Below are positions 1-50,839 of a stretch of DNA of 50,839 nt, one piece after another. Both the position numbers and the translations under genes were made by a program. Origin of the DNA: Desulfosporosinus nitroreducens (GTDB taxonomy: Bacteria; Bacillota; Desulfitobacteriia; Desulfitobacteriales; Desulfitobacteriaceae); NCBI RefSeq assembly GCF_023897015.1, contig NZ_JAMHFY010000034.1, positions 1-50,839 on the forward strand, read 5' to 3'. The notes under the pieces are model-generated. The model searched no databases. It saw only the letters and a list, made by a program, of their open reading frames with translations, and had not been told where the DNA came from. Each line of letters starts with the position of its first letter. The stretch's first letter is position 1.

Positions 1-251
1 TTGCTTACCTTTAAGCTATTGATGTTGATCAATGGCTTTTTCTCTTTTAAGGAACCTCATAAATCTCTAGAAGTTATGTAAAGTATCCGAGCATGCATAC
101 TACCATATTCTACCTTCTTGTCATACCTCCTTCTTTGTCTGATAAAAAAATGGACCCCCTATTTCTACAATCATTTATTTAAACAAAAAGAAATCTATAA
201 ACTAGTTATAGAAAGTCTTGTAAATCAAGGGGTACTTGAAATTAAAGATTC
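1..251. other. Gene-poor left edge
   Basis: I see no supported gene here. A 99-codon plus-strand frame beginning at 118 lacks a ribosome binding site, has no recognisable family and runs through the hairpin at 252-277, so I do not call it. On the minus strand a strong AAGGAGGT precedes an ATG near 132, but that frame stops after four codons. Confidence 0.4.
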
Positions 252-277
252 AGAGGCCGCCACAGATGGCGGCCTCT
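252..277 (-). terminator. GC-rich hairpin, possible terminator of the mutM unit
   Basis: A perfect 10-bp stem (AGAGGCCGCC at 252-261 with GGCGGCCTCT at 268-277) encloses a 6-nt loop. It lies downstream of mutM and the decayed ORF on the minus strand. The following minus-strand sequence is T-rich but not a clean T-run, so terminator function is only likely. Confidence 0.4.
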
Positions 278-351
278 TGAGCGTACACAAAACCAAGACA
301 ATATTTATAGTGGAAAAAATATGCATTCGACAATCCTATGCAAATATTAAT

Positions 352-627
352 CTACCTCTTGGTTTTGGTACCGACCTTCCTATTGATTTTGCTGTTTCGA
401 TCAACAAGATTTCGTAGTTTTTCGATCTGATACACTACAGGCCAGGGAGAGCTTTCCTGCCCTTCAATGATTTTTGCTAGATCAATGTTTTTGAGATAAA
501 TTAATTGTGAGCAATTAAACCGATCAAGGATTTTTCGACCAAAGTTTTAAATTTTCGCGAAACCACTTCCAATAAATATCTATCCAGGGGCATTATCAGG
601 ATTCTCTAAGTATCTTATTTGTCTCAT
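352..627 (-). pseudogene. Decayed small ORF with two in-frame stops
   Basis: Reading the minus strand from the ATG at 627 gives one frame of 92 codons ending at 352, interrupted by TAG at codon 16 and TAA at codon 27. The last 64 codons are open and look protein-like, with a Pro-Trp-Pro in the middle and a Lys/Arg-rich end (VGTKTKR). It starts about 10 nt after the mutM stop, so it may once have been co-transcribed with mutM. I do not recognise the family. A remnant of a mobile-element gene is possible but unproven, and chance openness of the 3' part cannot be excluded. Confidence 0.35.
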
Positions 628-637
628 CCCAACAAAT

Positions 638-1459
638 CTACTTCTGACACCTAGAACAATACACCGTGGTCCTCCCAGCGAGACGGATCCTTTCTAACAC
701 TTGTCCACAGAGTTTACAGGGTTCCCCGCCCCGTCCGTAAACTTGTAATTCCCGTTCAAAGGAGCCCTTTTCCCCGTTGGCATCTCTGTAATCTCGAAAG
801 GATGTTCCCTGAGCATCAATACCCGCTTGGAGGACGTTTTGAATGGCTTGATGGAGTTTTGAGATTTCCTCATCGGATAGAGTATCTACCCTGCGTTCGG
901 GAGATATCCCTGCTTGAAAAAGGGATTCATCCACATAAATGTTCCCCAAGCCTGCTAGGACATGCTGATCTAGCAGGGCTGCTTTTACAGAAATCTTTTT
1001 CTTCCTCAAACGCTCCTTCAAGACATGTGGTGTGAAATCCAGTTCCAAGGGCTCCGGTCCGAGCTTAGACAGGGAAGAGTTGCTAAAGCACAGTGAGGTG
1101 GGTATAGCTTGAATACGCCCAAATTTCCGCACATCTGTAAAATGCACTTCCCCTTGTTCCAAACCAAAGACTACATGAGTATGCTTCTCAGGTTCTCGTT
1201 TTTCAGTATAGTAATTTAAGCGCCCGGTCATTCTCATATGTGCGATTAATGTCAAATCTTCATCCAACCTAATTAAAAGGTATTTGCCACGACGGTCGAT
1301 TGTTTGAATTCTTCGGCCAGTGACTAAATCCTCAAAGGATTGATCTTCCCAACTGCAGACTGCAGAAGACCATATAAGTCTAACTTCTTTGATTTCTAGA
1401 TTAATAACATGCTCTGCTAATGTTCGTCGAATAGTCTCAACTTCAGGGAGTTCTGGCAT
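638..1459 (-). CDS. mutM: Formamidopyrimidine-DNA glycosylase (Fpg/MutM)
   Basis: Base-excision repair glycosylase and AP lyase that removes 8-oxoguanine and ring-opened purines from DNA. The protein has 273 residues, normal for the family. It starts MPELPEVETI, giving the catalytic Pro-Glu after Met removal. The conserved lysine is in DRRGK (K59). It ends in the expected zinc finger, with Cys at 248, 251, 268 and 271. The N-terminal motif fixes the start, since Pro must be residue 2. In many Firmicutes mutM directly follows polA. Here a plus-strand flxA-like gene lies between the two minus-strand genes, so mutM probably has its own promoter. Confidence 0.97.
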   Translation of the reverse strand: MPELPEVETIRRTLAEHVINLEIKEVRLIWSSAVCSWEDQSFEDLVTGRRIQTIDRRGKYLLIRLDEDLTLIAHMRMTGRLNYYTEKREPEKHTHVVFGLEQGEVHFTDVRKFGRIQAIPTSLCFSNSSLSKLGPEPLELDFTPHVLKERLRKKKISVKAALLDQHVLAGLGNIYVDESLFQAGISPERRVDTLSDEEISKLHQAIQNVLQAGIDAQGTSFRDYRDANGEKGSFERELQVYGRGGEPCKLCGQVLERIRLAGRTTVYCSRCQK

Positions 1460-1578
1460 ATTCTTTCCTCATTCCTTAATCCATTGTCTCTTTTAGAGTA
1501 AAAGCAGTGACCAATTGAGGCTACATACCTATCCACCTACTACAATTAAGAAATAATTAACCGGACAATAAATAAATT

Positions 1579-1632
1579 TTCAGCAAACCTTCAGTTTAGT
1601 TTCAGCCTCGTTTCAGTTTAGTATTGTAAAGT
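1579..1632 (+). promoter_or_regulatory. 11-bp phased TTCAG array and -10 element before the flxA-like gene
   Basis: TTCAG occurs four times, starting at 1579, 1590, 1601 and 1612, exactly 11 bp apart. TAAAGT at 1627-1632 is a plausible -10, starting 15 nt after the first base of the last repeat, and the gene starts at 1671. Direct repeats at 11-bp period are the usual binding pattern of OmpR/PhoB-family response regulators. The same layout appears before two other genes in this window. Confidence 0.65.
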
Positions 1633-1670
1633 ATCATTAACTTATTCTGATTTGGGAGGCTTACATATTA

Positions 1671-2015
1671 ATGAATGTATCTTCAGTTTCTTCAACATCT
1701 AGTAACTCTTATACCTCCGGAAATGATAGTGATGTAAAACAACTACTAAATCGAATCAAACAACTTGAAAGCCAAATTGAAACTGAAACTCAGAGTAAGG
1801 ATGATGATAAAACAAAACAGGAAAAAATCCAATTATTACGAGTTCAGATAACTCAAATTCAAAACCAAATACAAGCAAAACAATCCACCCAAACTAGTAA
1901 TAGTGTACAAGAAGCTAACACTAACACTAACACTAACACTAACACTAACACTAACACTAACACTAACACTAACACTATTATTTTAAGCGATAACAAAATT
2001 GATATACAAGCTTAA
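1671..2015 (+). CDS. FlxA-like coiled-coil protein with NT dipeptide repeat
   Basis: This 114-residue protein has a Ser-rich N-terminus followed by about 60 residues of Gln/Lys/Glu/Ile-rich heptad-like sequence (LLNRIKQLESQIE, later IQLLRVQITQIQNQIQ), typical of the FlxA-like family (PF14282). Residues 83-102 are ten Asn-Thr dipeptides encoded by a hexanucleotide tandem repeat. No signal peptide or membrane segment is seen. The function of FlxA-like proteins is poorly known; in E. coli flxA is part of the flagellar regulon, but there are no flagellar genes here. GGGAGG about 11 nt upstream supports the start. It is a single-gene unit with its own promoter and terminator, lying between divergent mutM and convergent polA. 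Confidence 0.75.
   Translation: MNVSSVSSTSSNSYTSGNDSDVKQLLNRIKQLESQIETETQSKDDDKTKQEKIQLLRVQITQIQNQIQAKQSTQTSNSVQEANTNTNTNTNTNTNTNTNTNTIILSDNKIDIQA
1915..1976 (+). repeat. Ten-copy CTAACA tandem repeat inside a coding region
   Basis: Ten perfect copies of CTAACA (1915-1974) plus a partial unit encode the Asn-Thr run of the FlxA-like protein. The unit is a multiple of three, so copy-number change alters protein length without shifting frame. Confidence 0.95.
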
Positions 2016-2115
2016 CGTATAAGTTAATACAATGTCCCATTGTCAATCACCATTCAGGCCTAAAACCAACCACTTCATAGATCTTGCAGTCCCCTTAACC
2101 CACATAACACTACAG

Positions 2116-2163
2116 TGCCCTCCCATGGTAGAAAAATCATCTGCCATGGGAGGGCAATTTTTT
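2116..2163 (+). terminator. Rho-independent terminator of the flxA-like gene
   Basis: A 13-bp perfect stem (TGCCCTCCCATGG at 2116-2128 with its complement at 2144-2156) with a 15-nt loop is followed by ATTTTTT on the plus strand. It lies between the flxA-like gene and the 3' end of polA and points in the flxA direction. Confidence 0.85.
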
Positions 2164-2176
2164 GTACAATCTCTAA

Positions 2177-4798
2177 TTAATTCGTGTGAAAAGGTTGCAT
2201 ATCATACCAATTCGGTCCGACTTTACATTCCACCGTCATCGGAACCGAAAGTGGATAAGCAGTTTCCATTTTTTCCTTTAGCATGTGGGCAACACTCTCT
2301 AGGTCCTCTGGAGCTACTTGGAGCAAAAGCTCGTCATGTACTTGGAGAAGCATAGTCGCCCGAAAGGGTTTCAATCCTTCTGCTACTTTAAGCATGGCTA
2401 ATTTCATAATATCTGCTGCCGTACCCTGCACCGGTGTGTTCATTGCAATCCGTTCTCCAAACTGACGTTGAACTCGGTTAGCATGAAGCAACTCCGGGAT
2501 ACGCCGCAAGCGATTTAAGAGGGTACGAACTTGGCCGTCTTTTTTAGCCTGTGTAACGACATCCTCCAGATAACGTTTCACTCCACTATAACGTTTGAAA
2601 TATTGCTCAATATAAAACTTTGATTCTTTGCGCGGAATTCCTAAATCTCTTGAAAGGCCAAACTCCGTTAACCCATAGACCAACCCAAAATTGACGGCTT
2701 TAGCACTTCGACGCATGTTCGGTGTCACTTCATCGAGAGAAATTCCAAAGACTTCTGCTGCGGTTCGAGTATGGACATCCTGTCCCAGGGCAAACGATTC
2801 ACAAAGCAGGGGATCTTGCGAATAGTGAGCTAAAATTCGAAGCTCAATCTGAGAATAATCAGCGGATAGTAACACCCATCCAGGTTCTGTAGGATGAAAG
2901 ACTTTTCTTAGCAGTCGTCCTTGTTCCAGTCGAATTGGGATATTCTGTAGATTAGGTTCTGTACTCGATAATCGACCGGTTGTCGTCACGGTTTGTTGAA
3001 AGGTGGTATGAATCTTGCCATTCTTCGCTTGAGCAAGTAGCCCATTTACATAGGTAGACATCAATTTATTCAACTGCCGATAGTCAAGAATTTTCTCTAC
3101 GACGGGGTGGGCTAAGCGAAGTTCTTCCAATGTCTCCGCATCTGTGGAATAACCCGTCTTTGTTTTCTTAGCCGTAGGCAGGCCTAATTTCTCAAACAGT
3201 ATTGCTCCCAACTGTTTTGGAGAATTAATATTAAAGGTTTCCTCAGCTAAAGCATAAATATCTTGCTCTAACTGTCTTAAGGTCAAACTTATTCCTTCCC
3301 CAAAAACCGTCAATTGCTCGGAGTCCACGGCGATTCCATGATGTTCGACTTGAGCGAGCACCATGCATAGAGGTTCTTCAATTTCATGGAGCAGGTGTGC
3401 CAGTCCCAGGGATTGAATTTCCTCTTCAAACTTCGGAGCAACTTGAGCTAAGGCTGCCGCTTCTTCCCCAACGTTCACGAAAGCGGCTTGATTAGGCACA
3501 TATTCTTTGACCAAATCCAGGGGGGCAAATTTTGGGCGTGAGGATTTAATTAGATAGGATGCCAAGCTTAGATCCAGCGTTAGACCCTTCAAGGATAAGC
3601 CTTCGTTAGTGAGTAGTAAGGCCACAGTTTTACTGTCTGCCAAGATTTTAGTGACCTGATCACTCCCCATCAATTTCAGCCACGCCTCGCAGACCTTTTC
3701 GGATGCCGCTTCACGGGTCAGCGTGAACGTCTCTCCTTGGGCAGCTACTCCCCATTCCAACCAGCGCCCTCCTTGTAAGCCCGTTCCCTCATATCTACAG
3801 GCTAACGTGAGTGAGATGTTTTTAGATTGCCACTCTTCAATCTGAGCAAGCCATCCCTCTTCTGTCAAGGTACGTTCAGGCCAATTTTCCAACGACTCTT
3901 CCTGGCTTTCACTAAGGGGGCCTTCATCGTCCTTATGACGTTCATGCCATAACCGAGTCACATTCCTGAGATCATATTTTTCCAAGACGGGGAGCACTTT
4001 GGCCGCTTGGGAACGGCGATAAACGAAATCCTCGCTCGAAAACGCCAGCGGGACCTCCGTCAACATCGTCGCAAGCGTTTTGCTGAGGATCGCCTGATCT
4101 GCATACTCCTTCAAATTACCCTGTACTTTTTTTCCAGATACTTTATCAGCGTTTGCCAAAACACCCTCAACCGTTTCAAATTCCCAGAGTAATTTCAGCG
4201 CGGTCTTCTCTCCGATTCCTGGAACCCCAGGGATATTGTCCGAAGTGTCACCCATTAAACCCTTAAGATCAATGATTTGGTGGGGCCGCAGTTGGTAACG
4301 TTCCCATAAGGTCGTTTCATCATAACGTTCAACTTCACTGATTCCTTTTTTGGTCAGGAAAATGTTCGTCCTAGGGGAAATGAGTTGCAGGGCATCTTTA
4401 TCCCCTGTATAAATCTGAATCTCCATCCCCTGTGCTTCTGCTTGTTTGGTTATTGCGGCAATCAGATCATCTGCTTCATAGCCTGCCAGCTCGAGCATAG
4501 GTACGTCCATTTCAGTTAAGATTTCTTTGAGGTAATCAAATTGTGGGCGCAGTCCTTCCGGGGTTTCTTTGCGTTGCGCTTTATACCCGGCGTACTGTTC
4601 AATCCGAACTGTTGCCTTAGTTTTATCGAAAGCCACCACCCAATAATCTGGATGTTGCTCTTGTTCTAATCTAAAGAGCATAGTCAGAAAACCATGCAGG
4701 ACATTCGTTGGTCGTCCATCGGCCGTTGTAAGCGGCGGCAGAGCATAAAAAGCACGATTTGCCAGACTGTTTCCGTCTAAAATAACCATCCGCGGCAT
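2177..4798 (-). CDS. polA: DNA polymerase I
   Basis: Family A DNA polymerase for Okazaki-fragment processing and repair synthesis. The N-terminal 5' nuclease domain is present (DGNSLANRAFYALPPL; acidic patch GYEADDLIAA; GDTSDNIPGVPGIGEKTA). The central 3'-5' exonuclease-like domain lacks the DxE catalytic pair: the matching region reads LACRYEGTG, so proofreading is probably lost, as in Bacillus PolA. The polymerase domain has motif A (DYSQIELRILAH), motif B (RRSAKAVNFGLVYG) and motif C (QVHDELLLQ). I start at the ATG at 4798 (MPRMVILDGNS, 873 residues) because GGGGG lies about 9 nt upstream; an ATG five codons earlier has no such site. It appears to be a single-gene unit. Confidence 0.97.
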   Translation of the reverse strand: MPRMVILDGNSLANRAFYALPPLTTADGRPTNVLHGFLTMLFRLEQEQHPDYWVVAFDKTKATVRIEQYAGYKAQRKETPEGLRPQFDYLKEILTEMDVPMLELAGYEADDLIAAITKQAEAQGMEIQIYTGDKDALQLISPRTNIFLTKKGISEVERYDETTLWERYQLRPHQIIDLKGLMGDTSDNIPGVPGIGEKTALKLLWEFETVEGVLANADKVSGKKVQGNLKEYADQAILSKTLATMLTEVPLAFSSEDFVYRRSQAAKVLPVLEKYDLRNVTRLWHERHKDDEGPLSESQEESLENWPERTLTEEGWLAQIEEWQSKNISLTLACRYEGTGLQGGRWLEWGVAAQGETFTLTREAASEKVCEAWLKLMGSDQVTKILADSKTVALLLTNEGLSLKGLTLDLSLASYLIKSSRPKFAPLDLVKEYVPNQAAFVNVGEEAAALAQVAPKFEEEIQSLGLAHLLHEIEEPLCMVLAQVEHHGIAVDSEQLTVFGEGISLTLRQLEQDIYALAEETFNINSPKQLGAILFEKLGLPTAKKTKTGYSTDAETLEELRLAHPVVEKILDYRQLNKLMSTYVNGLLAQAKNGKIHTTFQQTVTTTGRLSSTEPNLQNIPIRLEQGRLLRKVFHPTEPGWVLLSADYSQIELRILAHYSQDPLLCESFALGQDVHTRTAAEVFGISLDEVTPNMRRSAKAVNFGLVYGLTEFGLSRDLGIPRKESKFYIEQYFKRYSGVKRYLEDVVTQAKKDGQVRTLLNRLRRIPELLHANRVQRQFGERIAMNTPVQGTAADIMKLAMLKVAEGLKPFRATMLLQVHDELLLQVAPEDLESVAHMLKEKMETAYPLSVPMTVECKVGPNWYDMQPFHTN

Positions 4799-5175
4799 CC
4801 TGAAAACCCCCATTCTTTATCAGTTTACTATATCACACCCTCTAATTTCTAACAAACGATAGCAGTACTTTTAGGACAATGTTTATAGTCCGAGATCTAT
4901 GAGTTAAAAGCTCGTATTGGTTGTTTTTGCCCTTGCCGAAGTTATGAATGTGAGGTGTCTTGTTTAGATTGATTTTCAAATCAAAGTTTTTTGGGATTGA
5001 CTCTCAGAGCATAGATTGATAGGATTTGTTAGTTGCTATTATATAATCTTAAGAAATAAACCTACTCCTTAACTCCTTAACTTCTTAAAAATAATTCCTA
5101 TCAAAGTTTTGTCATGGACTTATGTGCAGGTTCATGTTTCATTCGTTGTTAACATAGAAGGAGGGGGACACTTTA
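4799..5175. other. Intergenic region between polA and the EamA gene
   Basis: This AT-rich spacer separates two divergent genes and should hold both promoters. I see no ORF with a ribosome binding site and no strong hairpin. The only structure is an 8-bp tandem repeat at 5065-5088. AAGGAGGGGG just before 5176 is the EamA ribosome binding site. Confidence 0.5.
5065..5088. repeat. Short 8-bp tandem repeat
   Basis: CTCCTTAA, CTCCTTAA and CTTCTTAA follow each other directly about 90 bp upstream of the EamA transporter gene. Regulatory meaning is unknown. Confidence 0.6.
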
Positions 5176-6102
5176 ATGTCCGATAAACAGGTTCGTATGC
5201 TCATGGTGCTAACCAGTCTTCTTTGGTCCGGCGCATTTATTACCGGAAAATTCTCCGTACAGGAGTTTCCACCCTTTGCCTTGACCTTCTTTCGCTTTCT
5301 CTTTGCCTTGCCCTTTATTTTTACTATCTTGTACCTCAAAGAGCCGAAAAACCTTTTCCCGCATGGTAAACAATGGCCGGCACTTCTCCTACTTGGATTC
5401 ATTGGCACATTTTGTTATCATGTCTTGTTCTTTACGTCTTTAAACTATACCACGGCGATCAATTCATCTTTGATCGGCGCCATCAATCCAATGCTCACGA
5501 CCCTTTTGGCGGCCATGTTTTTTGGCGAGAAATTAACTCCTTTAAGGATAGTTGGGATTTTCCTCTCATTTAGTGGGGTCTTTCTCTTCATTACCAATGG
5601 AGATTTGCAGTTGATCTCCCAATTCCAAGTGAATCATGGTGATTTTTTGATGCTGATTGGGGTCCTTTGCTTTTCGGTTTATTCCCTCCTTAGTCGACGT
5701 TTCATGAAGCAATATGAACTGACTCCTTTCATGATCACTGCCTATACGTTCTTGATCTGTGTTGTTATTTCCGGACCTTTCGTTTTGTGGGAAAACCCAT
5801 CCACCTACCTATCCGCAACGACAGCGAGGGGATGGCTCTCCATCTTGTATATGAGCGTATTTGCTTCCGTATTGGGCTACCTTTTCCAAGCCATCGCTAT
5901 TCAACGTATTGGCGCTCCTCGTACCGCCGTTTTTATTAATCTGGTACCTATCTTTACGATTATCCAGTCTATAACAATCTTAGGTGAATCGATTACATTG
6001 ATTAAAATAGTATGTGCTGCCATTGTAATTATTGGAGTTTATTTTGCAACGCGGCCAGAATCGAAAATTTATTCTATGAAAGCTCCTACGCAGTTTAATT
6101 AG
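5176..6102 (+). CDS. EamA/DMT-family membrane transporter
   Basis: This 308-residue protein belongs to the drug/metabolite transporter superfamily. It has about ten hydrophobic helices arranged as two EamA repeats: the first covers roughly residues 8-135 (LLWSGAFITGKF near the start), the second roughly 155-295 (the GAPRTAVFINLVPIFTII segment is typical of the last helices). Members export metabolites, amino acids or drugs, and the substrate cannot be told from sequence. AAGGAGGGGG with good spacing supports the start. It appears monocistronic and is followed by a hairpin. Confidence 0.9.
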   Translation: MSDKQVRMLMVLTSLLWSGAFITGKFSVQEFPPFALTFFRFLFALPFIFTILYLKEPKNLFPHGKQWPALLLLGFIGTFCYHVLFFTSLNYTTAINSSLIGAINPMLTTLLAAMFFGEKLTPLRIVGIFLSFSGVFLFITNGDLQLISQFQVNHGDFLMLIGVLCFSVYSLLSRRFMKQYELTPFMITAYTFLICVVISGPFVLWENPSTYLSATTARGWLSILYMSVFASVLGYLFQAIAIQRIGAPRTAVFINLVPIFTIIQSITILGESITLIKIVCAAIVIIGVYFATRPESKIYSMKAPTQFN

Positions 6103-6177
6103 TCTGTTCCGAAAAGGCCGTAACGGTACCTTTCAATAACTTATTACTCTCGCATCTCACTCTAACATACATATTTT

Positions 6178-6216
6178 AGAGCCTTTTCTCATGAATCAAG
6201 TGAGAAAAGGCTCTTG
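6178..6216 (+). terminator. Hairpin terminator after the EamA gene
   Basis: A 14-bp perfect stem (6178-6191 with 6201-6214) has a 9-nt loop. The T-tract on the plus side is short, so it could also serve the convergent PepSY-type gene. Confidence 0.6.
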
Positions 6217-6345
6217 TTGAGGTTAAGTATGATAATTCACCTATGTTTGAAATCCTTGACTAGAATCCTTATTTGTTATGTTAAAGAATCTAAGACCTGC
6301 TTGAATATGTCTTGGGGTTGCTGCTATGTAGTAGTTGATTCTTTG

Positions 6346-6855
6346 TTAATCTGATTTCCTTTGCCCCCTCAAAATTCTAATGGAAAGATACATCCCCGAA
6401 ATGGTCAGGACGATCATACTAATTGCCGCTAGATCTATCACCCACGTGATGTTGAGATTACCAAGTTTACCTTCATGCAACCCTTTCACGAGGCCCATTA
6501 GACCATTATCTGCTTCATTTCTTGAACCTCCGCGTCTCGGAGCAATCGCTTCGGATTGAGTTTTCCCTTCCAGACTAGAACTTGGAGTATTAGAAACCGC
6601 AGAATTCTGACTTGATGAACTTTGATTTGTCGTTGATGTGCTCTGATTTGCTGTAGTCGGACCTTGATCTGAAGTTGGTATACTTTCATTACCTGAAGAA
6701 GTGGTCCTAGAATTCCCTTCGATAATTGGGGCTCTTGATTCCATTCCCATCAGTGAAGGATGTGCCAGCATTAATCCGGTTACAGCCTCCATGAGAATAA
6801 TGATTGAAGTGATTAATCCGATCCATAAGTGTAAATTGCGCATTTTACGAAACAT
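6346..6855 (-). CDS. PepSY-associated transmembrane protein
   Basis: This 169-residue protein has two hydrophobic segments, about residues 8-30 (LHLWIGLITSIIILMEAVTG) and 138-160 (VIDLAAISMIVLTISGMYLS). Between them is an extracytoplasmic region with a low-complexity Ser/Thr/Asn/Gln stretch (about 45-95) and a short GLHEGKLG segment. The HLWIG start, the GLHEGKLG segment and the Gly-rich second helix are typical of PepSY-associated TM proteins (PF03929-like). Their role is not settled; an effect on extracytoplasmic enzymes or metal handling has been proposed. GAGGGG about 9 nt upstream supports the start. Upstream lies a six-unit TTCAG array, which suggests control by the two-component system 3 kb away. 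Confidence 0.75.
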   Translation of the reverse strand: MFRKMRNLHLWIGLITSIIILMEAVTGLMLAHPSLMGMESRAPIIEGNSRTTSSGNESIPTSDQGPTTANQSTSTTNQSSSSQNSAVSNTPSSSLEGKTQSEAIAPRRGGSRNEADNGLMGLVKGLHEGKLGNLNITWVIDLAAISMIVLTISGMYLSIRILRGQRKSD

Positions 6856-6917
6856 TATTGCTTCCCCTCATTTCATTAAACTTTTAAACAAAAATTAATA
6901 AGCGACTACCCGGTATT

Positions 6918-6993
6918 ACTATAAATCCCGCTCCTGAATCATACCTAAATGCCACCTGAATGTTGATTGAGTGTTTCCTGAAAATCAGCTGAA
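6918..6993 (-). promoter_or_regulatory. Six-unit 11-bp phased TTCAG array and -10 before the PepSY gene
   Basis: On the plus strand the half-site complement CTGAA starts at 6934, 6956, 6978 and 6989, with degenerate copies at 6945 (CTAAA) and 6967 (TTGAG). All six fall on a strict 11-bp grid. On the minus strand this reads as TTCAG pointing toward the PepSY-type gene. TATAGT (minus strand, 6923-6918) is a -10 candidate, starting 15 nt after the first base of the proximal half-site. Confidence 0.7.
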
Positions 6994-7107
6994 ATGGCTC
7001 ATTCAATCCATAACATTTAGATTTGCTTTGGTTCCTAGATTTCTTGCGAAGTGCTATAATGTTCATAATCATTCAGCAATACTTCAGGTACAGATTAATC
7101 TTGATCC

Positions 7108-7222
7108 AATCGTGAGACTCCCATTTCTACAAATGGGCGTGGGACACCATGCTCAGCTTGGGTGGGGGTAGAGTCCCCCACCCAAGTCCCGATGTTTAAC
7201 TTTAGTTGAACGAGTTCACTCA
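7108..7222 (+). other. Cluster of three hairpins upstream of galE
   Basis: Three inverted repeats follow one another: CCCATTT/AAATGGG near 7108-7125; a perfect 12-bp stem (CTTGGGTGGGGG 7157-7168 with 7175-7186); and AGTTGA/TCAACT near 7203-7224. None has a terminal T-run. This could be a structured galE leader or the end of a decayed mobile element such as an IS200/IS605 type. Confidence 0.5.
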
Positions 7223-7297
7223 ACTTTGGTATTGTTCTAATCAGTAAAATATTAGTTTGCATTACTAAGAAAGCTAGTTATGAAAAGAGGGGTTTTT

Positions 7298-8290
7298 ATG
7301 GAGTCCATTCTGGTATCCGGCGGGGCTGGGTATATCGGCAGCCATACTGTTAAGACATTGTTAGAACAGGGTTACAAACCCGTTGTTCTTGATAATTTAG
7401 TGACAGGGCATCGGCAATCGGTTGCAAGCAATGTTCTCTTTTTCCAGGGAGACATCGCAGATTCACTTCTAGTTCGAAGAATAGTAGAACAAGAGCACGT
7501 CAGTGCTGTTATTCATTTTGCTGCTCGGAGTTTGGTTGGGGAATCCGCAGAAAAACCTGACCTTTATTTTGAAGAAAATACTGCCAAGACCAACCGCTTT
7601 GTAAGCACACTCCTTGAATCCGGAGTGAAACGACTGATATTCTCGTCTACGGCGGCAACGTATGGGATTCCTGAAGAAATTCCAATTCCAGAAAGTGCAC
7701 CTACTATACCGATTAACCCTTACGGCTTTTCTAAACTCATGATTGAACAGTCTTTTTCTTGGTTAGAGAAAGCCTATGGTCTTGAGTGGATTGCTCTGCG
7801 CTATTTTAATGCTGCCGGTGCAGCTTTAGACGGTTCTCTAGGAGAAGACCATATGCCTGAAACTCATCTTATTCCTTTAATCTTAAAGGCGGCTCTGGGG
7901 CAACGACCGGGAATAAACATCTTTGGTACAGACTATTCTACTCCCGATGGGACGTGTATCAGAGATTATATTCACGTCCTCGATTTAGCAAAGGCTCATA
8001 TACTAGCGCTAGAAGCGCTGGGAAAAGGGACTCAAAGCGGCGTTTATAATGTTGGAACCGGTTCAGGGTTTAGTGTTAGAGAGGTCATAGAAACTGCCCG
8101 CCAAGTCACAGCCCGAACGATTCCGGTGGTCGAATCCCCTCGCCGTCCGGGAGACCCTGATAGGCTTGTAGCAAAAGTCGATAAAATTAATACCCTTTTA
8201 GGCTGGAGCCCACAACACAGTTCCCTGGAACAAATCTTAGAGAGTGCCTGGGCTTGGCACCTGAGCCATCCCAATGGATATGAAAAATAG
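7298..8290 (+). CDS. galE: UDP-glucose 4-epimerase
   Basis: Interconverts UDP-glucose and UDP-galactose, using bound NAD, for galactose metabolism and envelope glycan precursors. It is an extended short-chain dehydrogenase: Rossmann motif GGAGYIGSH at the N-terminus, the catalytic Ser/Thr region SSTAATYG, and YxxxK in YGFSKLMIE. The TPDGTCIRDYIHVLDL stretch is typical of GalE. The ATG at 7298 (MESILVSGGAGYIG, 330 residues) is preceded by GAGGGG at suitable distance, while the ATG six codons earlier has only a weak site, so I choose 7298. It stands alone, and no other Leloir-pathway genes are nearby, so a role in cell-surface polysaccharide is as likely as galactose use. Confidence 0.95.
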   Translation: MESILVSGGAGYIGSHTVKTLLEQGYKPVVLDNLVTGHRQSVASNVLFFQGDIADSLLVRRIVEQEHVSAVIHFAARSLVGESAEKPDLYFEENTAKTNRFVSTLLESGVKRLIFSSTAATYGIPEEIPIPESAPTIPINPYGFSKLMIEQSFSWLEKAYGLEWIALRYFNAAGAALDGSLGEDHMPETHLIPLILKAALGQRPGINIFGTDYSTPDGTCIRDYIHVLDLAKAHILALEALGKGTQSGVYNVGTGSGFSVREVIETARQVTARTIPVVESPRRPGDPDRLVAKVDKINTLLGWSPQHSSLEQILESAWAWHLSHPNGYEK

Positions 8291-8322
8291 TTCTATGAAA
8301 ACTTGCCTGACGCAAAGCTAAA

Positions 8323-8370
8323 GGCACCGACTATATCTCTAACCAGGACGTTCGAGATATAGTCGGTGCC
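8323..8370 (+). terminator. Hairpin terminator after galE
   Basis: A 17-bp perfect stem (GGCACCGACTATATCTC at 8323-8339 with 8354-8370) with a 14-nt loop, just downstream of galE. The flanking T-tracts are weak on both strands. Confidence 0.65.
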
Positions 8371-8407
8371 ATGATTTAATCAAGGCTGGTTAAGATTAGA
8401 ACAGAGT

Positions 8408-8456
8408 AACCCACAAAAGGTAGCTATGCAATTTGCACGGCTACCTTTTGTGGGTT
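8408..8456. terminator. Second hairpin between galE and the histidine kinase
   Basis: A 17-bp perfect stem (8408-8424 with 8440-8456) with a 15-nt loop lies between convergent galE and the sensor kinase gene. It probably terminates the two-component operon from the minus side and backs up galE termination. Confidence 0.65.
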
Positions 8457-8477
8457 CTTGACTAAGTATCAAGGACG

Positions 8478-9980
8478 TTATTCTGGACAAGGCTGTGGAA
8501 ACCATACATAAAATGCGGTTCCACCCTCCGCAAAACTTTCCACTCGAATCGCGCCTCCATGAAGCTCCACAAGTGATTTAGTAATAGCAAGCCCTAATCC
8601 AGCTCCTCCATATTTGCGAGTCCTAGAAGAATCACTTCGATAAAAACGGTCAAATAATTTAGGCAAATGCTCCGAGGGTATGCCTGAACCGTTATCTCTT
8701 ACACTTAGCTCCACGCCGCCCGAAGCATTCTCCAAAGTAACTTGGATATCTCCTTGTTCAGGATCAGTATGCTGTACGGCATTATGAAAAAGATTCAAGA
8801 TAACTTGTTTCATTTTATCTTCATCAAAGCGACATCTCAAATTTGAAGTAAGTTTTAGACTGACTTTGCGATCCCCCGCTAATAACCTTAATTGCGGTGC
8901 CATGCCCTTAATGATCTCGTCCAGTTCTCCCTCAATAAGTTGGACGTTTGGTGAGCGATCTAACTTAGCAAGCTGAAGCAAATCTTGAATTAACTTTTTC
9001 ATCCGTTCAGATTCTGTATACATGCTTGTCAGAGATCTGTTCAATTTATCTGGCTGGTTCATAGCCCCACGAAGCAACACCTCTAAAAATCCGTGAATCG
9101 AGGTCAAAGGAGTACGAAGCTCATGAGAAGCATCGGCAACAAACTGCCGCATCCGTTCTTTTGCCTCTTTTTCGGCTTCAAAAGACGTTTCGAGTCTTTC
9201 AAGCATTCCATTAAACGAGTCTGCCAATCTGTCAATTTCTTCTTGCCCTTGATCACTCGGTAAACGTATAGCAAGATTTCCGGCGTCGATTTGTTCCACA
9301 GTCTCCACCATTTTAGACAAAGGAACCAACGTTTTTCTAAGTACAGAAATAAATGCTAACATACCTCCTATTAGAGCAAGCAAGGAGATCAATAAAAACG
9401 TTAATAATTGCCGAGTTAAAATATCCCTTAAAGGTTTTGTCTCTAAACTAACTTGAACTACTCCAAGCAATTGATCTCTAATCTTAATTGGCTGAAGTAC
9501 GATCAATTGCTCGTTTGACGTGGCTTGTTCCATGACTTTATATGTCACTTCACGTTTGGAACCCAGGGCAGCTTGATAATCTTTTTCATCAAGCGTAGGA
9601 GGGGCTTGACCATCTATAGAAGCATTCGAAAGGACTGATAAGGTTCCGGACGTATCATAAAAGGCAATTATGGAGTCTTGCAAGAAGAAAATGGGAGTAC
9701 GACTGCGACCATGGCTGTCACCAAATTGTCTGTCACCCCAAGCATCTCCTGTTGCATTACCAGTCATTTTATCGGGACCCTCATCTTTAATGTCCCACGC
9801 TGATCTCTCCCAGGCGTCGGGAGGAATCGCCAGAATCTGACTTTGTATACTCGATGCTGTATTTTTATATAAAAATCCGCGCATGAAGACATATTGGAAT
9901 AAGCCGATAATCACCAGTAACCCAGCCATAAGCAATAACGAACGAGCTAAGAGCTGAAAGCGAAGTGAGTTTGTTTTCAT
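8478..9980 (-). CDS. Sensor histidine kinase (HAMP, class I)
   Basis: This 500-residue membrane kinase is the partner of the response regulator just upstream. Its order is TM1 (about 11-34), an extracytoplasmic sensor region of about 155 residues containing PIFFLQDSIIAFYD (around 96-109), TM2 (about 192-214), HAMP, the dimerisation/phosphoacceptor domain with SHELRTPLTSIHG (His286), then the ATPase domain with an N box (NLFHNAVQHTD), DNGSGIP and GGAGLGLAITKS. The kinase start and the regulator stop overlap, indicating translational coupling. The signal is unknown. Terminator hairpins follow the gene. Confidence 0.95.
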   Translation of the reverse strand: MKTNSLRFQLLARSLLLMAGLLVIIGLFQYVFMRGFLYKNTASSIQSQILAIPPDAWERSAWDIKDEGPDKMTGNATGDAWGDRQFGDSHGRSRTPIFFLQDSIIAFYDTSGTLSVLSNASIDGQAPPTLDEKDYQAALGSKREVTYKVMEQATSNEQLIVLQPIKIRDQLLGVVQVSLETKPLRDILTRQLLTFLLISLLALIGGMLAFISVLRKTLVPLSKMVETVEQIDAGNLAIRLPSDQGQEEIDRLADSFNGMLERLETSFEAEKEAKERMRQFVADASHELRTPLTSIHGFLEVLLRGAMNQPDKLNRSLTSMYTESERMKKLIQDLLQLAKLDRSPNVQLIEGELDEIIKGMAPQLRLLAGDRKVSLKLTSNLRCRFDEDKMKQVILNLFHNAVQHTDPEQGDIQVTLENASGGVELSVRDNGSGIPSEHLPKLFDRFYRSDSSRTRKYGGAGLGLAITKSLVELHGGAIRVESFAEGGTAFYVWFPQPCPE

Positions 9981-10660
9981 TACAGGTCAACCCGATATCC
10001 CGCTCCGCGCAAGGTACGAATTAAACGGTGTTCTTTATCATTTAATTTTTCCCTGAGCGACCGAATATACACCTCTACAATATTTTCATCCCCGCCAAAG
10101 TCATAGCCCCATACCTTATCTAAAATTTTGGCTTTGCTTAAAACCAAGCCATGATTAAGCACTAAAAATTTAAGCAACTCATACTCAGTGGTTGAGAGTT
10201 CTAAAACCCTTTGCTCATAAAGGATTTCCTTGCGCCGATCGTCAATTCGGAAAGCTCCTAGTTCGACCTCTCCTATTAGATTGGGAAACTGGTTCCGTAT
10301 TCTAGCCTGAATACGTGCCAGCAATTCCTCAAAGCTAAAGGGTTTCATCATATAGTCATCAGCACCGATCGTTAGTCCTTTCACTCGGTCATCAACTTCG
10401 TCTTTAGCTGTCAACATAATAATAGCCACATTCTCAGTTTTCTTGAGCATTCGGCATACTTCAAATCCGTCCATGCCTGGCATCATGACATCCAGAATAA
10501 TTAGATGGGGCTGAAATTGCTTAGCCAGTGTTACCGCTGTCATTCCATCCTGAGCTGTTTGTACCTCAAACCCTTCCTCTTGAAGACCCATTTCTAGGAA
10601 TTGCAAAATATTCGGCTCATCATCGACTAGCAATAGTTTAATTCCCTTTAATTTCTGCAT
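9980..10660 (-). CDS. OmpR/PhoB-family response regulator
   Basis: This 226-residue DNA-binding regulator has an N-terminal receiver domain (DDEP acidic pair D13/D14; phosphoacceptor D57 in LIILDVMMPGMDG; LTAKDE; MMKPF lysine) and a C-terminal winged helix (STTEYELLKFLVLNHG; ENIVEVYIRSLREKL; IRTLRGAGYRVDL). Family members bind 11-bp direct repeats as head-to-tail dimers. AAAGGAG precedes the ATG. Its own promoter carries four TTCAG-type half-sites at 11-bp spacing, which suggests positive autoregulation, and the same motif precedes the PepSY-type and flxA-like genes. It is the first gene of a two-gene operon with the kinase. Confidence 0.96.
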   Translation of the reverse strand: MQKLKGIKLLLVDDEPNILQFLEMGLQEEGFEVQTAQDGMTAVTLAKQFQPHLIILDVMMPGMDGFEVCRMLKKTENVAIIMLTAKDEVDDRVKGLTIGADDYMMKPFSFEELLARIQARIRNQFPNLIGEVELGAFRIDDRRKEILYEQRVLELSTTEYELLKFLVLNHGLVLSKAKILDKVWGYDFGGDENIVEVYIRSLREKLNDKEHRLIRTLRGAGYRVDL

Positions 10661-10702
10661 ATCATAAAGGCTCCTTTACATTTGTGAAAAACTAACACTA
10701 TC

Positions 10703-10756
10703 ATTATGCAATATCAGGTTGAATTCAAACTGAAGAAAAGCTGAAAGTTTCCTGAA
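10703..10756 (-). promoter_or_regulatory. 11-bp phased TTCAG array and -10 before the response regulator
   Basis: Plus-strand CTGAA starts at 10730, 10741 and 10752, with TTGAA at 10719: four half-sites on an exact 11-bp grid, reading TTCAG toward the regulator gene on the minus strand. CATAAT (minus strand, 10708-10703) is a -10 candidate, starting 15 nt after the first base of the proximal half-site, the same spacing as at the two other arrays. Confidence 0.7.
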
Positions 10757-10963
10757 TCATAAACCTTCAATCCGCATATCTAAGACTGCCCAAAGATTCC
10801 TATAATTAAGTTACTGAAATAGTTATTTTGTATATTAGTATATACAAAGTAAGTTTGCAAATATATTCTTATTGGCTAGTAGTAATAAACTGAGCATTTC
10901 TAGCAAGATTTTGCGTGTTCTCAATCACAATTCATCAGAAATTAAGAAAAAACTTCCGCAATG

Positions 10964-12511
10964 CTATTTAATTCTAATATCAAACTCACCCGTAATCCGA
11001 CTTGGATAATCCTGAATTTGGAATGTGATCGGAGATTGGTAAGATTGGTTATCCGGGAGAGTTAGCCATAAGGTTTTATCATACCCTGGTTTGTCAGAGT
11101 GGGTTGCTGTACTTTGCCCTTTAATCTCGAATGAATTCCCTCGCGCATCGATGAATTCGAAGGGAAATACACAAAATCCACGTTTTTCATCGTACAAAGG
11201 ATTAGTTTTCAGGGAGAAGATTAGCTCCTTTTCCTTTTCTGAGGAATTCTTAATTACATTGTCAAGCACAAGGTTTGGCGGGCCAACAAGGATTCTTTCT
11301 TGTTCAAGATCCAGAGTAATCCTTAAACTCTCCTTATCCATAGCGCGGAGACTTTTTCCTTGTAAAAAGAGTTTTCTGGATTGGGTAAAATAGGTGCTCT
11401 GGAAGAAAAGAATCACGCGGTTCTCATCTGGATAGCTGCCACTCACTCCGTTTATGATACTACCCCACTCTTCCCCTTCTTCATTGACGAGAGTTAGATC
11501 ATCAAAGGCAAAGATCTTTTTGCTATTCGCTGGATCATAGGATACATTCAGGGCCATGCGCGTCGGGTAAACAGTAACCTTTTCAAATGTAATTCTTTGC
11601 CCTTCAATAACTACACTCTGGTTGACTTCATAGACCGTCTTCATCCCAACAAACTTATCTTTGTCCACAGGAATTGTGATTTCCCAAGTTGAAGGAAGTT
11701 GAGAGGAAGGATCGAAGGGAACATCTTGGAATATTTCACGAAGCTTCACTTTTAAGGACAGTCGATTTGGAATCACAGTATTGTCATAAAAGTTGACATT
11801 AATTCGAGACTGAATCTTGCCATCGCCATCCTCATCAGGCTCACCAGAGCTACTGTGACCGATAGAAATCTCCTTCAGAGGCTCACCCATTTCATCAAAG
11901 AGCCTAACTTCGGAAAAATCAAAGGTGCCTTCTCCCCTTTTGTTTTCCACCGTGTAGAATATGACTAGGCTTGCCTCATCCATAATGATTCCATCGACGG
12001 TAAACACGATATTCTCATGTTCTTCTGAGACCCCTAGGGGTAGGATAAAATCATTCTCCACTGCGGATTGAAGTCCTTTATCATAGTTTATAAGTTCAAC
12101 GATATAACCCAGACCTGGTATTTGATGCAATACAGCCGCAACAGCTGGAGAAACCCGAGCAGTCGTAATGAAGGCGACCATCAGAAAACATGCCACGAGA
12201 GTAGTCCATTTGCGGAAATGCCATACCTTTTGGGCTTTTATTCCCTTAGTTAAACCTTTTTGAATATGATCATCGAGTTCAGTGGGGATAGGCATGTCAG
12301 CAACCCGAGGCGTAGCTTGAATCAGTTGATCATGAACTTGATTGACTCCATCTTCAAGTTCATGAAAAGCATTAAACTCATTCATTAATTTTTCCAAGTC
12401 GTCCATTGTATCCGACTCATCCATCTTAACAGATTCATCCATCGTTTCTGAGTTGCTTAAAATCCTCTTTTTCCCCTCATGGCTCTCATCAAGTTCTTTT
12501 CGATCAAACAT
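10964..12511 (-). CDS. DUF4179 anti-sigma factor
   Basis: Predicted membrane-anchored regulator of the ECF sigma factor encoded just upstream. The 515-residue protein has an acidic cytoplasmic N-terminus (about 1-100, rich in Met-Asp-Glu-Ser), one membrane helix (about 106-122, TTLVACFLMVAF), and a large external region beginning with the DUF4179 segment (SPAVAAVLHQIPGLGYIVELIN). Such proteins usually sequester their sigma factor at the membrane until an envelope signal releases it. The start overlaps the sigma gene by 8 nt, indicating coupled translation. No zinc-binding HxxxCxxC motif is seen, so it is not of the ZAS type. The inducing signal is unknown. Confidence 0.88.
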   Translation of the reverse strand: MFDRKELDESHEGKKRILSNSETMDESVKMDESDTMDDLEKLMNEFNAFHELEDGVNQVHDQLIQATPRVADMPIPTELDDHIQKGLTKGIKAQKVWHFRKWTTLVACFLMVAFITTARVSPAVAAVLHQIPGLGYIVELINYDKGLQSAVENDFILPLGVSEEHENIVFTVDGIIMDEASLVIFYTVENKRGEGTFDFSEVRLFDEMGEPLKEISIGHSSSGEPDEDGDGKIQSRINVNFYDNTVIPNRLSLKVKLREIFQDVPFDPSSQLPSTWEITIPVDKDKFVGMKTVYEVNQSVVIEGQRITFEKVTVYPTRMALNVSYDPANSKKIFAFDDLTLVNEEGEEWGSIINGVSGSYPDENRVILFFQSTYFTQSRKLFLQGKSLRAMDKESLRITLDLEQERILVGPPNLVLDNVIKNSSEKEKELIFSLKTNPLYDEKRGFCVFPFEFIDARGNSFEIKGQSTATHSDKPGYDKTLWLTLPDNQSYQSPITFQIQDYPSRITGEFDIRIK

Positions 12512-13052
12512 GACTGTCCCCCCTCTCTTGAAGATATTCTTTAAGCAGTTTAAATGACTGGAATAACCAGGTTTTGATCGTCCCTTCAGGTCGTTCTAAA
12601 ACCACAGCAATTTGTTGAATCGTTAAATCCTCAAAGTACTTCAGTTCAATAACCTGACGATATCTGAGATCGAGACGATCGAGGGCCTCTAGAATATCCA
12701 GACGTTGCAAATCTGCCCTTCCCCCCGGTTCAGTTGAGTCATCTAAGGCTGTCAATTTATACTGAATAACCTCACCAGTCAAAGGGAGTTGGACTCTAAG
12801 CCGTTTTAACTCGTCGTTACAGGCATTAATTAGGATGCGAATAAGCCAGGTCTGAAAGTATTTAGGTTCCTTAAGTTTATGTATGCTGCGGTAAGCACGA
12901 TAGGTCATTTCTTGAATAGCCTCGAGTGCATCCTGTTCACTCTTCAAATACCGAAAAGCAATCCGATATAGCTGATGCTTATGAAGATTTATAAGCTCGT
13001 AAAAAGCCTCAGCATCTCCTCTTATTGCTGCGACAATGGTTTGCGCTTCCAT
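12504..13052 (-). CDS. ECF-type RNA polymerase sigma factor
   Basis: This 182-residue alternative sigma factor has region 2 (about 18-85, with IAFRYLKSEQDALEAIQEM and FQTWLIRILINACND) and region 4 (about 118-175, RYRQVIELKYFEDLTIQQIA then PEGTIKTWLFQSFKLLK). Regions 1 and 3 are missing, as expected for ECF factors. It pairs with the overlapping DUF4179 anti-sigma gene downstream, a common Firmicute arrangement. The ATG has GAGGTGAGC in front. A 12-bp direct repeat lies just upstream in what should be the promoter region. Target genes are unknown. Confidence 0.95.
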   Translation of the reverse strand: MEAQTIVAAIRGDAEAFYELINLHKHQLYRIAFRYLKSEQDALEAIQEMTYRAYRSIHKLKEPKYFQTWLIRILINACNDELKRLRVQLPLTGEVIQYKLTALDDSTEPGGRADLQRLDILEALDRLDLRYRQVIELKYFEDLTIQQIAVVLERPEGTIKTWLFQSFKLLKEYLQERGDSHV

Positions 13053-13090
13053 TGCTCACCTCTCTGTCTGGATTCCTCATTTTCTCGAGT

Positions 13091-13116
13091 TTAGACTTCA
13101 CTTATTAGACTTCACT
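13091..13116. repeat. 12-bp direct repeat upstream of the sigma gene
   Basis: TTAGACTTCACT occurs at 13091-13102 and again at 13105-13116, a 14-bp period, 40-65 bp upstream of the sigma factor start codon. It could be a binding site or a slippage product. Confidence 0.7.
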
Positions 13117-13157
13117 GAGCCCTAAAAAGTTTTAAATCAAAGAAATAATCTTACTAT

Positions 13158-13205
13158 AACCGCTATGCCCTACACCTAGCTGATCCGGTGTAGGGCATAG
13201 CGGTT
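13158..13205 (-). terminator. Long hairpin terminator
   Basis: A 19-bp perfect stem (AACCGCTATGCCCTACACC at 13158-13176 with 13187-13205) with a 10-nt loop. It lies downstream of the DUF4173-type gene and upstream of the sigma promoter on the minus strand, so it most likely separates these units. Confidence 0.7.
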
Positions 13206-13326
13206 ATTTATCAATCCCCAGTCCTTTAACTGTTAGAAACCATGACGCCCCATTCAAGAACCATCTTATTAAAAACAATAGTGTACTAGTGTAATTCTTG
13301 AAAGGCATTGGCACAATTTTTTGCAT

Positions 13327-14850
13327 CTAGTTATCATAGTTATCTTGAGTAAGCGCTTTTTTTGCTTTATGCTGGGACAAATTAAATGACTGCCACTCTT
13401 GATCTTTAGTTAACTCAATTTGCTGTTCCAATAAATATTGTTTAAGATCAAAAGGAGTACTTTCCTCATCAAGGAGCTTAACTAACACCGGTATGCTGTC
13501 ATACGACAAGTTCCTCAAATAGTGAGTATCCAGCTTACCCGTTTCAATATACCTTTCAATATTATTTTTCGCTATCAACACATCAATGTTCGCAAAATTA
13601 AGGATCAAATACGCCATTAAAGTAATCACAATATAGGGCTTGAGGAGAGAAACATGTTCGTTCCATATTTTGTAAAGGGCTATCACGAACAGTATAAATA
13701 GGAAAATCATGAAACTATGAGTTAAAACTCTTAAATATGTATACCCATATGCCGCCTCATAGAGTGACATTCTCAAAAATGCCGATGAAAGTATGACCAT
13801 GGTACAGAGAACAAGCAAAGAGTGCAAAATACGTACAGTCCTAGCTACTAATTTCCCATCTGTTTTGGTGAATTTAAGACTGCTCAGCAAAAGTGTAAAG
13901 TTGATCAAGGTAACCATTAATAACTCGAAAAAACCTCTTCTGGCATACTCTGCATACGTAAAATCCGGTGGCAAAGCATTATTGATTGCTCCAAACATAT
14001 AGGCAAACTGAATAAGTATAAATACTAAGTAAACACAATTTATAAGACTTAATATCGTTATAGAGATTATGGGATCCCAAATATTTCTGTTGTTTTCTAG
14101 TGCCCCTTGTTGTATCTGCGTTTGTATACTGTCATTGGATTTTAAAAAGCTCCATGTATAGCTAAATACAATGATACTAATTAGTAGCACTAGTAATCCC
14201 TGTAATGGAAAATCACTCAAGTTTATACTGCCAAAGGAACTTAATACCTCATCGATGAGATGCTTGAAAACTTGGTCCGCTGCAGTAAGGAGAGAAATGA
14301 CGATCATTAGAAGCGGAATAGAAATCGCTAAACCGATCAGGACCTTCTTTACAACATCATGCTTTTCATTACTCTTTCTAATACGCATAGAACTTAATCC
14401 CACTATAAATGGTTTCGCAGTGTTGCCAAAGGCCCGATTAAAAATTCCATAAAGGATATCCCTAAGAAACCTTGTATCAAACCATTTGTATTTGTTCTCC
14501 CCATTTATCAATATCGTTTGCGCGATTATTAGAATCGGAATTATTAAGAAGTTAAACACTGCAAATATCTGATTAGAAAAGAGAAAATAGGCTGACGACA
14601 ATGCCATAATAGGAATACTCAAAAACCAACCAAAATCGTATCTAAAGGTTATCTTCCGACGTAGATTTCCTAAAAAAACTAGGTAAAAAGCAATAACAAA
14701 AAGCGGGTATGAAATCCCTAGCGGTTTTTTATAAAACAAAATGTCAAAAATCACGCCTAATAAGACCGAAGAAGCTAGGAGGTATAGATCTTCCTTTTTT
14801 ACTTTAGTTTTGCTAGACTCCTCGTTTTGGACTATCATTAAATCCTCCAT
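13327..14850 (-). CDS. DUF4153/DUF4173 polytopic membrane protein
   Basis: This 507-residue protein has about twelve hydrophobic segments and no enzyme motif I can see. The YAEYARRGFFELLMVTLIN segment (around 299-317) is the hallmark of the DUF4153/DUF4173 family, and the last 90 residues form a soluble tail. Function is unknown. It follows a YozG-type HTH regulator and a DUF2975 gene on the same strand, a combination seen in other Firmicutes, so the three probably form one operon. Two starts are possible: MEDLMIV at 14850 after AAGGGGG, or the ATG four codons later after GGAGG. Confidence 0.8.
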   Translation of the reverse strand: MEDLMIVQNEESSKTKVKKEDLYLLASSVLLGVIFDILFYKKPLGISYPLFVIAFYLVFLGNLRRKITFRYDFGWFLSIPIMALSSAYFLFSNQIFAVFNFLIIPILIIAQTILINGENKYKWFDTRFLRDILYGIFNRAFGNTAKPFIVGLSSMRIRKSNEKHDVVKKVLIGLAISIPLLMIVISLLTAADQVFKHLIDEVLSSFGSINLSDFPLQGLLVLLISIIVFSYTWSFLKSNDSIQTQIQQGALENNRNIWDPIISITILSLINCVYLVFILIQFAYMFGAINNALPPDFTYAEYARRGFFELLMVTLINFTLLLSSLKFTKTDGKLVARTVRILHSLLVLCTMVILSSAFLRMSLYEAAYGYTYLRVLTHSFMIFLFILFVIALYKIWNEHVSLLKPYIVITLMAYLILNFANIDVLIAKNNIERYIETGKLDTHYLRNLSYDSIPVLVKLLDEESTPFDLKQYLLEQQIELTKDQEWQSFNLSQHKAKKALTQDNYDN

Positions 14851-14880
14851 GATTTAACCCCCTTTAAAAAATCCATTAAT

Positions 14881-15096
14881 TTATACAGTATCATCATCTT
14901 CATAGGCCAAAATATCTCCTGGTTGGCAATGTAATGCTTTACAGATTGCCTCAAGGGTAGAGAAGCGAATTGCCTTTGCCTTATTATTTTTTAGAATTGA
15001 TAAATTTGCTTGAGTAAGGTCTATTTTCGACGCCAGTTCAGATGAGCTAATTTTTCGTTTTGCCATCATTACGTCCAAGTTTACGATAATTGACAT
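14881..15096 (-). CDS. Cro/C1-type HTH regulator (YozG-like)
   Basis: This 71-residue protein is essentially a single helix-turn-helix domain. SSELASKIDLTQANLSILK (about 18-36) forms the HTH, followed by STLEAICKALHCQPGDIL, typical of the small YozG family. It lies 13 nt after the DUF2975 gene and 30 nt before the DUF4173 gene. It likely regulates its own operon: a perfect 10-bp inverted repeat sits upstream of the first gene. Confidence 0.9.
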   Translation of the reverse strand: MSIIVNLDVMMAKRKISSSELASKIDLTQANLSILKNNKAKAIRFSTLEAICKALHCQPGDILAYEDDDTV

Positions 15097-15109
15097 ATCT
15101 TAGCCTCCA

Positions 15110-15571
15110 TTATATTGTCAAATCATTCTCTTCTTTCACAACAACGGCCTGTCGAAAAACTTCCGCTAAGATAATCGAAAAAAATCCTGTGATAATAAAA
15201 ACCATAGTTACAATGATAGTTAGAAATGAATTATAGAAAATTATTTTAATAACATAACAAGCTGCGATTAATAAACATGAGACAGCAATTCGATTGAGAC
15301 TTTGAACATTATTTATAATAAAGGGATTTCTCTTATTTAAGTTCTTTAAAAGTTTTCTTATTTCATTGACGACCACCAAAGCCAAAATACCTGTTATGAA
15401 GAGAAAACCTAATAAGAAATTATAATTTTCACTCGTTCGAGTATACATTAGTCCTAAATACCATTTCAAAGCAAATGGCAAGCTTAAGAAAATACCAATT
15501 CCGCCTAAAAAAATCAGGTCCAAGATATGTTTAACTATGCCTGAAAAACCTTTCTGATCTAAAATAACCAT
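15110..15571 (-). CDS. DUF2975 membrane protein
   Basis: A protein of about 153 residues with four hydrophobic segments (near GGIGIFLSLPFALKWYLGLMY, FLLGFLFITGILALVVV, IAVSCLLIAACYVI and IIVTMVFIITGFFSIIL). This pattern, and its place next to a YozG-like HTH gene, match DUF2975. The family has no established biochemical role. I choose the ATG at 15571 because GGGGGG lies ahead of it; an ATG six codons earlier has no ribosome binding site. It is first in the DUF2975-HTH-DUF4173 unit. Confidence 0.82.
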   Translation of the reverse strand: MVILDQKGFSGIVKHILDLIFLGGIGIFLSLPFALKWYLGLMYTRTSENYNFLLGFLFITGILALVVVNEIRKLLKNLNKRNPFIINNVQSLNRIAVSCLLIAACYVIKIIFYNSFLTIIVTMVFIITGFFSIILAEVFRQAVVVKEENDLTI

Positions 15572-15648
15572 GCTTCCAAATCCCCCCATAAAACAATTTT
15601 ACATCTAAGTATAAACAATTATATTCTATTAATCAATATTTTTTTATT

Positions 15649-15676
15649 GTTTATCAATATAATTTTATTGATAAAC
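15649..15676 (-). promoter_or_regulatory. Perfect inverted repeat, candidate operator
   Basis: GTTTATCAAT (15649-15658) and ATTGATAAAC (15667-15676) form a perfect 10-bp inverted repeat with an 8-nt AT-rich centre, about 80 bp upstream of the DUF2975 start. A further AATCAATA half-site lies near 15630. It is a good candidate site for the HTH protein of the same operon. Confidence 0.5.
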
Positions 15677-15751
15677 ACGAACGTCCTATCCACTTTCACA
15701 TTATTAGTTTATATTAACTTCGCTGAATGAGTTGAATTGGTTGAGTTGAGG

Positions 15752-15805
15752 AAAAAATAAAAAAAAGTCTGATTGCAATTGACAGACCGTCAATTACAAT
15801 CAGAC
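15752..15805 (-). terminator. Rho-independent terminator of the DUF1858 gene
   Basis: A 17-bp stem with one mismatch (15767-15783 with 15789-15805) and a 5-nt loop is followed on the minus strand by TTTTTTTTATTTTTTC. It lies 25 nt after the DUF1858 stop codon. Confidence 0.92.
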
Positions 15806-15829
15806 ATAAGGGCACGAGTTTCACTATTT

Positions 15830-16027
15830 TTAGTGATTATTAACCGTTTTATTCAGATCCTCAATTAGGCTTGCAACATCGATTCCATGAGCCAAAGCTC
15901 CTTGTTCAACATTTTCAAATCGGGCCGCCATGCAACCAAAACAATGCATTCCATATTTCTCAAAGACCTGGACAGTTTGTGGGTATTTCTCTACAACGTC
16001 AGTAATCGATTCAGATCCTGTAATCAT
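15830..16027 (-). CDS. DUF1858 redox-disulfide domain protein
   Basis: This 65-residue protein consists of one DUF1858 domain, also described as the hybrid-cluster-protein-associated redox disulfide domain. The key motif is HCFGC (a CxxC pair) followed by MAARFENVEQGALAHGID. Such proteins are common in anaerobes and may shuttle electrons or bind metal; the exact role is unknown. The start is set at the ATG at 16027 (MITGSESI), which matches the usual family start and has AAAAGGAG about 12 nt upstream. An ATG eight codons earlier has no ribosome binding site. A strong terminator follows directly. Confidence 0.88.
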   Translation of the reverse strand: MITGSESITDVVEKYPQTVQVFEKYGMHCFGCMAARFENVEQGALAHGIDVASLIEDLNKTVNNH

Positions 16028-16247
16028 AGATGTTAACATCTCCTTTTCCATATAATCATGTTCAATGATAAGAGATTACAGCAGATAGATAAGTATCTCT
16101 TCTTTAATGTAACCGTAACTCAAAATTTAACTAACATCTGATCAGCCAGTTTTTACCTAAAGTTCACTAAACAAGCTAAATAATATAGGATTTATGCTGG
16201 GCGTGGCCACAAAAGATACTTATACAATCATTCTTCCTCGAAACTAA

Positions 16248-16742
16248 CTAATTGTCTAAATCCTTAAGACATTGAAACAACTCATACATTGATTGAATAG
16301 TTGCATCTGCCAAAGAAGGTCTTGAGGACAAGTTCTTTTGATACAGTATCGTCTTCATCCCAGTCATTTTCGCTGGTATAATATCCTTTTCATAATCATT
16401 TCCGACCATTACACATTGTTCCGGTCTAACTGCAATTCTATCAACAATTTCTTGAAAAAACTTTGGACTTGGTTTAGCAGAACCGAGTTCCTTAGAAGTG
16501 TATAGAAAATCAAAATATCTCCTAATTTCAACCCTTTCAAGTGCTTGAGCCATAAGCATTGCGTCTGAATCCCCTGCATTTGAAGCAATACATATGGAAA
16601 AGAGTCTATGAATTTCTGGCAGCGATTCCGCAAGACCTTCCGTGACTTCAACTTGAGGCCAAAATACCATTGGTCCCCTGAATTGAGAAAAATCACGCAT
16701 CACAGTGTCACCCCAATCAAAAATCACAACCCGTTTATGCAT
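16248..16742 (-). CDS. HAD-superfamily hydrolase
   Basis: A 164-residue predicted phosphatase of unknown substrate. Motif I is FDWGDTVM near the N-terminus, motif II is the Ser in CIASNAGDSD, the conserved Lys lies in GSAKPSPKFF, and motif IV is VMVGNDYEKDI with its acidic pair. Motif I is unusual: the usual DxD is replaced by DWGD, so the residue two after the nucleophile is Gly and the second Asp is one place later. The cap is small. GGAGGG precedes the ATG with a somewhat long spacing of 11 nt. It appears monocistronic. Confidence 0.85.
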   Translation of the reverse strand: MHKRVVIFDWGDTVMRDFSQFRGPMVFWPQVEVTEGLAESLPEIHRLFSICIASNAGDSDAMLMAQALERVEIRRYFDFLYTSKELGSAKPSPKFFQEIVDRIAVRPEQCVMVGNDYEKDIIPAKMTGMKTILYQKNLSSRPSLADATIQSMYELFQCLKDLDN

Positions 16743-16928
16743 GGATTAACAATCCCTCCAAATATACTTTCAATCGTTCTCCCTCCGCATTGTACTGTAA
16801 TCATCTCATAACTTTCTCGCGAAATAAAGAGAAACTTGTCAAGGAAACAAAAAGCCACCTTTCTGGTTCGTGGTCTATCGCAGTTATGCAGATCTTGAGT
16901 TACTACATGTCTCGTAGTATGAAAACAT
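16743..16928. other. Intergenic region upstream of the HAD gene
   Basis: It should contain the HAD gene promoter. A minus-strand frame of 100 codons covers 16724-17026 but runs through two hairpins, lacks a ribosome binding site and has no recognisable family, so I do not call it. Nothing else is visible. Confidence 0.4.
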
Positions 16929-16929
16929 G

Positions 16930-16957
16930 AAAAAGCGTGAAATAAATCACGCTTTTT
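16930..16957. terminator. Bidirectional hairpin terminator
   Basis: AAAAAGCGTGA (16930-16940) pairs with TCACGCTTTTT (16947-16957) around a 6-nt loop, with A- and T-tracts on the two sides. It may back up termination of the tRNA-Leu transcript. Confidence 0.6.
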
Positions 16958-17028
16958 TACATATCTGGCTATTTTTAAGGTCATGGCCATTTTAATGGTT
17001 TTTAAATTCACATGTATTTTAGGCATAA

Positions 17029-17048
17029 AGAAAAGGCCCGAAGGCCTT
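17029..17048 (-). terminator. tRNA-Leu terminator
   Basis: On the minus strand AAGGCC-TTCG-GGCCTT (17048-17033), a UUCG-type tetraloop hairpin, is followed by TTCTTT. It begins 10 nt after the tRNA 3' end. Confidence 0.75.
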
Positions 17049-17058
17049 GATTTTACTG

Positions 17059-17144
17059 TGGTGGGCGAGGGGGGACTTGAACCCCCACATACTCACATAT
17101 ATCGGATTTTGAGACCGACGCGTCTGCCATTCCGCCACTCGCCC
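17059..17144 (-). tRNA. tRNA-Leu (anticodon CAA)
   Basis: An 86-nt class II tRNA with encoded CCA. The acceptor stem is GGGCGAG/CTCGCCC with discriminator A. The D arm is GTGGCGGAATGGCAGACGC, the loop CTCAAAA gives anticodon CAA, there is a long variable arm, and the T arm contains GGTTCAAGTCC. The last anticodon-stem pair (31-39) is T-T. It reads UUG codons. Confidence 0.93.
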
Positions 17145-17203
17145 ATATATAATTCCGTCAGATGAATCATGACGGCCTAGTTATAATAACATTAATCCCA
17201 AGA

Positions 17204-18190
17204 CTAAGTCAAGTCTTTTGTTAAATTTATATCAGCTGTTTCATGAAAAAATCCGATGGTCCGCAACTTCTCATATCGTTTCTCGCGAAGCACCTCTGGA
17301 CTTTCCGAACGCAGTCGAACCAAATACTTTGATATGACCTGCGATAATTCATCAGCAGTTTGGTTCAGATTATTGTGAGCTCCACCTTGAGGCTCCCGTA
17401 CCAATTCGTCCGCTACCCCAAGCCTTAATAAATCTTGAGCTGTAAATTTCAAAGCGGCTGCCGCTTCTTTCGCCTTTGTTGTATCCTTCCAGAGAATTGA
17501 AGCGCAACTTTCTGGAGCAATTACGGAGTAAAAAGAATTCTCGAGCATTAATAGTACATTGCCCGCCCCAAGAGCGAGTGCACCGCCGCTTCCGCCTTCT
17601 CCAATCACCGTACTGATCACAGGAACATGATAGCCTGACATTGCAAGCAGGCATCGAGCAATTGCTTCACCCTGGCCTCGTTCCTCGGCTCCTAGGTCAC
17701 AGGCAGCCCCAGGAGTATCAATAAACGTAAGGATCGGACGTCCAAACTTTTCTGCTTGATCCATCAATCGTACCGCTTTGCGATAGCCTTCCGGATGTGG
17801 CATGCCAAAATTACGTTTAATATTTTCCTTCGTATCCTTACCCTTAACCTGGGCAATTACGGTCACAACAATTCCGTGGTAAAGTGCTATTCCACCAGCA
17901 ACAGAGCGATCATCCGCAAAAAGCCGATCCCCTTTAAGTTCTATGAAGTCTTCAAACAACAGGGGAGCATAATCATAAAAGTTAGGTCGCTCTGAGTGAC
18001 GAGCAATTTGAACTTTCTGCCAGGGCTCAAGATTTCCATAAATCTCCTTCTTCAAGAGTGCCACTTTTTTTTCAAGGGTGGCTACTTCTTGAGAAAGGTC
18101 AATCCCCTTATCCGCGGAAAACTTCTGGATTTCTGCAATTCTAACTACTAGTTCCGCAATTGGTTTTTCAAATTCAAACAGTTGCGCCAT
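17204..18190 (-). CDS. accA: Acetyl-CoA carboxylase carboxyltransferase, alpha subunit
   Basis: Together with AccD it transfers the carboxyl group from biotin to acetyl-CoA, giving malonyl-CoA, the first step of fatty acid synthesis. The 328-residue protein has the usual N-terminal helical segment ([14 protein letters not shown]) and a crotonase-fold domain with [23 protein letters not shown] (split here by position, not sequence break) and the [12 protein letters not shown] oxyanion loop. It overlaps the 3' end of accD by 17 nt, ensuring coupled expression. A weak 6-bp hairpin (17155-17175) follows and may end the transcript before tRNA-Leu. Confidence 0.97.
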
Positions 18191-19094
18191 ACTTAGCCCC
18201 TTCCTGATGGTACCGTAGTAAACGTGCTAAAACGGACCGCATCTGAGTACGCGCCACGATCAGATCAATCAAGCCGTGTTCCTGGTTAAACTCAGCCGTT
18301 TGTGCTCCCTTAGGGAGTTCTTGCCTCATCGTTTGTTTGATGACACGCGGTCCTGTAAACCCAATTAAAGCATTAGGTTCAGAAATCATAATGTCTCCCA
18401 GTGAAGCATAGCTGGCTGTCACCCCACCGAAGGTGGGATCTGTAAGCACGGAAATATATAATAGGCGGTTCTCTGATAATTTTCCTAAAGCCGCACTCGT
18501 TTTGGCCATTTGGTAAAGAGAAAGAATCCCTTCTTGCATCCTGGCGCCTCCGGAAGTAGAAAAAATAACCACCGGCAACCTTAACTCAATCGCCCGTTCA
18601 ATCGCCCGGGCAATTTTTTCTCCCACGACAGAACCCATACTGCCCATCATAAAACTCGCTTCACTAATAGCAACTACAAAGGGAATATCCTCAATTCTGG
18701 CACGACCCGTGAGTATTCCTTCTGTCATGCCTGATTTTTCGTGGGCTTCAATGAGCTTTTCTTCATAGCCGGGAAATTCCAAAGAATCTAAAGTTGTTAA
18801 TTCAGCATCCCACTCTTCAAAACTGTTTTCATCCACCAGTAACGCAAGGCGCGCACTGGCAGAAATTCTAAAATGATGCTCACAGGTAGTACAAACTCGC
18901 GCGTTTTCCTCGATATCTTTATTGAAGAGAACTTCCCCACATTTTGGGCATTTAACCCAAAGACCATCAGGCAGTTCTTTTTTACTTACACCAACAGCTT
19001 CTTCTTGCATAGAAACCTCAGATGGAGTGCGATTCTGCATCTGACCAGATTTTATGGTAACATACTTTGTCTTTCTGAATATATCCTTAAACAT
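18174..19094 (-). CDS. accD: Acetyl-CoA carboxylase carboxyltransferase, beta subunit
   Basis: Partner of AccA in the heterotetrameric carboxyltransferase. The 306-residue protein carries the N-terminal four-Cys zinc ribbon (Cys 49, 52, 68, 71), then a crotonase-like domain with [19 protein letters not shown] and [16 protein letters not shown]. It sits between a DUF2007 gene (3-nt gap) and accA (17-nt overlap) in one transcription unit. Confidence 0.97.
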
Positions 19095-19097
19095 AGC

Positions 19098-19298
19098 CTA
19101 GCTCCCCATAGCGCCAGTGATAATTTCATGCGCCTCTTCAGCTTCAGATTCTGGCACAAGAATTTCGACTGAAGCATGTTCACCAAGATGCGCCGAGCCA
19201 ATCGGACGAAGCTGGACAAGCATCCCTTCATCCGTAAGGATTTTCTTATACTTCTCTGCGATTAATTTATTGGGAGCAATATAAATGACCGTCCACAT
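19098..19298 (-). CDS. DUF2007-type small protein
   Basis: This 66-residue protein begins MWTVIYIAPNKLIAEKYKKI and ends in ILVPESEAEEAHEII, the pattern of the DUF2007 family (PF09413, sometimes named putative signal-transducing protein). No catalytic residues are evident. It lies 3 nt before accD, so it is probably co-transcribed with the acetyl-CoA carboxylase genes. Function unknown. Confidence 0.75.
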   Translation of the reverse strand: MWTVIYIAPNKLIAEKYKKILTDEGMLVQLRPIGSAHLGEHASVEILVPESEAEEAHEIITGAMGS

Positions 19299-19369
19299 TT
19301 TTGAAAATCCCCCTTTTTAAATCGATTTATGATACCATAGCCCTTCTAATTGTGCAACAAAGGGGTATT

Positions 19370-19876
19370 CTAATCCTCCATATTAGAGTCTGAACGAAGA
19401 CTAGAATACTTTGCGATAAGCGCCTTTTCTACATGTACGGGTACAAAATCAGAGACCCCGGCATGTAAACTGGAAGCCCATTTAATGGCACTTGAACTGA
19501 TAAAGGAGTATTCGCTTTGGGTCATAAGGAAAATTGTTTCCACATCGGGGGCAATCTTTTTGTTCATTAAGGCCAATTGGAATTCATATTCAAAATCAGA
19601 TAAGGCTCGGAGCCCTCGAATTATGGCGATGGCCCTGCATTGGCGAGCAAACTCGACTGTCAGCCCTTCAAAAACACGAACACTGACATTAGGCATGTCT
19701 TTGGTTGATTCCGTGAGAAGTTCCATTCTCTCACCCAATGTAAACAATGGAGTCTTATTACTATCGGCAGCAACGGCAATAATCAAGCCATCGAATAGCT
19801 CTTTAGCTCGAACTAATATATCAAGATGTCCCTTAGTTACTGGGTCGAATGTTCCTGGATATATTGCAATACGCAC
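19370..19876 (-). CDS. coaD: Phosphopantetheine adenylyltransferase
   Basis: Fourth step of coenzyme A synthesis: ATP plus 4'-phosphopantetheine gives dephospho-CoA. The 168-residue protein is normal length. It shows the nucleotidyltransferase motif YPGTFDPVTKGHLDIL (TxGH) and the C-terminal YSFISSSAIKW segment that corresponds to the ISST/SSS(L/I)(V)K nucleotide-binding motif. Translation appears to begin at GTG (19876) with AAAGGTG upstream. It lies between dnaE and the DUF2007-accD-accA group on the same strand. Confidence 0.96.
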   Translation of the reverse strand: MRIAIYPGTFDPVTKGHLDILVRAKELFDGLIIAVAADSNKTPLFTLGERMELLTESTKDMPNVSVRVFEGLTVEFARQCRAIAIIRGLRALSDFEYEFQLALMNKKIAPDVETIFLMTQSEYSFISSSAIKWASSLHAGVSDFVPVHVEKALIAKYSSLRSDSNMED

Positions 19877-19952
19877 ACTTTATCACCTTTTCATTTAGGA
19901 TGTTTTGATGGTTTTCGCCTTAAAAGCTAAGATTCCTGCAAGGCAAGCCCCT

Positions 19953-22900
19953 TTAGGCAAAATATTTAGCTGGTCGCCAGACCACATTCTGTTGATCCAT
20001 CACTTCCCAAAGTGCGCTTGTCAGTTCATCTCTATCATTAACCCAAAATTTCCGTTTTCCTTCCAGGGTTTTCTGACTATCCTCAAAGTAGAAATAAACC
20101 GGTTGGCTACCAGGAAAACGTTGTAAGATACTCAATACTGTTTGCATTAAATCACTTTCTTCGTTAGAGAATCTTAAAAAGAGTCGCTTAACTGCAACTT
20201 GTGACGAGTTGCTTCTCGTAATCGAGATTGGAACTTCTTCGGAAATTGCGGCTTGTCTAGTATGTTTATTATTTCCAGAAGGTTTTAAGTCCTCTAGCTT
20301 AGTAATTTTCTCGGCAAAGATCTTCTTTTCGTCGTCTCGAATGTTATATCGTCCTGACACAACAATCACATCGTCGTTAGCAAAAGTATTAGTCTGAGCA
20401 TAAACACGGGGAAAGACCAACACCTCAATTCCGCTCGTTAAGTCTTCCAGAACGAAGCTGGCCATCATTTCCCCTTTTTTAGTAACATTCTGCCGAAAAC
20501 CAGTCACTAATCCACCAAGCGCAACTTTCTTCTCTTCCTCCCCTTCCAGGCAAGTTAAGACATCTGAAGAAATATAATCCTTCAGTTGAGGTAAAACAGA
20601 AGAAAGCGGGTGTCCACTTAAGTAGAGTCCGAGATACTCCTTTTCCATGTCCAAGATCTCTCGTTCTTTAAAATCAGGAAGCTGGGGCAGAGTAATTCCT
20701 TCATCCATCTCTTTATCCAAATCGAAAAGAGAGAATTGCCCTGAAAGTCGATCTTTTTGCCGACGCCCAGTCGTCTCTAGTACTTGATCGATTACTGCCA
20801 GAGCTTGCGCTCTTGTGCAAATTGATCCAAAAGCACCAGAGCGCACTAAGCTTTCCAGAACACGACGATTCAAGACCTTTTGGTCGACACGCAGGCAAAA
20901 ATCATCAAGAGATTTAAAAGGTCCATCCTTCCTAGCATCTAATATCTTCTCCACAACATTAACGCCGACGTTACGAATGGCACCAAAGCCAAAGCGGATC
21001 GCTTTCTCCTCAATAGAAAATCCGACTTGACTATATTGAACATCTGGAGGAAGCACCTGAATCCCACCAGTTCGAGCATCTTGAATATAAAACGATATTT
21101 TATCCGACGAACCCATCACTGTACTTAAAAGAGCTGCCATAAATTCTAATGGATAGTTTGCTTTTAAATAAGCCGTTTGATACGAAATCACGGCATAAGC
21201 TGTTGCATGCCCTTTATTAAAGCCATATTCCGCGAATTTAGCCATTAAGTCAAAGATTTCTTCTGCATCTTTGAGCGTCAAGCCAATGCGCAGTGCCCCT
21301 GGAATAATCCATTTTCCATCAGTATCTTGCAATCCATGAATGAAATTTTGCCGTTCCTCTGCCATGATTTCTTTCTTCTTTTTCCCCATCGCCCGGCGTA
21401 GCAAATCCGCTCGTCCCAGAGAGTAGCCCCCCAGATCCCGGGCAATCTGCATGACTTGTTCCTGATATACAATAATCCCGTAGGTCGATTTAAGGATTGG
21501 CTCTAACTTTGTATGCAGATAAGTAATGTTACCTCCGCGTTTTCGGCGGATAAATTCTGGGATTTGTTCCATTGGGCCAGGCCGGTATAAGGCTACGACA
21601 GCGATAATATCCTCGAAGCATGTTGGTTTAAGATCCTTTAGAATCGCGCGCATCCCGCCGCTTTCCAGCTGAAAAATCCCCGTACTGTTTCCTGACGCCA
21701 AAAGCTCATAGGTCTTTGGATCATCTAAGGTTAAAGTTGGTAAATCAAGCTTTAAACCATGGGTCTCTTCAATCCGCAGCACAGCCTCTTGTAAAATTGT
21801 CAGGTTTCTCAAACCCAGAAAATCCATTTTTAGGAGCCCAATTTCCTCAACTGCCTTCATCGGAAACTGAGTCATGACAAAGTCTTCTGACGTTCTCTGG
21901 AGTGGCAAATAATTCATAAGAGGATCTTTAGAGATCACGACCCCTGCAGCATGCGTAGATGCATGTCGGGTCATTCCTTCGAGTGACTTGGCCAAAGTAT
22001 AAAGTCTTTTTATTTCTTCATCCTCTTCTACCATTCGGGCCAAATCAGGGGATACATCTAAAGCCTTCTCCAACGTCATTCCCAGATCCGAAGGAATAGC
22101 CTTGGCTACTTTATCGACTCGAAACAAGGGGATAGCCAACACTCTTCCCCCATCTCGGATAGCCGCTTTAGCCCCCATAGTTCCAAAAGTGATAATCTGA
22201 CATACCTTATCAGCGCCATATTTTTGGGTAACATAACGGATGACACGTTCCCGGCCTTCCGGGTCAAAATCTATATCAATATCCGGCATTGAGATACGTT
22301 CAGGATTTAAAAAACGTTCAAACAGCAAATCAAAGCGCAACGGTTCAACCGATGTTATCCCTAGTAAGTATGCGACCATACTCGCAGCCGCAGATCCTCG
22401 TCCCGGGCCGACGACCACGCCATTATCCCTGGCAAAACGGCAAAAATCTGCCACGATCAAAAAATATCCAGAAAAGCCTGTTTGGAAAATGACTTGAAGT
22501 TCGTAATCTAATCGTTCACGTTCCCGCTCCGTCATTTGAGGATAGAAACGGGGAAAGGCCTTGCGGCATTCTGCCTCTAGATAGTCATCCAAGGTATATC
22601 CTGGGGGAACCTCGAACACAGGTAAAAAATTATCCCCAAAATGAAAATCCATGTGACAACGTTCCGCGATCAGGGACGTGTTCGTCAACACTTCCGGGTG
22701 TTCCCCAAAGAGCAGAGACATCTCCTGTTCAGATTTAAGGAAGAACTCCTGACTGGAAAAACGCATTCGTGCTGTATCATCTAAGGTCTTACCAGTTTGA
22801 ATACAGAGCAGAGCATCTTGAACGAACGCGTCCTCACGCTTAACATAGTGCACATCATTTGTAGCCACCATTGGAATCCCCGTACGCTCGTGTATCTTCC

Positions 22901-23492
22901 ACATTCCTATAATGACTTTGCGCTGTTCTTCTATCCCATGATCTTGGATTTCCAGAAAGAAATTCCCTTTACCGAAAATATCTTCATACTCAAGAGCGCT
23001 TTGAACAGCCATTTCCAATTGTTCCTGCACCAAGTGCTCAGCGACTTCTCCAGCCAAACAGGCACTTAGCGCAATGATCCCTTCCGAATGCTTGCGAAGA
23101 ATTTCTTTATCTACTCGAGGTTTATAATAGAAACCTTCGATATGAGCCATAGAAACTAATTTGATCAAGTTGCGATACCCTTGCTCATTTTCAGCAAGTA
23201 AAACCAAGTGATAATTCGCGTCGTCTTTCCCTTGTATCTTATCAGTCCTCTTATTAGGGGCTACATAAACTTCACACCCTATAATCGGTTTGATTCCGGC
23301 TTGCTTACAGGCCTTATAGAAGTCGATAACCCCGTACATGACTCCATGATCCGTGATAGCCAAAGCCGACATTTCTAATTCCACTGCACGCTGGACTAAG
23401 TTTTTGATTCGTGCTGCTCCGTCAAGCAGACTAAATTCTGTATGATTATGCAAGTGAACAAAGCCACACGTATTCTGAGACTTTTGAGTCAT
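19953..23492 (-). CDS. dnaE: DNA polymerase III alpha subunit
   Basis: Replicative DNA polymerase catalytic subunit. The 1179-residue protein is of the DnaE1 type: N-terminal PHP domain (HLHNHTEFSLLDG, then ITDHGVMYG), palm with the catalytic PDIDIDFDPEGRERV motif near residue 400, GPGRGSAAAS, the FNKGHATAYAVISYQTAYLK segment, a helix-hairpin-helix region, and a C-terminal OB fold (VALGGLVTGFR to FPRVYAQ). The rest of the C-terminus is typical for the family. AAGGCAGGTG precedes the ATG. A hairpin upstream separates it from ytoI. coaD follows 76 nt downstream. Confidence 0.97.
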   Translation of the reverse strand: MTQKSQNTCGFVHLHNHTEFSLLDGAARIKNLVQRAVELEMSALAITDHGVMYGVIDFYKACKQAGIKPIIGCEVYVAPNKRTDKIQGKDDANYHLVLLAENEQGYRNLIKLVSMAHIEGFYYKPRVDKEILRKHSEGIIALSACLAGEVAEHLVQEQLEMAVQSALEYEDIFGKGNFFLEIQDHGIEEQRKVIIGMWKIHERTGIPMVATNDVHYVKREDAFVQDALLCIQTGKTLDDTARMRFSSQEFFLKSEQEMSLLFGEHPEVLTNTSLIAERCHMDFHFGDNFLPVFEVPPGYTLDDYLEAECRKAFPRFYPQMTERERERLDYELQVIFQTGFSGYFLIVADFCRFARDNGVVVGPGRGSAAASMVAYLLGITSVEPLRFDLLFERFLNPERISMPDIDIDFDPEGRERVIRYVTQKYGADKVCQIITFGTMGAKAAIRDGGRVLAIPLFRVDKVAKAIPSDLGMTLEKALDVSPDLARMVEEDEEIKRLYTLAKSLEGMTRHASTHAAGVVISKDPLMNYLPLQRTSEDFVMTQFPMKAVEEIGLLKMDFLGLRNLTILQEAVLRIEETHGLKLDLPTLTLDDPKTYELLASGNSTGIFQLESGGMRAILKDLKPTCFEDIIAVVALYRPGPMEQIPEFIRRKRGGNITYLHTKLEPILKSTYGIIVYQEQVMQIARDLGGYSLGRADLLRRAMGKKKKEIMAEERQNFIHGLQDTDGKWIIPGALRIGLTLKDAEEIFDLMAKFAEYGFNKGHATAYAVISYQTAYLKANYPLEFMAALLSTVMGSSDKISFYIQDARTGGIQVLPPDVQYSQVGFSIEEKAIRFGFGAIRNVGVNVVEKILDARKDGPFKSLDDFCLRVDQKVLNRRVLESLVRSGAFGSICTRAQALAVIDQVLETTGRRQKDRLSGQFSLFDLDKEMDEGITLPQLPDFKEREILDMEKEYLGLYLSGHPLSSVLPQLKDYISSDVLTCLEGEEEKKVALGGLVTGFRQNVTKKGEMMASFVLEDLTSGIEVLVFPRVYAQTNTFANDDVIVVSGRYNIRDDEKKIFAEKITKLEDLKPSGNNKHTRQAAISEEVPISITRSNSSQVAVKRLFLRFSNEESDLMQTVLSILQRFPGSQPVYFYFEDSQKTLEGKRKFWVNDRDELTSALWEVMDQQNVVWRPAKYFA

Positions 23493-23518
23493 TATAAGGA
23501 TTCACCTGCCTTCCTTAG

Positions 23519-23546
23519 AAAGCCCCCTCATGAATGAGGGGGCTTT
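23519..23546 (-). terminator. Hairpin terminator of the ytoI gene
   Basis: AAAGCCCCCTCA pairs with TGAGGGGGCTTT around TGAA (12-bp stem). It lies between the ytoI stop and the dnaE start. The minus-strand T-tract is short (TTTCT). Confidence 0.75.
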
Positions 23547-23551
23547 GCAAA

Positions 23552-24874
23552 TTAATGGACTGTTTCGCTAACCAATTTCTTATCCCCTATCCTGGCAGTC
23601 ATTAAACCTTTGGCAACCATAGCATTATTAGTCGTCACTTCTACCTCAATATTGCAATGTTTCTTGGCAACTAATAATAGCCTTGCTGTGACCTTAATTT
23701 CAGTTCCGACTGCAATCGGCTGCAACTGGTACAGGGTAAAATTTTCGGTAATCGCATTAAGTCGATACTTCTTGCGCAGTCCAATATAGCCCGCCATATT
23801 CATAACCGTCACGATAACCCCACAACTGGCAGAACCGTAGTCATCACTCATGGCATTGGTAATTTCCCCTTCAATAGTGAGATGCTCTGCATCATCGACA
23901 AATCGGAATCCGCTTAGCACAAGATTATCGACTGTTTCTCCAAACTGTGGTTGTTTCTGAACTTGCTGGTAAGCTTCAATGACATCTTGTAAGCTAATAA
24001 TGCCGATTAATTTTCCCTGATCTGCAACGACAGCTATTTCCCACCCCTCCCAAACCATGATTCGGGAGATATGGGTTACAGGATCATCTCGACCGACAAG
24101 AAAAGGATTAGAATTCATAACCTCTTTGATAGGTGTCTTAACCTCAGCTCCGGCGACATCCACAGCGGTAACGATTCCAACCAGATTCATTTCCTCATCA
24201 ACAACAGGAAAACGACTGTGGTCCGTATTTTGAGATAGTTTTCTCCAATCGTCGACCGTAGCATCTGCAGTTAGATAACTCACATCTTTAACCATAATAT
24301 CTTCAACTAAAATGAGTTCTTTCTGAATCAATCGATCATAGAGAGCACGGTTAATCATTGAAGTCACCGCAAATGTGTCATAAGGAGACTGAATAATCAC
24401 TAATTCATTATTTCGTGCTAAAGCTACAACCTCTTCATCAGGTTCAAATCCTCCGGTAATTAACAGTGATGTATGATGATTTAAAGCAACAATCTGGGCG
24501 TCGCGACGGTTTCCGACAATACACAATGCACCCTCTTCTAAGTAGCGTACCATGGTATTTAACTCCATTGCGGCAATAACGAACTTATTAGGGGAGCGAT
24601 CGAGATGTGCAAAGCCGCAAATAACAACACCTTCGGCAATCTGTGAAACTTCACGCAATGTCAAATCCTCGATTTGCCTCTCTTTGACTCCTTCAATTCG
24701 AATCGTTCCAACCTTAGGAATCGAACGGACAAATCCTTTGGACTCTGCCTCTTTAATAGCCCGATAAGCCGTTCCTTCACTGACGTCCAGCTCTTTAGCA
24801 ATGAACCGGACTGAAACCTTACTGCCAATTGCCAGATCTTCAATAAAGGTTAAAATTTGCTGATGCTTTGTCAA
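23552..24874 (-). CDS. ytoI: YtoI-like protein (HTH, DRTGG, CBS pair, hotdog domain)
   Basis: A 440-residue protein with four parts: an N-terminal winged HTH (about 15-55, VRFIAKELDVSEGTAYRAIKEAESKGFVRS), a DRTGG-type domain (about 70-185), two CBS repeats (about 190-315, ending GIISLQDVIEAY), and a C-terminal hotdog domain (about 325-435). The same architecture is found in Bacillus YtoI, which neighbours ytkL there as here. CBS and DRTGG domains usually sense nucleotides, so it is probably a ligand-controlled regulator, though its target is unknown. The start codon is TTG (24874), preceded by GGGGAG. Confidence 0.9.
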   Translation of the reverse strand: MTKHQQILTFIEDLAIGSKVSVRFIAKELDVSEGTAYRAIKEAESKGFVRSIPKVGTIRIEGVKERQIEDLTLREVSQIAEGVVICGFAHLDRSPNKFVIAAMELNTMVRYLEEGALCIVGNRRDAQIVALNHHTSLLITGGFEPDEEVVALARNNELVIIQSPYDTFAVTSMINRALYDRLIQKELILVEDIMVKDVSYLTADATVDDWRKLSQNTDHSRFPVVDEEMNLVGIVTAVDVAGAEVKTPIKEVMNSNPFLVGRDDPVTHISRIMVWEGWEIAVVADQGKLIGIISLQDVIEAYQQVQKQPQFGETVDNLVLSGFRFVDDAEHLTIEGEITNAMSDDYGSASCGVIVTVMNMAGYIGLRKKYRLNAITENFTLYQLQPIAVGTEIKVTARLLLVAKKHCNIEVEVTTNNAMVAKGLMTARIGDKKLVSETVH

Positions 24875-24956
24875 CTATATACGCTCCCCACTAATTACTA
24901 TATCGGACTATTATTATATCACATGAATTAATATTCAACTATGTCTTCGTAATCTT

Positions 24957-25136
24957 CTAACCATCTTTTCGTCGCCTTTGAGTCATAAGCCCTCCGATTC
25001 TCCCCGCTTCCTTAGCACTTAAAGAATGCCATCCGTTACTGTGTATCTGTTCGAGCAATCCCAACTCCGCCGCGATCTCCATTTTCAGAGGTTCTAAAGG
25101 ATCTATTCGCCTTACCTTTGGTCTTTGCTGCTTCAT
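24957..25136 (-). CDS. Small acid-soluble spore protein, alpha/beta-type-like
   Basis: A 59-codon gene read from the sequence. The protein contains KMEIAAELGLLEQ (about 19-31), NGWHSLSAKEAGRIGGLM (about 34-51) and a basic tail QRRRKDG. The ELG...NGW...L(S/T)..E(A/N)G.(I/V)GG pattern is that of alpha/beta-type SASPs, closest to the short SspF-like kind, which coat and protect spore DNA. GGGAGG lies about 9 nt before the ATG. It starts 2 nt after the stop of a small Cys-rich gene, so the two are probably one unit. It indicates a sporulating host. Confidence 0.8.
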   Translation of the reverse strand: MKQQRPKVRRIDPLEPLKMEIAAELGLLEQIHSNGWHSLSAKEAGRIGGLMTQRRRKDG

Positions 25137-25138
25137 TC

Positions 25139-25279
25139 TTAGATCCTCCCCCTGCTCATGAGGTTAAAGCCTTCTTCATAATGAGGGCAATTTGGTCCGC
25201 GTTCACCTATAATATGTTCCAAACGACAACGACCTTCAATCCCATAAAGACAATGCATCGCACATAATTTTCTTGTCAT
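25139..25279 (-). CDS. Small Cys-rich protein
   Basis: A 46-codon gene immediately upstream of the spore protein gene. The protein has Cys at 6, 10, 18 and 31 and His at 9, 22 and 33 (motif LCAMHCLYGIEGRC, then NCPHY), which suggests binding of a metal or Fe-S cluster. I do not recognise a named family. GGAG about 10 nt upstream and 2-nt spacing to the next gene support translation. Confidence 0.6.
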   Translation of the reverse strand: MTRKLCAMHCLYGIEGRCRLEHIIGERGPNCPHYEEGFNLMSRGRI

Positions 25280-25344
25280 TTAAATTCATCTCCTAAACTA
25301 ATAATGATCTCTCCTCACGTTTTAAGTCTGACCATTTTTGCATA

Positions 25345-25374
25345 AAAATATCCCACTTGAGCATCAAGTGGGAT
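25345..25374 (-). terminator. Rho-independent terminator of the UPF0173 gene
   Basis: ATCCCACTTG (25350-25359) pairs with CAAGTGGGAT (25365-25374), loop 5 nt, followed on the minus strand by ATTTTTATG. It lies 20 nt after the UPF0173 stop codon. Confidence 0.85.
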
Positions 25375-25394
25375 TGATTGATTTCAACTATGTT

Positions 25395-26093
25395 TTAAAC
25401 TTCGTATGATTCACCCGGACTTAGTGCCTTGCCTCGGCTTTCTGGCACTCTGCGTTGCAGGAGATGTAAGAACTCTCCAACATCTTGGACAATCACTGGG
25501 AATGTATTATAGTGCATGGGAATAACCACTTTAGGGCGCAATAATTGGGACGCATGAACCGCTTCTTCGACTCCCATGACGAAATTATCACCGATTGGGA
25601 GCATAGCAACCTCGATAGGATAACGACGGCCGATAAGTTCCATGTCCCCGAACAATCCTGTATCCCCTGCATGATAAAGCCATTTTCCCTCCATCTGAAG
25701 CAAAAATCCGCAGGCTAAACCCCCATAGATCATATGCTCTTCGTTGGGACTTTGTATCCCAGATCCATGTAATGCAAGAGTAAGTTTAATCAATCCAAAG
25801 GGAAACAGATGCTTTCCTCCAATATGCATAGCGTGCGTCTTAGCCCCCTGGCTCTGACAATAACTCGCCAACTCAAAAACAGCAATAATCGGAGCTCCGG
25901 TCTGCTTAGACAAATGTATTGCATCACCTAAATGATCACTATGCCCATGGGTGACAAGAATCGCATCAAGATGAGTAAAATCTGAAGGCCTAGCCGTTGC
26001 GCTTGGATTACCTGTTAAAAAAGGATCTATAAGGATTCTTCCCGCTTCCCCTACAATTTCAAAGCAAGCATGTCCATGGAAATGAATACGCAT
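25395..26093 (-). CDS. ytkL: UPF0173 metal-dependent hydrolase (YtkL-like)
   Basis: This 232-residue metallo-beta-lactamase-fold protein begins MRIHFHGHACFEI. It has the metal motif THGHSDHLGDA, then AGDTGLFGDM and PMHYNTFPV, which supply the other His/Asp ligands. These features define the UPF0173 group, whose substrate is unknown. AGGAGG about 9 nt upstream supports the start. It neighbours ytoI as in Bacillus, apart from two small genes in between here. Confidence 0.92.
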   Translation of the reverse strand: MRIHFHGHACFEIVGEAGRILIDPFLTGNPSATARPSDFTHLDAILVTHGHSDHLGDAIHLSKQTGAPIIAVFELASYCQSQGAKTHAMHIGGKHLFPFGLIKLTLALHGSGIQSPNEEHMIYGGLACGFLLQMEGKWLYHAGDTGLFGDMELIGRRYPIEVAMLPIGDNFVMGVEEAVHASQLLRPKVVIPMHYNTFPVIVQDVGEFLHLLQRRVPESRGKALSPGESYEV

Positions 26094-26115
26094 ACATGAG
26101 AAACCTCCTATTTTT

Positions 26116-27072
26116 TTAACGTTTGATGTACGTTTGCAGTACTTCCCAAAATTGAGGATAACTAAGGTTCATTTCCCAAAGTGCAACACCGCGTATGCCT
26201 TTCTGCGTTGCAAGCTCCAGTTTCTCTCTTAAGCTCCTTGGATCTTCAAAATATACTGTGTGACGAACTCCTCTAGTCTCGTATCGGAAATACGTGCTGC
26301 GTTGCCTTGCATCCCATTGTAACGGAGCACCGTATCGACGTGCAAGCTCTGTAGCCCGTTGATAACCGATAACTTTCCCTGTACCGTTCTCTGGCCAATC
26401 ATACCCATACATTGGAATTCCCATATAGATTTTGTCACGCGGAATATTGGCTATGGCATAATCTAATACTTGAGTAACCCAAGGAATTGAGGCTACCGAT
26501 CCTGGTTCGCTTTCCGACCAATGTTCTTCGTAAGTCATCAGAATTACTTCATCCACAGCTCGCCCAATTGGTCTATAATCAAATGACCCCCTCCAAGCGT
26601 TCAGAGGGTCATCAGAAGTTTTAGCTGGAACATCTATTGATACTACTAAATTTTCTTCTTTAAACATGGCGGACCAAGTTTGAATTAATTGACTAAAAAG
26701 CGGACGATCTGCAGGAGCCGCTTTTTCTAAATCAAGATTTACTCCATCCATTCGATACTCAACTAAAACATTACGTATGTTTCTCCAAACGAGGTTCGCT
26801 AATTCTTGTTCTCGTACTAAACGTCCTATCAAAGCTGTAGAAAACTGACCCTGCCTCGTTAAATTGCTAATGACTAAATATACCTTCATCCCCATGGTAT
26901 GGGCCTCTTCAATAAGTTGCCGACTTGGACGCCCAAGGATTGCTCCATTACTCTGAATAGACACCTCAAAAATCGCTAGTTCCTGTATGCTGTTCCCGTA
27001 ACGTTTTAAATAAGGATAACCCTTCGTTTGCTCCGTTAAGCCATTATAAAAGGCAAATACATTTAATGGCAT
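26116..27072 (-). CDS. Glycoside hydrolase family 18 protein
   Basis: A 318-residue (beta/alpha)8-barrel protein with the family 18 catalytic signature DGVNLDLEKA (DxxxDxE; the Glu is the acid/base), plus ILMTYEEHWSE and KIYMGIPMYGYDW typical of the YaaH/YvbX/SleL type of spore and cell-wall glucosaminidases. No LysM repeats and no signal peptide are seen. It probably acts on peptidoglycan, perhaps in the spore, but this is inference. I start at the ATG at 27072 (MPLNVFAFYNG), because AAGGGGG lies about 8 nt upstream; the longer frame to 27147 has no such support. Confidence 0.85.
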   Translation of the reverse strand: MPLNVFAFYNGLTEQTKGYPYLKRYGNSIQELAIFEVSIQSNGAILGRPSRQLIEEAHTMGMKVYLVISNLTRQGQFSTALIGRLVREQELANLVWRNIRNVLVEYRMDGVNLDLEKAAPADRPLFSQLIQTWSAMFKEENLVVSIDVPAKTSDDPLNAWRGSFDYRPIGRAVDEVILMTYEEHWSESEPGSVASIPWVTQVLDYAIANIPRDKIYMGIPMYGYDWPENGTGKVIGYQRATELARRYGAPLQWDARQRSTYFRYETRGVRHTVYFEDPRSLREKLELATQKGIRGVALWEMNLSYPQFWEVLQTYIKR

Positions 27073-27170
27073 ACTTATACCCCCTTTCCGACCATCATAT
27101 GCATAGAGGGAAAAAGAAGTGTAGCAGGCGCCTAATGGCAAAGGCAATATTTTAGTGTTCTAGATGGAAC

Positions 27171-28223
27171 TTACTTTGATTGACGACGAGCGAATACAGC
27201 AAGCTTTTCAGTTCGGCGCATTAGAATAGTGATCAGTATCGCAAAAACTACAAAGAGAACTACAAGGGCACTAATCCATTGTCCCTTTGCTCCAAGTACG
27301 GCAGCAACCCCAAAGCAAGCACTAATTCCATACATTAAAAATACAGCTTGCCTTTGAGTGAACCCAGCATCGAGTAAACGATGGTGCAGATGCCCTCGAT
27401 CAGCCATGGCAATAGATTGCCCGCGCAGTTTTCGCCGTATAATGGCAAAAGTTAGGTCTGTGACCGGCATGCCCAAAACTAGGAGCGGGAAAACCAAACC
27501 AAGAATTGTTGCAGTTTTAAGGAGGCCCATGATGGAAATCCCTCCAATAATATAACCTAGAAACATACTTCCGGAATCCCCCATGAAAACACGCGCTGGG
27601 GGGAAATTGAAAAACAGAAAACCGAGAAGCGCTCCGGCTAAAGCTAAGGTAAGATGAGCAGCTGGAAATTGATTAATCCCGTCCGCCGACCAAAACAGCA
27701 GAATAGCGACGATAAAACATATGCCGGCAGCCAGTCCATCCAATCCATCAGAAACATTCACTGTATTCACCAATCCGACTACCCAAAATAGCATGAGTAT
27801 AATGCCAACAGCACTTAGTCCATGATATGCAAAATTTAGAGGTTTGTCGAAGAACGGGAGGGAAATGAAATTCATAGAAAAATCAAAGAAGATCAGCACT
27901 GCCGCCGCCGCGATTTGCCAATACAGCTTATATAAAGGGCGAATTTCACGGATATCATCCCATATACCTACCGCTACAATGATGGTACTTCCAATAAATA
28001 AGCCCCAGATATTTTCACTCCAAGCTTGTGTCACCAAAGCAGTAATCCAAAAAGCCACATACAGTGCCAACCCGCCAAGACGTGGAATTGGTCGTCTGTG
28101 AATATGTCGCCCGCCCGGATAGGCAATTGCCCCCCACCGTTTTGCCAGTTTCATAGAAAATGGCGTAGCAATTACAGCAATCACTAAGGCCATTAAAAAT
28201 GTCAACCAATATCCATTCATCAT
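27171..28223 (-). CDS. Undecaprenyl-phosphate sugar-1-phosphate transferase (WecA/TagO/MraY family)
   Basis: A 350-residue integral membrane enzyme with about ten or eleven helices. It shows the family's loops: SDGLDGLAAG (the Asp-rich site), FMGDSGSMFLGY, and the HLHHRL motif (in ADRGHLHHRLLDAG) typical of WecA/TagO rather than MraY. It should transfer N-acetylhexosamine-1-phosphate to undecaprenyl phosphate, starting teichoic acid or other surface-polymer synthesis. It is away from the dcw cluster, consistent with not being MraY. The start has two adjacent ATGs and only a weak ribosome binding site. Confidence 0.92.
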   Translation of the reverse strand: MMNGYWLTFLMALVIAVIATPFSMKLAKRWGAIAYPGGRHIHRRPIPRLGGLALYVAFWITALVTQAWSENIWGLFIGSTIIVAVGIWDDIREIRPLYKLYWQIAAAAVLIFFDFSMNFISLPFFDKPLNFAYHGLSAVGIILMLFWVVGLVNTVNVSDGLDGLAAGICFIVAILLFWSADGINQFPAAHLTLALAGALLGFLFFNFPPARVFMGDSGSMFLGYIIGGISIMGLLKTATILGLVFPLLVLGMPVTDLTFAIIRRKLRGQSIAMADRGHLHHRLLDAGFTQRQAVFLMYGISACFGVAAVLGAKGQWISALVVLFVVFAILITILMRRTEKLAVFARRQSK

Positions 28224-28279
28224 GATTGTTCTTCAACCGCCTTTGCATTGCGTTTTGTTAACATGTGCTTTGCCCCTTT

Positions 28280-28750
28280 CTAGACAAGGTCCGGAAAATC
28301 CCATTGGCGTAACACTTCGTAAACGATAACAGCCACAGAATTTGATAGATTTAAGGAACGAGCATCCGCACGCATCGGCAATCGCAGTGCCGTTTCTGGA
28401 TAGCGCGCAATAATTTCAGGAGCCAGTCCTTTGGTTTCCTTCCCAAATAGAAGGTATCCTCCTAATTCATAGGAAATGTCCGTATAAGATCGCCCACCTT
28501 TAGTGGTTGCTAAATAACGAGGACCAACAGGGTTCTTTTCTTCAAACTCCGCAAAATTTTCATAAATATAAATATCTAAAAGATGCCAGTAGTCTAGACC
28601 AGCACGTTTTAGTTGTTTGTCATCAATGCTAAAACCTAATGGTTTAACTAGATGGAGTGCAGCTCCCGTCGCTGCACAAAGCCGTGCCACATTTCCTGTA
28701 TTCGGTGGAATTTCTGGTTCAACTAAGACAATATTCAGTCGCTTCTTCAA
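28280..28750 (-). CDS. trmL: tRNA (cytidine/uridine-34-2'-O)-methyltransferase
   Basis: SPOUT-family enzyme that methylates the ribose of the wobble nucleotide in tRNA-Leu. Family motifs are NIVLVEPEIPPNTGNVARL at the N-terminus, LLFGKETKGLAPEI and RSLNLSNSVAVIVYEVLRQ at the C-terminus (knot and SAM site). The correct start is probably TTG at 28750, giving MKKRLNIVLVEP and 156 residues, the usual length. AAAGGGG lies 10 nt upstream. A longer frame to 28849 would overlap the FmdB-like gene and add a non-conserved 33-residue tail. Confidence 0.93.
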   Translation of the reverse strand: MKKRLNIVLVEPEIPPNTGNVARLCAATGAALHLVKPLGFSIDDKQLKRAGLDYWHLLDIYIYENFAEFEEKNPVGPRYLATTKGGRSYTDISYELGGYLLFGKETKGLAPEIIARYPETALRLPMRADARSLNLSNSVAVIVYEVLRQWDFPDLV

Positions 28751-28766
28751 GAATATGGGTCCCCTT

Positions 28767-28982
28767 TCAATGACATCCTGCACAATTCCCACTACACCCT
28801 GGCGAACAGTTGCCGCTCCCGGCCCCTCCGCGTACTCCCAGACTTGCAAATCCTGAGATGTGTTTTATAAGCCCTGTGTTTCCACATTCCTCACACCTGA
28901 GTTGCGCCCCTTTTTCTCCTATTTTACATAATTCCGTGGTGACACCCCCACAGCTCGGACATCCAAATTCATAGATTGGCAT
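28767..28982 (-). CDS. FmdB-family zinc-ribbon protein
   Basis: A 71-residue protein beginning MPIYEFGCPSCG, with a second Cys pair in RCEECGN: the zinc ribbon of the FmdB/CxxC family. The C-terminus is Gly/Cys-rich (CSPGCSGNCAGCH), adding possible metal ligands. Function is unknown; FmdB was first noted as a putative regulator. The start at 28982 has GGAGGG about 9 nt upstream and matches the universal family start. It is 16 nt before trmL, likely one operon. Confidence 0.9.
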   Translation of the reverse strand: MPIYEFGCPSCGGVTTELCKIGEKGAQLRCEECGNTGLIKHISGFASLGVRGGAGSGNCSPGCSGNCAGCH

Positions 28983-29120
28983 ATAATGACTCCCTCCGCC
29001 ATGAACAATAAATTGATTAAGTAAGGTTTTTATCCTATCCAAACTATTATAACCTGAAATTCTGACAAACCCAACCTAATATTATCGAAACTTGTCACTC
29101 AAGCAATATCCTTAAATTAC

Positions 29121-29390
29121 TTAGCCAAATATTAGGATTAAGCCTACAAGTATAAGTAACAAACCTGCAGCAGCTCCCCCTTCTCCTAGAACATCTATGC
29201 TAAACATTAACATCTTAACCCAAGATTTTTTGAGCCCATACCCTTTTATATCTTTAACCGTATACCCTATGAATCCTATCCCTATGCAAATCAGAATTAT
29301 CCCACCGATTGCCTTCATGCTACACACCGCCACTTTGCAGAGATTTTGATAAATCAGACAGACTTTCCCTAATGTGCTTAGTCTACTCAT
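29121..29390 (-). CDS. Small two-helix membrane protein
   Basis: An 89-codon frame with two hydrophobic segments (IGGIILICIGIGFIGY, about 28-43, and AAAGLLLILVGLILIFG at the end). No family is recognised. AGGGG precedes the first ATG; an alternative start at codon 25 (MKAIGG, 29318) would leave the two helices intact and looks more like a natural N-terminus. Its reality is moderately supported by the helix pattern and the Gly-rich second helix. Confidence 0.5.
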   Translation of the reverse strand: MSRLSTLGKVCLIYQNLCKVAVCSMKAIGGIILICIGIGFIGYTVKDIKGYGLKKSWVKMLMFSIDVLGEGGAAAGLLLILVGLILIFG

Positions 29391-29672
29391 TATCTTGCCC
29401 CTGATTCAATTACGGGACCTCTATCAGCTTCAGCATGAGAACATATTATTTAAAATATGTGGACGGGAAAATAGAAACAGATAATACAGACAATTAAGAA
29501 AGATATTTTGTATACATACAGGAAAAGCCTAGATGTTTCGTCTCGTTTTTGGTAAAGTTAATACCAACCTAAAAAAGGATTACCATGGCACGAAATCGTC
29601 CTCCTAATTTTGATCTTTTATAAGAATAAAATGCGTGTTATGATGTGTTATATAGTAAGAGGAGTGGATTTA

Positions 29673-30170
29673 ATGCTCAGTGAAAAGGATCGCAGACTGC
29701 TCAAACTCATTTCCGAAGATTGTAGACTTAAGCCTGAAGAGCTTTCTGTTCAAACCGGATTGTCACCAGAATACATCACGAAACGTATTAAGGATTGGGA
29801 AAACGAAAAAGTAATCGTCGGCTATCAACCCATGATCAACTGGGACCGGACCGGCGATGAAAAGGTATCTGCTCTGATTGAAGTGAAAGTCTTGCCCCAA
29901 CGGGGCTATGGCTTTGATAAGATCGCCAAACGTTTGCAGAAATATCCTGAGATCAAAGCGCTTTTTTTGATGTCCGGAGGATATGACTTATCCCTGCTTA
30001 TCGAAGGTAAAACCATGCAAGATGTCGCCCTTTTTGTGGCTGAAAAGTTGGCCCCTCTTGAACATGTTCAGAGTACAGCGACCCACTTTGTGCTTCGCCG
30101 CTATAAGCAAGACGGAATAGAGCTTATGGGTGAAGAAGAGACGCTCCAACGTCTGGTGGTGTCACCATGA
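29673..30170 (+). CDS. Lrp/AsnC-family transcriptional regulator (AlaR-like)
   Basis: A 165-residue regulator with an N-terminal HTH (DRRLLKLISEDCRLKPEELSVQTGLSPEYITKRIKDWE, split around the recognition helix) and a C-terminal RAM ligand domain (VSALIEVKVLPQRGYGFDKI to GGYDLSLLIEGKTM). GAGGAG 9 nt before the ATG at 29673 supports that start over the ATG 21 codons earlier. It overlaps the aminotransferase gene by 4 nt (ATGA). The same pair in Bacillus is yugG-yugH, where the regulator responds to alanine, so an alanine-sensing role is plausible. Confidence 0.9.
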   Translation: MLSEKDRRLLKLISEDCRLKPEELSVQTGLSPEYITKRIKDWENEKVIVGYQPMINWDRTGDEKVSALIEVKVLPQRGYGFDKIAKRLQKYPEIKALFLMSGGYDLSLLIEGKTMQDVALFVAEKLAPLEHVQSTATHFVLRRYKQDGIELMGEEETLQRLVVSP

Positions 30171-31336
30171 ATAATTATTTGGCCACCCATGTTGCAACCC
30201 TTCCCCCCTCGGGAATCCGAAAGTTCTTTGACCTTGTCGCGACTATGAAAGATGTCATTTCATTAGGGGTTGGAGAACCAGACTTTGTCACTCCCTGGAC
30301 AGTCAGAGAAAGTGGCATCTTTTCTCTGGAAGAAGGACAGACCATGTATACCAGTAACGCAGGTCTTTTTGAGTTGCGTGATGAGCTGTCCCACCATCTG
30401 AATAAAACCTTAAATCTTTCCTACGACCCACATCATGAGATTCTAATCACCTCTGGAGCGAGCGAGGCCGTCGACCTCGTGATGCGAGCTGTACTGGGAC
30501 CAGGAGATGTTGTCTTAGTTCCCGATCCATCCTACGTATCCTATGCTCCGTGTGCCATATTGGCAGGGGCAAGTGTCAACTACGTTCCAACTTATGCCAA
30601 AGAAAATTTCCGCTTGCGCGTAGAAGACTTAGCAAGAGCCTATACTCCTAAAGCTAAGCTCTTAGTACTCTCCTATCCGAATAACCCTACAGGAGCGATT
30701 ATGAATCGCGAGGATTTGCTTCCCATTGCCGATTTCGTGAATGAGCACGATCTTCTTGTCCTTGCCGATGATATCTATTCCGACCTCACCTATGACGAGA
30801 CACATGTCTCTTTTGCCAGCTTACCCGGAATGCGGGACCGCACTCTCTTTGTGAGTGGATTCTCAAAGTCATACGCCATGACCGGTTGGAGAATTGGATA
30901 CGTTGCCGGTCATGCTGATCTGGTTCAAGGAATGACTAAAATTCATCAATACACAATGCTTTGCGCACCCATCATGGGGCAATTTGCCGCCATAGAAGCA
31001 TTGCGGTCTGCCAATGAAGCAAAAAACGATATGGTCACAGCCTATGACAGGCGACGACGTCTTATGGTTCACGGCTTTCGACAGATGGGCCTCGATTGTT
31101 TCGAACCCTTAGGTGCCTTTTATGTTTTCCCAGATATCTCCAAAACAAAATTATCTTCAGAAGAATTCGCTGAACAGCTCTTAATAGAAGAGCAAGTAGC
31201 TGTCGTTCCGGGAACTGCATTTGGCCCTTCCGGAGAAGGCCATATTCGCTGTTCTTACGCATATTCCATGGAGCAACTTCAGGAAGCCCTTAAACGCATT
31301 TCCCATTTTGTGGAGCGGAGATTAACCAATCTATAA
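30167..31336 (+). CDS. PLP-dependent aminotransferase, class I (alanine transaminase-like)
   Basis: A 389-residue fold-type I aminotransferase. The PLP lysine is in SGFSKSYAMTGWRIGY; other conserved parts are GVGEPDFVTPW near the N-terminus, TSGASEAVDLVMRA, YPNNPTGA, LADDIYSDLTYD and the substrate-carboxylate Arg in GHIRCSYAYS. It is closest to the YugH/AlaT and aspartate-aminotransferase-like group; the exact substrate cannot be fixed from sequence. It is translationally coupled to the Lrp-type gene before it, which probably controls it. Confidence 0.93.
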   Translation: MNNYLATHVATLPPSGIRKFFDLVATMKDVISLGVGEPDFVTPWTVRESGIFSLEEGQTMYTSNAGLFELRDELSHHLNKTLNLSYDPHHEILITSGASEAVDLVMRAVLGPGDVVLVPDPSYVSYAPCAILAGASVNYVPTYAKENFRLRVEDLARAYTPKAKLLVLSYPNNPTGAIMNREDLLPIADFVNEHDLLVLADDIYSDLTYDETHVSFASLPGMRDRTLFVSGFSKSYAMTGWRIGYVAGHADLVQGMTKIHQYTMLCAPIMGQFAAIEALRSANEAKNDMVTAYDRRRRLMVHGFRQMGLDCFEPLGAFYVFPDISKTKLSSEEFAEQLLIEEQVAVVPGTAFGPSGEGHIRCSYAYSMEQLQEALKRISHFVERRLTNL

Positions 31337-31447
31337 GAATTTGAGGGTCTGAATATAATTCTGAATATAATTAAGGCATACTGTCCTTTAACTAAAATGG
31401 GTCCTATGTCAAGGACAATATTAAAACGTCTAAATAAGAATACCCTC

Positions 31448-31486
31448 ATACCCTCATGTCATAATTATGATATGAGGGTATTCTCT
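31448..31486 (+). terminator. Terminator of the Lrp/aminotransferase operon
   Basis: ATACCCTCAT (31448-31457) pairs with ATGAGGGTAT (31472-31481), enclosing a further self-complementary segment TCATAATTATGA, followed by TCTCTAT. It lies 112 nt after the aminotransferase. Confidence 0.65.
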
Positions 31487-31570
31487 ATATCTTCACTGGA
31501 TAAACCTGGTTTTTCAAGTAAAGAGCATTATTGATTTGGTTCATATTCTTCAATATCTAATTCAATCATT

Positions 31571-31592
31571 CACTTAATCGCACGATTAAGTG
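31571..31592 (+). promoter_or_regulatory. Perfect 10-bp palindrome upstream of the flavodoxin gene
   Basis: CACTTAATCG and CGATTAAGTG are exact complements separated by CA. TATAAT at 31635-31640 is a plausible -10, so the palindrome would lie just upstream of the -35 region. It is a candidate operator for a dimeric regulator that is not encoded in this window. Confidence 0.5.
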
Positions 31593-31682
31593 ATGAACTC
31601 TCAATCTTGCTAGTAAATGAATCTAAGACCGTTATATAATGGTAAATAATATGCCTTTATTTATACAAAGGAGAGATTGTCT

Positions 31683-32159
31683 TTGAGAACACTAATTATC
31701 TTTTCATCCTCTCATGGAACAACAGAAAAAGCAGCTCAATTACTTAAGAAACAACTTAACGGAGAGGTCGAATTAATAAACTTAAAGAAGTTATCAAACC
31801 CTCCTCTTACCGACTATGATTCTGTAATACTCGGAAGTTCTATCTATGCGGGTTCTGTCAAATCAAAAGTAAAACAATTTATTAAACAGAATCAAAAAAG
31901 TTTAATGACCAAACATCTTGGGCTCTTTCTTTGTTGCATGTTTGAGGGAGAAAAGGCCGAGCAACAATTTGAAACAACTTATCCAAAAGAATTACGAGAA
32001 CATTCTAAGGCGAACGGGTTGTTTGGTGGAGAATTTATGGTGTCCAAAATGAACTTCATAGAGCGTCAAATTGTAAAAAAGGTTGCTGGGGTTACCAGCG
32101 ATGTTTCTAAAATCAATGTTGAGGAAATAGAACGATTTGCGAAAAAGTTGAATGCGTGA
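31683..32159 (+). CDS. Flavodoxin-domain protein (HemG-like)
   Basis: A 158-residue FMN-binding protein. The phosphate-binding loop is SSSHGTTEKAA near the N-terminus; ILGSSIYAGSVKSKVKQFI and LFLCCMF follow, as in flavodoxin-like proteins related to HemG. Possible roles are electron transfer or a quinone-linked oxidase; the specific role is not clear. Translation probably begins at TTG 31683, 9 nt after AAGGAG; another TTG two codons earlier is too close to that site. It appears monocistronic. Confidence 0.82.
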   Translation: MRTLIIFSSSHGTTEKAAQLLKKQLNGEVELINLKKLSNPPLTDYDSVILGSSIYAGSVKSKVKQFIKQNQKSLMTKHLGLFLCCMFEGEKAEQQFETTYPKELREHSKANGLFGGEFMVSKMNFIERQIVKKVAGVTSDVSKINVEEIERFAKKLNA

Positions 32160-32948
32160 ATGACTCACCATCCATCCGTTAATCTTCTATCTATCGATTC
32201 AGCCTCTAACTTAAGGTCTGAAAACCTCCAAAACGATTTTAGCTGTTGTTCTATTTTTCTTATTAACAGGCAGCTCAAGATATTTTTAGAAATCTACGAG
32301 ATGAGATTGGCATGAAGCTGGAAATCAAAGAGAAGTAATAGGGTGAGTCTTGTCGCAAAAAGGACCCCGCTACGGAGAACAGCCTGTCCCAAATACGAAA
32401 ACGTTGTCGTATTTGGGACAGGCTGTTTTATGCGATCTAGCACACTCGCGAGCCTGACCCCCTATTCTGTAACTAAAGGGTAAGCGATAGAACAAATAGC
32501 TTGGTACAAAAAATTCGCCCAGGGCATGCAACTGTCCCAATAGTTCCGGCTTGTTATGAAAATCCAGATTGGGCAGATCTCTGAATATGTGAACTAGATA
32601 TGCCTAAGAATCCTAACCATTAGCTTTAGCCGTTTCTATGATGCTGAATACAAGTACACTGGCTAAGGTAACCAAAAACTTCAGTTATTGAATTAAAAAG
32701 ACCGAAGAATTATTATGTAGAGGGGAGTTAAATGCTACTCCCCTCTACGATGTCTAGCGCCTGATAAATTCCGAATCAGAATTTGATAAACTAATTACAA
32801 TATCTCTCATTAATCGCCATGGACATCACTGACCATCAAACATCCGGTAATGCAAAATAACAAGCTGACTAAAAGGAAAGTTGCCTCCTCCTATTCCACG
32901 TAAAAAGAGAAAACTAAAGTACATTCCTCAACTACTTCAACTTCAGGT
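32160..32948. other. Long gene-free region between flavodoxin and queG
   Basis: I find no supported gene in this 789-bp stretch. It holds the strong terminator at 32379-32430 and a 12-bp hairpin (GTAGAGGGGAGT 32717-32728 with 32737-32748) without a T-run. A 23-codon open stretch ending in GMKLEIKEK and TAA near 32335 looks like the tail of a protein but has an in-frame stop just upstream, so it may be a gene remnant. Confidence 0.45.
32379..32430 (+). terminator. Strong rho-independent terminator
   Basis: A 19-bp perfect stem (ACAGCCTGTCCCAAATACG at 32379-32397 with 32408-32426) with a 10-nt loop is followed by TTTTA. It lies about 220 nt downstream of the flavodoxin gene. Confidence 0.8.
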
Positions 32949-34001
32949 TTACTCACATCTTTCAGAACTATCCTGAAGGTATGGCAAAATCATCGGCGGA
33001 ACCGATCTATCCTTTTCGCGATCTTTCAACCATTGATCGCTTCTATTTACCTGACCATTACCCAAGGCTAAAAAGGCATTTCTCTGAAGAACGCCCTTAC
33101 CACGCCATCCTGCTGCGGTCACTTTATAACGTTTTATAAACTCGCCTTTGGTTAAATTAAGAGTTTCGAGTAGATTAACCCCTCGACTGTGTGGAATCGG
33201 GGCTTTAGATAGACTGGCAGTTAGATCTGTAGACAAGTGTTCCTTCCTCAGCCAGTTTTGATTGTGCGGGCACACCTCTTGACAAGTATCGCAACCAAAA
33301 ATTCGCAACCCAAAGAGGTGCTGCTCTTCAGGAGTGAGCACCTCTTTGCTCTGAGTCAGATAAGAAACACATTTTTTGGCTGCAAAGGGTTCTTTGCCTA
33401 GAATCTGGGCCGGACATGCCTGAACACATTTTTGGCAACTTCCGCATTGTCCGGGGGGTAAAGGCTCATCAGGTATAATCTCTTGATCTAAAAGAAGCAG
33501 GGCAAGGACCACAAAAGAACCCTGCCCTGGAATTATCAGTTGCTGGTTCCGGCCAATCCAGCCAATCCCGGCACGTGTCGCAAAGGCACGCTCAACTAAA
33601 GGTCCTGTATCCACTTGTGATTGAGTTGATCCCAGCCAACCATTCTTAACCATAGTATCAATTAGCTGATTGATTTTCCGAAAAACAACTCGGTGATAGT
33701 CCTCCCCCACTGCCGAGCGTGCTATTACACCCTCTCCTTCCTGAGGGGGAACCGTTAAAGGAAGCGGAAAGACTAAGGCAACGACCGTCCGACAATCTTG
33801 CCAGACTGCCTGAGGATCAATCCGTTGTTGAATTTCTTTGCTTTCAAAAGGTGTCACCAAACCCTGATCAATTCGCACTTGTAACAAGTGAGCCAGTCTA
33901 TCAATGGGCTCAGACGTGGTAAACCCAACTGAGACAAACCCCAATTCGTTTGCCCATTTTTTTATGTTCATTTTCCACATTGTCTGTTCAAGTATGTCCA
34001 T
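32949..34001 (-). CDS. queG: Epoxyqueuosine reductase
   Basis: Last step of queuosine synthesis in tRNA: reduces epoxyqueuosine to queuosine using cobalamin and two 4Fe-4S clusters. The 350-residue protein shows the ferredoxin motifs CGSCQKCVQACPAQIL and FGCDTCQEVCPHN, and the family's VDTGPLVERAFATRAGIGWIG active-site segment (split by position here). The start at 34001 (MDILEQTM) has AAGGAAA about 6 nt upstream and removes a non-conserved 21-residue extension. A C-terminal HEAT-like tail is short. It stands alone; no other queuosine genes are near. Confidence 0.95.
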   Translation of the reverse strand: MDILEQTMWKMNIKKWANELGFVSVGFTTSEPIDRLAHLLQVRIDQGLVTPFESKEIQQRIDPQAVWQDCRTVVALVFPLPLTVPPQEGEGVIARSAVGEDYHRVVFRKINQLIDTMVKNGWLGSTQSQVDTGPLVERAFATRAGIGWIGRNQQLIIPGQGSFVVLALLLLDQEIIPDEPLPPGQCGSCQKCVQACPAQILGKEPFAAKKCVSYLTQSKEVLTPEEQHLFGLRIFGCDTCQEVCPHNQNWLRKEHLSTDLTASLSKAPIPHSRGVNLLETLNLTKGEFIKRYKVTAAGWRGKGVLQRNAFLALGNGQVNRSDQWLKDREKDRSVPPMILPYLQDSSERCE

Positions 34002-34332
34002 GGGCTTTCCTTCCCGAGTAAGTTTCTCATTGCGCTCTAAGTCACTTCTGTCTAGAATAAACATTTTCTCGTTTATGTTTAATGCTTAGTTCATCCAGAG
34101 CGGTTTGCGACCAATAGACGAGAGACGTTATAGGCTTTGTCCATGCTCAAATTCCTCAACCTATTTTCTCAAATACTATAGCCCTACTTCTTTTGCGTAA
34201 ACACGTACGTTTTCTTGATCTTCACGGCTTTTTGGGATTTGACGAATAAGTTCCTTATTCCATTATACCATACCTTAGATTTGGGAAACCATAAATTAAC
34301 AATCACCATCTGGTTTTTACACATCTGACACA
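34002..34332. other. Intergenic region upstream of queG
   Basis: It should hold the queG promoter. A 69-codon minus-strand frame at 34184-34393 overlaps the terminator hairpin and has no family or ribosome binding site, so I do not call it a gene. Confidence 0.4.
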
Positions 34333-34373
34333 AAAGCATAAAACCATCGCTAACTACAATGGTTTTATGCTTT
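34333..34373 (-). terminator. Terminator of the rubredoxin/flavin reductase gene
   Basis: A 15-bp perfect stem (34333-34347 with 34359-34373: AAAGCATAAAACCAT and its complement) with an 11-nt loop, followed on the minus strand by TGTGTC. T-tracts are built into both ends of the stem, so it may act in both directions. Confidence 0.75.
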
Positions 34374-34413
34374 AAAGAAAATCCCGTATTCATCTTAAAG
34401 TAAGCCAGATAGT

Positions 34414-35055
34414 TTACTTAGACGCCCTAAAAAAGGCATAGGTCATTGGATCCCCTTCTTGCAGGATTTCCCCTGCCGTAACATCCCCAAGAAATAACGT
34501 ATGGGTTCCGGAATCTAACTGCCCTGTAACCGTTGCCTCCATGGTTACAAGCACATCGTCAAGTAAGAGAATTCCCGACTTTCCGCGATGAACTGCAACA
34601 CCCTCAAACTTATTGACATCCCGACCTGATCGGTAACCAAACCCACGGGCATAGTCATGACCCGTTTGACTTAATACTGAAACCCCAAACTTGCCACTCT
34701 TCTGAATTAACTCATGAGTATAGTTTTGTTTATTAATCCCAATAGCTACTTTTGCGGGGTCAGATGTAATTTGAAAACAGGTGTTTGCACATTGCCCGTT
34801 ATCCTTACCTTCAGCGTGAGCCGTAATAATATAGAGACCATAGGAAATTCGATAAAGTGCTTGACGAATTGCAGCTGCTTTATCTGGCTGAACGGTTACC
34901 GGCTTAGGAACTGATTTCACTTCGGCACTAGCTTCCTTCTCATCCGTAACTAGTTCAAAGTAACTCGCATCATAACCGCAAATTGGACAGGTTTCTGGCG
35001 GATTCTCCCCAGTATGTATATACCCGCATATGGTACAACGCCAACGTTTTTCCAT
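34414..35055 (-). CDS. Rubredoxin-like/flavin reductase fusion protein
   Basis: A 213-residue protein with two domains. The N-terminus is a rubrerythrin-type rubredoxin domain (WRCTICGYIHTGENPPETCPIC, broken here only by reading, Cys pairs at about 7/10 and 23/26) binding one iron. Residues 60-210 form an FMN-binding flavin reductase-like split barrel (GLYIITAHAEGKDNGQCANT; KFGVSVLSQTGHDYARGFGY; LFLGDVTAGEIL). In acetogens and sulfate reducers related proteins (high molecular weight rubredoxin) carry electrons to oxygen-reducing flavoproteins. Here the rubredoxin part is N-terminal, whereas the described acetogen protein has it at the C-terminus. A role in oxidative stress defence is inferred. 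Confidence 0.88.
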   Translation of the reverse strand: MEKRWRCTICGYIHTGENPPETCPICGYDASYFELVTDEKEASAEVKSVPKPVTVQPDKAAAIRQALYRISYGLYIITAHAEGKDNGQCANTCFQITSDPAKVAIGINKQNYTHELIQKSGKFGVSVLSQTGHDYARGFGYRSGRDVNKFEGVAVHRGKSGILLLDDVLVTMEATVTGQLDSGTHTLFLGDVTAGEILQEGDPMTYAFFRASK

Positions 35056-35257
35056 TAATTAACACCGTCCTTCGTTGAAATTATTGTAACTTAATAATTC
35101 ATTTAGGTCAAGATATTTATAAGCTACAATCAATCGTTTTAATATTAATGATGATCCCACTCCTGCTTCTTGGAAGACTTGACTGGTTCCAAACTTCCGC
35201 CGAAGGCCATGACTCGAAAAGGACGTAGATAAAGCATCGCCCTGGGATGACAAGGTA

Positions 35258-36859
35258 TCAGTGGTGCCACCTAGCGGTATAAGGAGTCTGACCAGAGCAA
35301 AAAAACTTGTATTCCTTTTCCAGAAATTGCGGATCATTCAAGACATATTTAGTATCCATCATAATCTTATTGCGAACTTGTTCTTTAAAATGACCAAACC
35401 GCTCCCCTTCAAGCCCTTTTTCACGGGCAAATTCCTCGAAAAATCCCCATTCAAGACGACGGGCTCGCTCAGCCAAGAAAATACAGGCATTTCGGATTTC
35501 ACCCTGAATCCCGTCAAGCCGGCTTAAATTCTTTTCGGCATCCTGCTTACCCCCAAGAAAGTCTGCCTTCCATAAGTCGAGTAAATTCTCCACCCTTTGC
35601 GAGTTAAAGTTCTGCCCATTCCACCCGACATCCCAGGCAAAGCGACGAGCTTTCAGATGAATTTTAGTATTATGCATTTCTCCTTTTAATTCACTCATAA
35701 AGGTTAATGTCCCTAACATATGATGTCCTACTAAAAAGTGAAGTTCTCGTTCTCCTTTACTCCCACCTGGAAGAACGATCGTCCAGCGAAAACGAGACAA
35801 GAATTCCTTAACCAAACGGGCACTTTCCTTTTCGTGCTGTAAAAAGTGCCGTTTCCCTTCTGGAACCATTTCAAATTGTTTCTTATGCGCAGCTCGCACG
35901 AGTTTAATGCGTTTTACGACAATAGTATCCTGGTAATTATCTAATCTTCCCCCGTGTACTTCTACTTCTCTATCTATCCATTTCTCCAAGTTTTTCCCAA
36001 CCAACTTAAATTCGTTAACCATATAGCCTTGAGTTGTCGATTTAATTGTTCCCCACGCATAACATTCCCGACTGGCTGTTTCCCATTTCCCCATATCATG
36101 TAATAAGGCCGCTAAACGCAAGAGTACTCGATCGGGTGTATTTTTCACGACATGCCGGGTATGTTCCCATGCATCTTTAGTATGATATCGATTTTGAACA
36201 AGTCCTTTTAGTCTAGCCAGCTCAGGGATATACATTTTAAAATATCCCAAATCATCGAGGAAACCTAAAGCCTTGTCGATCTCTTCAAGAATAAGAATTT
36301 TACCTAATTCCTCTGTAACTCGTTCCACTGAGACATCTTGGATTAAGGAGATGTTGTTGTATGCTGCCTGCCAAGTTTCTGGCTCAATTACACAATCATA
36401 ACGGACAGCTAAACGAATAAGACGCAAAATCCTAATCGCATCTTCTTGGAAACGGGCCTCTGCCCGTCCGCATGCTTCTATTCTTCTATCCCTCAAGGCT
36501 TTAAGGCCATTTAAGGGGTCTTTTAACTCTCCAGTTTGAATATCTTGATAAATTGCATTCAGGGTAAAATCTCTGCGCAGGGCGTCTGTTTCAACGTCTC
36601 CTGAAAACACCGATATATCTACTCGGTCTTTTTCTTGAAATAGGCTAACCGTCGGCTGATGAGCCCCAATAATGTGGGGAGTGTATCCCCAATCAGACAG
36701 CTTATTCTCAATCTGCTCAAGGGAAAGTGTCGTAACCGCATCCACATCTTTTGAGGGAATTCCTAACTGCGCATCGCGAACTGCGCCGCCCACAATATAG
36801 ACAGGGCTAAGATCACTGAGTCTTCTCAAGACCTCCTGTTGAAATGGTGTTCCGATCAT
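35258..36859 (-). CDS. cca: CCA tRNA nucleotidyltransferase with an internal insertion
   Basis: Class II tRNA nucleotidyltransferase that adds or repairs the 3' CCA end. Residues 20-160 hold the catalytic head: GGAVRD, the metal-binding DVD (38/40), RRDFTLNAI (95-103) and RFQEDAIRILRLIRLAVRYD. An HD domain follows (EHT around 232, LLHDMGK around 252-258). At 533 residues it is longer than the usual 400-450. About 75 residues (262-336), Lys/Arg-rich, are inserted between HDMGK and the next HD-domain helix (HFLQHEKESARLVKEF). It may be CCA- or A-adding; the tRNA genes here encode CCA, so repair is a sufficient role. Confidence 0.9.
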   Translation of the reverse strand: MIGTPFQQEVLRRLSDLSPVYIVGGAVRDAQLGIPSKDVDAVTTLSLEQIENKLSDWGYTPHIIGAHQPTVSLFQEKDRVDISVFSGDVETDALRRDFTLNAIYQDIQTGELKDPLNGLKALRDRRIEACGRAEARFQEDAIRILRLIRLAVRYDCVIEPETWQAAYNNISLIQDVSVERVTEELGKILILEEIDKALGFLDDLGYFKMYIPELARLKGLVQNRYHTKDAWEHTRHVVKNTPDRVLLRLAALLHDMGKWETASRECYAWGTIKSTTQGYMVNEFKLVGKNLEKWIDREVEVHGGRLDNYQDTIVVKRIKLVRAAHKKQFEMVPEGKRHFLQHEKESARLVKEFLSRFRWTIVLPGGSKGERELHFLVGHHMLGTLTFMSELKGEMHNTKIHLKARRFAWDVGWNGQNFNSQRVENLLDLWKADFLGGKQDAEKNLSRLDGIQGEIRNACIFLAERARRLEWGFFEEFAREKGLEGERFGHFKEQVRNKIMMDTKYVLNDPQFLEKEYKFFCSGQTPYTARWHH

Positions 36860-37012
36860 GAAATCCCTCCGATCATAATCCCTAACTGCTTTATCTTAAA
36901 AATTCACTTGCTTAAAATCATAGATATTTTCCCCATCAGAGTAATTTTCTACTCCTAAATATAACATCGTTCAATAAGTAACAAAGGCGAGCCCTTGAAG
37001 GACTGCGCCCAG

Positions 37013-37894
37013 TTAACAAAGCACTGAAATTTTCGGTCCAATCTTGATATGCCATGAGCTTTCTGGACCATATTCTCCATCTAGATCAGATTTTATGGGG
37101 CGATCGGTTAGTATCATAAGTTCTGTGGTTTGGAATTCTTTAATTTTTTCAGCACTTACTTTTTCTCCACGCAAAACATTTAAGAGCAGTCTGATTGTTT
37201 CAGGCCAACCTGCTGCTGGTACAATTAAAACTTCCAGTAATCCGTCAGTAAGAGAAGCTTTTGGCACAAGCTTTCTAAGCCCTCCCACCGAGTGGCCATT
37301 TACTGCTAAAAATAAGACGACATCGTCTGAATATTGTTGTCCATCTTTCTCATACTCAATGCGAAAGGGTCGAAAAGAAGGAAGTGTTTCAATGCCTTTA
37401 AGAATATAAGCTAGTTGTCCGAGGGTATTTTTAACACGAGTATCCACTTTTTGAGATACATCCGTTAATAGCCCCGCGCTGGCTACATTAACGAAATAGC
37501 GATCATTGACCTGACCTGTGTCCATTCTAAACACATTTCCCTTAGCAATAACCTTGCACGCTTCAGGAATGCTTTTAGGCAAATGCAACGCGTAGGCTAA
37601 ATCATTTGCGGTTCCAACAGGTAAAATCCCAAGTGCAGGACGTTGATCTTCTGGAATCTTTAATAGACCGTTGACCGCTTGATGAATACTGCCATCCCCT
37701 CCTGCAATAACGAAACGATCGACATCACTGCTACGGGACGCGATTTGTTCCATATCTTCTGGGGAACATGCTCGATGTACACACACCTCATTGCCACTTT
37801 CTTGAAAAATGCGAATGACAGTATCCAGTTGCACAGTTAGTTTTCGTCTTCCTGCGTAGGGGTTATAGACTAATCGTAATCGTTGACCCTTCAT
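37013..37894 (-). CDS. Diacylglycerol/lipid kinase family protein
   Basis: A 293-residue DAGK-catalytic-domain protein of the YegS/DgkB/BmrU kind. It has the nucleotide motif VIAGGDGSIHQAVNG and GILPVGTANDLAYAL, then the C-terminal beta-sandwich with DGLLEVLIV. It probably phosphorylates a membrane lipid, with DgkB-like recycling of diacylglycerol the most common role, but the substrate is not certain. It lies on the minus strand between cca and the aminopeptidase with gaps of over 100 bp, so it may be transcribed separately. Confidence 0.9.
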   Translation of the reverse strand: MKGQRLRLVYNPYAGRRKLTVQLDTVIRIFQESGNEVCVHRACSPEDMEQIASRSSDVDRFVIAGGDGSIHQAVNGLLKIPEDQRPALGILPVGTANDLAYALHLPKSIPEACKVIAKGNVFRMDTGQVNDRYFVNVASAGLLTDVSQKVDTRVKNTLGQLAYILKGIETLPSFRPFRIEYEKDGQQYSDDVVLFLAVNGHSVGGLRKLVPKASLTDGLLEVLIVPAAGWPETIRLLLNVLRGEKVSAEKIKEFQTTELMILTDRPIKSDLDGEYGPESSWHIKIGPKISVLC

Positions 37895-38006
37895 GAAATT
37901 AATAATCGACTCCTTATCCAGATTTATAGATAGCTAAGTGCCACTAATCTTCCAAATTCTATCCGGTTGAGTGGCACTCATTCTGTTATTAATGCTCCCG
38001 ATAGCC

Positions 38007-39125
38007 TTAAGACTTTAAATTTTCCGGGTTCAAATCCTCAAGTTCCGGCAAGACAAAGCGCCCATCTTTTCGAACTAACGTATCGTCAAAGTAAATCTCA
38101 CCACCGCCATAATCCGGTCTCTGAATACATACTAAATCCCAGTGAATAGCAGATTTATTTCCATTATTACACTCATCATAACAGGATCCCGGGGTAAAGT
38201 GGAAGCTTCCATCAATTTTTTCATCAAAAAGAGTGTCTTTCATAGGAGTACTAATAAATGGATTGACTCCGATGGCAAACTCTCCAATAAATCTTGCTCC
38301 CTCGTCAGTGTTAAAAACAGACTCTATTCGTTCAGTGTCATTGGCAGTTGCTTTAATAATCTTTCCGTTTTCAAAGTCTAAAACAATGTTATTGTAAGTG
38401 AACCCTTGATAAAGTGATGGTGTATTATAACTAATCCGTCCATTCACGGAATCTTTTAGAGGAGCACTGAATATTTCCCCATCCGGAATGTTAAGGTGTC
38501 CATCGCACTTTATGGCTGGCATTCCTTTAATAGAGAACTCCAAATCTGTTCCGGGACCAACAATACGCACTCGGTCTGTCTTCTCCATTAACTCTTTCAA
38601 CGGATCCATTGCCTTTGACATTTTCGAGTAATCCAAATTACACACCTTAAAGTAAAAGTCCTCAAAGCCTTCAATGCTCGAATTTGCCAGCTGAGCCATT
38701 GCAGCATTTGGATATCTCAACACACACCACCGTGTATGTGGCACTCTTTGCTCTGTATGTACGGGTTTTTGGTAGTTAGATGAATACGTTTTCATGCATT
38801 CACCGGGAAGGTCAGCCCATTCATTGACATTATCTCCCCCCCTGATTCCGATATAAGCTTGCATTTCCTTCATGCGCGCCAAATCCCAACGAGTCATTGC
38901 TTGGGCTTGTTCTAAAGAGAATTCTTTTAATAGTTCTCGTAGTAGGGTATGATTAATAGTAGATACAAACGGCACTCCACCTGCCTTATAAGCATAACGA
39001 ACCAAGGCTTGGGCGAGAGGAATATCCGGACCAATTACTTCTATGAGGATTTTTTCGCCTGGCTGAAGTCCAATTGAGTATGTTATTAAGGAATCCGCAA
39101 GTTCTTCTATACGGGGATCTTTCAC
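38007..39125 (-). CDS. Aminopeptidase, M29 (thermophilic aminopeptidase) family
   Basis: A 372-residue metallopeptidase that removes N-terminal residues from peptides. Family signs are LITYSIGLQPGEKILIE at the N-terminus, GEFAIGVNP (metal-ligand Glu region), DEKIDGSFHFTPGSCYDE and SAIHWDLVCI (metal ligands His and Asp) at the C-terminus. Family members are 370-410 residues long. No signal peptide, so cytoplasmic. An inverted repeat (AGTGCCACT at 37937-37945 with 37970-37978) downstream may terminate it. Confidence 0.93.
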   Translation of the reverse strand: MKDPRIEELADSLITYSIGLQPGEKILIEVIGPDIPLAQALVRYAYKAGGVPFVSTINHTLLRELLKEFSLEQAQAMTRWDLARMKEMQAYIGIRGGDNVNEWADLPGECMKTYSSNYQKPVHTEQRVPHTRWCVLRYPNAAMAQLANSSIEGFEDFYFKVCNLDYSKMSKAMDPLKELMEKTDRVRIVGPGTDLEFSIKGMPAIKCDGHLNIPDGEIFSAPLKDSVNGRISYNTPSLYQGFTYNNIVLDFENGKIIKATANDTERIESVFNTDEGARFIGEFAIGVNPFISTPMKDTLFDEKIDGSFHFTPGSCYDECNNGNKSAIHWDLVCIQRPDYGGGEIYFDDTLVRKDGRFVLPELEDLNPENLKS

Positions 39126-39278
39126 TTTAGGTCCTCCTTACAAGCGCTTTATTAATAGACTTTTATTAGTATTCTGCACCCTGATTGATTTTCCTTTTGA
39201 TCATATTAAAAGTATGTTCCACTCAACTAGTTTTTACTCCTTGAATTCAATGAATTGCAAAAACCGCTAGGAGGAAAT

Positions 39279-40190
39279 ATGAATACACCACCTACTCTTT
39301 GGGAATATCGTCTGCAACCAGAAGACTCCGGTCATAAATATCTGTCTATTCTGCTCCACAAATTTCACTTTTCGGCAAAATTACTCCAGCGCTTGAAACA
39401 AGGCGAACGGGTTTGGGTTAATGGGAAGTTTTCCTATTTAACTGCTCGAGGGAAAGAAGGAGATATGTTATCCCTTCAGCTTTTTTCCGAAGAAGAAGCC
39501 AGCATTCCTGGTGAAGACTTAGCCCTGGATATTCTTTATGAAGATGACTACCTGTTAGCTGTTAATAAACCTGTGGGTCAGGTGGTGCATCCAAACCGAC
39601 GTTACCCCACCAACACCTTAGGTAATGCTGTCATCGGCCATTGGGAGCGCAAGGGGGAAAATCGCCTGTATCGTCCAATCCACAGGATAGATCGAAATAC
39701 CTCAGGAGTCGTCGTCATTGCTAAAAATCAATTCGCCCATCAACAATTGGCTTGGCAACTGGAGCGAGGACATATCCACAAACGATACCATGGGTTTGTT
39801 GAGGGAGTTGTCCAGGAAAATCAAGGAGCTATCGACGATTCCATCGGTTTTGCCCCTAATAGCTTTATCAAACGCCAGATCAATCCCGATGGTATGTCGG
39901 CTCGGACACTTTTCCGTGTCCTCCATCGCTATACTAGCGCTACTTTTCTTGAATTCATCTTAGAAACTGGACGTACCCATCAAATCCGTGTACATTGTGA
40001 AGGTTTTGGGCATCCATTAATCGGGGATGACCTGTACGGTGGAACAAAGACTTTGTTTGACCGTCATGCTTTACACTCTTCAATGTACGCCTTTCTGCAC
40101 CCTGCGACTGGCCTTCCCATCGTAATTCGCGCTCCCTTTCCCAAGGATCTTCGCGGGTTAATAATTAAGTTGCGAGATTTCAAAATCTAA
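39279..40190 (+). CDS. RluA-family RNA pseudouridine synthase
   Basis: A 303-residue pseudouridine synthase. The catalytic Asp lies in RPIHRIDRNTSGVVVIAKN (HRxDxxTSG), with LLAVNKPVGQVVHP before and ETGRTHQIRVHCEGFGHPLIGD after it (quoted in two parts in the family consensus). An S4-like N-terminal part (LLQRLKQGERVWVNG) is present. It modifies rRNA or tRNA; the target cannot be assigned. AGGAGG 6 nt before the ATG at 39279 fixes the start, eight codons after an ATG with no such site. Its stop overlaps that of convergent ywbE by 4 nt. Confidence 0.94.
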   Translation: MNTPPTLWEYRLQPEDSGHKYLSILLHKFHFSAKLLQRLKQGERVWVNGKFSYLTARGKEGDMLSLQLFSEEEASIPGEDLALDILYEDDYLLAVNKPVGQVVHPNRRYPTNTLGNAVIGHWERKGENRLYRPIHRIDRNTSGVVVIAKNQFAHQQLAWQLERGHIHKRYHGFVEGVVQENQGAIDDSIGFAPNSFIKRQINPDGMSARTLFRVLHRYTSATFLEFILETGRTHQIRVHCEGFGHPLIGDDLYGGTKTLFDRHALHSSMYAFLHPATGLPIVIRAPFPKDLRGLIIKLRDFKI

Positions 40191-40381
40191 TTAATAATTT
40201 CTTGAACTCTCCCAATTTGCCCATCAACAAGTCTGACTTTAATGCCTCTCGTGTGAATCTGAGATTTTGTCAATATATCTTTGACGACTCCACGTGTCAG
40301 TTTCCCTGTTCTTTGATCTGTTTTTAAAATGATATCAACGGTTGCTCCCGCGTAAATATCTTTTCTGCTCTGCCCGTTCAT
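40187..40381 (-). CDS. ywbE: YwbE family protein
   Basis: A 64-residue protein with the pattern of the YwbE family (DUF2196): GATVDIILKTDQRTGKLTRG then DILTKSQIHTRGIKVRL. It is probably a single small beta-barrel, with no enzyme motif, and its function is unknown. The ATG at 40381 has AAAGGAG 6 nt upstream, so I use it rather than the ATG twelve codons earlier. The 3' ends of ywbE and the pseudouridine synthase overlap. Confidence 0.88.
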   Translation of the reverse strand: MNGQSRKDIYAGATVDIILKTDQRTGKLTRGVVKDILTKSQIHTRGIKVRLVDGQIGRVQEIIN

Positions 40382-40504
40382 ATGATACTCCTTTACGTTA
40401 TTGAACGATATATTCAAGAATTGAAGGTGACCTATAACTGAACTGTCATATTTATCTAATTTCTTAATTATATACTATAATCGACTAATACCATACTGAT
40501 ATCT

Positions 40505-40557
40505 GCATTAAGAGCTTCTACCCTAAAGTAAAACTTTAATGGGCAGAAGCTCAATGC
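40505..40557. terminator. Imperfect hairpin downstream of mscL
   Basis: A long imperfect stem runs from GCATT (40505) to AATGC (40557), with a strong inner part AGCTTCT/AGAAGCT and TAAAGT/ACTTTA. It lies just after the mscL stop. The T-tract is poor, so the call is tentative. Confidence 0.45.
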
Positions 40558-40574
40558 TTTATATAACATAAATT

Positions 40575-40964
40575 TTATGGCTGTTTTTTCAACAAATCCC
40601 TAATCTCTGTAAGAAGCTGAACTTCAACACTAGGGGTTGATGGAGAAACTGCTTCATCTTTAATCTTTTTCCTTTTTAAAGAATTCATCAGCTTAATAAT
40701 GAAAAAAATCGCGCCGGCAACAATGATAAAGTCAAATGTTGTTTGAATAAAGTTGCCAATATTTAAGGTAACATCATCTTTAAGCCCTATTTTTAGATCC
40801 GTAAATTTTATGCCTCCTATTATAAGCCCAATCGGAGGCATAATAATATCTGCAACAAGAGACGATACAATTTTTCCGAAAGCACCCCCGATAATGATCC
40901 CTACCGCTAGATCTACCACATTGCCTCTAGTAGCAAACTCCTTAAATTCCTTAATAAAGCTCAT
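40575..40964 (-). CDS. mscL: Large-conductance mechanosensitive channel
   Basis: A 129-residue inner-membrane channel that opens on hypo-osmotic shock. It has the N-terminal helix ([15 protein letters not shown]), the pore-lining TM1 [24 protein letters not shown]2 [20 protein letters not shown], and the C-terminal bundle [13 protein letters not shown]. All are typical, and the length is normal. It is divergent from a tiny plus-strand ORF at 41103. Confidence 0.97.
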
Positions 40965-41102
40965 GAAACTACTCCCTTCTTAAAGTCCGCGTTCCCGCAC
41001 GTGGAACTCCGAATTTTACTAACATTAAAATTATATGCCTGACTTGTTTTTAATAATTTGGGGAAACTAAATTATAACTTTATAAAAAGGAGGCTGTTTA
41101 GA

Positions 41103-41198
41103 ATGGGTTTGTTTTCAAAAATGCTATGGCAAATTACTAAAGTTAGAAATTGGTTTATGTTGAGGTTCATAATTATTCGCAAACGATGGAAAGTTTAA
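41103..41198 (+). CDS. Candidate 31-residue cationic peptide
   Basis: A 31-codon frame begins with ATG at 41103, 9 nt after GGAGG in AAAAAGGAGG. TTGTTT at 41044 and TAAATT at 41068 give a possible -35/-10 with an 18-bp spacer. The peptide starts MGLFSKMLWQITK and ends IIIRKRWKV: eight Lys/Arg, no Asp/Glu, three Trp. It has the make-up of a membrane-active peptide such as a leaderless bacteriocin or a type I toxin, but no family is recognised. It lies between divergent mscL and convergent map, overlapping the map stop by 4 nt. Expression is unproven. Confidence 0.4.
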   Translation: MGLFSKMLWQITKVRNWFMLRFIIIRKRWKV

Positions 41199-41956
41199 AC
41201 CTTCCTCGTCCTTTGCTCGGTCAAAACTAAGGGACTATTCTTTGTAATAGCAATAGTATGTTCATATTGAGCTGAAAGACTGCCATCAGTTGTTCTGGCC
41301 GTCCACTTATTAGGATCTATCTTAAGATGATACGAACCTATATTGATCATGGGTTCAATCGTAAAGACCATACCCTCGCGAAGTCTCTCCCCTCTGTGCG
41401 GTCTACCATAATGTGGAACCTGCAAATCTTCGTGCATGATTTGCCCAATACCATGACCCATAAAGTCTCGCACTACGGAAAAACCTTGCCCTTCGGCATG
41501 ACTTTGTATGGCATGGGAAATATCACCGATTCTATTACCAATAATTGAGGCTTCTATGCCAAGGTAGAGACATTCCTTTGTAACCTTAATCAGCCTTTCA
41601 GCTTCCTTGGATATTTGACCTACTGGATAAGTCCAAGCCGAATCTGCTAGCCACCCCTGAAGATTTACAACCATATCAATTTTTACAATATCCCCGTCTT
41701 TCAGAGAATCTTTAGTCGGAAATCCATGACATATTTCATCGTTAACCGAAGCACAAGTAGCAAAAGGATACCCTTTGTATCCTTTTTGCTCGGGAGTCGC
41801 CCCATGTGACCGGATAAACTCCTCCGCAAACTGATCAATTTCCAAGGTTGTTATTCCTGGACGAATTAGGTCTCGAATCTCTCGGTGGCAGGCTGTTAAG
41901 ATCTTTCCGGCTTCTTCCATATATCCGATTTCTTTAGCAGTTTTTATAATTACCAC
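41195..41956 (-). CDS. map: Methionine aminopeptidase, type I
   Basis: Removes the initiator Met from new proteins. The 253-residue protein shows the pita-bread fold ligands: H in NDEICHGFPTK, D in DIVKIDMVVN, D in GWLADSAWTYPV, H in GHGIGQIMHEDLQVPHYG, E in FTIEPMIN and E in QYEHTIAIT. No N-terminal zinc-finger extension. It is not near the ribosomal-protein cluster where map usually sits in Firmicutes, so it may be a second paralogue. Confidence 0.96.
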   Translation of the reverse strand: MVIIKTAKEIGYMEEAGKILTACHREIRDLIRPGITTLEIDQFAEEFIRSHGATPEQKGYKGYPFATCASVNDEICHGFPTKDSLKDGDIVKIDMVVNLQGWLADSAWTYPVGQISKEAERLIKVTKECLYLGIEASIIGNRIGDISHAIQSHAEGQGFSVVRDFMGHGIGQIMHEDLQVPHYGRPHRGERLREGMVFTIEPMINIGSYHLKIDPNKWTARTTDGSLSAQYEHTIAITKNSPLVLTEQRTRKV

Positions 41957-42089
41957 TTTTTTATTTCCTCCTCAAATCAAGCTTTTAAAAACAGTCTCTG
42001 TCCTCAGTTAAGACTGCTTTATAGTGTATTATAATTAGCTTCCTATCAATTATTGTTATCCCCAAATACTGATTATAATACTTTATCGA

Positions 42090-42128
42090 GAAAAGTCCAC
42101 AATCCCTTAACAGGACTGTGGACTTTTC
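42090..42128 (-). terminator. Hairpin terminator of the P-type ATPase
   Basis: GAAAAGTCCACA (42090-42101) pairs with TGTGGACTTTTC (42117-42128), with extra TCC/GGA pairing inside. It lies 16 nt after the ATPase stop codon. T residues are in the stem end. Confidence 0.7.
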
Positions 42129-42143
42129 ATTGCATTTTAAAGT

Positions 42144-44819
42144 TTACCCCTTATTGGAACCCCCTTGAAAGACTCTCATCACTAGTTTTAGCAGTTCACT
42201 AAAAATAACAATGCTAAATGTGAAACCAATGATTTTGAACCATATAGTCAGGTCAAGCGGAACTGTTTTAAACACATTTCCACCGAATTGAGTCACCAAG
42301 ACCTGAACGAGGAAGGTTAAGAACACAACCCCAACCATCATTTTGTTTTTAAGAAGATTAGGAAAAATGCTCCTAACTCCGAATTCCCGGCTGTTAAAGG
42401 CATTCCATAGCTGGAACAATACAAACGAAGTAAATACGATAGTCGATTGTTGTGCTGCGGTACCGCCGAGCAGCTGGGTGTCCATGAGCATTATCAAGGC
42501 TGCTACAATAAATAACCCGTTTGAAACGATTTTCAACAACATATCCTTAGTAACAATCGATGCGTTTCTCTTAATTGGCTGTTTTTCAAGTAAATGCTCT
42601 CTTGGCGGTTCTAATCCTAACGTTAAGGCCGGAGGACCATCCATGATAATGTTTACCCATAATAATTGTAAGGTTGTAAAGGGCATTGCATATCCTAGGA
42701 CTTCTGCTAAAATTACCGTTACAAATGCGACAACATTAACTGTAAGTTGGAACTGAATAAAACGTTGGAAGTTTTCGTAAATTCCACGCCCCCACTTAAT
42801 AGCCTTAACTATTGTGGAGAAAGAATCGTCTAATAAAACGATATCCGATGCTTCCTTAGATACTTCCGTTCCTGCTATTCCCATTGCAACTCCAACATCA
42901 GCCGATTTTAAGGCAGGTGCGTCATTGATACCATCACCAGTTACGACAACCGAAGAATTGAGCTCCTGTAAGAGCTTGACAACTCTCATTTTAGCTGTTG
43001 GATTTGACCGAGCAATTACCACAATGTTGGGAAGTTTACTCTTCAATTCTTGATCACTCATGGCGTCAATATCGGTAACCTCTAATACCAATGAGTCATT
43101 TTTGACGATTCCTAACTGAGTAGCAATTGCTCTCGCCGTATTAATATTGTCTCCCGTCAAAATTTTCACCGTTATGCCTGCTTGACGGCAATGGCTAATT
43201 GCTTCTTTGACATCTGAACGCAAGGGATCTTCAATTCCCACAAAACCTGTAAAGACTAGATCCTTTTCTACATTATAGATGTCTTCCCATTGTGGTTCTT
43301 GACTAAAATCATTAAAAGCAAACGCTAAAACTCTTCTTGCATTATCCTGAAGCTTCTTTATCTTAGCTTCAATTTCATTGATATGCTCTTGAGTCATTGG
43401 GATAACATCACCATTATAAAGAATCCTATTACAAATGCTTAACACCTTTTCAGGTGAACCCTTCGTATAGAGTCTGTAGCCTTTTTCCATTTGATAAGCT
43501 GTCGACATCATCTTTCTGGCAGAAGTAAAATTGTATTCACTAACGGGCTCACTATGCTCTTTTCGATAATGGAGATAGTTGATATTATTCTTATCTGCAC
43601 AGACAAGCAACGAACACTCCGTAGGATTTCCCAAAAATTCATATTTTCCATCTTTATTCGAAATATCCGCGGTCGAGTTTAGACAGAAATTCTGAAGCAT
43701 TTCATCATTGCCCAGCTGATCAACTGGAACATCTTTACCGTCGGCCCATACTTCAACCACCGTCATCTTATTTTCCGTCAATGTCCCAGTCTTATCTGAA
43801 CAGATGACATTTACAGACCCAATTGTTTCGCAGGCAATAAGCTTCCGAACCAGGGCGTTATTCTTAGCCATCTTTTGCATATTGAAGGCCAGGGTAATAG
43901 CAACCATGGTTGGCAATCCTTCAGGGACTGCCGCAACGATTAGGGCTACAGAAGTTACAAATGCATCTTTGATGCCTGGCAAAGCGGCTCCTAAATTATC
44001 AAACACCAGGATCCCTTGGTTATACATCTTGAAGACTTCGAAAAGAAAGATTCCTGCTGCCACAATCGACCCAATAATAGATATTCTCTTTCCGAGATCT
44101 GCTAGTTTTTGTTGAAGTGGGGTTTCGGAATTTAATTCTCCCTTTAATTCGTCCGCAATCTTACCCATCTCGGTCCCATCGCCAATGGATATTACGATGG
44201 CAATGGCCCTTCCCTCAATAACCATAGTACCTGAATATAACATATTTTTGCGTTCTGCAAGGGGGCAATTCTCTCGTTCGATTTTCAAAGAATTCTTGGA
44301 AGACGCTTCGGCTTCACCTGTAAGCATAGATTCGTCAATTCCAAGACTTGATGCATGAATTATTCGAGCATCAGCAGGAACTTTATCCCCCGTTTCCAGA
44401 TGGATAATATCGCCAATCGTAAGGTCGCTTTGTGAAAGTAACACAATTTCTCCGTCTCGAACTACTTTCACATGAACATCTTCACTTAACTTCGACAGGG
44501 CTTCAAAGGCTTTATCTGATTTACCTTCTTGAATAATGGAGATTGATGTAGCGATCAGGACGGCAACAAAAATCCCTAAACCATCCGCGATATGACCCAT
44601 CGCTAAGGATATTAACCCGGAAATTAAAAGAATAAGAATAAGAGGTTCTTTCAAACTATCAATTATTTTTACAAAGATACTTTCCTTCTCTTTTGGAGTA
44701 AAAACATTTTTTCCGTAACGTTGGATTCTCGTCTCAGCTTCAACTGCTGATAGTCCTGTCTCTTCATTACTCTTTAATTCAGAGATGACTTCTTCGACTT
44801 CCTTTTGGAAAAAGTCCAC
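42144..44819 (-). CDS. P-type cation-transporting ATPase (type II, Ca2+/Mn2+-like)
   Basis: An 891-residue ion pump with the full type II plan: N-terminal cation-ATPase domain, TM1-2 (near 55-100), A domain with the TGE loop (DESMLTGEAEASSKN), TM4 ion site VAAVPEGLPTMVA, phosphorylation motif CSDKTGTLTENK, hinge TGDGINDAPALK, and TM6 NIIMDGPPALTLGLEPP with the N..D ligand pair as in SERCA. Such enzymes are normally called Ca2+ exporters, but a manganese-type riboswitch lies in the leader, as for YoaB-like Mn2+ exporters, so Mn2+ efflux is the better inference. A hairpin follows the gene. Confidence 0.94.
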   Translation of the reverse strand: MDFFQKEVEEVISELKSNEETGLSAVEAETRIQRYGKNVFTPKEKESIFVKIIDSLKEPLILILLISGLISLAMGHIADGLGIFVAVLIATSISIIQEGKSDKAFEALSKLSEDVHVKVVRDGEIVLLSQSDLTIGDIIHLETGDKVPADARIIHASSLGIDESMLTGEAEASSKNSLKIERENCPLAERKNMLYSGTMVIEGRAIAIVISIGDGTEMGKIADELKGELNSETPLQQKLADLGKRISIIGSIVAAGIFLFEVFKMYNQGILVFDNLGAALPGIKDAFVTSVALIVAAVPEGLPTMVAITLAFNMQKMAKNNALVRKLIACETIGSVNVICSDKTGTLTENKMTVVEVWADGKDVPVDQLGNDEMLQNFCLNSTADISNKDGKYEFLGNPTECSLLVCADKNNINYLHYRKEHSEPVSEYNFTSARKMMSTAYQMEKGYRLYTKGSPEKVLSICNRILYNGDVIPMTQEHINEIEAKIKKLQDNARRVLAFAFNDFSQEPQWEDIYNVEKDLVFTGFVGIEDPLRSDVKEAISHCRQAGITVKILTGDNINTARAIATQLGIVKNDSLVLEVTDIDAMSDQELKSKLPNIVVIARSNPTAKMRVVKLLQELNSSVVVTGDGINDAPALKSADVGVAMGIAGTEVSKEASDIVLLDDSFSTIVKAIKWGRGIYENFQRFIQFQLTVNVVAFVTVILAEVLGYAMPFTTLQLLWVNIIMDGPPALTLGLEPPREHLLEKQPIKRNASIVTKDMLLKIVSNGLFIVAALIMLMDTQLLGGTAAQQSTIVFTSFVLFQLWNAFNSREFGVRSIFPNLLKNKMMVGVVFLTFLVQVLVTQFGGNVFKTVPLDLTIWFKIIGFTFSIVIFSELLKLVMRVFQGGSNKG

Positions 44820-44923
44820 AACATGATCCTCCTTGTTTTTTATTTTGGTAGCTTATTGTTTACCTATAGTATTTACGAAATAACCACTCCTTACTTTTTG
44901 TTCTTGCAACTTATTTCAAGTAA

Positions 44924-45053
44924 CAAAAAAGACTTTTAACACAGCCATAATGGCCATGTTAAAAGTCTCGTTACCTCAAACGGTTTACAAAAACAGGTAA
45001 GTCACCTTACCGGGTATGTTGCTTTTGTAATTCAACTACTCCCTCTTAACAAA
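44924..45053 (-). ncRNA. Probable yybP-ykoY manganese riboswitch with terminator platform
   Basis: The ATPase leader on the minus strand begins with TGTTAAGAGGGAGTAG (from 45051), similar to the GGGGAGUAG loop of yybP-ykoY aptamers, and ends with AACGAGACTTTTAACA, similar to the other conserved loop. P1 would be TGTTAAGAG (45051-45043) with CTTTTAACA (44965-44957), 9 bp. The same 3' strand forms a 12-bp terminator stem (44957-44968 with 44930-44941) followed by TTTTTT. The two pairings exclude each other, so ligand-stabilised P1 would prevent termination: an ON switch, as known for Mn2+ in this class. Assignment rests on motif and position, without a covariance search. Confidence 0.75.
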
Positions 45054-45296
45054 GATAAGTGTACCCCAAATATTTTTGCTTGTCAAATATGATACGATAT
45101 TCATTCTGCCTAATCTTTGAGTACTTGATAAAGCCTTTCTTCGTTTTTCTTGCATTTCATTCAATAAAGTAAATAATAGCTCTTCACACTTTCGGCTCTT
45201 GGATGAGGAGTGATGCCCTCAATGTTGCGAATTTTTGAATACGTCTTCTGTCTTTATCCTAAATGGATAAACAAACTGATAGATTCTATGTGTAAC
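45054..45296. other. Region upstream of the riboswitch
   Basis: It should hold the riboswitch promoter and the 3' end of the amidohydrolase transcript. A 58-codon minus-strand open stretch ends inside the aptamer but has no start with a ribosome binding site, so I do not call it. A 7-bp hairpin (TTTATCC/GGATAAA, 45252-45270) is weak. Confidence 0.4.
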
Positions 45297-45989
45297 TCAA
45301 GTTAACTCTTTAATGCTTTTCACTAAAGCCCCTAAGAGACGATGAAAACCTTGAGGATTTTGGGCAGGCACCCTATATTGTTTGTTAATCTCTAACTGCA
45401 CAGCTGGAATTCCCAGTTCTCGCGCAACATAATTAGTGACAGTGTTGGGTCCGGAAGCCGGAAAGTAATCGTGAGAAGTTCTGGATAATCCAAAGTCCTT
45501 AAAGTTTTGTTCTAATATTTCCGGTACCCTTGCCTTACCTAAGAGATTTTTTCCGCTATTTGTACCTAAATCTACATCAAATAGCCTTTCACGAGCAGCA
45601 CCATGGATGTCAATCACGAACTTCACTTTTTTTATATTACAAAAATCAGAGATTTTCTCTTTATAGATACAAGGATCATCAACGTTAGGATCCCCTCCAT
45701 AAAGCTTTGTTGTTGCTATTGCATGACATCCGGTAAGCTTATTTAGAAGGTATACGATGGAGCCTGTAAATTGATCTGACATTTTAATCTTCTTTTGCCT
45801 GTAATGTCTAACCGCATGTGGTGCAGAAACTAAAATAGGCAGTTCCCCAACTGACAACCAAAAGGGGTCCTCTTGCTTAGGATTAACTCGTCTGTCTGTT
45901 TTGTAAAAATGGACTTTCTCGGCGTTTACAGCTTCCTCATTTAGGCGCGCACGGCTAAACTCTTTTAGAACTTCTTCGTGTTTATCCAT
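45297..45989 (-). CDS. N-formylglutamate amidohydrolase-like protein
   Basis: A 230-residue protein of the N-formylglutamate amidohydrolase (FGase) superfamily. Candidate zinc ligands lie in LVSAPHAVRHYR, FVIDIHGAARER and VQLEINKQYR. The family hydrolyses N-formylglutamate in histidine breakdown, but no hut genes are near and many members have other, unknown substrates. GGGGGG 6 nt before the ATG supports the start. It appears monocistronic. Confidence 0.82.
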   Translation of the reverse strand: MDKHEEVLKEFSRARLNEEAVNAEKVHFYKTDRRVNPKQEDPFWLSVGELPILVSAPHAVRHYRQKKIKMSDQFTGSIVYLLNKLTGCHAIATTKLYGGDPNVDDPCIYKEKISDFCNIKKVKFVIDIHGAARERLFDVDLGTNSGKNLLGKARVPEILEQNFKDFGLSRTSHDYFPASGPNTVTNYVARELGIPAVQLEINKQYRVPAQNPQGFHRLLGALVKSIKELT

Positions 45990-46069
45990 AATCGACCCCC
46001 CGGTTCTTATTTTACAGATAGTCGGTCCGCGCCATCGTTTCTGTCTTCTGTCAGGTTCCTTGCGAAGTG

Positions 46070-46468
46070 CTAATCGGCTTTTTCATTTTTCTTATAGCCT
46101 GTAACAGTTAATTGCGCTATTAAGTCCCTATGTTCATTAAATACATCAACTCTATAATTAGCAATTTTATGAGAACCCGATACTTCTCTGGCCTCCGCTG
46201 TTAATGATCCCCCTTTGAGAGCTTTGAAATAGGATATATTGGCATTGATTGCAACTGTTATTTGCCCATAAGCATTAGACGCGGCGGCAAAAGCAAAGTC
46301 CGCCAAGGTAAAAATCGCTCCCCCTTGAATGATATCAACTCCATTTAAATGCTTCTCAGTGATATCCATTTTAGCCACAGCGTATCCAGGCTGAACTTCA
46401 AGCAGATCTATACCAACAAAAGTTGCAAACCTGTCATTTTCCATAAGTTTTGTCAGATTATTATTCAT
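46070..46468 (-). CDS. PaaI-family hotdog thioesterase
   Basis: A 132-residue acyl-CoA thioesterase-like protein. The motif is HLNGVDIIQGGAIFTLADFAFAAASN, split across the hot-dog helix; the catalytic Asp is in TLADFAF. The usual HGG is QGG here, a variant also found in clostridial relatives. Substrate unknown. The ATG at 46468 is 8 nt after GAGGAG, better spaced than the ATG two codons earlier. Confidence 0.88.
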   Translation of the reverse strand: MNNNLTKLMENDRFATFVGIDLLEVQPGYAVAKMDITEKHLNGVDIIQGGAIFTLADFAFAAASNAYGQITVAINANISYFKALKGGSLTAEAREVSGSHKIANYRVDVFNEHRDLIAQLTVTGYKKNEKAD

Positions 46469-46784
46469 GACCATCTCTCCTCTAACCTTTAACTATCTTT
46501 AGTTCAAACTAGCCTGTATTTTAAATTGTCCTTCTATCCACATACCTTAAATCTTACTTTTTTTGAAGAAAATAATTCCTGTCTCGAACACGACTATCGA
46601 ACATCTAAAATGAGTTCATCTACCAGTATAGATTTTTTTCACAGTTACAGCAACGTATCTTTGACGTATATTGTCACTGCGAATAGGACCTTGAGCCTAG
46701 ACTCCTAGGGCTTTATGTCTATACTATTTACGTCTAGTCAATGATACTATGTACTAAGATTTGATGAATTACGGAGGGATCCTT
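46469..46784. other. Intergenic region between the thioesterase and a small peptide gene
   Basis: It should hold two divergent promoters. A 60-codon plus-strand frame at 46526-46708 lacks a ribosome binding site and is not called. GGAGGG near 46773 serves the small ORF at 46785. I see no other structure. Confidence 0.4.
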
Positions 46785-46898
46785 TTGCTGTGGCACAAAA
46801 TTAATACAAAGAAACAAAATCTCATCATTATCGGTGGAACGATTATTTTATCTATTATCATCGTTGGAATTACAAACTTTATCGTTCACTTTGAATAA
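46785..46898 (+). CDS. Candidate 37-residue single-span membrane peptide
   Basis: A frame of 38 codons from TTG at 46785 follows GGAGGG at normal distance. The peptide has a basic N-terminus (LWHKINTKKQN), one strong hydrophobic span LIIIGGTIILSIIIVGI, and a short tail. This is the make-up of small membrane proteins, many of which regulate transporters or enzymes. A strong terminator follows within 25 nt, which supports a real transcript. No family is recognised. Confidence 0.5.
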   Translation: MLWHKINTKKQNLIIIGGTIILSIIIVGITNFIVHFE

Positions 46899-46903
46899 TA
46901 AAA

Positions 46904-46977
46904 ACGGTCTATAAGTATAAACCAACCCCCTTAAGAAGAAGGCTCAGACCGCCATTTTTCTTAGGGGGGTTTTGTAA
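46904..46977 (+). terminator. Terminator with an interleaved alternative hairpin
   Basis: AACCCCCTTAAGAA (46922-46935) pairs with TTCTTAGGGGGGTT (46960-46973), 14 bp including one G-T, followed by TTG. A second pair, CGGTCT (46905-46910) with AGACCG (about 46946-46951), interleaves with it, so the two stems exclude each other or form a pseudoknot. Confidence 0.75.
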
Positions 46978-47020
46978 TGTCAGTTTTCAATTTGATCAAG
47001 GCCGAAGGATTGTGTAAAAA

Positions 47021-47614
47021 TTAATAAGTCTCTTCAAAAACCTCGAAATGTGCCTGCGGATGGATACAAGCCGGACATTCATCCGGTGCACTGGTTCCTT
47101 CATGAACATAACCACAGTTTCCACACTTCCAAAGTTTGGTTTCTTCCTTTTTAAATACCTTACCATTCTTTATATTTTCAGCAAGTTTATTATATCTTTT
47201 TTCATGCCATTTTTCAGCAGCGGCAATCATCTTGAATGCGGTTGCAATTTCGGGAAAGCCTTCTTCTTCAGCAACCTTTGCGAATGCAGGGTATAATTCA
47301 TTCCATTCCTCATTTTCTCCACCAGCTGCGGCAACTAAATTTTCAAGAGTCGTACCCTGCGCAACAGGAAAGGAAGCACTGATTTCTATTACGGCCGGAA
47401 GCTCGCTCTCTAGACCCGCCAGTAAAAATTTAAAGAATCTCTTGGCATGCTCTTTTTCATTTTCAGCCGTCTCAATAAAGATATTTTTAATTTGCTTATA
47501 ACCTTCTTTGTCAGCTACTGATGCATAATAAGTATAACGGTTGCGTGCTTGAGATTCTCCGGCAAACGCCTTTAATAGATTTTCTGCTGTTTTTGTCCCT
47601 TTTAAATTACTCAT
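47021..47614 (-). CDS. Rubrerythrin
   Basis: A 197-residue non-heme iron peroxidase that detoxifies hydrogen peroxide in anaerobes, using rubredoxin or similar as donor. The N-terminal ferritin-like four-helix domain has AFAGESQARNRYTYYA, ETAENEKEHAKRFF and AAAEKWHEKRY, supplying the di-iron Glu/His ligands. The C-terminal rubredoxin domain has CGNCGYVHEG and DECPAC, with IHPQAHFE after it. GAAGGAG precedes the ATG. A PerR-like box lies upstream. Confidence 0.96.
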   Translation of the reverse strand: MSNLKGTKTAENLLKAFAGESQARNRYTYYASVADKEGYKQIKNIFIETAENEKEHAKRFFKFLLAGLESELPAVIEISASFPVAQGTTLENLVAAAGGENEEWNELYPAFAKVAEEEGFPEIATAFKMIAAAEKWHEKRYNKLAENIKNGKVFKKEETKLWKCGNCGYVHEGTSAPDECPACIHPQAHFEVFEETY

Positions 47615-47716
47615 TCTTAAAACTCCTTCAACTTACTTTCTTTTAAGGTTAATTCTTGGCATTATTATATAAACACCATCGAATAACTTTCTTGCCGAAC
47701 AATACCTTGAATGACT

Positions 47717-47731
47717 TTGAAATAATTATAA
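47717..47731 (-). promoter_or_regulatory. PerR-like box upstream of rubrerythrin
   Basis: TTATAATTATTTCAA on the minus strand matches the PerR consensus TTATAATnATTATAA at 12 of 14 defined positions, about 100 bp before the rubrerythrin start. PerR control of rubrerythrin is common in clostridia. The region is AT-rich, so a chance match is possible. Confidence 0.45.
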
Positions 47732-47825
47732 ACATATTATATTTCTAAACAGTCCCTCCGTCAATATCCAATCTTTCTATTCGTATAGTAAAATTATTTA
47801 TCCTTATATTATTTATGGGAGCCTA

Positions 47826-48536
47826 TTATTCACTCATATTATTCTTAAGAGCTTGAAAATCTAGAATTTCAACTGCAGTTAAGTGGAAATCAATAACCCC
47901 CTCATCCCTTAGTTTACCCATTTCCCTTGACATAGAAGGACGAGAAACATTAAGAAAGTCTGCTAGCTCATTTCGATTTAACGGTAAAACTATCTTTTTG
48001 CTTCCAATCTTCTTAGATTGTTCCAGTAAATAAGCACAGATTTTTGCGCGAATGCTTTTGATAGTCAAGTATTCAACCTTCTTGTTTAACAAGATTGCTC
48101 TTTCAGAAATTATTCGCAAAAAGTTTTGTATGAAAATTCGGTGCCAGCTGCACATTCTTTCACAATCGCCGATAATTTTACCTCTCGGTAGGAAGAGAAC
48201 TTCACAAGCTTCTTGTGCTTGAACAGTTGCAGGCCATGTCATTACACTTGAAAATGCAACTATTTCTCCGAAAATATCCCCTTGTTTTAAAAGTGTCATT
48301 ACACTTCTATTCCCCGCCGCATTTTCTTTACTCACCGTCGCAGAACCCTTGAGAACTATTCCAATGCTTTCATATTTGTCCCCACCATTAACAATATAAT
48401 CACTTCTTTTATAATGGCCTACTATAGGCTTTAAACAATTTAGCATGGCTTCTATATCTACTCTTTCTATTCCTTGAAATAAGCTCACTTCTGAGATTTC
48501 TTCCAAATATTTTTCATACATCTCTTTTACCGCCAT
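47826..48536 (-). CDS. Crp/Fnr-family transcriptional regulator
   Basis: A 236-residue regulator with an N-terminal cyclic-nucleotide-binding-type sensor (VLKGSATVSKENAAGNRS; LLKQGDIFGEIVAFSS), a long dimer helix and a C-terminal HTH (LNRNELADFLNVSRPSMSREMGKLRDEG, split at the turn). There is no N-terminal Cys cluster as in Fnr. It is divergent from a ferredoxin gene. In sulfate reducers and clostridia such regulators (HcpR type) control ferredoxin and hybrid-cluster genes under nitrosative stress, a plausible but unproven role. I use the ATG at 48536 because GAGG lies 9 nt before it. An ATG twelve codons earlier lacks a site and overlaps an inverted repeat. Confidence 0.88.
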   Translation of the reverse strand: MAVKEMYEKYLEEISEVSLFQGIERVDIEAMLNCLKPIVGHYKRSDYIVNGGDKYESIGIVLKGSATVSKENAAGNRSVMTLLKQGDIFGEIVAFSSVMTWPATVQAQEACEVLFLPRGKIIGDCERMCSWHRIFIQNFLRIISERAILLNKKVEYLTIKSIRAKICAYLLEQSKKIGSKKIVLPLNRNELADFLNVSRPSMSREMGKLRDEGVIDFHLTAVEILDFQALKNNMSE

Positions 48537-48567
48537 ATTCTGTATCCTCAGATACCGACTTAGTTCC

Positions 48568-48586
48568 TTCATTGTAATATAATGAA
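48568..48586. promoter_or_regulatory. Inverted repeat between divergent Crp/Fnr and ferredoxin genes
   Basis: TTCATT (48568-48573) and AATGAA (48581-48586) form a 6-bp inverted repeat with a 7-nt AT-only-but-one centre, of the size of a Crp/Fnr-type site. It is upstream of both genes if the regulator begins at 48536. Confidence 0.35.
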
Positions 48587-48622
48587 CCTGTCAAAACAAA
48601 TTATTAGTAGGAGGTTATAACA

Positions 48623-49354
48623 ATGCTAAGAAAGATTATAAAAATAGATGAAGAAAAGTGTAATGGCTGTGGTCTTTGTGTCACCGCTTGCCATGAAGGT
48701 GCTTTAAAGCTGATTGATGGCAAAGCCCGCCTGGTTTCGGAAAGTTACTGTGACGGTCTTGGAGACTGTCTGCCTGAGTGCCCAACCAAGGCCATAGTCC
48801 TTGAGGAGAGAGAAACAGTTGAATATGACGAAGAAGCAGTCAAGAAGCATATGGACAAGAACCACTTGGAGAAAAATAAGCCCCAGCCCGAGGCTGCTAT
48901 TCCCTGCGGTTGCCCAGGTACTCATGCGAAACTACTTACCAAAAAACAGCCGGAAGCAGCACCTGATCTCTCAACAGAAAACTCACAATCTCAGCTTGGT
49001 CAATGGCCATGCCAGTTAAAATTAGTTCCAGTGTCCGCACCCTATCTGGATAATGCACATTTACTAATAGCTGCCGACTGCACTGCTTTTGCTTATCCAA
49101 ATATTCACCAAAAGTTTATGCGCAATAAGATCACTTTAATTGCCTGTCCCAAACTGGATGATACGGATTATTCGGAAAAGCTAACAGCGATTTTAAAACA
49201 ACATGAAATCAAAAGTGTCTCAATTTTAAGAATGGAAGTACCTTGCTGTGGTGGTATTGTTCAAGCTGCGAAAAAAGCCCTTTTAAACAGCGGAAAAATG
49301 ATACCCTGGAGTGTCGTCACAATTTCAACAGACGGAAGAATTATCGAAGATTGA
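48623..49354 (+). CDS. 4Fe-4S ferredoxin-type protein with C-terminal domain
   Basis: A 243-residue protein. Its first cluster motif is CNGCGLCVTAC (Cys 13, 16, 19, 23). The second is spaced differently: C43, C49 and C53 in YCDGLGDCLPECP. A linker holds CGC (about 94-96), and residues 125-240 form a second domain with two more Cys in VPCCGGIVQAA. The architecture is common in anaerobes beside hybrid-cluster-protein genes and Crp/Fnr regulators. It probably carries electrons; partner unknown. AGGAGG about 8 nt before the ATG supports the start, and it is divergent from the regulator that may control it. Confidence 0.87.
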   Translation: MLRKIIKIDEEKCNGCGLCVTACHEGALKLIDGKARLVSESYCDGLGDCLPECPTKAIVLEERETVEYDEEAVKKHMDKNHLEKNKPQPEAAIPCGCPGTHAKLLTKKQPEAAPDLSTENSQSQLGQWPCQLKLVPVSAPYLDNAHLLIAADCTAFAYPNIHQKFMRNKITLIACPKLDDTDYSEKLTAILKQHEIKSVSILRMEVPCCGGIVQAAKKALLNSGKMIPWSVVTISTDGRIIED

Positions 49355-49375
49355 TCTTCAAATATCAAGTTTCAA

Positions 49376-49413
49376 AAACCCACCGCAAATAAACCTGCTG
49401 TGGGTTTCGTTTT
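49376..49413. terminator. Bidirectional terminator
   Basis: CCCACcGCA pairs with TGCtGTGGG (49379-49404), one mismatch, extended by A/T pairs. TTTCGTTTT follows on the plus strand and TTTTTG on the minus strand. It sits between the convergent ferredoxin gene and the tautomerase remnant. Confidence 0.8.
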
Positions 49414-49422
49414 CGCCGATTA

Positions 49423-49616
49423 TCACTTTTTGCCATACTTATCAGACAAAAGCCGACTGCCATTACCAATGTTATCCATATCATTTTCCCTAATAATCGT
49501 GACAAACGCTTCCACTGGTATGTTGAGTGTTTCGCTTGCCTTTGAAGCTAATTCTTTAACTAATTTGCCTTCTGTTCCTTTGACATTTTTCCTGCATCAA
49601 TAGTAATTACGGGCAT
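49423..49616 (-). pseudogene. Frameshifted 4-oxalocrotonate tautomerase-like gene
   Basis: From the ATG at 49616 the minus strand encodes MPVITIDAGKMSKEQKA, the start of a 4-OT family tautomerase with its catalytic Pro1, then meets TAG two codons later. Shifting by one base there restores a frame reading LVKELASKASETLNIP, then VTIIRENDMDNIG and ending DKYGKK at 49425. The span is 194 nt, one base short of 65 codons, so a single deletion explains it. An intact gene would give 64 residues, the family's usual length. GGGAG lies upstream. A sequencing error is the main alternative. Confidence 0.8.
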
Positions 49617-49815
49617 TATAATCTTACTCCCTTCTCCTTGAACCCAAGACATCTCTTTTCCCGATATATTCTTGTTCTTACAACTTTATAAATATTACCC
49701 GACTTTTTTATTCCTCAATCCAAATTATCTCCATTATGCTACATAATATCACATCATAATTTACTTTCATCAAACAGAAGGGGATCATCACTGTAACTTT
49801 AGTGCGACATCATGC

Positions 49816-50271
49816 CTAATCAGGCTTCCATCCTTTTTTTCTATGAACTCCATCACAGAAGGGACGGTTTTCAGAAAGTCCACAACGACACAAAGCAATC
49901 CTGCTACCTTCCTTTAAGGGCTTTCCATCAAGGCCAATTACAACTGTAGGGCCTTCAATAAGTAATGGTCCATTGGCACTCACCTTTATTTTCACTGCAG
50001 ATGGGTATGATTTTTCAAAGTCAATACTGCCTACCCCATTAGCGATTTGTGCATCGACCTTAGAACCTTCAGGAAGAGAATATCTTAAGGCACCTGATGG
50101 ACATTTATCGATAGCCCTTATTATTTCCTCCGGTTCCGCTCCCTCAACATTAACCCAGGGGCGTTGATCCAAATTGAACACTTTCGGTAAAAGCCTCAAG
50201 CATGTCCCTGGATGAGCACACAATTCAGGAAACCAATGTACAATAACATGTTCATTCCTATATTCCTTCAT
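49816..50271 (-). CDS. Fer4_19 / CDGSH iron-sulfur protein
   Basis: A 151-residue protein with two Fe-S parts. The N-terminal half (ELCAHPGTCLRLLP; DKCPSGALRY) matches the divergent mono-cluster ferredoxin domain Fer4_19. The C-terminus is a CDGSH domain, CRCGLSENRPFCDGVH, with the three Cys and one His that bind a 2Fe-2S cluster; Val replaces the usual Ser/Thr/Ala before His. Likely a redox or cluster-transfer protein. I use the ATG at 50271, 8 nt after GGGAG; a GTG three codons earlier is possible. Confidence 0.88.
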   Translation of the reverse strand: MKEYRNEHVIVHWFPELCAHPGTCLRLLPKVFNLDQRPWVNVEGAEPEEIIRAIDKCPSGALRYSLPEGSKVDAQIANGVGSIDFEKSYPSAVKIKVSANGPLLIEGPTVVIGLDGKPLKEGSRIALCRCGLSENRPFCDGVHRKKGWKPD

Positions 50272-50566
50272 TAAAACCACTCCCTTCGTGAATCTTTAAT
50301 ATGATTTTCATTTATTCTATCATATAACATACTTTATTTGACAAATTAATTTACATTAATTAGATTAGTCGGTATTAATTGTATTGATTCAGCGATCAAT
50401 TTCTATCCATTTAAACATAGTAAAATAATATCACTAATAATATTTCTAATTAATATTCCTTCGAGGTTAAGAGAAGACGTACAGGAAATAAAGATCGACA
50501 GGCGATTATAGCTAAATGCCTGTCGATTTCTATTATCATAACGATATTTATCATTTTTAAACTCTA
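50272..50566. other. AT-rich spacer before the tRNA cluster
   Basis: No gene is visible. It should hold the CDGSH gene promoter. A 10-bp perfect hairpin (ATCGACAGGC 50494-50503 with GCCTGTCGAT 50518-50527) may be an extra terminator of the tRNA transcript. Confidence 0.45.
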
Positions 50567-50593
50567 AATAAAAAACCGCACCTAATGGTACGG
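50567..50593 (-). terminator. Terminator of the tRNA cluster
   Basis: On the minus strand CCGTACC-ATTA-GGTGCGG (50593-50576, one T-G pair) is followed by TTTTTTATTT. It begins 14 nt after tRNA-Gly. Confidence 0.85.
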
Positions 50594-50606
50594 CTGATTG
50601 TTTTCA

Positions 50607-50680
50607 TGGAGCGGGTGAAGAGAATCGAACTCTCGTAACTAGCTTGGAAGGCTAGCGCTCTACCATTGAGCTACACCCGC
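50607..50680 (-). tRNA. tRNA-Gly (anticodon TCC)
   Basis: 74 nt with encoded CCA. Acceptor GCGGGTG/CACCCGC, discriminator T, D arm TAGCTCAATGGTAGAGC, anticodon loop CTTCCAA giving TCC, T arm GAGAGTTCGATTCTC. It is last in a cluster of three tRNAs. Confidence 0.95.
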
Positions 50681-50685
50681 AGGTG

Positions 50686-50762
50686 TGGTAGCAGGGGGGG
50701 GATTTGAACCCTCGAATGAGCGGGTATGAACCACTTGCCTTAGACCACTTGGCTACCCTGCC
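50686..50762 (-). tRNA. tRNA-Met (anticodon CAT)
   Basis: 77 nt with encoded CCA. Acceptor GGCAGGG/CCCTGCT with a G-T first pair, anticodon loop TTCATAC giving CAT, T arm GAGGGTTCAAATCCC. The GGTTCATACCCG arm resembles Firmicute elongator Met; tRNA-Ile with lysidine (also CAT) is the alternative. Confidence 0.88.
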
Positions 50763-50763
50763 A

Positions 50764-50838
50764 TGGCTCCCCGAGTAGGACTCGAACCTACAACCTACCG
50801 GTTAACAGCCGGTTGCTCCACCATTGAGCTATCGAGGA
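50764..50838 (-). tRNA. tRNA-Asn (anticodon GTT)
   Basis: 75 nt with encoded CCA. Acceptor TCCTCGA/TCGGGGA with one T-G pair, discriminator G, D arm TAGCTCAATGGTGGAGC, anticodon loop CTGTTAA giving GTT, T arm GTAGGTTCGAGTCCTAC. One base separates it from tRNA-Met; the cluster probably continues beyond the window. Confidence 0.95.
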
Positions 50839-50839
50839 A

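Follow-up and report, generated by a model that had tools for sequence, protein, structure and literature searches.

The locus raises the question of whether regularly spaced copies of one pentamer, found ahead of three genes, are the operators of a response regulator encoded behind one of them, and what such a circuit would control. The window, that is, the whole stretch of 50,839 nucleotides analysed here from Desulfosporosinus nitroreducens, carries a two-component system and three arrays of TTCAG-like half-sites, each with a -10 element, as follows.

1579-1616, plus strand: candidate operator array of the FlxA-like gene, four TTCAG at 1579, 1590, 1601 and 1612, 11-bp spacing
1627-1632, plus strand: TAAAGT, -10 element of the FlxA-like promoter, offset 15
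1671-2015, plus strand: FlxA-like protein, 114 aa, predicted target, of a family that recurs behind arrays across the genus
6346-6855, minus strand: PepSY_TM protein, 169 aa, predicted target, with two predicted TM segments and a Ser/Thr/Asn-rich loop
6918-6923, minus strand: TATAGT, -10 element of the PepSY_TM promoter, offset 15
6934-6993, minus strand: candidate operator array of the PepSY_TM gene, six half-sites, TTCAG-TTCAG-CTCAA-TTCAG-TTTAG-TTCAG
8478-9980, minus strand: sensor histidine kinase with HAMP, HisKA and HATPase_c domains and two predicted TM segments
9980-10660, minus strand: response regulator (RR) of the OmpR/PhoB family, likely activator at the arrays, with PF00072 receiver and PF00486 Trans_reg_C winged helix above the cut-off
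10703-10708, minus strand: CATAAT, -10 element of the RR promoter, offset 15 nt from the first base of TTCAA
10719-10756, minus strand: candidate operator array of the RR gene, TTCAG, TTCAG, TTCAG, TTCAA, 11-bp spacing

On the minus strand ahead of the RR gene, TTCAG occupies 10752-10756, 10741-10745 and 10730-10734 and TTCAA occupies 10719-10723, with a period of exactly 11 bp. An earlier note on this DNA had described these four half-sites and the CATAAT at offset 15, and its coordinates are confirmed, as is its assignment of the genes behind them to an OmpR/PhoB-type regulator with an adjoining kinase, on the strength of Pfam domains above the cut-off. At 17-bp spacing from CATAAT the RR promoter reads AGTTTG, without a -35 match. 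The start codon of the kinase and the stop codon of the RR overlap by one base, and the phospho-acceptor D57 of the RR is present in all 33 close orthologues. The FlxA-like and PepSY_TM promoters do share motif, period and a -10 offset of 15 with the RR promoter, as had been claimed, and two of the six PepSY_TM half-sites are degenerate (CTCAA and TTTAG), a feature that the earlier description did not contain.

Some further features of the window lie close to these genes. Between the PepSY_TM array and a GalE-like gene stand two TTCAG 11 bp apart (7072-7087, plus strand), by eye without an in-register -10 element, and a perfect 12-nt inverted repeat with a 6-nt loop (7157-7186) lies between the PepSY_TM and GalE-like genes. 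The PepSY_TM array (6934-6993) closely resembles one on contig 7 of the same genome (33697-33761, before a 208-aa protein), as if a promoter had been duplicated. The FlxA-like ORF contains ten tandem copies of AACACT (1917-1976), giving an Asn-Thr repeat whose length may differ among strains. Immediately upstream of the RR operon (10964-13052, minus strand), an ECF-type sigma factor and a DUF4179/DUF5643 anti-sigma-like protein are encoded, possibly a second envelope-stress switch beside the RR system.

To judge from pattern counts, the arrays are not due to chance. Three TTCAR at 11-bp spacing match the window four times, with overlapping matches counted and in two of its three arrays. One hundred dinucleotide shuffles gave a mean of 0.01 and in no case as many as four. 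Such triples give eight matches at four places in the whole genome (5.46 Mb), two of these places being in the window and one each on contigs 12 and 30, and the reversed pattern gives two matches. Across 29 genomes of the genus there are 140 triples at 11 bp, found in 24 of the 29, versus 16 for the reversed control, compared with 13 versus 12 at 10 bp and 70 versus 45 at 12 bp. One genome contributes 22 of the 70 triples at 12 bp, 20 of those in a single tandem block, and because 12 bp is a multiple of three, coding repeats may account for the excess at this spacing. A pattern constrained by a -10 element, with 21 matches in 11 of the 29 genomes and one for the reversed control, was too narrow, and the unconstrained pattern was used instead. 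A looser scan of the own genome, for two half-sites and TATAAT with 2 mismatches, returned 14 matches against 8 for its reversed control, so new sites were accepted only with additional in-register half-sites and a well-placed gene; one site on contig 7 (C7) and one on contig 33 (C33) were added in this way, the PepSY_TM array of the window was likewise retained, and five others (L235, L236, L238, L242, L245) were discarded as lying inside a possible reading frame. The genus survey took in the window and 63 stretches around triples, apart from RR promoters already obtained and a TTCAA-only triple (G013:C260). Of the resulting 68 arrays, 2 lie within long ORFs and 8 are without an ORF of at least 50 aa inside 350 nt downstream.

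The arrays also keep a preferred distance to the promoter. Among the 66 that lie outside ORFs, strong -10-like hexamers occur at offset 15 in 33 cases and at offset 26, which is offset 15 plus one helical period, in 12, with at most 8 at any other offset. When the best -10 element is sought between 10 and 42 nt, 37 of the 66 arrays have it in register and the other 29 do not. Comparison of the -35 position with TTGACA gives on average 1.97 matching bases of 6 versus 2.48 of 6 at random, and since this is no better than random, indeed below it, the promoters look regulator-dependent.

The association of the array with the RR extends well beyond the genus. Of the 40 rows of one clade (support 100/99) in a tree of 105 RRs, 35 have at least two TTCAR at 11 bp ahead of the RR gene, whereas no such run precedes it in the 65 remaining rows; the best -10 element is in register in 28 of those 35 promoters. 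Named members with the run come from Desulfosporosinus, Desulforamulus, Paradesulfitobacterium, Moorella, Ectobacillus, Brevibacillus, Cohnella and five Paenibacillus. The exact run is absent upstream of the RR in five clade rows (L031, L033, L034, L156, L166), in one of which, L156, this region has a pair of TTCAG on its other strand. Left out of the tree were L021 (internal stop), L025 and L030 (cut by contig ends), L155 (stop at codon 3) and L038; L021, L025 and L030 carry arrays of four half-sites, and L155 is without the exact run. The interrupted RR frames thus occur in two relatives, L021 (from genome G021) and L155 (from Paenibacillus popilliae). Within the genus, the array of the RR promoter is kept while its flanks diverge, and in a clade 53% identical to the RR, TTCAR pairs occur in four of seven rows. 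Together with the window counts, the contrast between 35 of 40 and 0 of 65 rows bears out the claim that the common geometry exceeds chance.

Presence of the array can likewise be compared with presence of the regulator in 73 genomes from the order, an RR orthologue being defined by at least 64% identity. Of the 37 genomes with such an orthologue, 32 have strict TTCAG triples, compared with 7 of the 36 that lack one (Fisher p 6e-9); outside the genus the figures are 10 of 13 and 5 of 31 (p 2e-4). Both p-values are optimistic because rows and genomes are related. With overlapping triples counted, the RR-bearing genomes hold 132 and the RR-less 8, and the reversed pattern occurs 7 times overall. 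Five RR-bearing genomes lack a strict triple, and two of them, G006 and G007, have runs of two together with one CTCAG. G056, counted as RR-less, has a partial close RR match at a contig end, and G013, in which an array is present and the RR was not found, is 67% complete. In these comparisons, the array goes with the RR across species.

The candidate regulon is larger than first proposed. The earlier note had limited it to the three promoters of the window, and these stand, whereas the limit does not, as at least seven candidate promoters are predicted in the own genome. The array on contig 12 precedes a VTC-domain gene followed by two ORFs in the same direction, which we take to encode a DUF4956-like protein and a repetitive beta-helix protein; that on contig 30 precedes the gene for a secreted-looking protein with weak DUF2680 repeats, that on contig 7 the 208-aa protein, which has no Pfam match, and that on contig 33 a DUF4405 protein. 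Of 60 proteins behind arrays in the genus, 50 fall into 11 groups and 10 are singletons. Families were assigned by Pfam for at least one member of each group (20 proteins and others), with the remaining members placed by BLAST similarity. The groups are these.

FlxA-like: 9 members
DUF2680-type: 9 members
RR: 7 members, namely the RR itself, a different RR and one fragment
VTC: 5 members
HlyD-type adaptors: 5 members, plus 2 at 422-470 nt
125-aa family with no assigned name: 3 members
Secreted: 3 members, with fn3 in both of those scanned and a pro-kumamolisin domain in one
DUF4405: 3 members
Smaller DUF4405-like: 2 members, the scanned one slightly under the cut-off
Trypsin-like: 2 members
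Spo0E-like: 2 members

Across the genus, the arrays do not stand at random places, the outcome that the earlier note would have taken as a refutation: 2 of 68 lie in a long ORF, and 50 of the 60 with a downstream ORF lead a family seen behind at least two arrays. In one relative (L096, from genome G012), array-bearing genes of the FlxA-like, small DUF4405-like and DUF2680 families are all found no further than about 7 kb from the RR, and none shares its array with another. Arrays near 15 named orthologues (L152-L166) were chosen by a loose rule without a background estimate, and Pfam was run on seven genes behind them, that of L161 being left out: YceI was found twice (Brevibacillus and Paenibacillus), an HlyD-type adaptor in Cohnella and an HtrA-like protease in Paradesulfitobacterium, and three genes had no family. 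The recurrent families behind the arrays, such as DUF2680, HlyD-type adaptors, HtrA-like proteases, DUF4405 and FlxA-like proteins, are mostly membrane, secreted or envelope proteins, so the circuit is most likely an envelope-stress response, perhaps to acid or antimicrobials.

It is highly probable, judging from these sequence comparisons, that the arrays are operators of the RR encoded at 9980-10660, which would activate an envelope regulon, its own operon included, through a phosphorelay and cooperative binding. An extracellular signal would cause the kinase (8478-9980) to phosphorylate the RR, and the phosphorylated RR would assemble cooperatively, head-to-tail, along two to six half-sites, forming a tandem oligomer that follows a single face of the DNA. 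Its last protomers would come to sit where a -35 element would be and hold RNA polymerase at the -10 element, switching transcription on, and as the RR-kinase operon carries an array of its own, the system would amplify itself. For the signal, an AlphaFold2 model of kinase residues 1-275 (27 sequences) reaches a moderate mean pLDDT of 72, and its best match in a structure search is a WalK model (E 1.3e-6, TM 0.54), with Cache-type chemoreceptor domains also matching at low TM-scores. We read the extracellular part of the model as one PAS/Cache-like domain; the WalK and Cache matches are too general for the signal to be named from the sensor domain.

The half-sites stand just upstream of the -10 element, and from there a protein bound to them could also obstruct RNA polymerase; MprAB of M. 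tuberculosis is described as acting both ways at one operon (PMC5855569, in excerpt). However, the preferred 15-nt register and the lack of a -35 element fit recruitment, and a repressor needs neither. In SARP activators with an OmpR-like domain the last 11-bp repeat lies 8 bp from the -10 element, and in one of them, AfsR, the repeats overlap the -35 region and region 4 of sigma is engaged (PMC10936776, as far as its text was available), so that such a geometry can serve an activator. That the RR binds the arrays and represses, or does both, by covering the -35 region is accordingly given a small probability. A slightly smaller one falls to the possibility that a different regulator of the cell, for instance a paralogous RR, acts at the arrays and that the RR is simply one of its targets. 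The genome does encode 78 first-look candidate relatives of the RR, and an array lies ahead of a different RR gene in two genomes (L099 and L113, with Pfam run on L099), but the array tracks the RR across Bacillota, including the more distant clade at 53% identity, and the PhoP sister clade discussed below has repeats of equal period ahead of its own RR gene. That the repeats are chance or low-complexity sequence with no function is scarcely credible: triples at 12-bp spacing exist too, 70 of them in 29 genomes against 45 for the reversed pattern, but the shuffle expectation for the window, the near absence of arrays from long ORFs and the association with the RR clade all stand against it.

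If the arrays are indeed activating operators of the RR, its relatives may indicate how they are read. The closest solved RR by sequence is PhoP of M. tuberculosis (196 bits), and the tree joins the Bacillota clade with actinobacterial PhoP as its sister, on a branch with support of 93/76, which lies under the tool's star. The sister-clade member L181 matches M. tuberculosis PhoP at 439 bits; the actinobacterial relatives had at first been read as MprA, a reading dropped when a PDB comparison of L181, the one row of 21 so examined, pointed to PhoP. In the 21 actinobacterial promoters, identical 4-mers at a lag of 11 number 63, versus 8 to 32 at 13 other lags, with ACAG leading, and an exact run of two NACAG occurs in 8 of the 21. 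In the published PhoP operator, TCACAGC is repeated directly with a spacer of strictly 4 bp, and PhoP binds more tightly to three or four repeats; base contacts are made by N212, V213, E215, S216, Y217 and Y220, with N212 reading C7 and A8, E215 facing the G9 and C10 pairs, S216 near A6 and V213 at C5 (PMC4832192, in the part accessible). The CAG common to both half-sites thus comprises the bases read by N212 and E215.

At the six contact positions the RR of the window has N, I, E, V, Y and S, so that three of the six are kept. The equivalents of N212, E215 and Y217 are N, E and Y in all 40 Bacillota rows; among the 21 PhoP rows, N212 is N in 17 and G in 4, and E215 and Y217 are invariant. At the S216 position, all 40 Bacillota rows and 26 of 44 other RRs have V, which may represent the older state, whereas the 21 PhoP rows have S (19) or T (2). 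The V213 position is I in 39 of 40 Bacillota rows. At the Y220 position, 32 of 33 close orthologues have S, and all seven rows of the 53% clade have Y. The bases that differ, CA in PhoP and TT here, seem to face residue positions that differ as well, a pattern that is only correlative, given the G at N212 in some PhoP rows and the frequency of V in other RRs.

The broadest proposal that follows, which we consider evenly poised between right and wrong, is of a widespread envelope-stress circuit of Bacillota on a sister lineage of PhoP, in which the 11-bp geometry and the CAG-reading residues would have been kept, the bases before CAG (TT versus CA) and the helix positions facing them (I/V at 213, V/S at 216 and, in most, S/Y at 220) would differ, and the number of half-sites, from two to six, would set the gain at each target. 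If true, it would provide a natural specificity code for OmpR-type regulators that is both readable and testable, the comparison with PhoP offering a simple test of which recognition-helix residues select the half-site. For its part, a conserved Bacillota regulator gains a defined candidate operator, a promoter rule (11-bp half-sites with the -10 element at +15) and a candidate regulon, and the small orphan families DUF2680, DUF4405, FlxA-like, PepSY_TM and VTC are tied to one likely envelope circuit.

The circuit seems to be undescribed. A literature search, to which subscription papers were mostly closed, returned, among the matches listed, no two-component system with a TTCAG operator and no study of the system analysed here; one match to the motif was AfsR, in which TTCAGC is the -35 element. 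The statement of the earlier note that it knew of no described system with this motif and gene set holds as far as this search reaches, while the motif is less isolated than had been supposed, since the PhoP relative had been missed and the published operator of this sister clade has the same 11-bp period.

Three known systems invite comparison. The SARP activators, such as AfsR of Streptomyces, share with the Desulfosporosinus system an OmpR-like DNA-binding domain and 11-bp repeats but, unlike the RR, are not two-component regulators, and both their regulation and their targets are different. The CiaRH-type systems (BAS0540-BAS0541 of Bacillus anthracis and CiaRH of Streptococcus) are similar in having an OmpR-type RR, 11-bp direct repeats and predicted autoregulation, with an RND-type adaptor among the predicted targets and HtrA in the streptococcal regulon; the CiaR consensus NTTAAG-N5-TTTAAG, with a 5-bp gap (PMC4938410, partial text), is however not matched by the TTCAR half-sites found here. 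PhoPR resembles the Desulfosporosinus system in its direct-repeat operator, 11-bp period and CAG-reading residues, and PhoP autoregulation through direct repeats is reported in a title in the reference list of PMC3353115. It differs in the half-site, TCACAGC versus TTCAG, and in its gene set, the candidate set here being envelope-centred, unlike that of PhoPR, whose kinase PhoR senses acid and salt (PMC10723718, in excerpt). By analogy, the system would resemble CiaR in its logic and PhoP of M. tuberculosis in the way it reads DNA.
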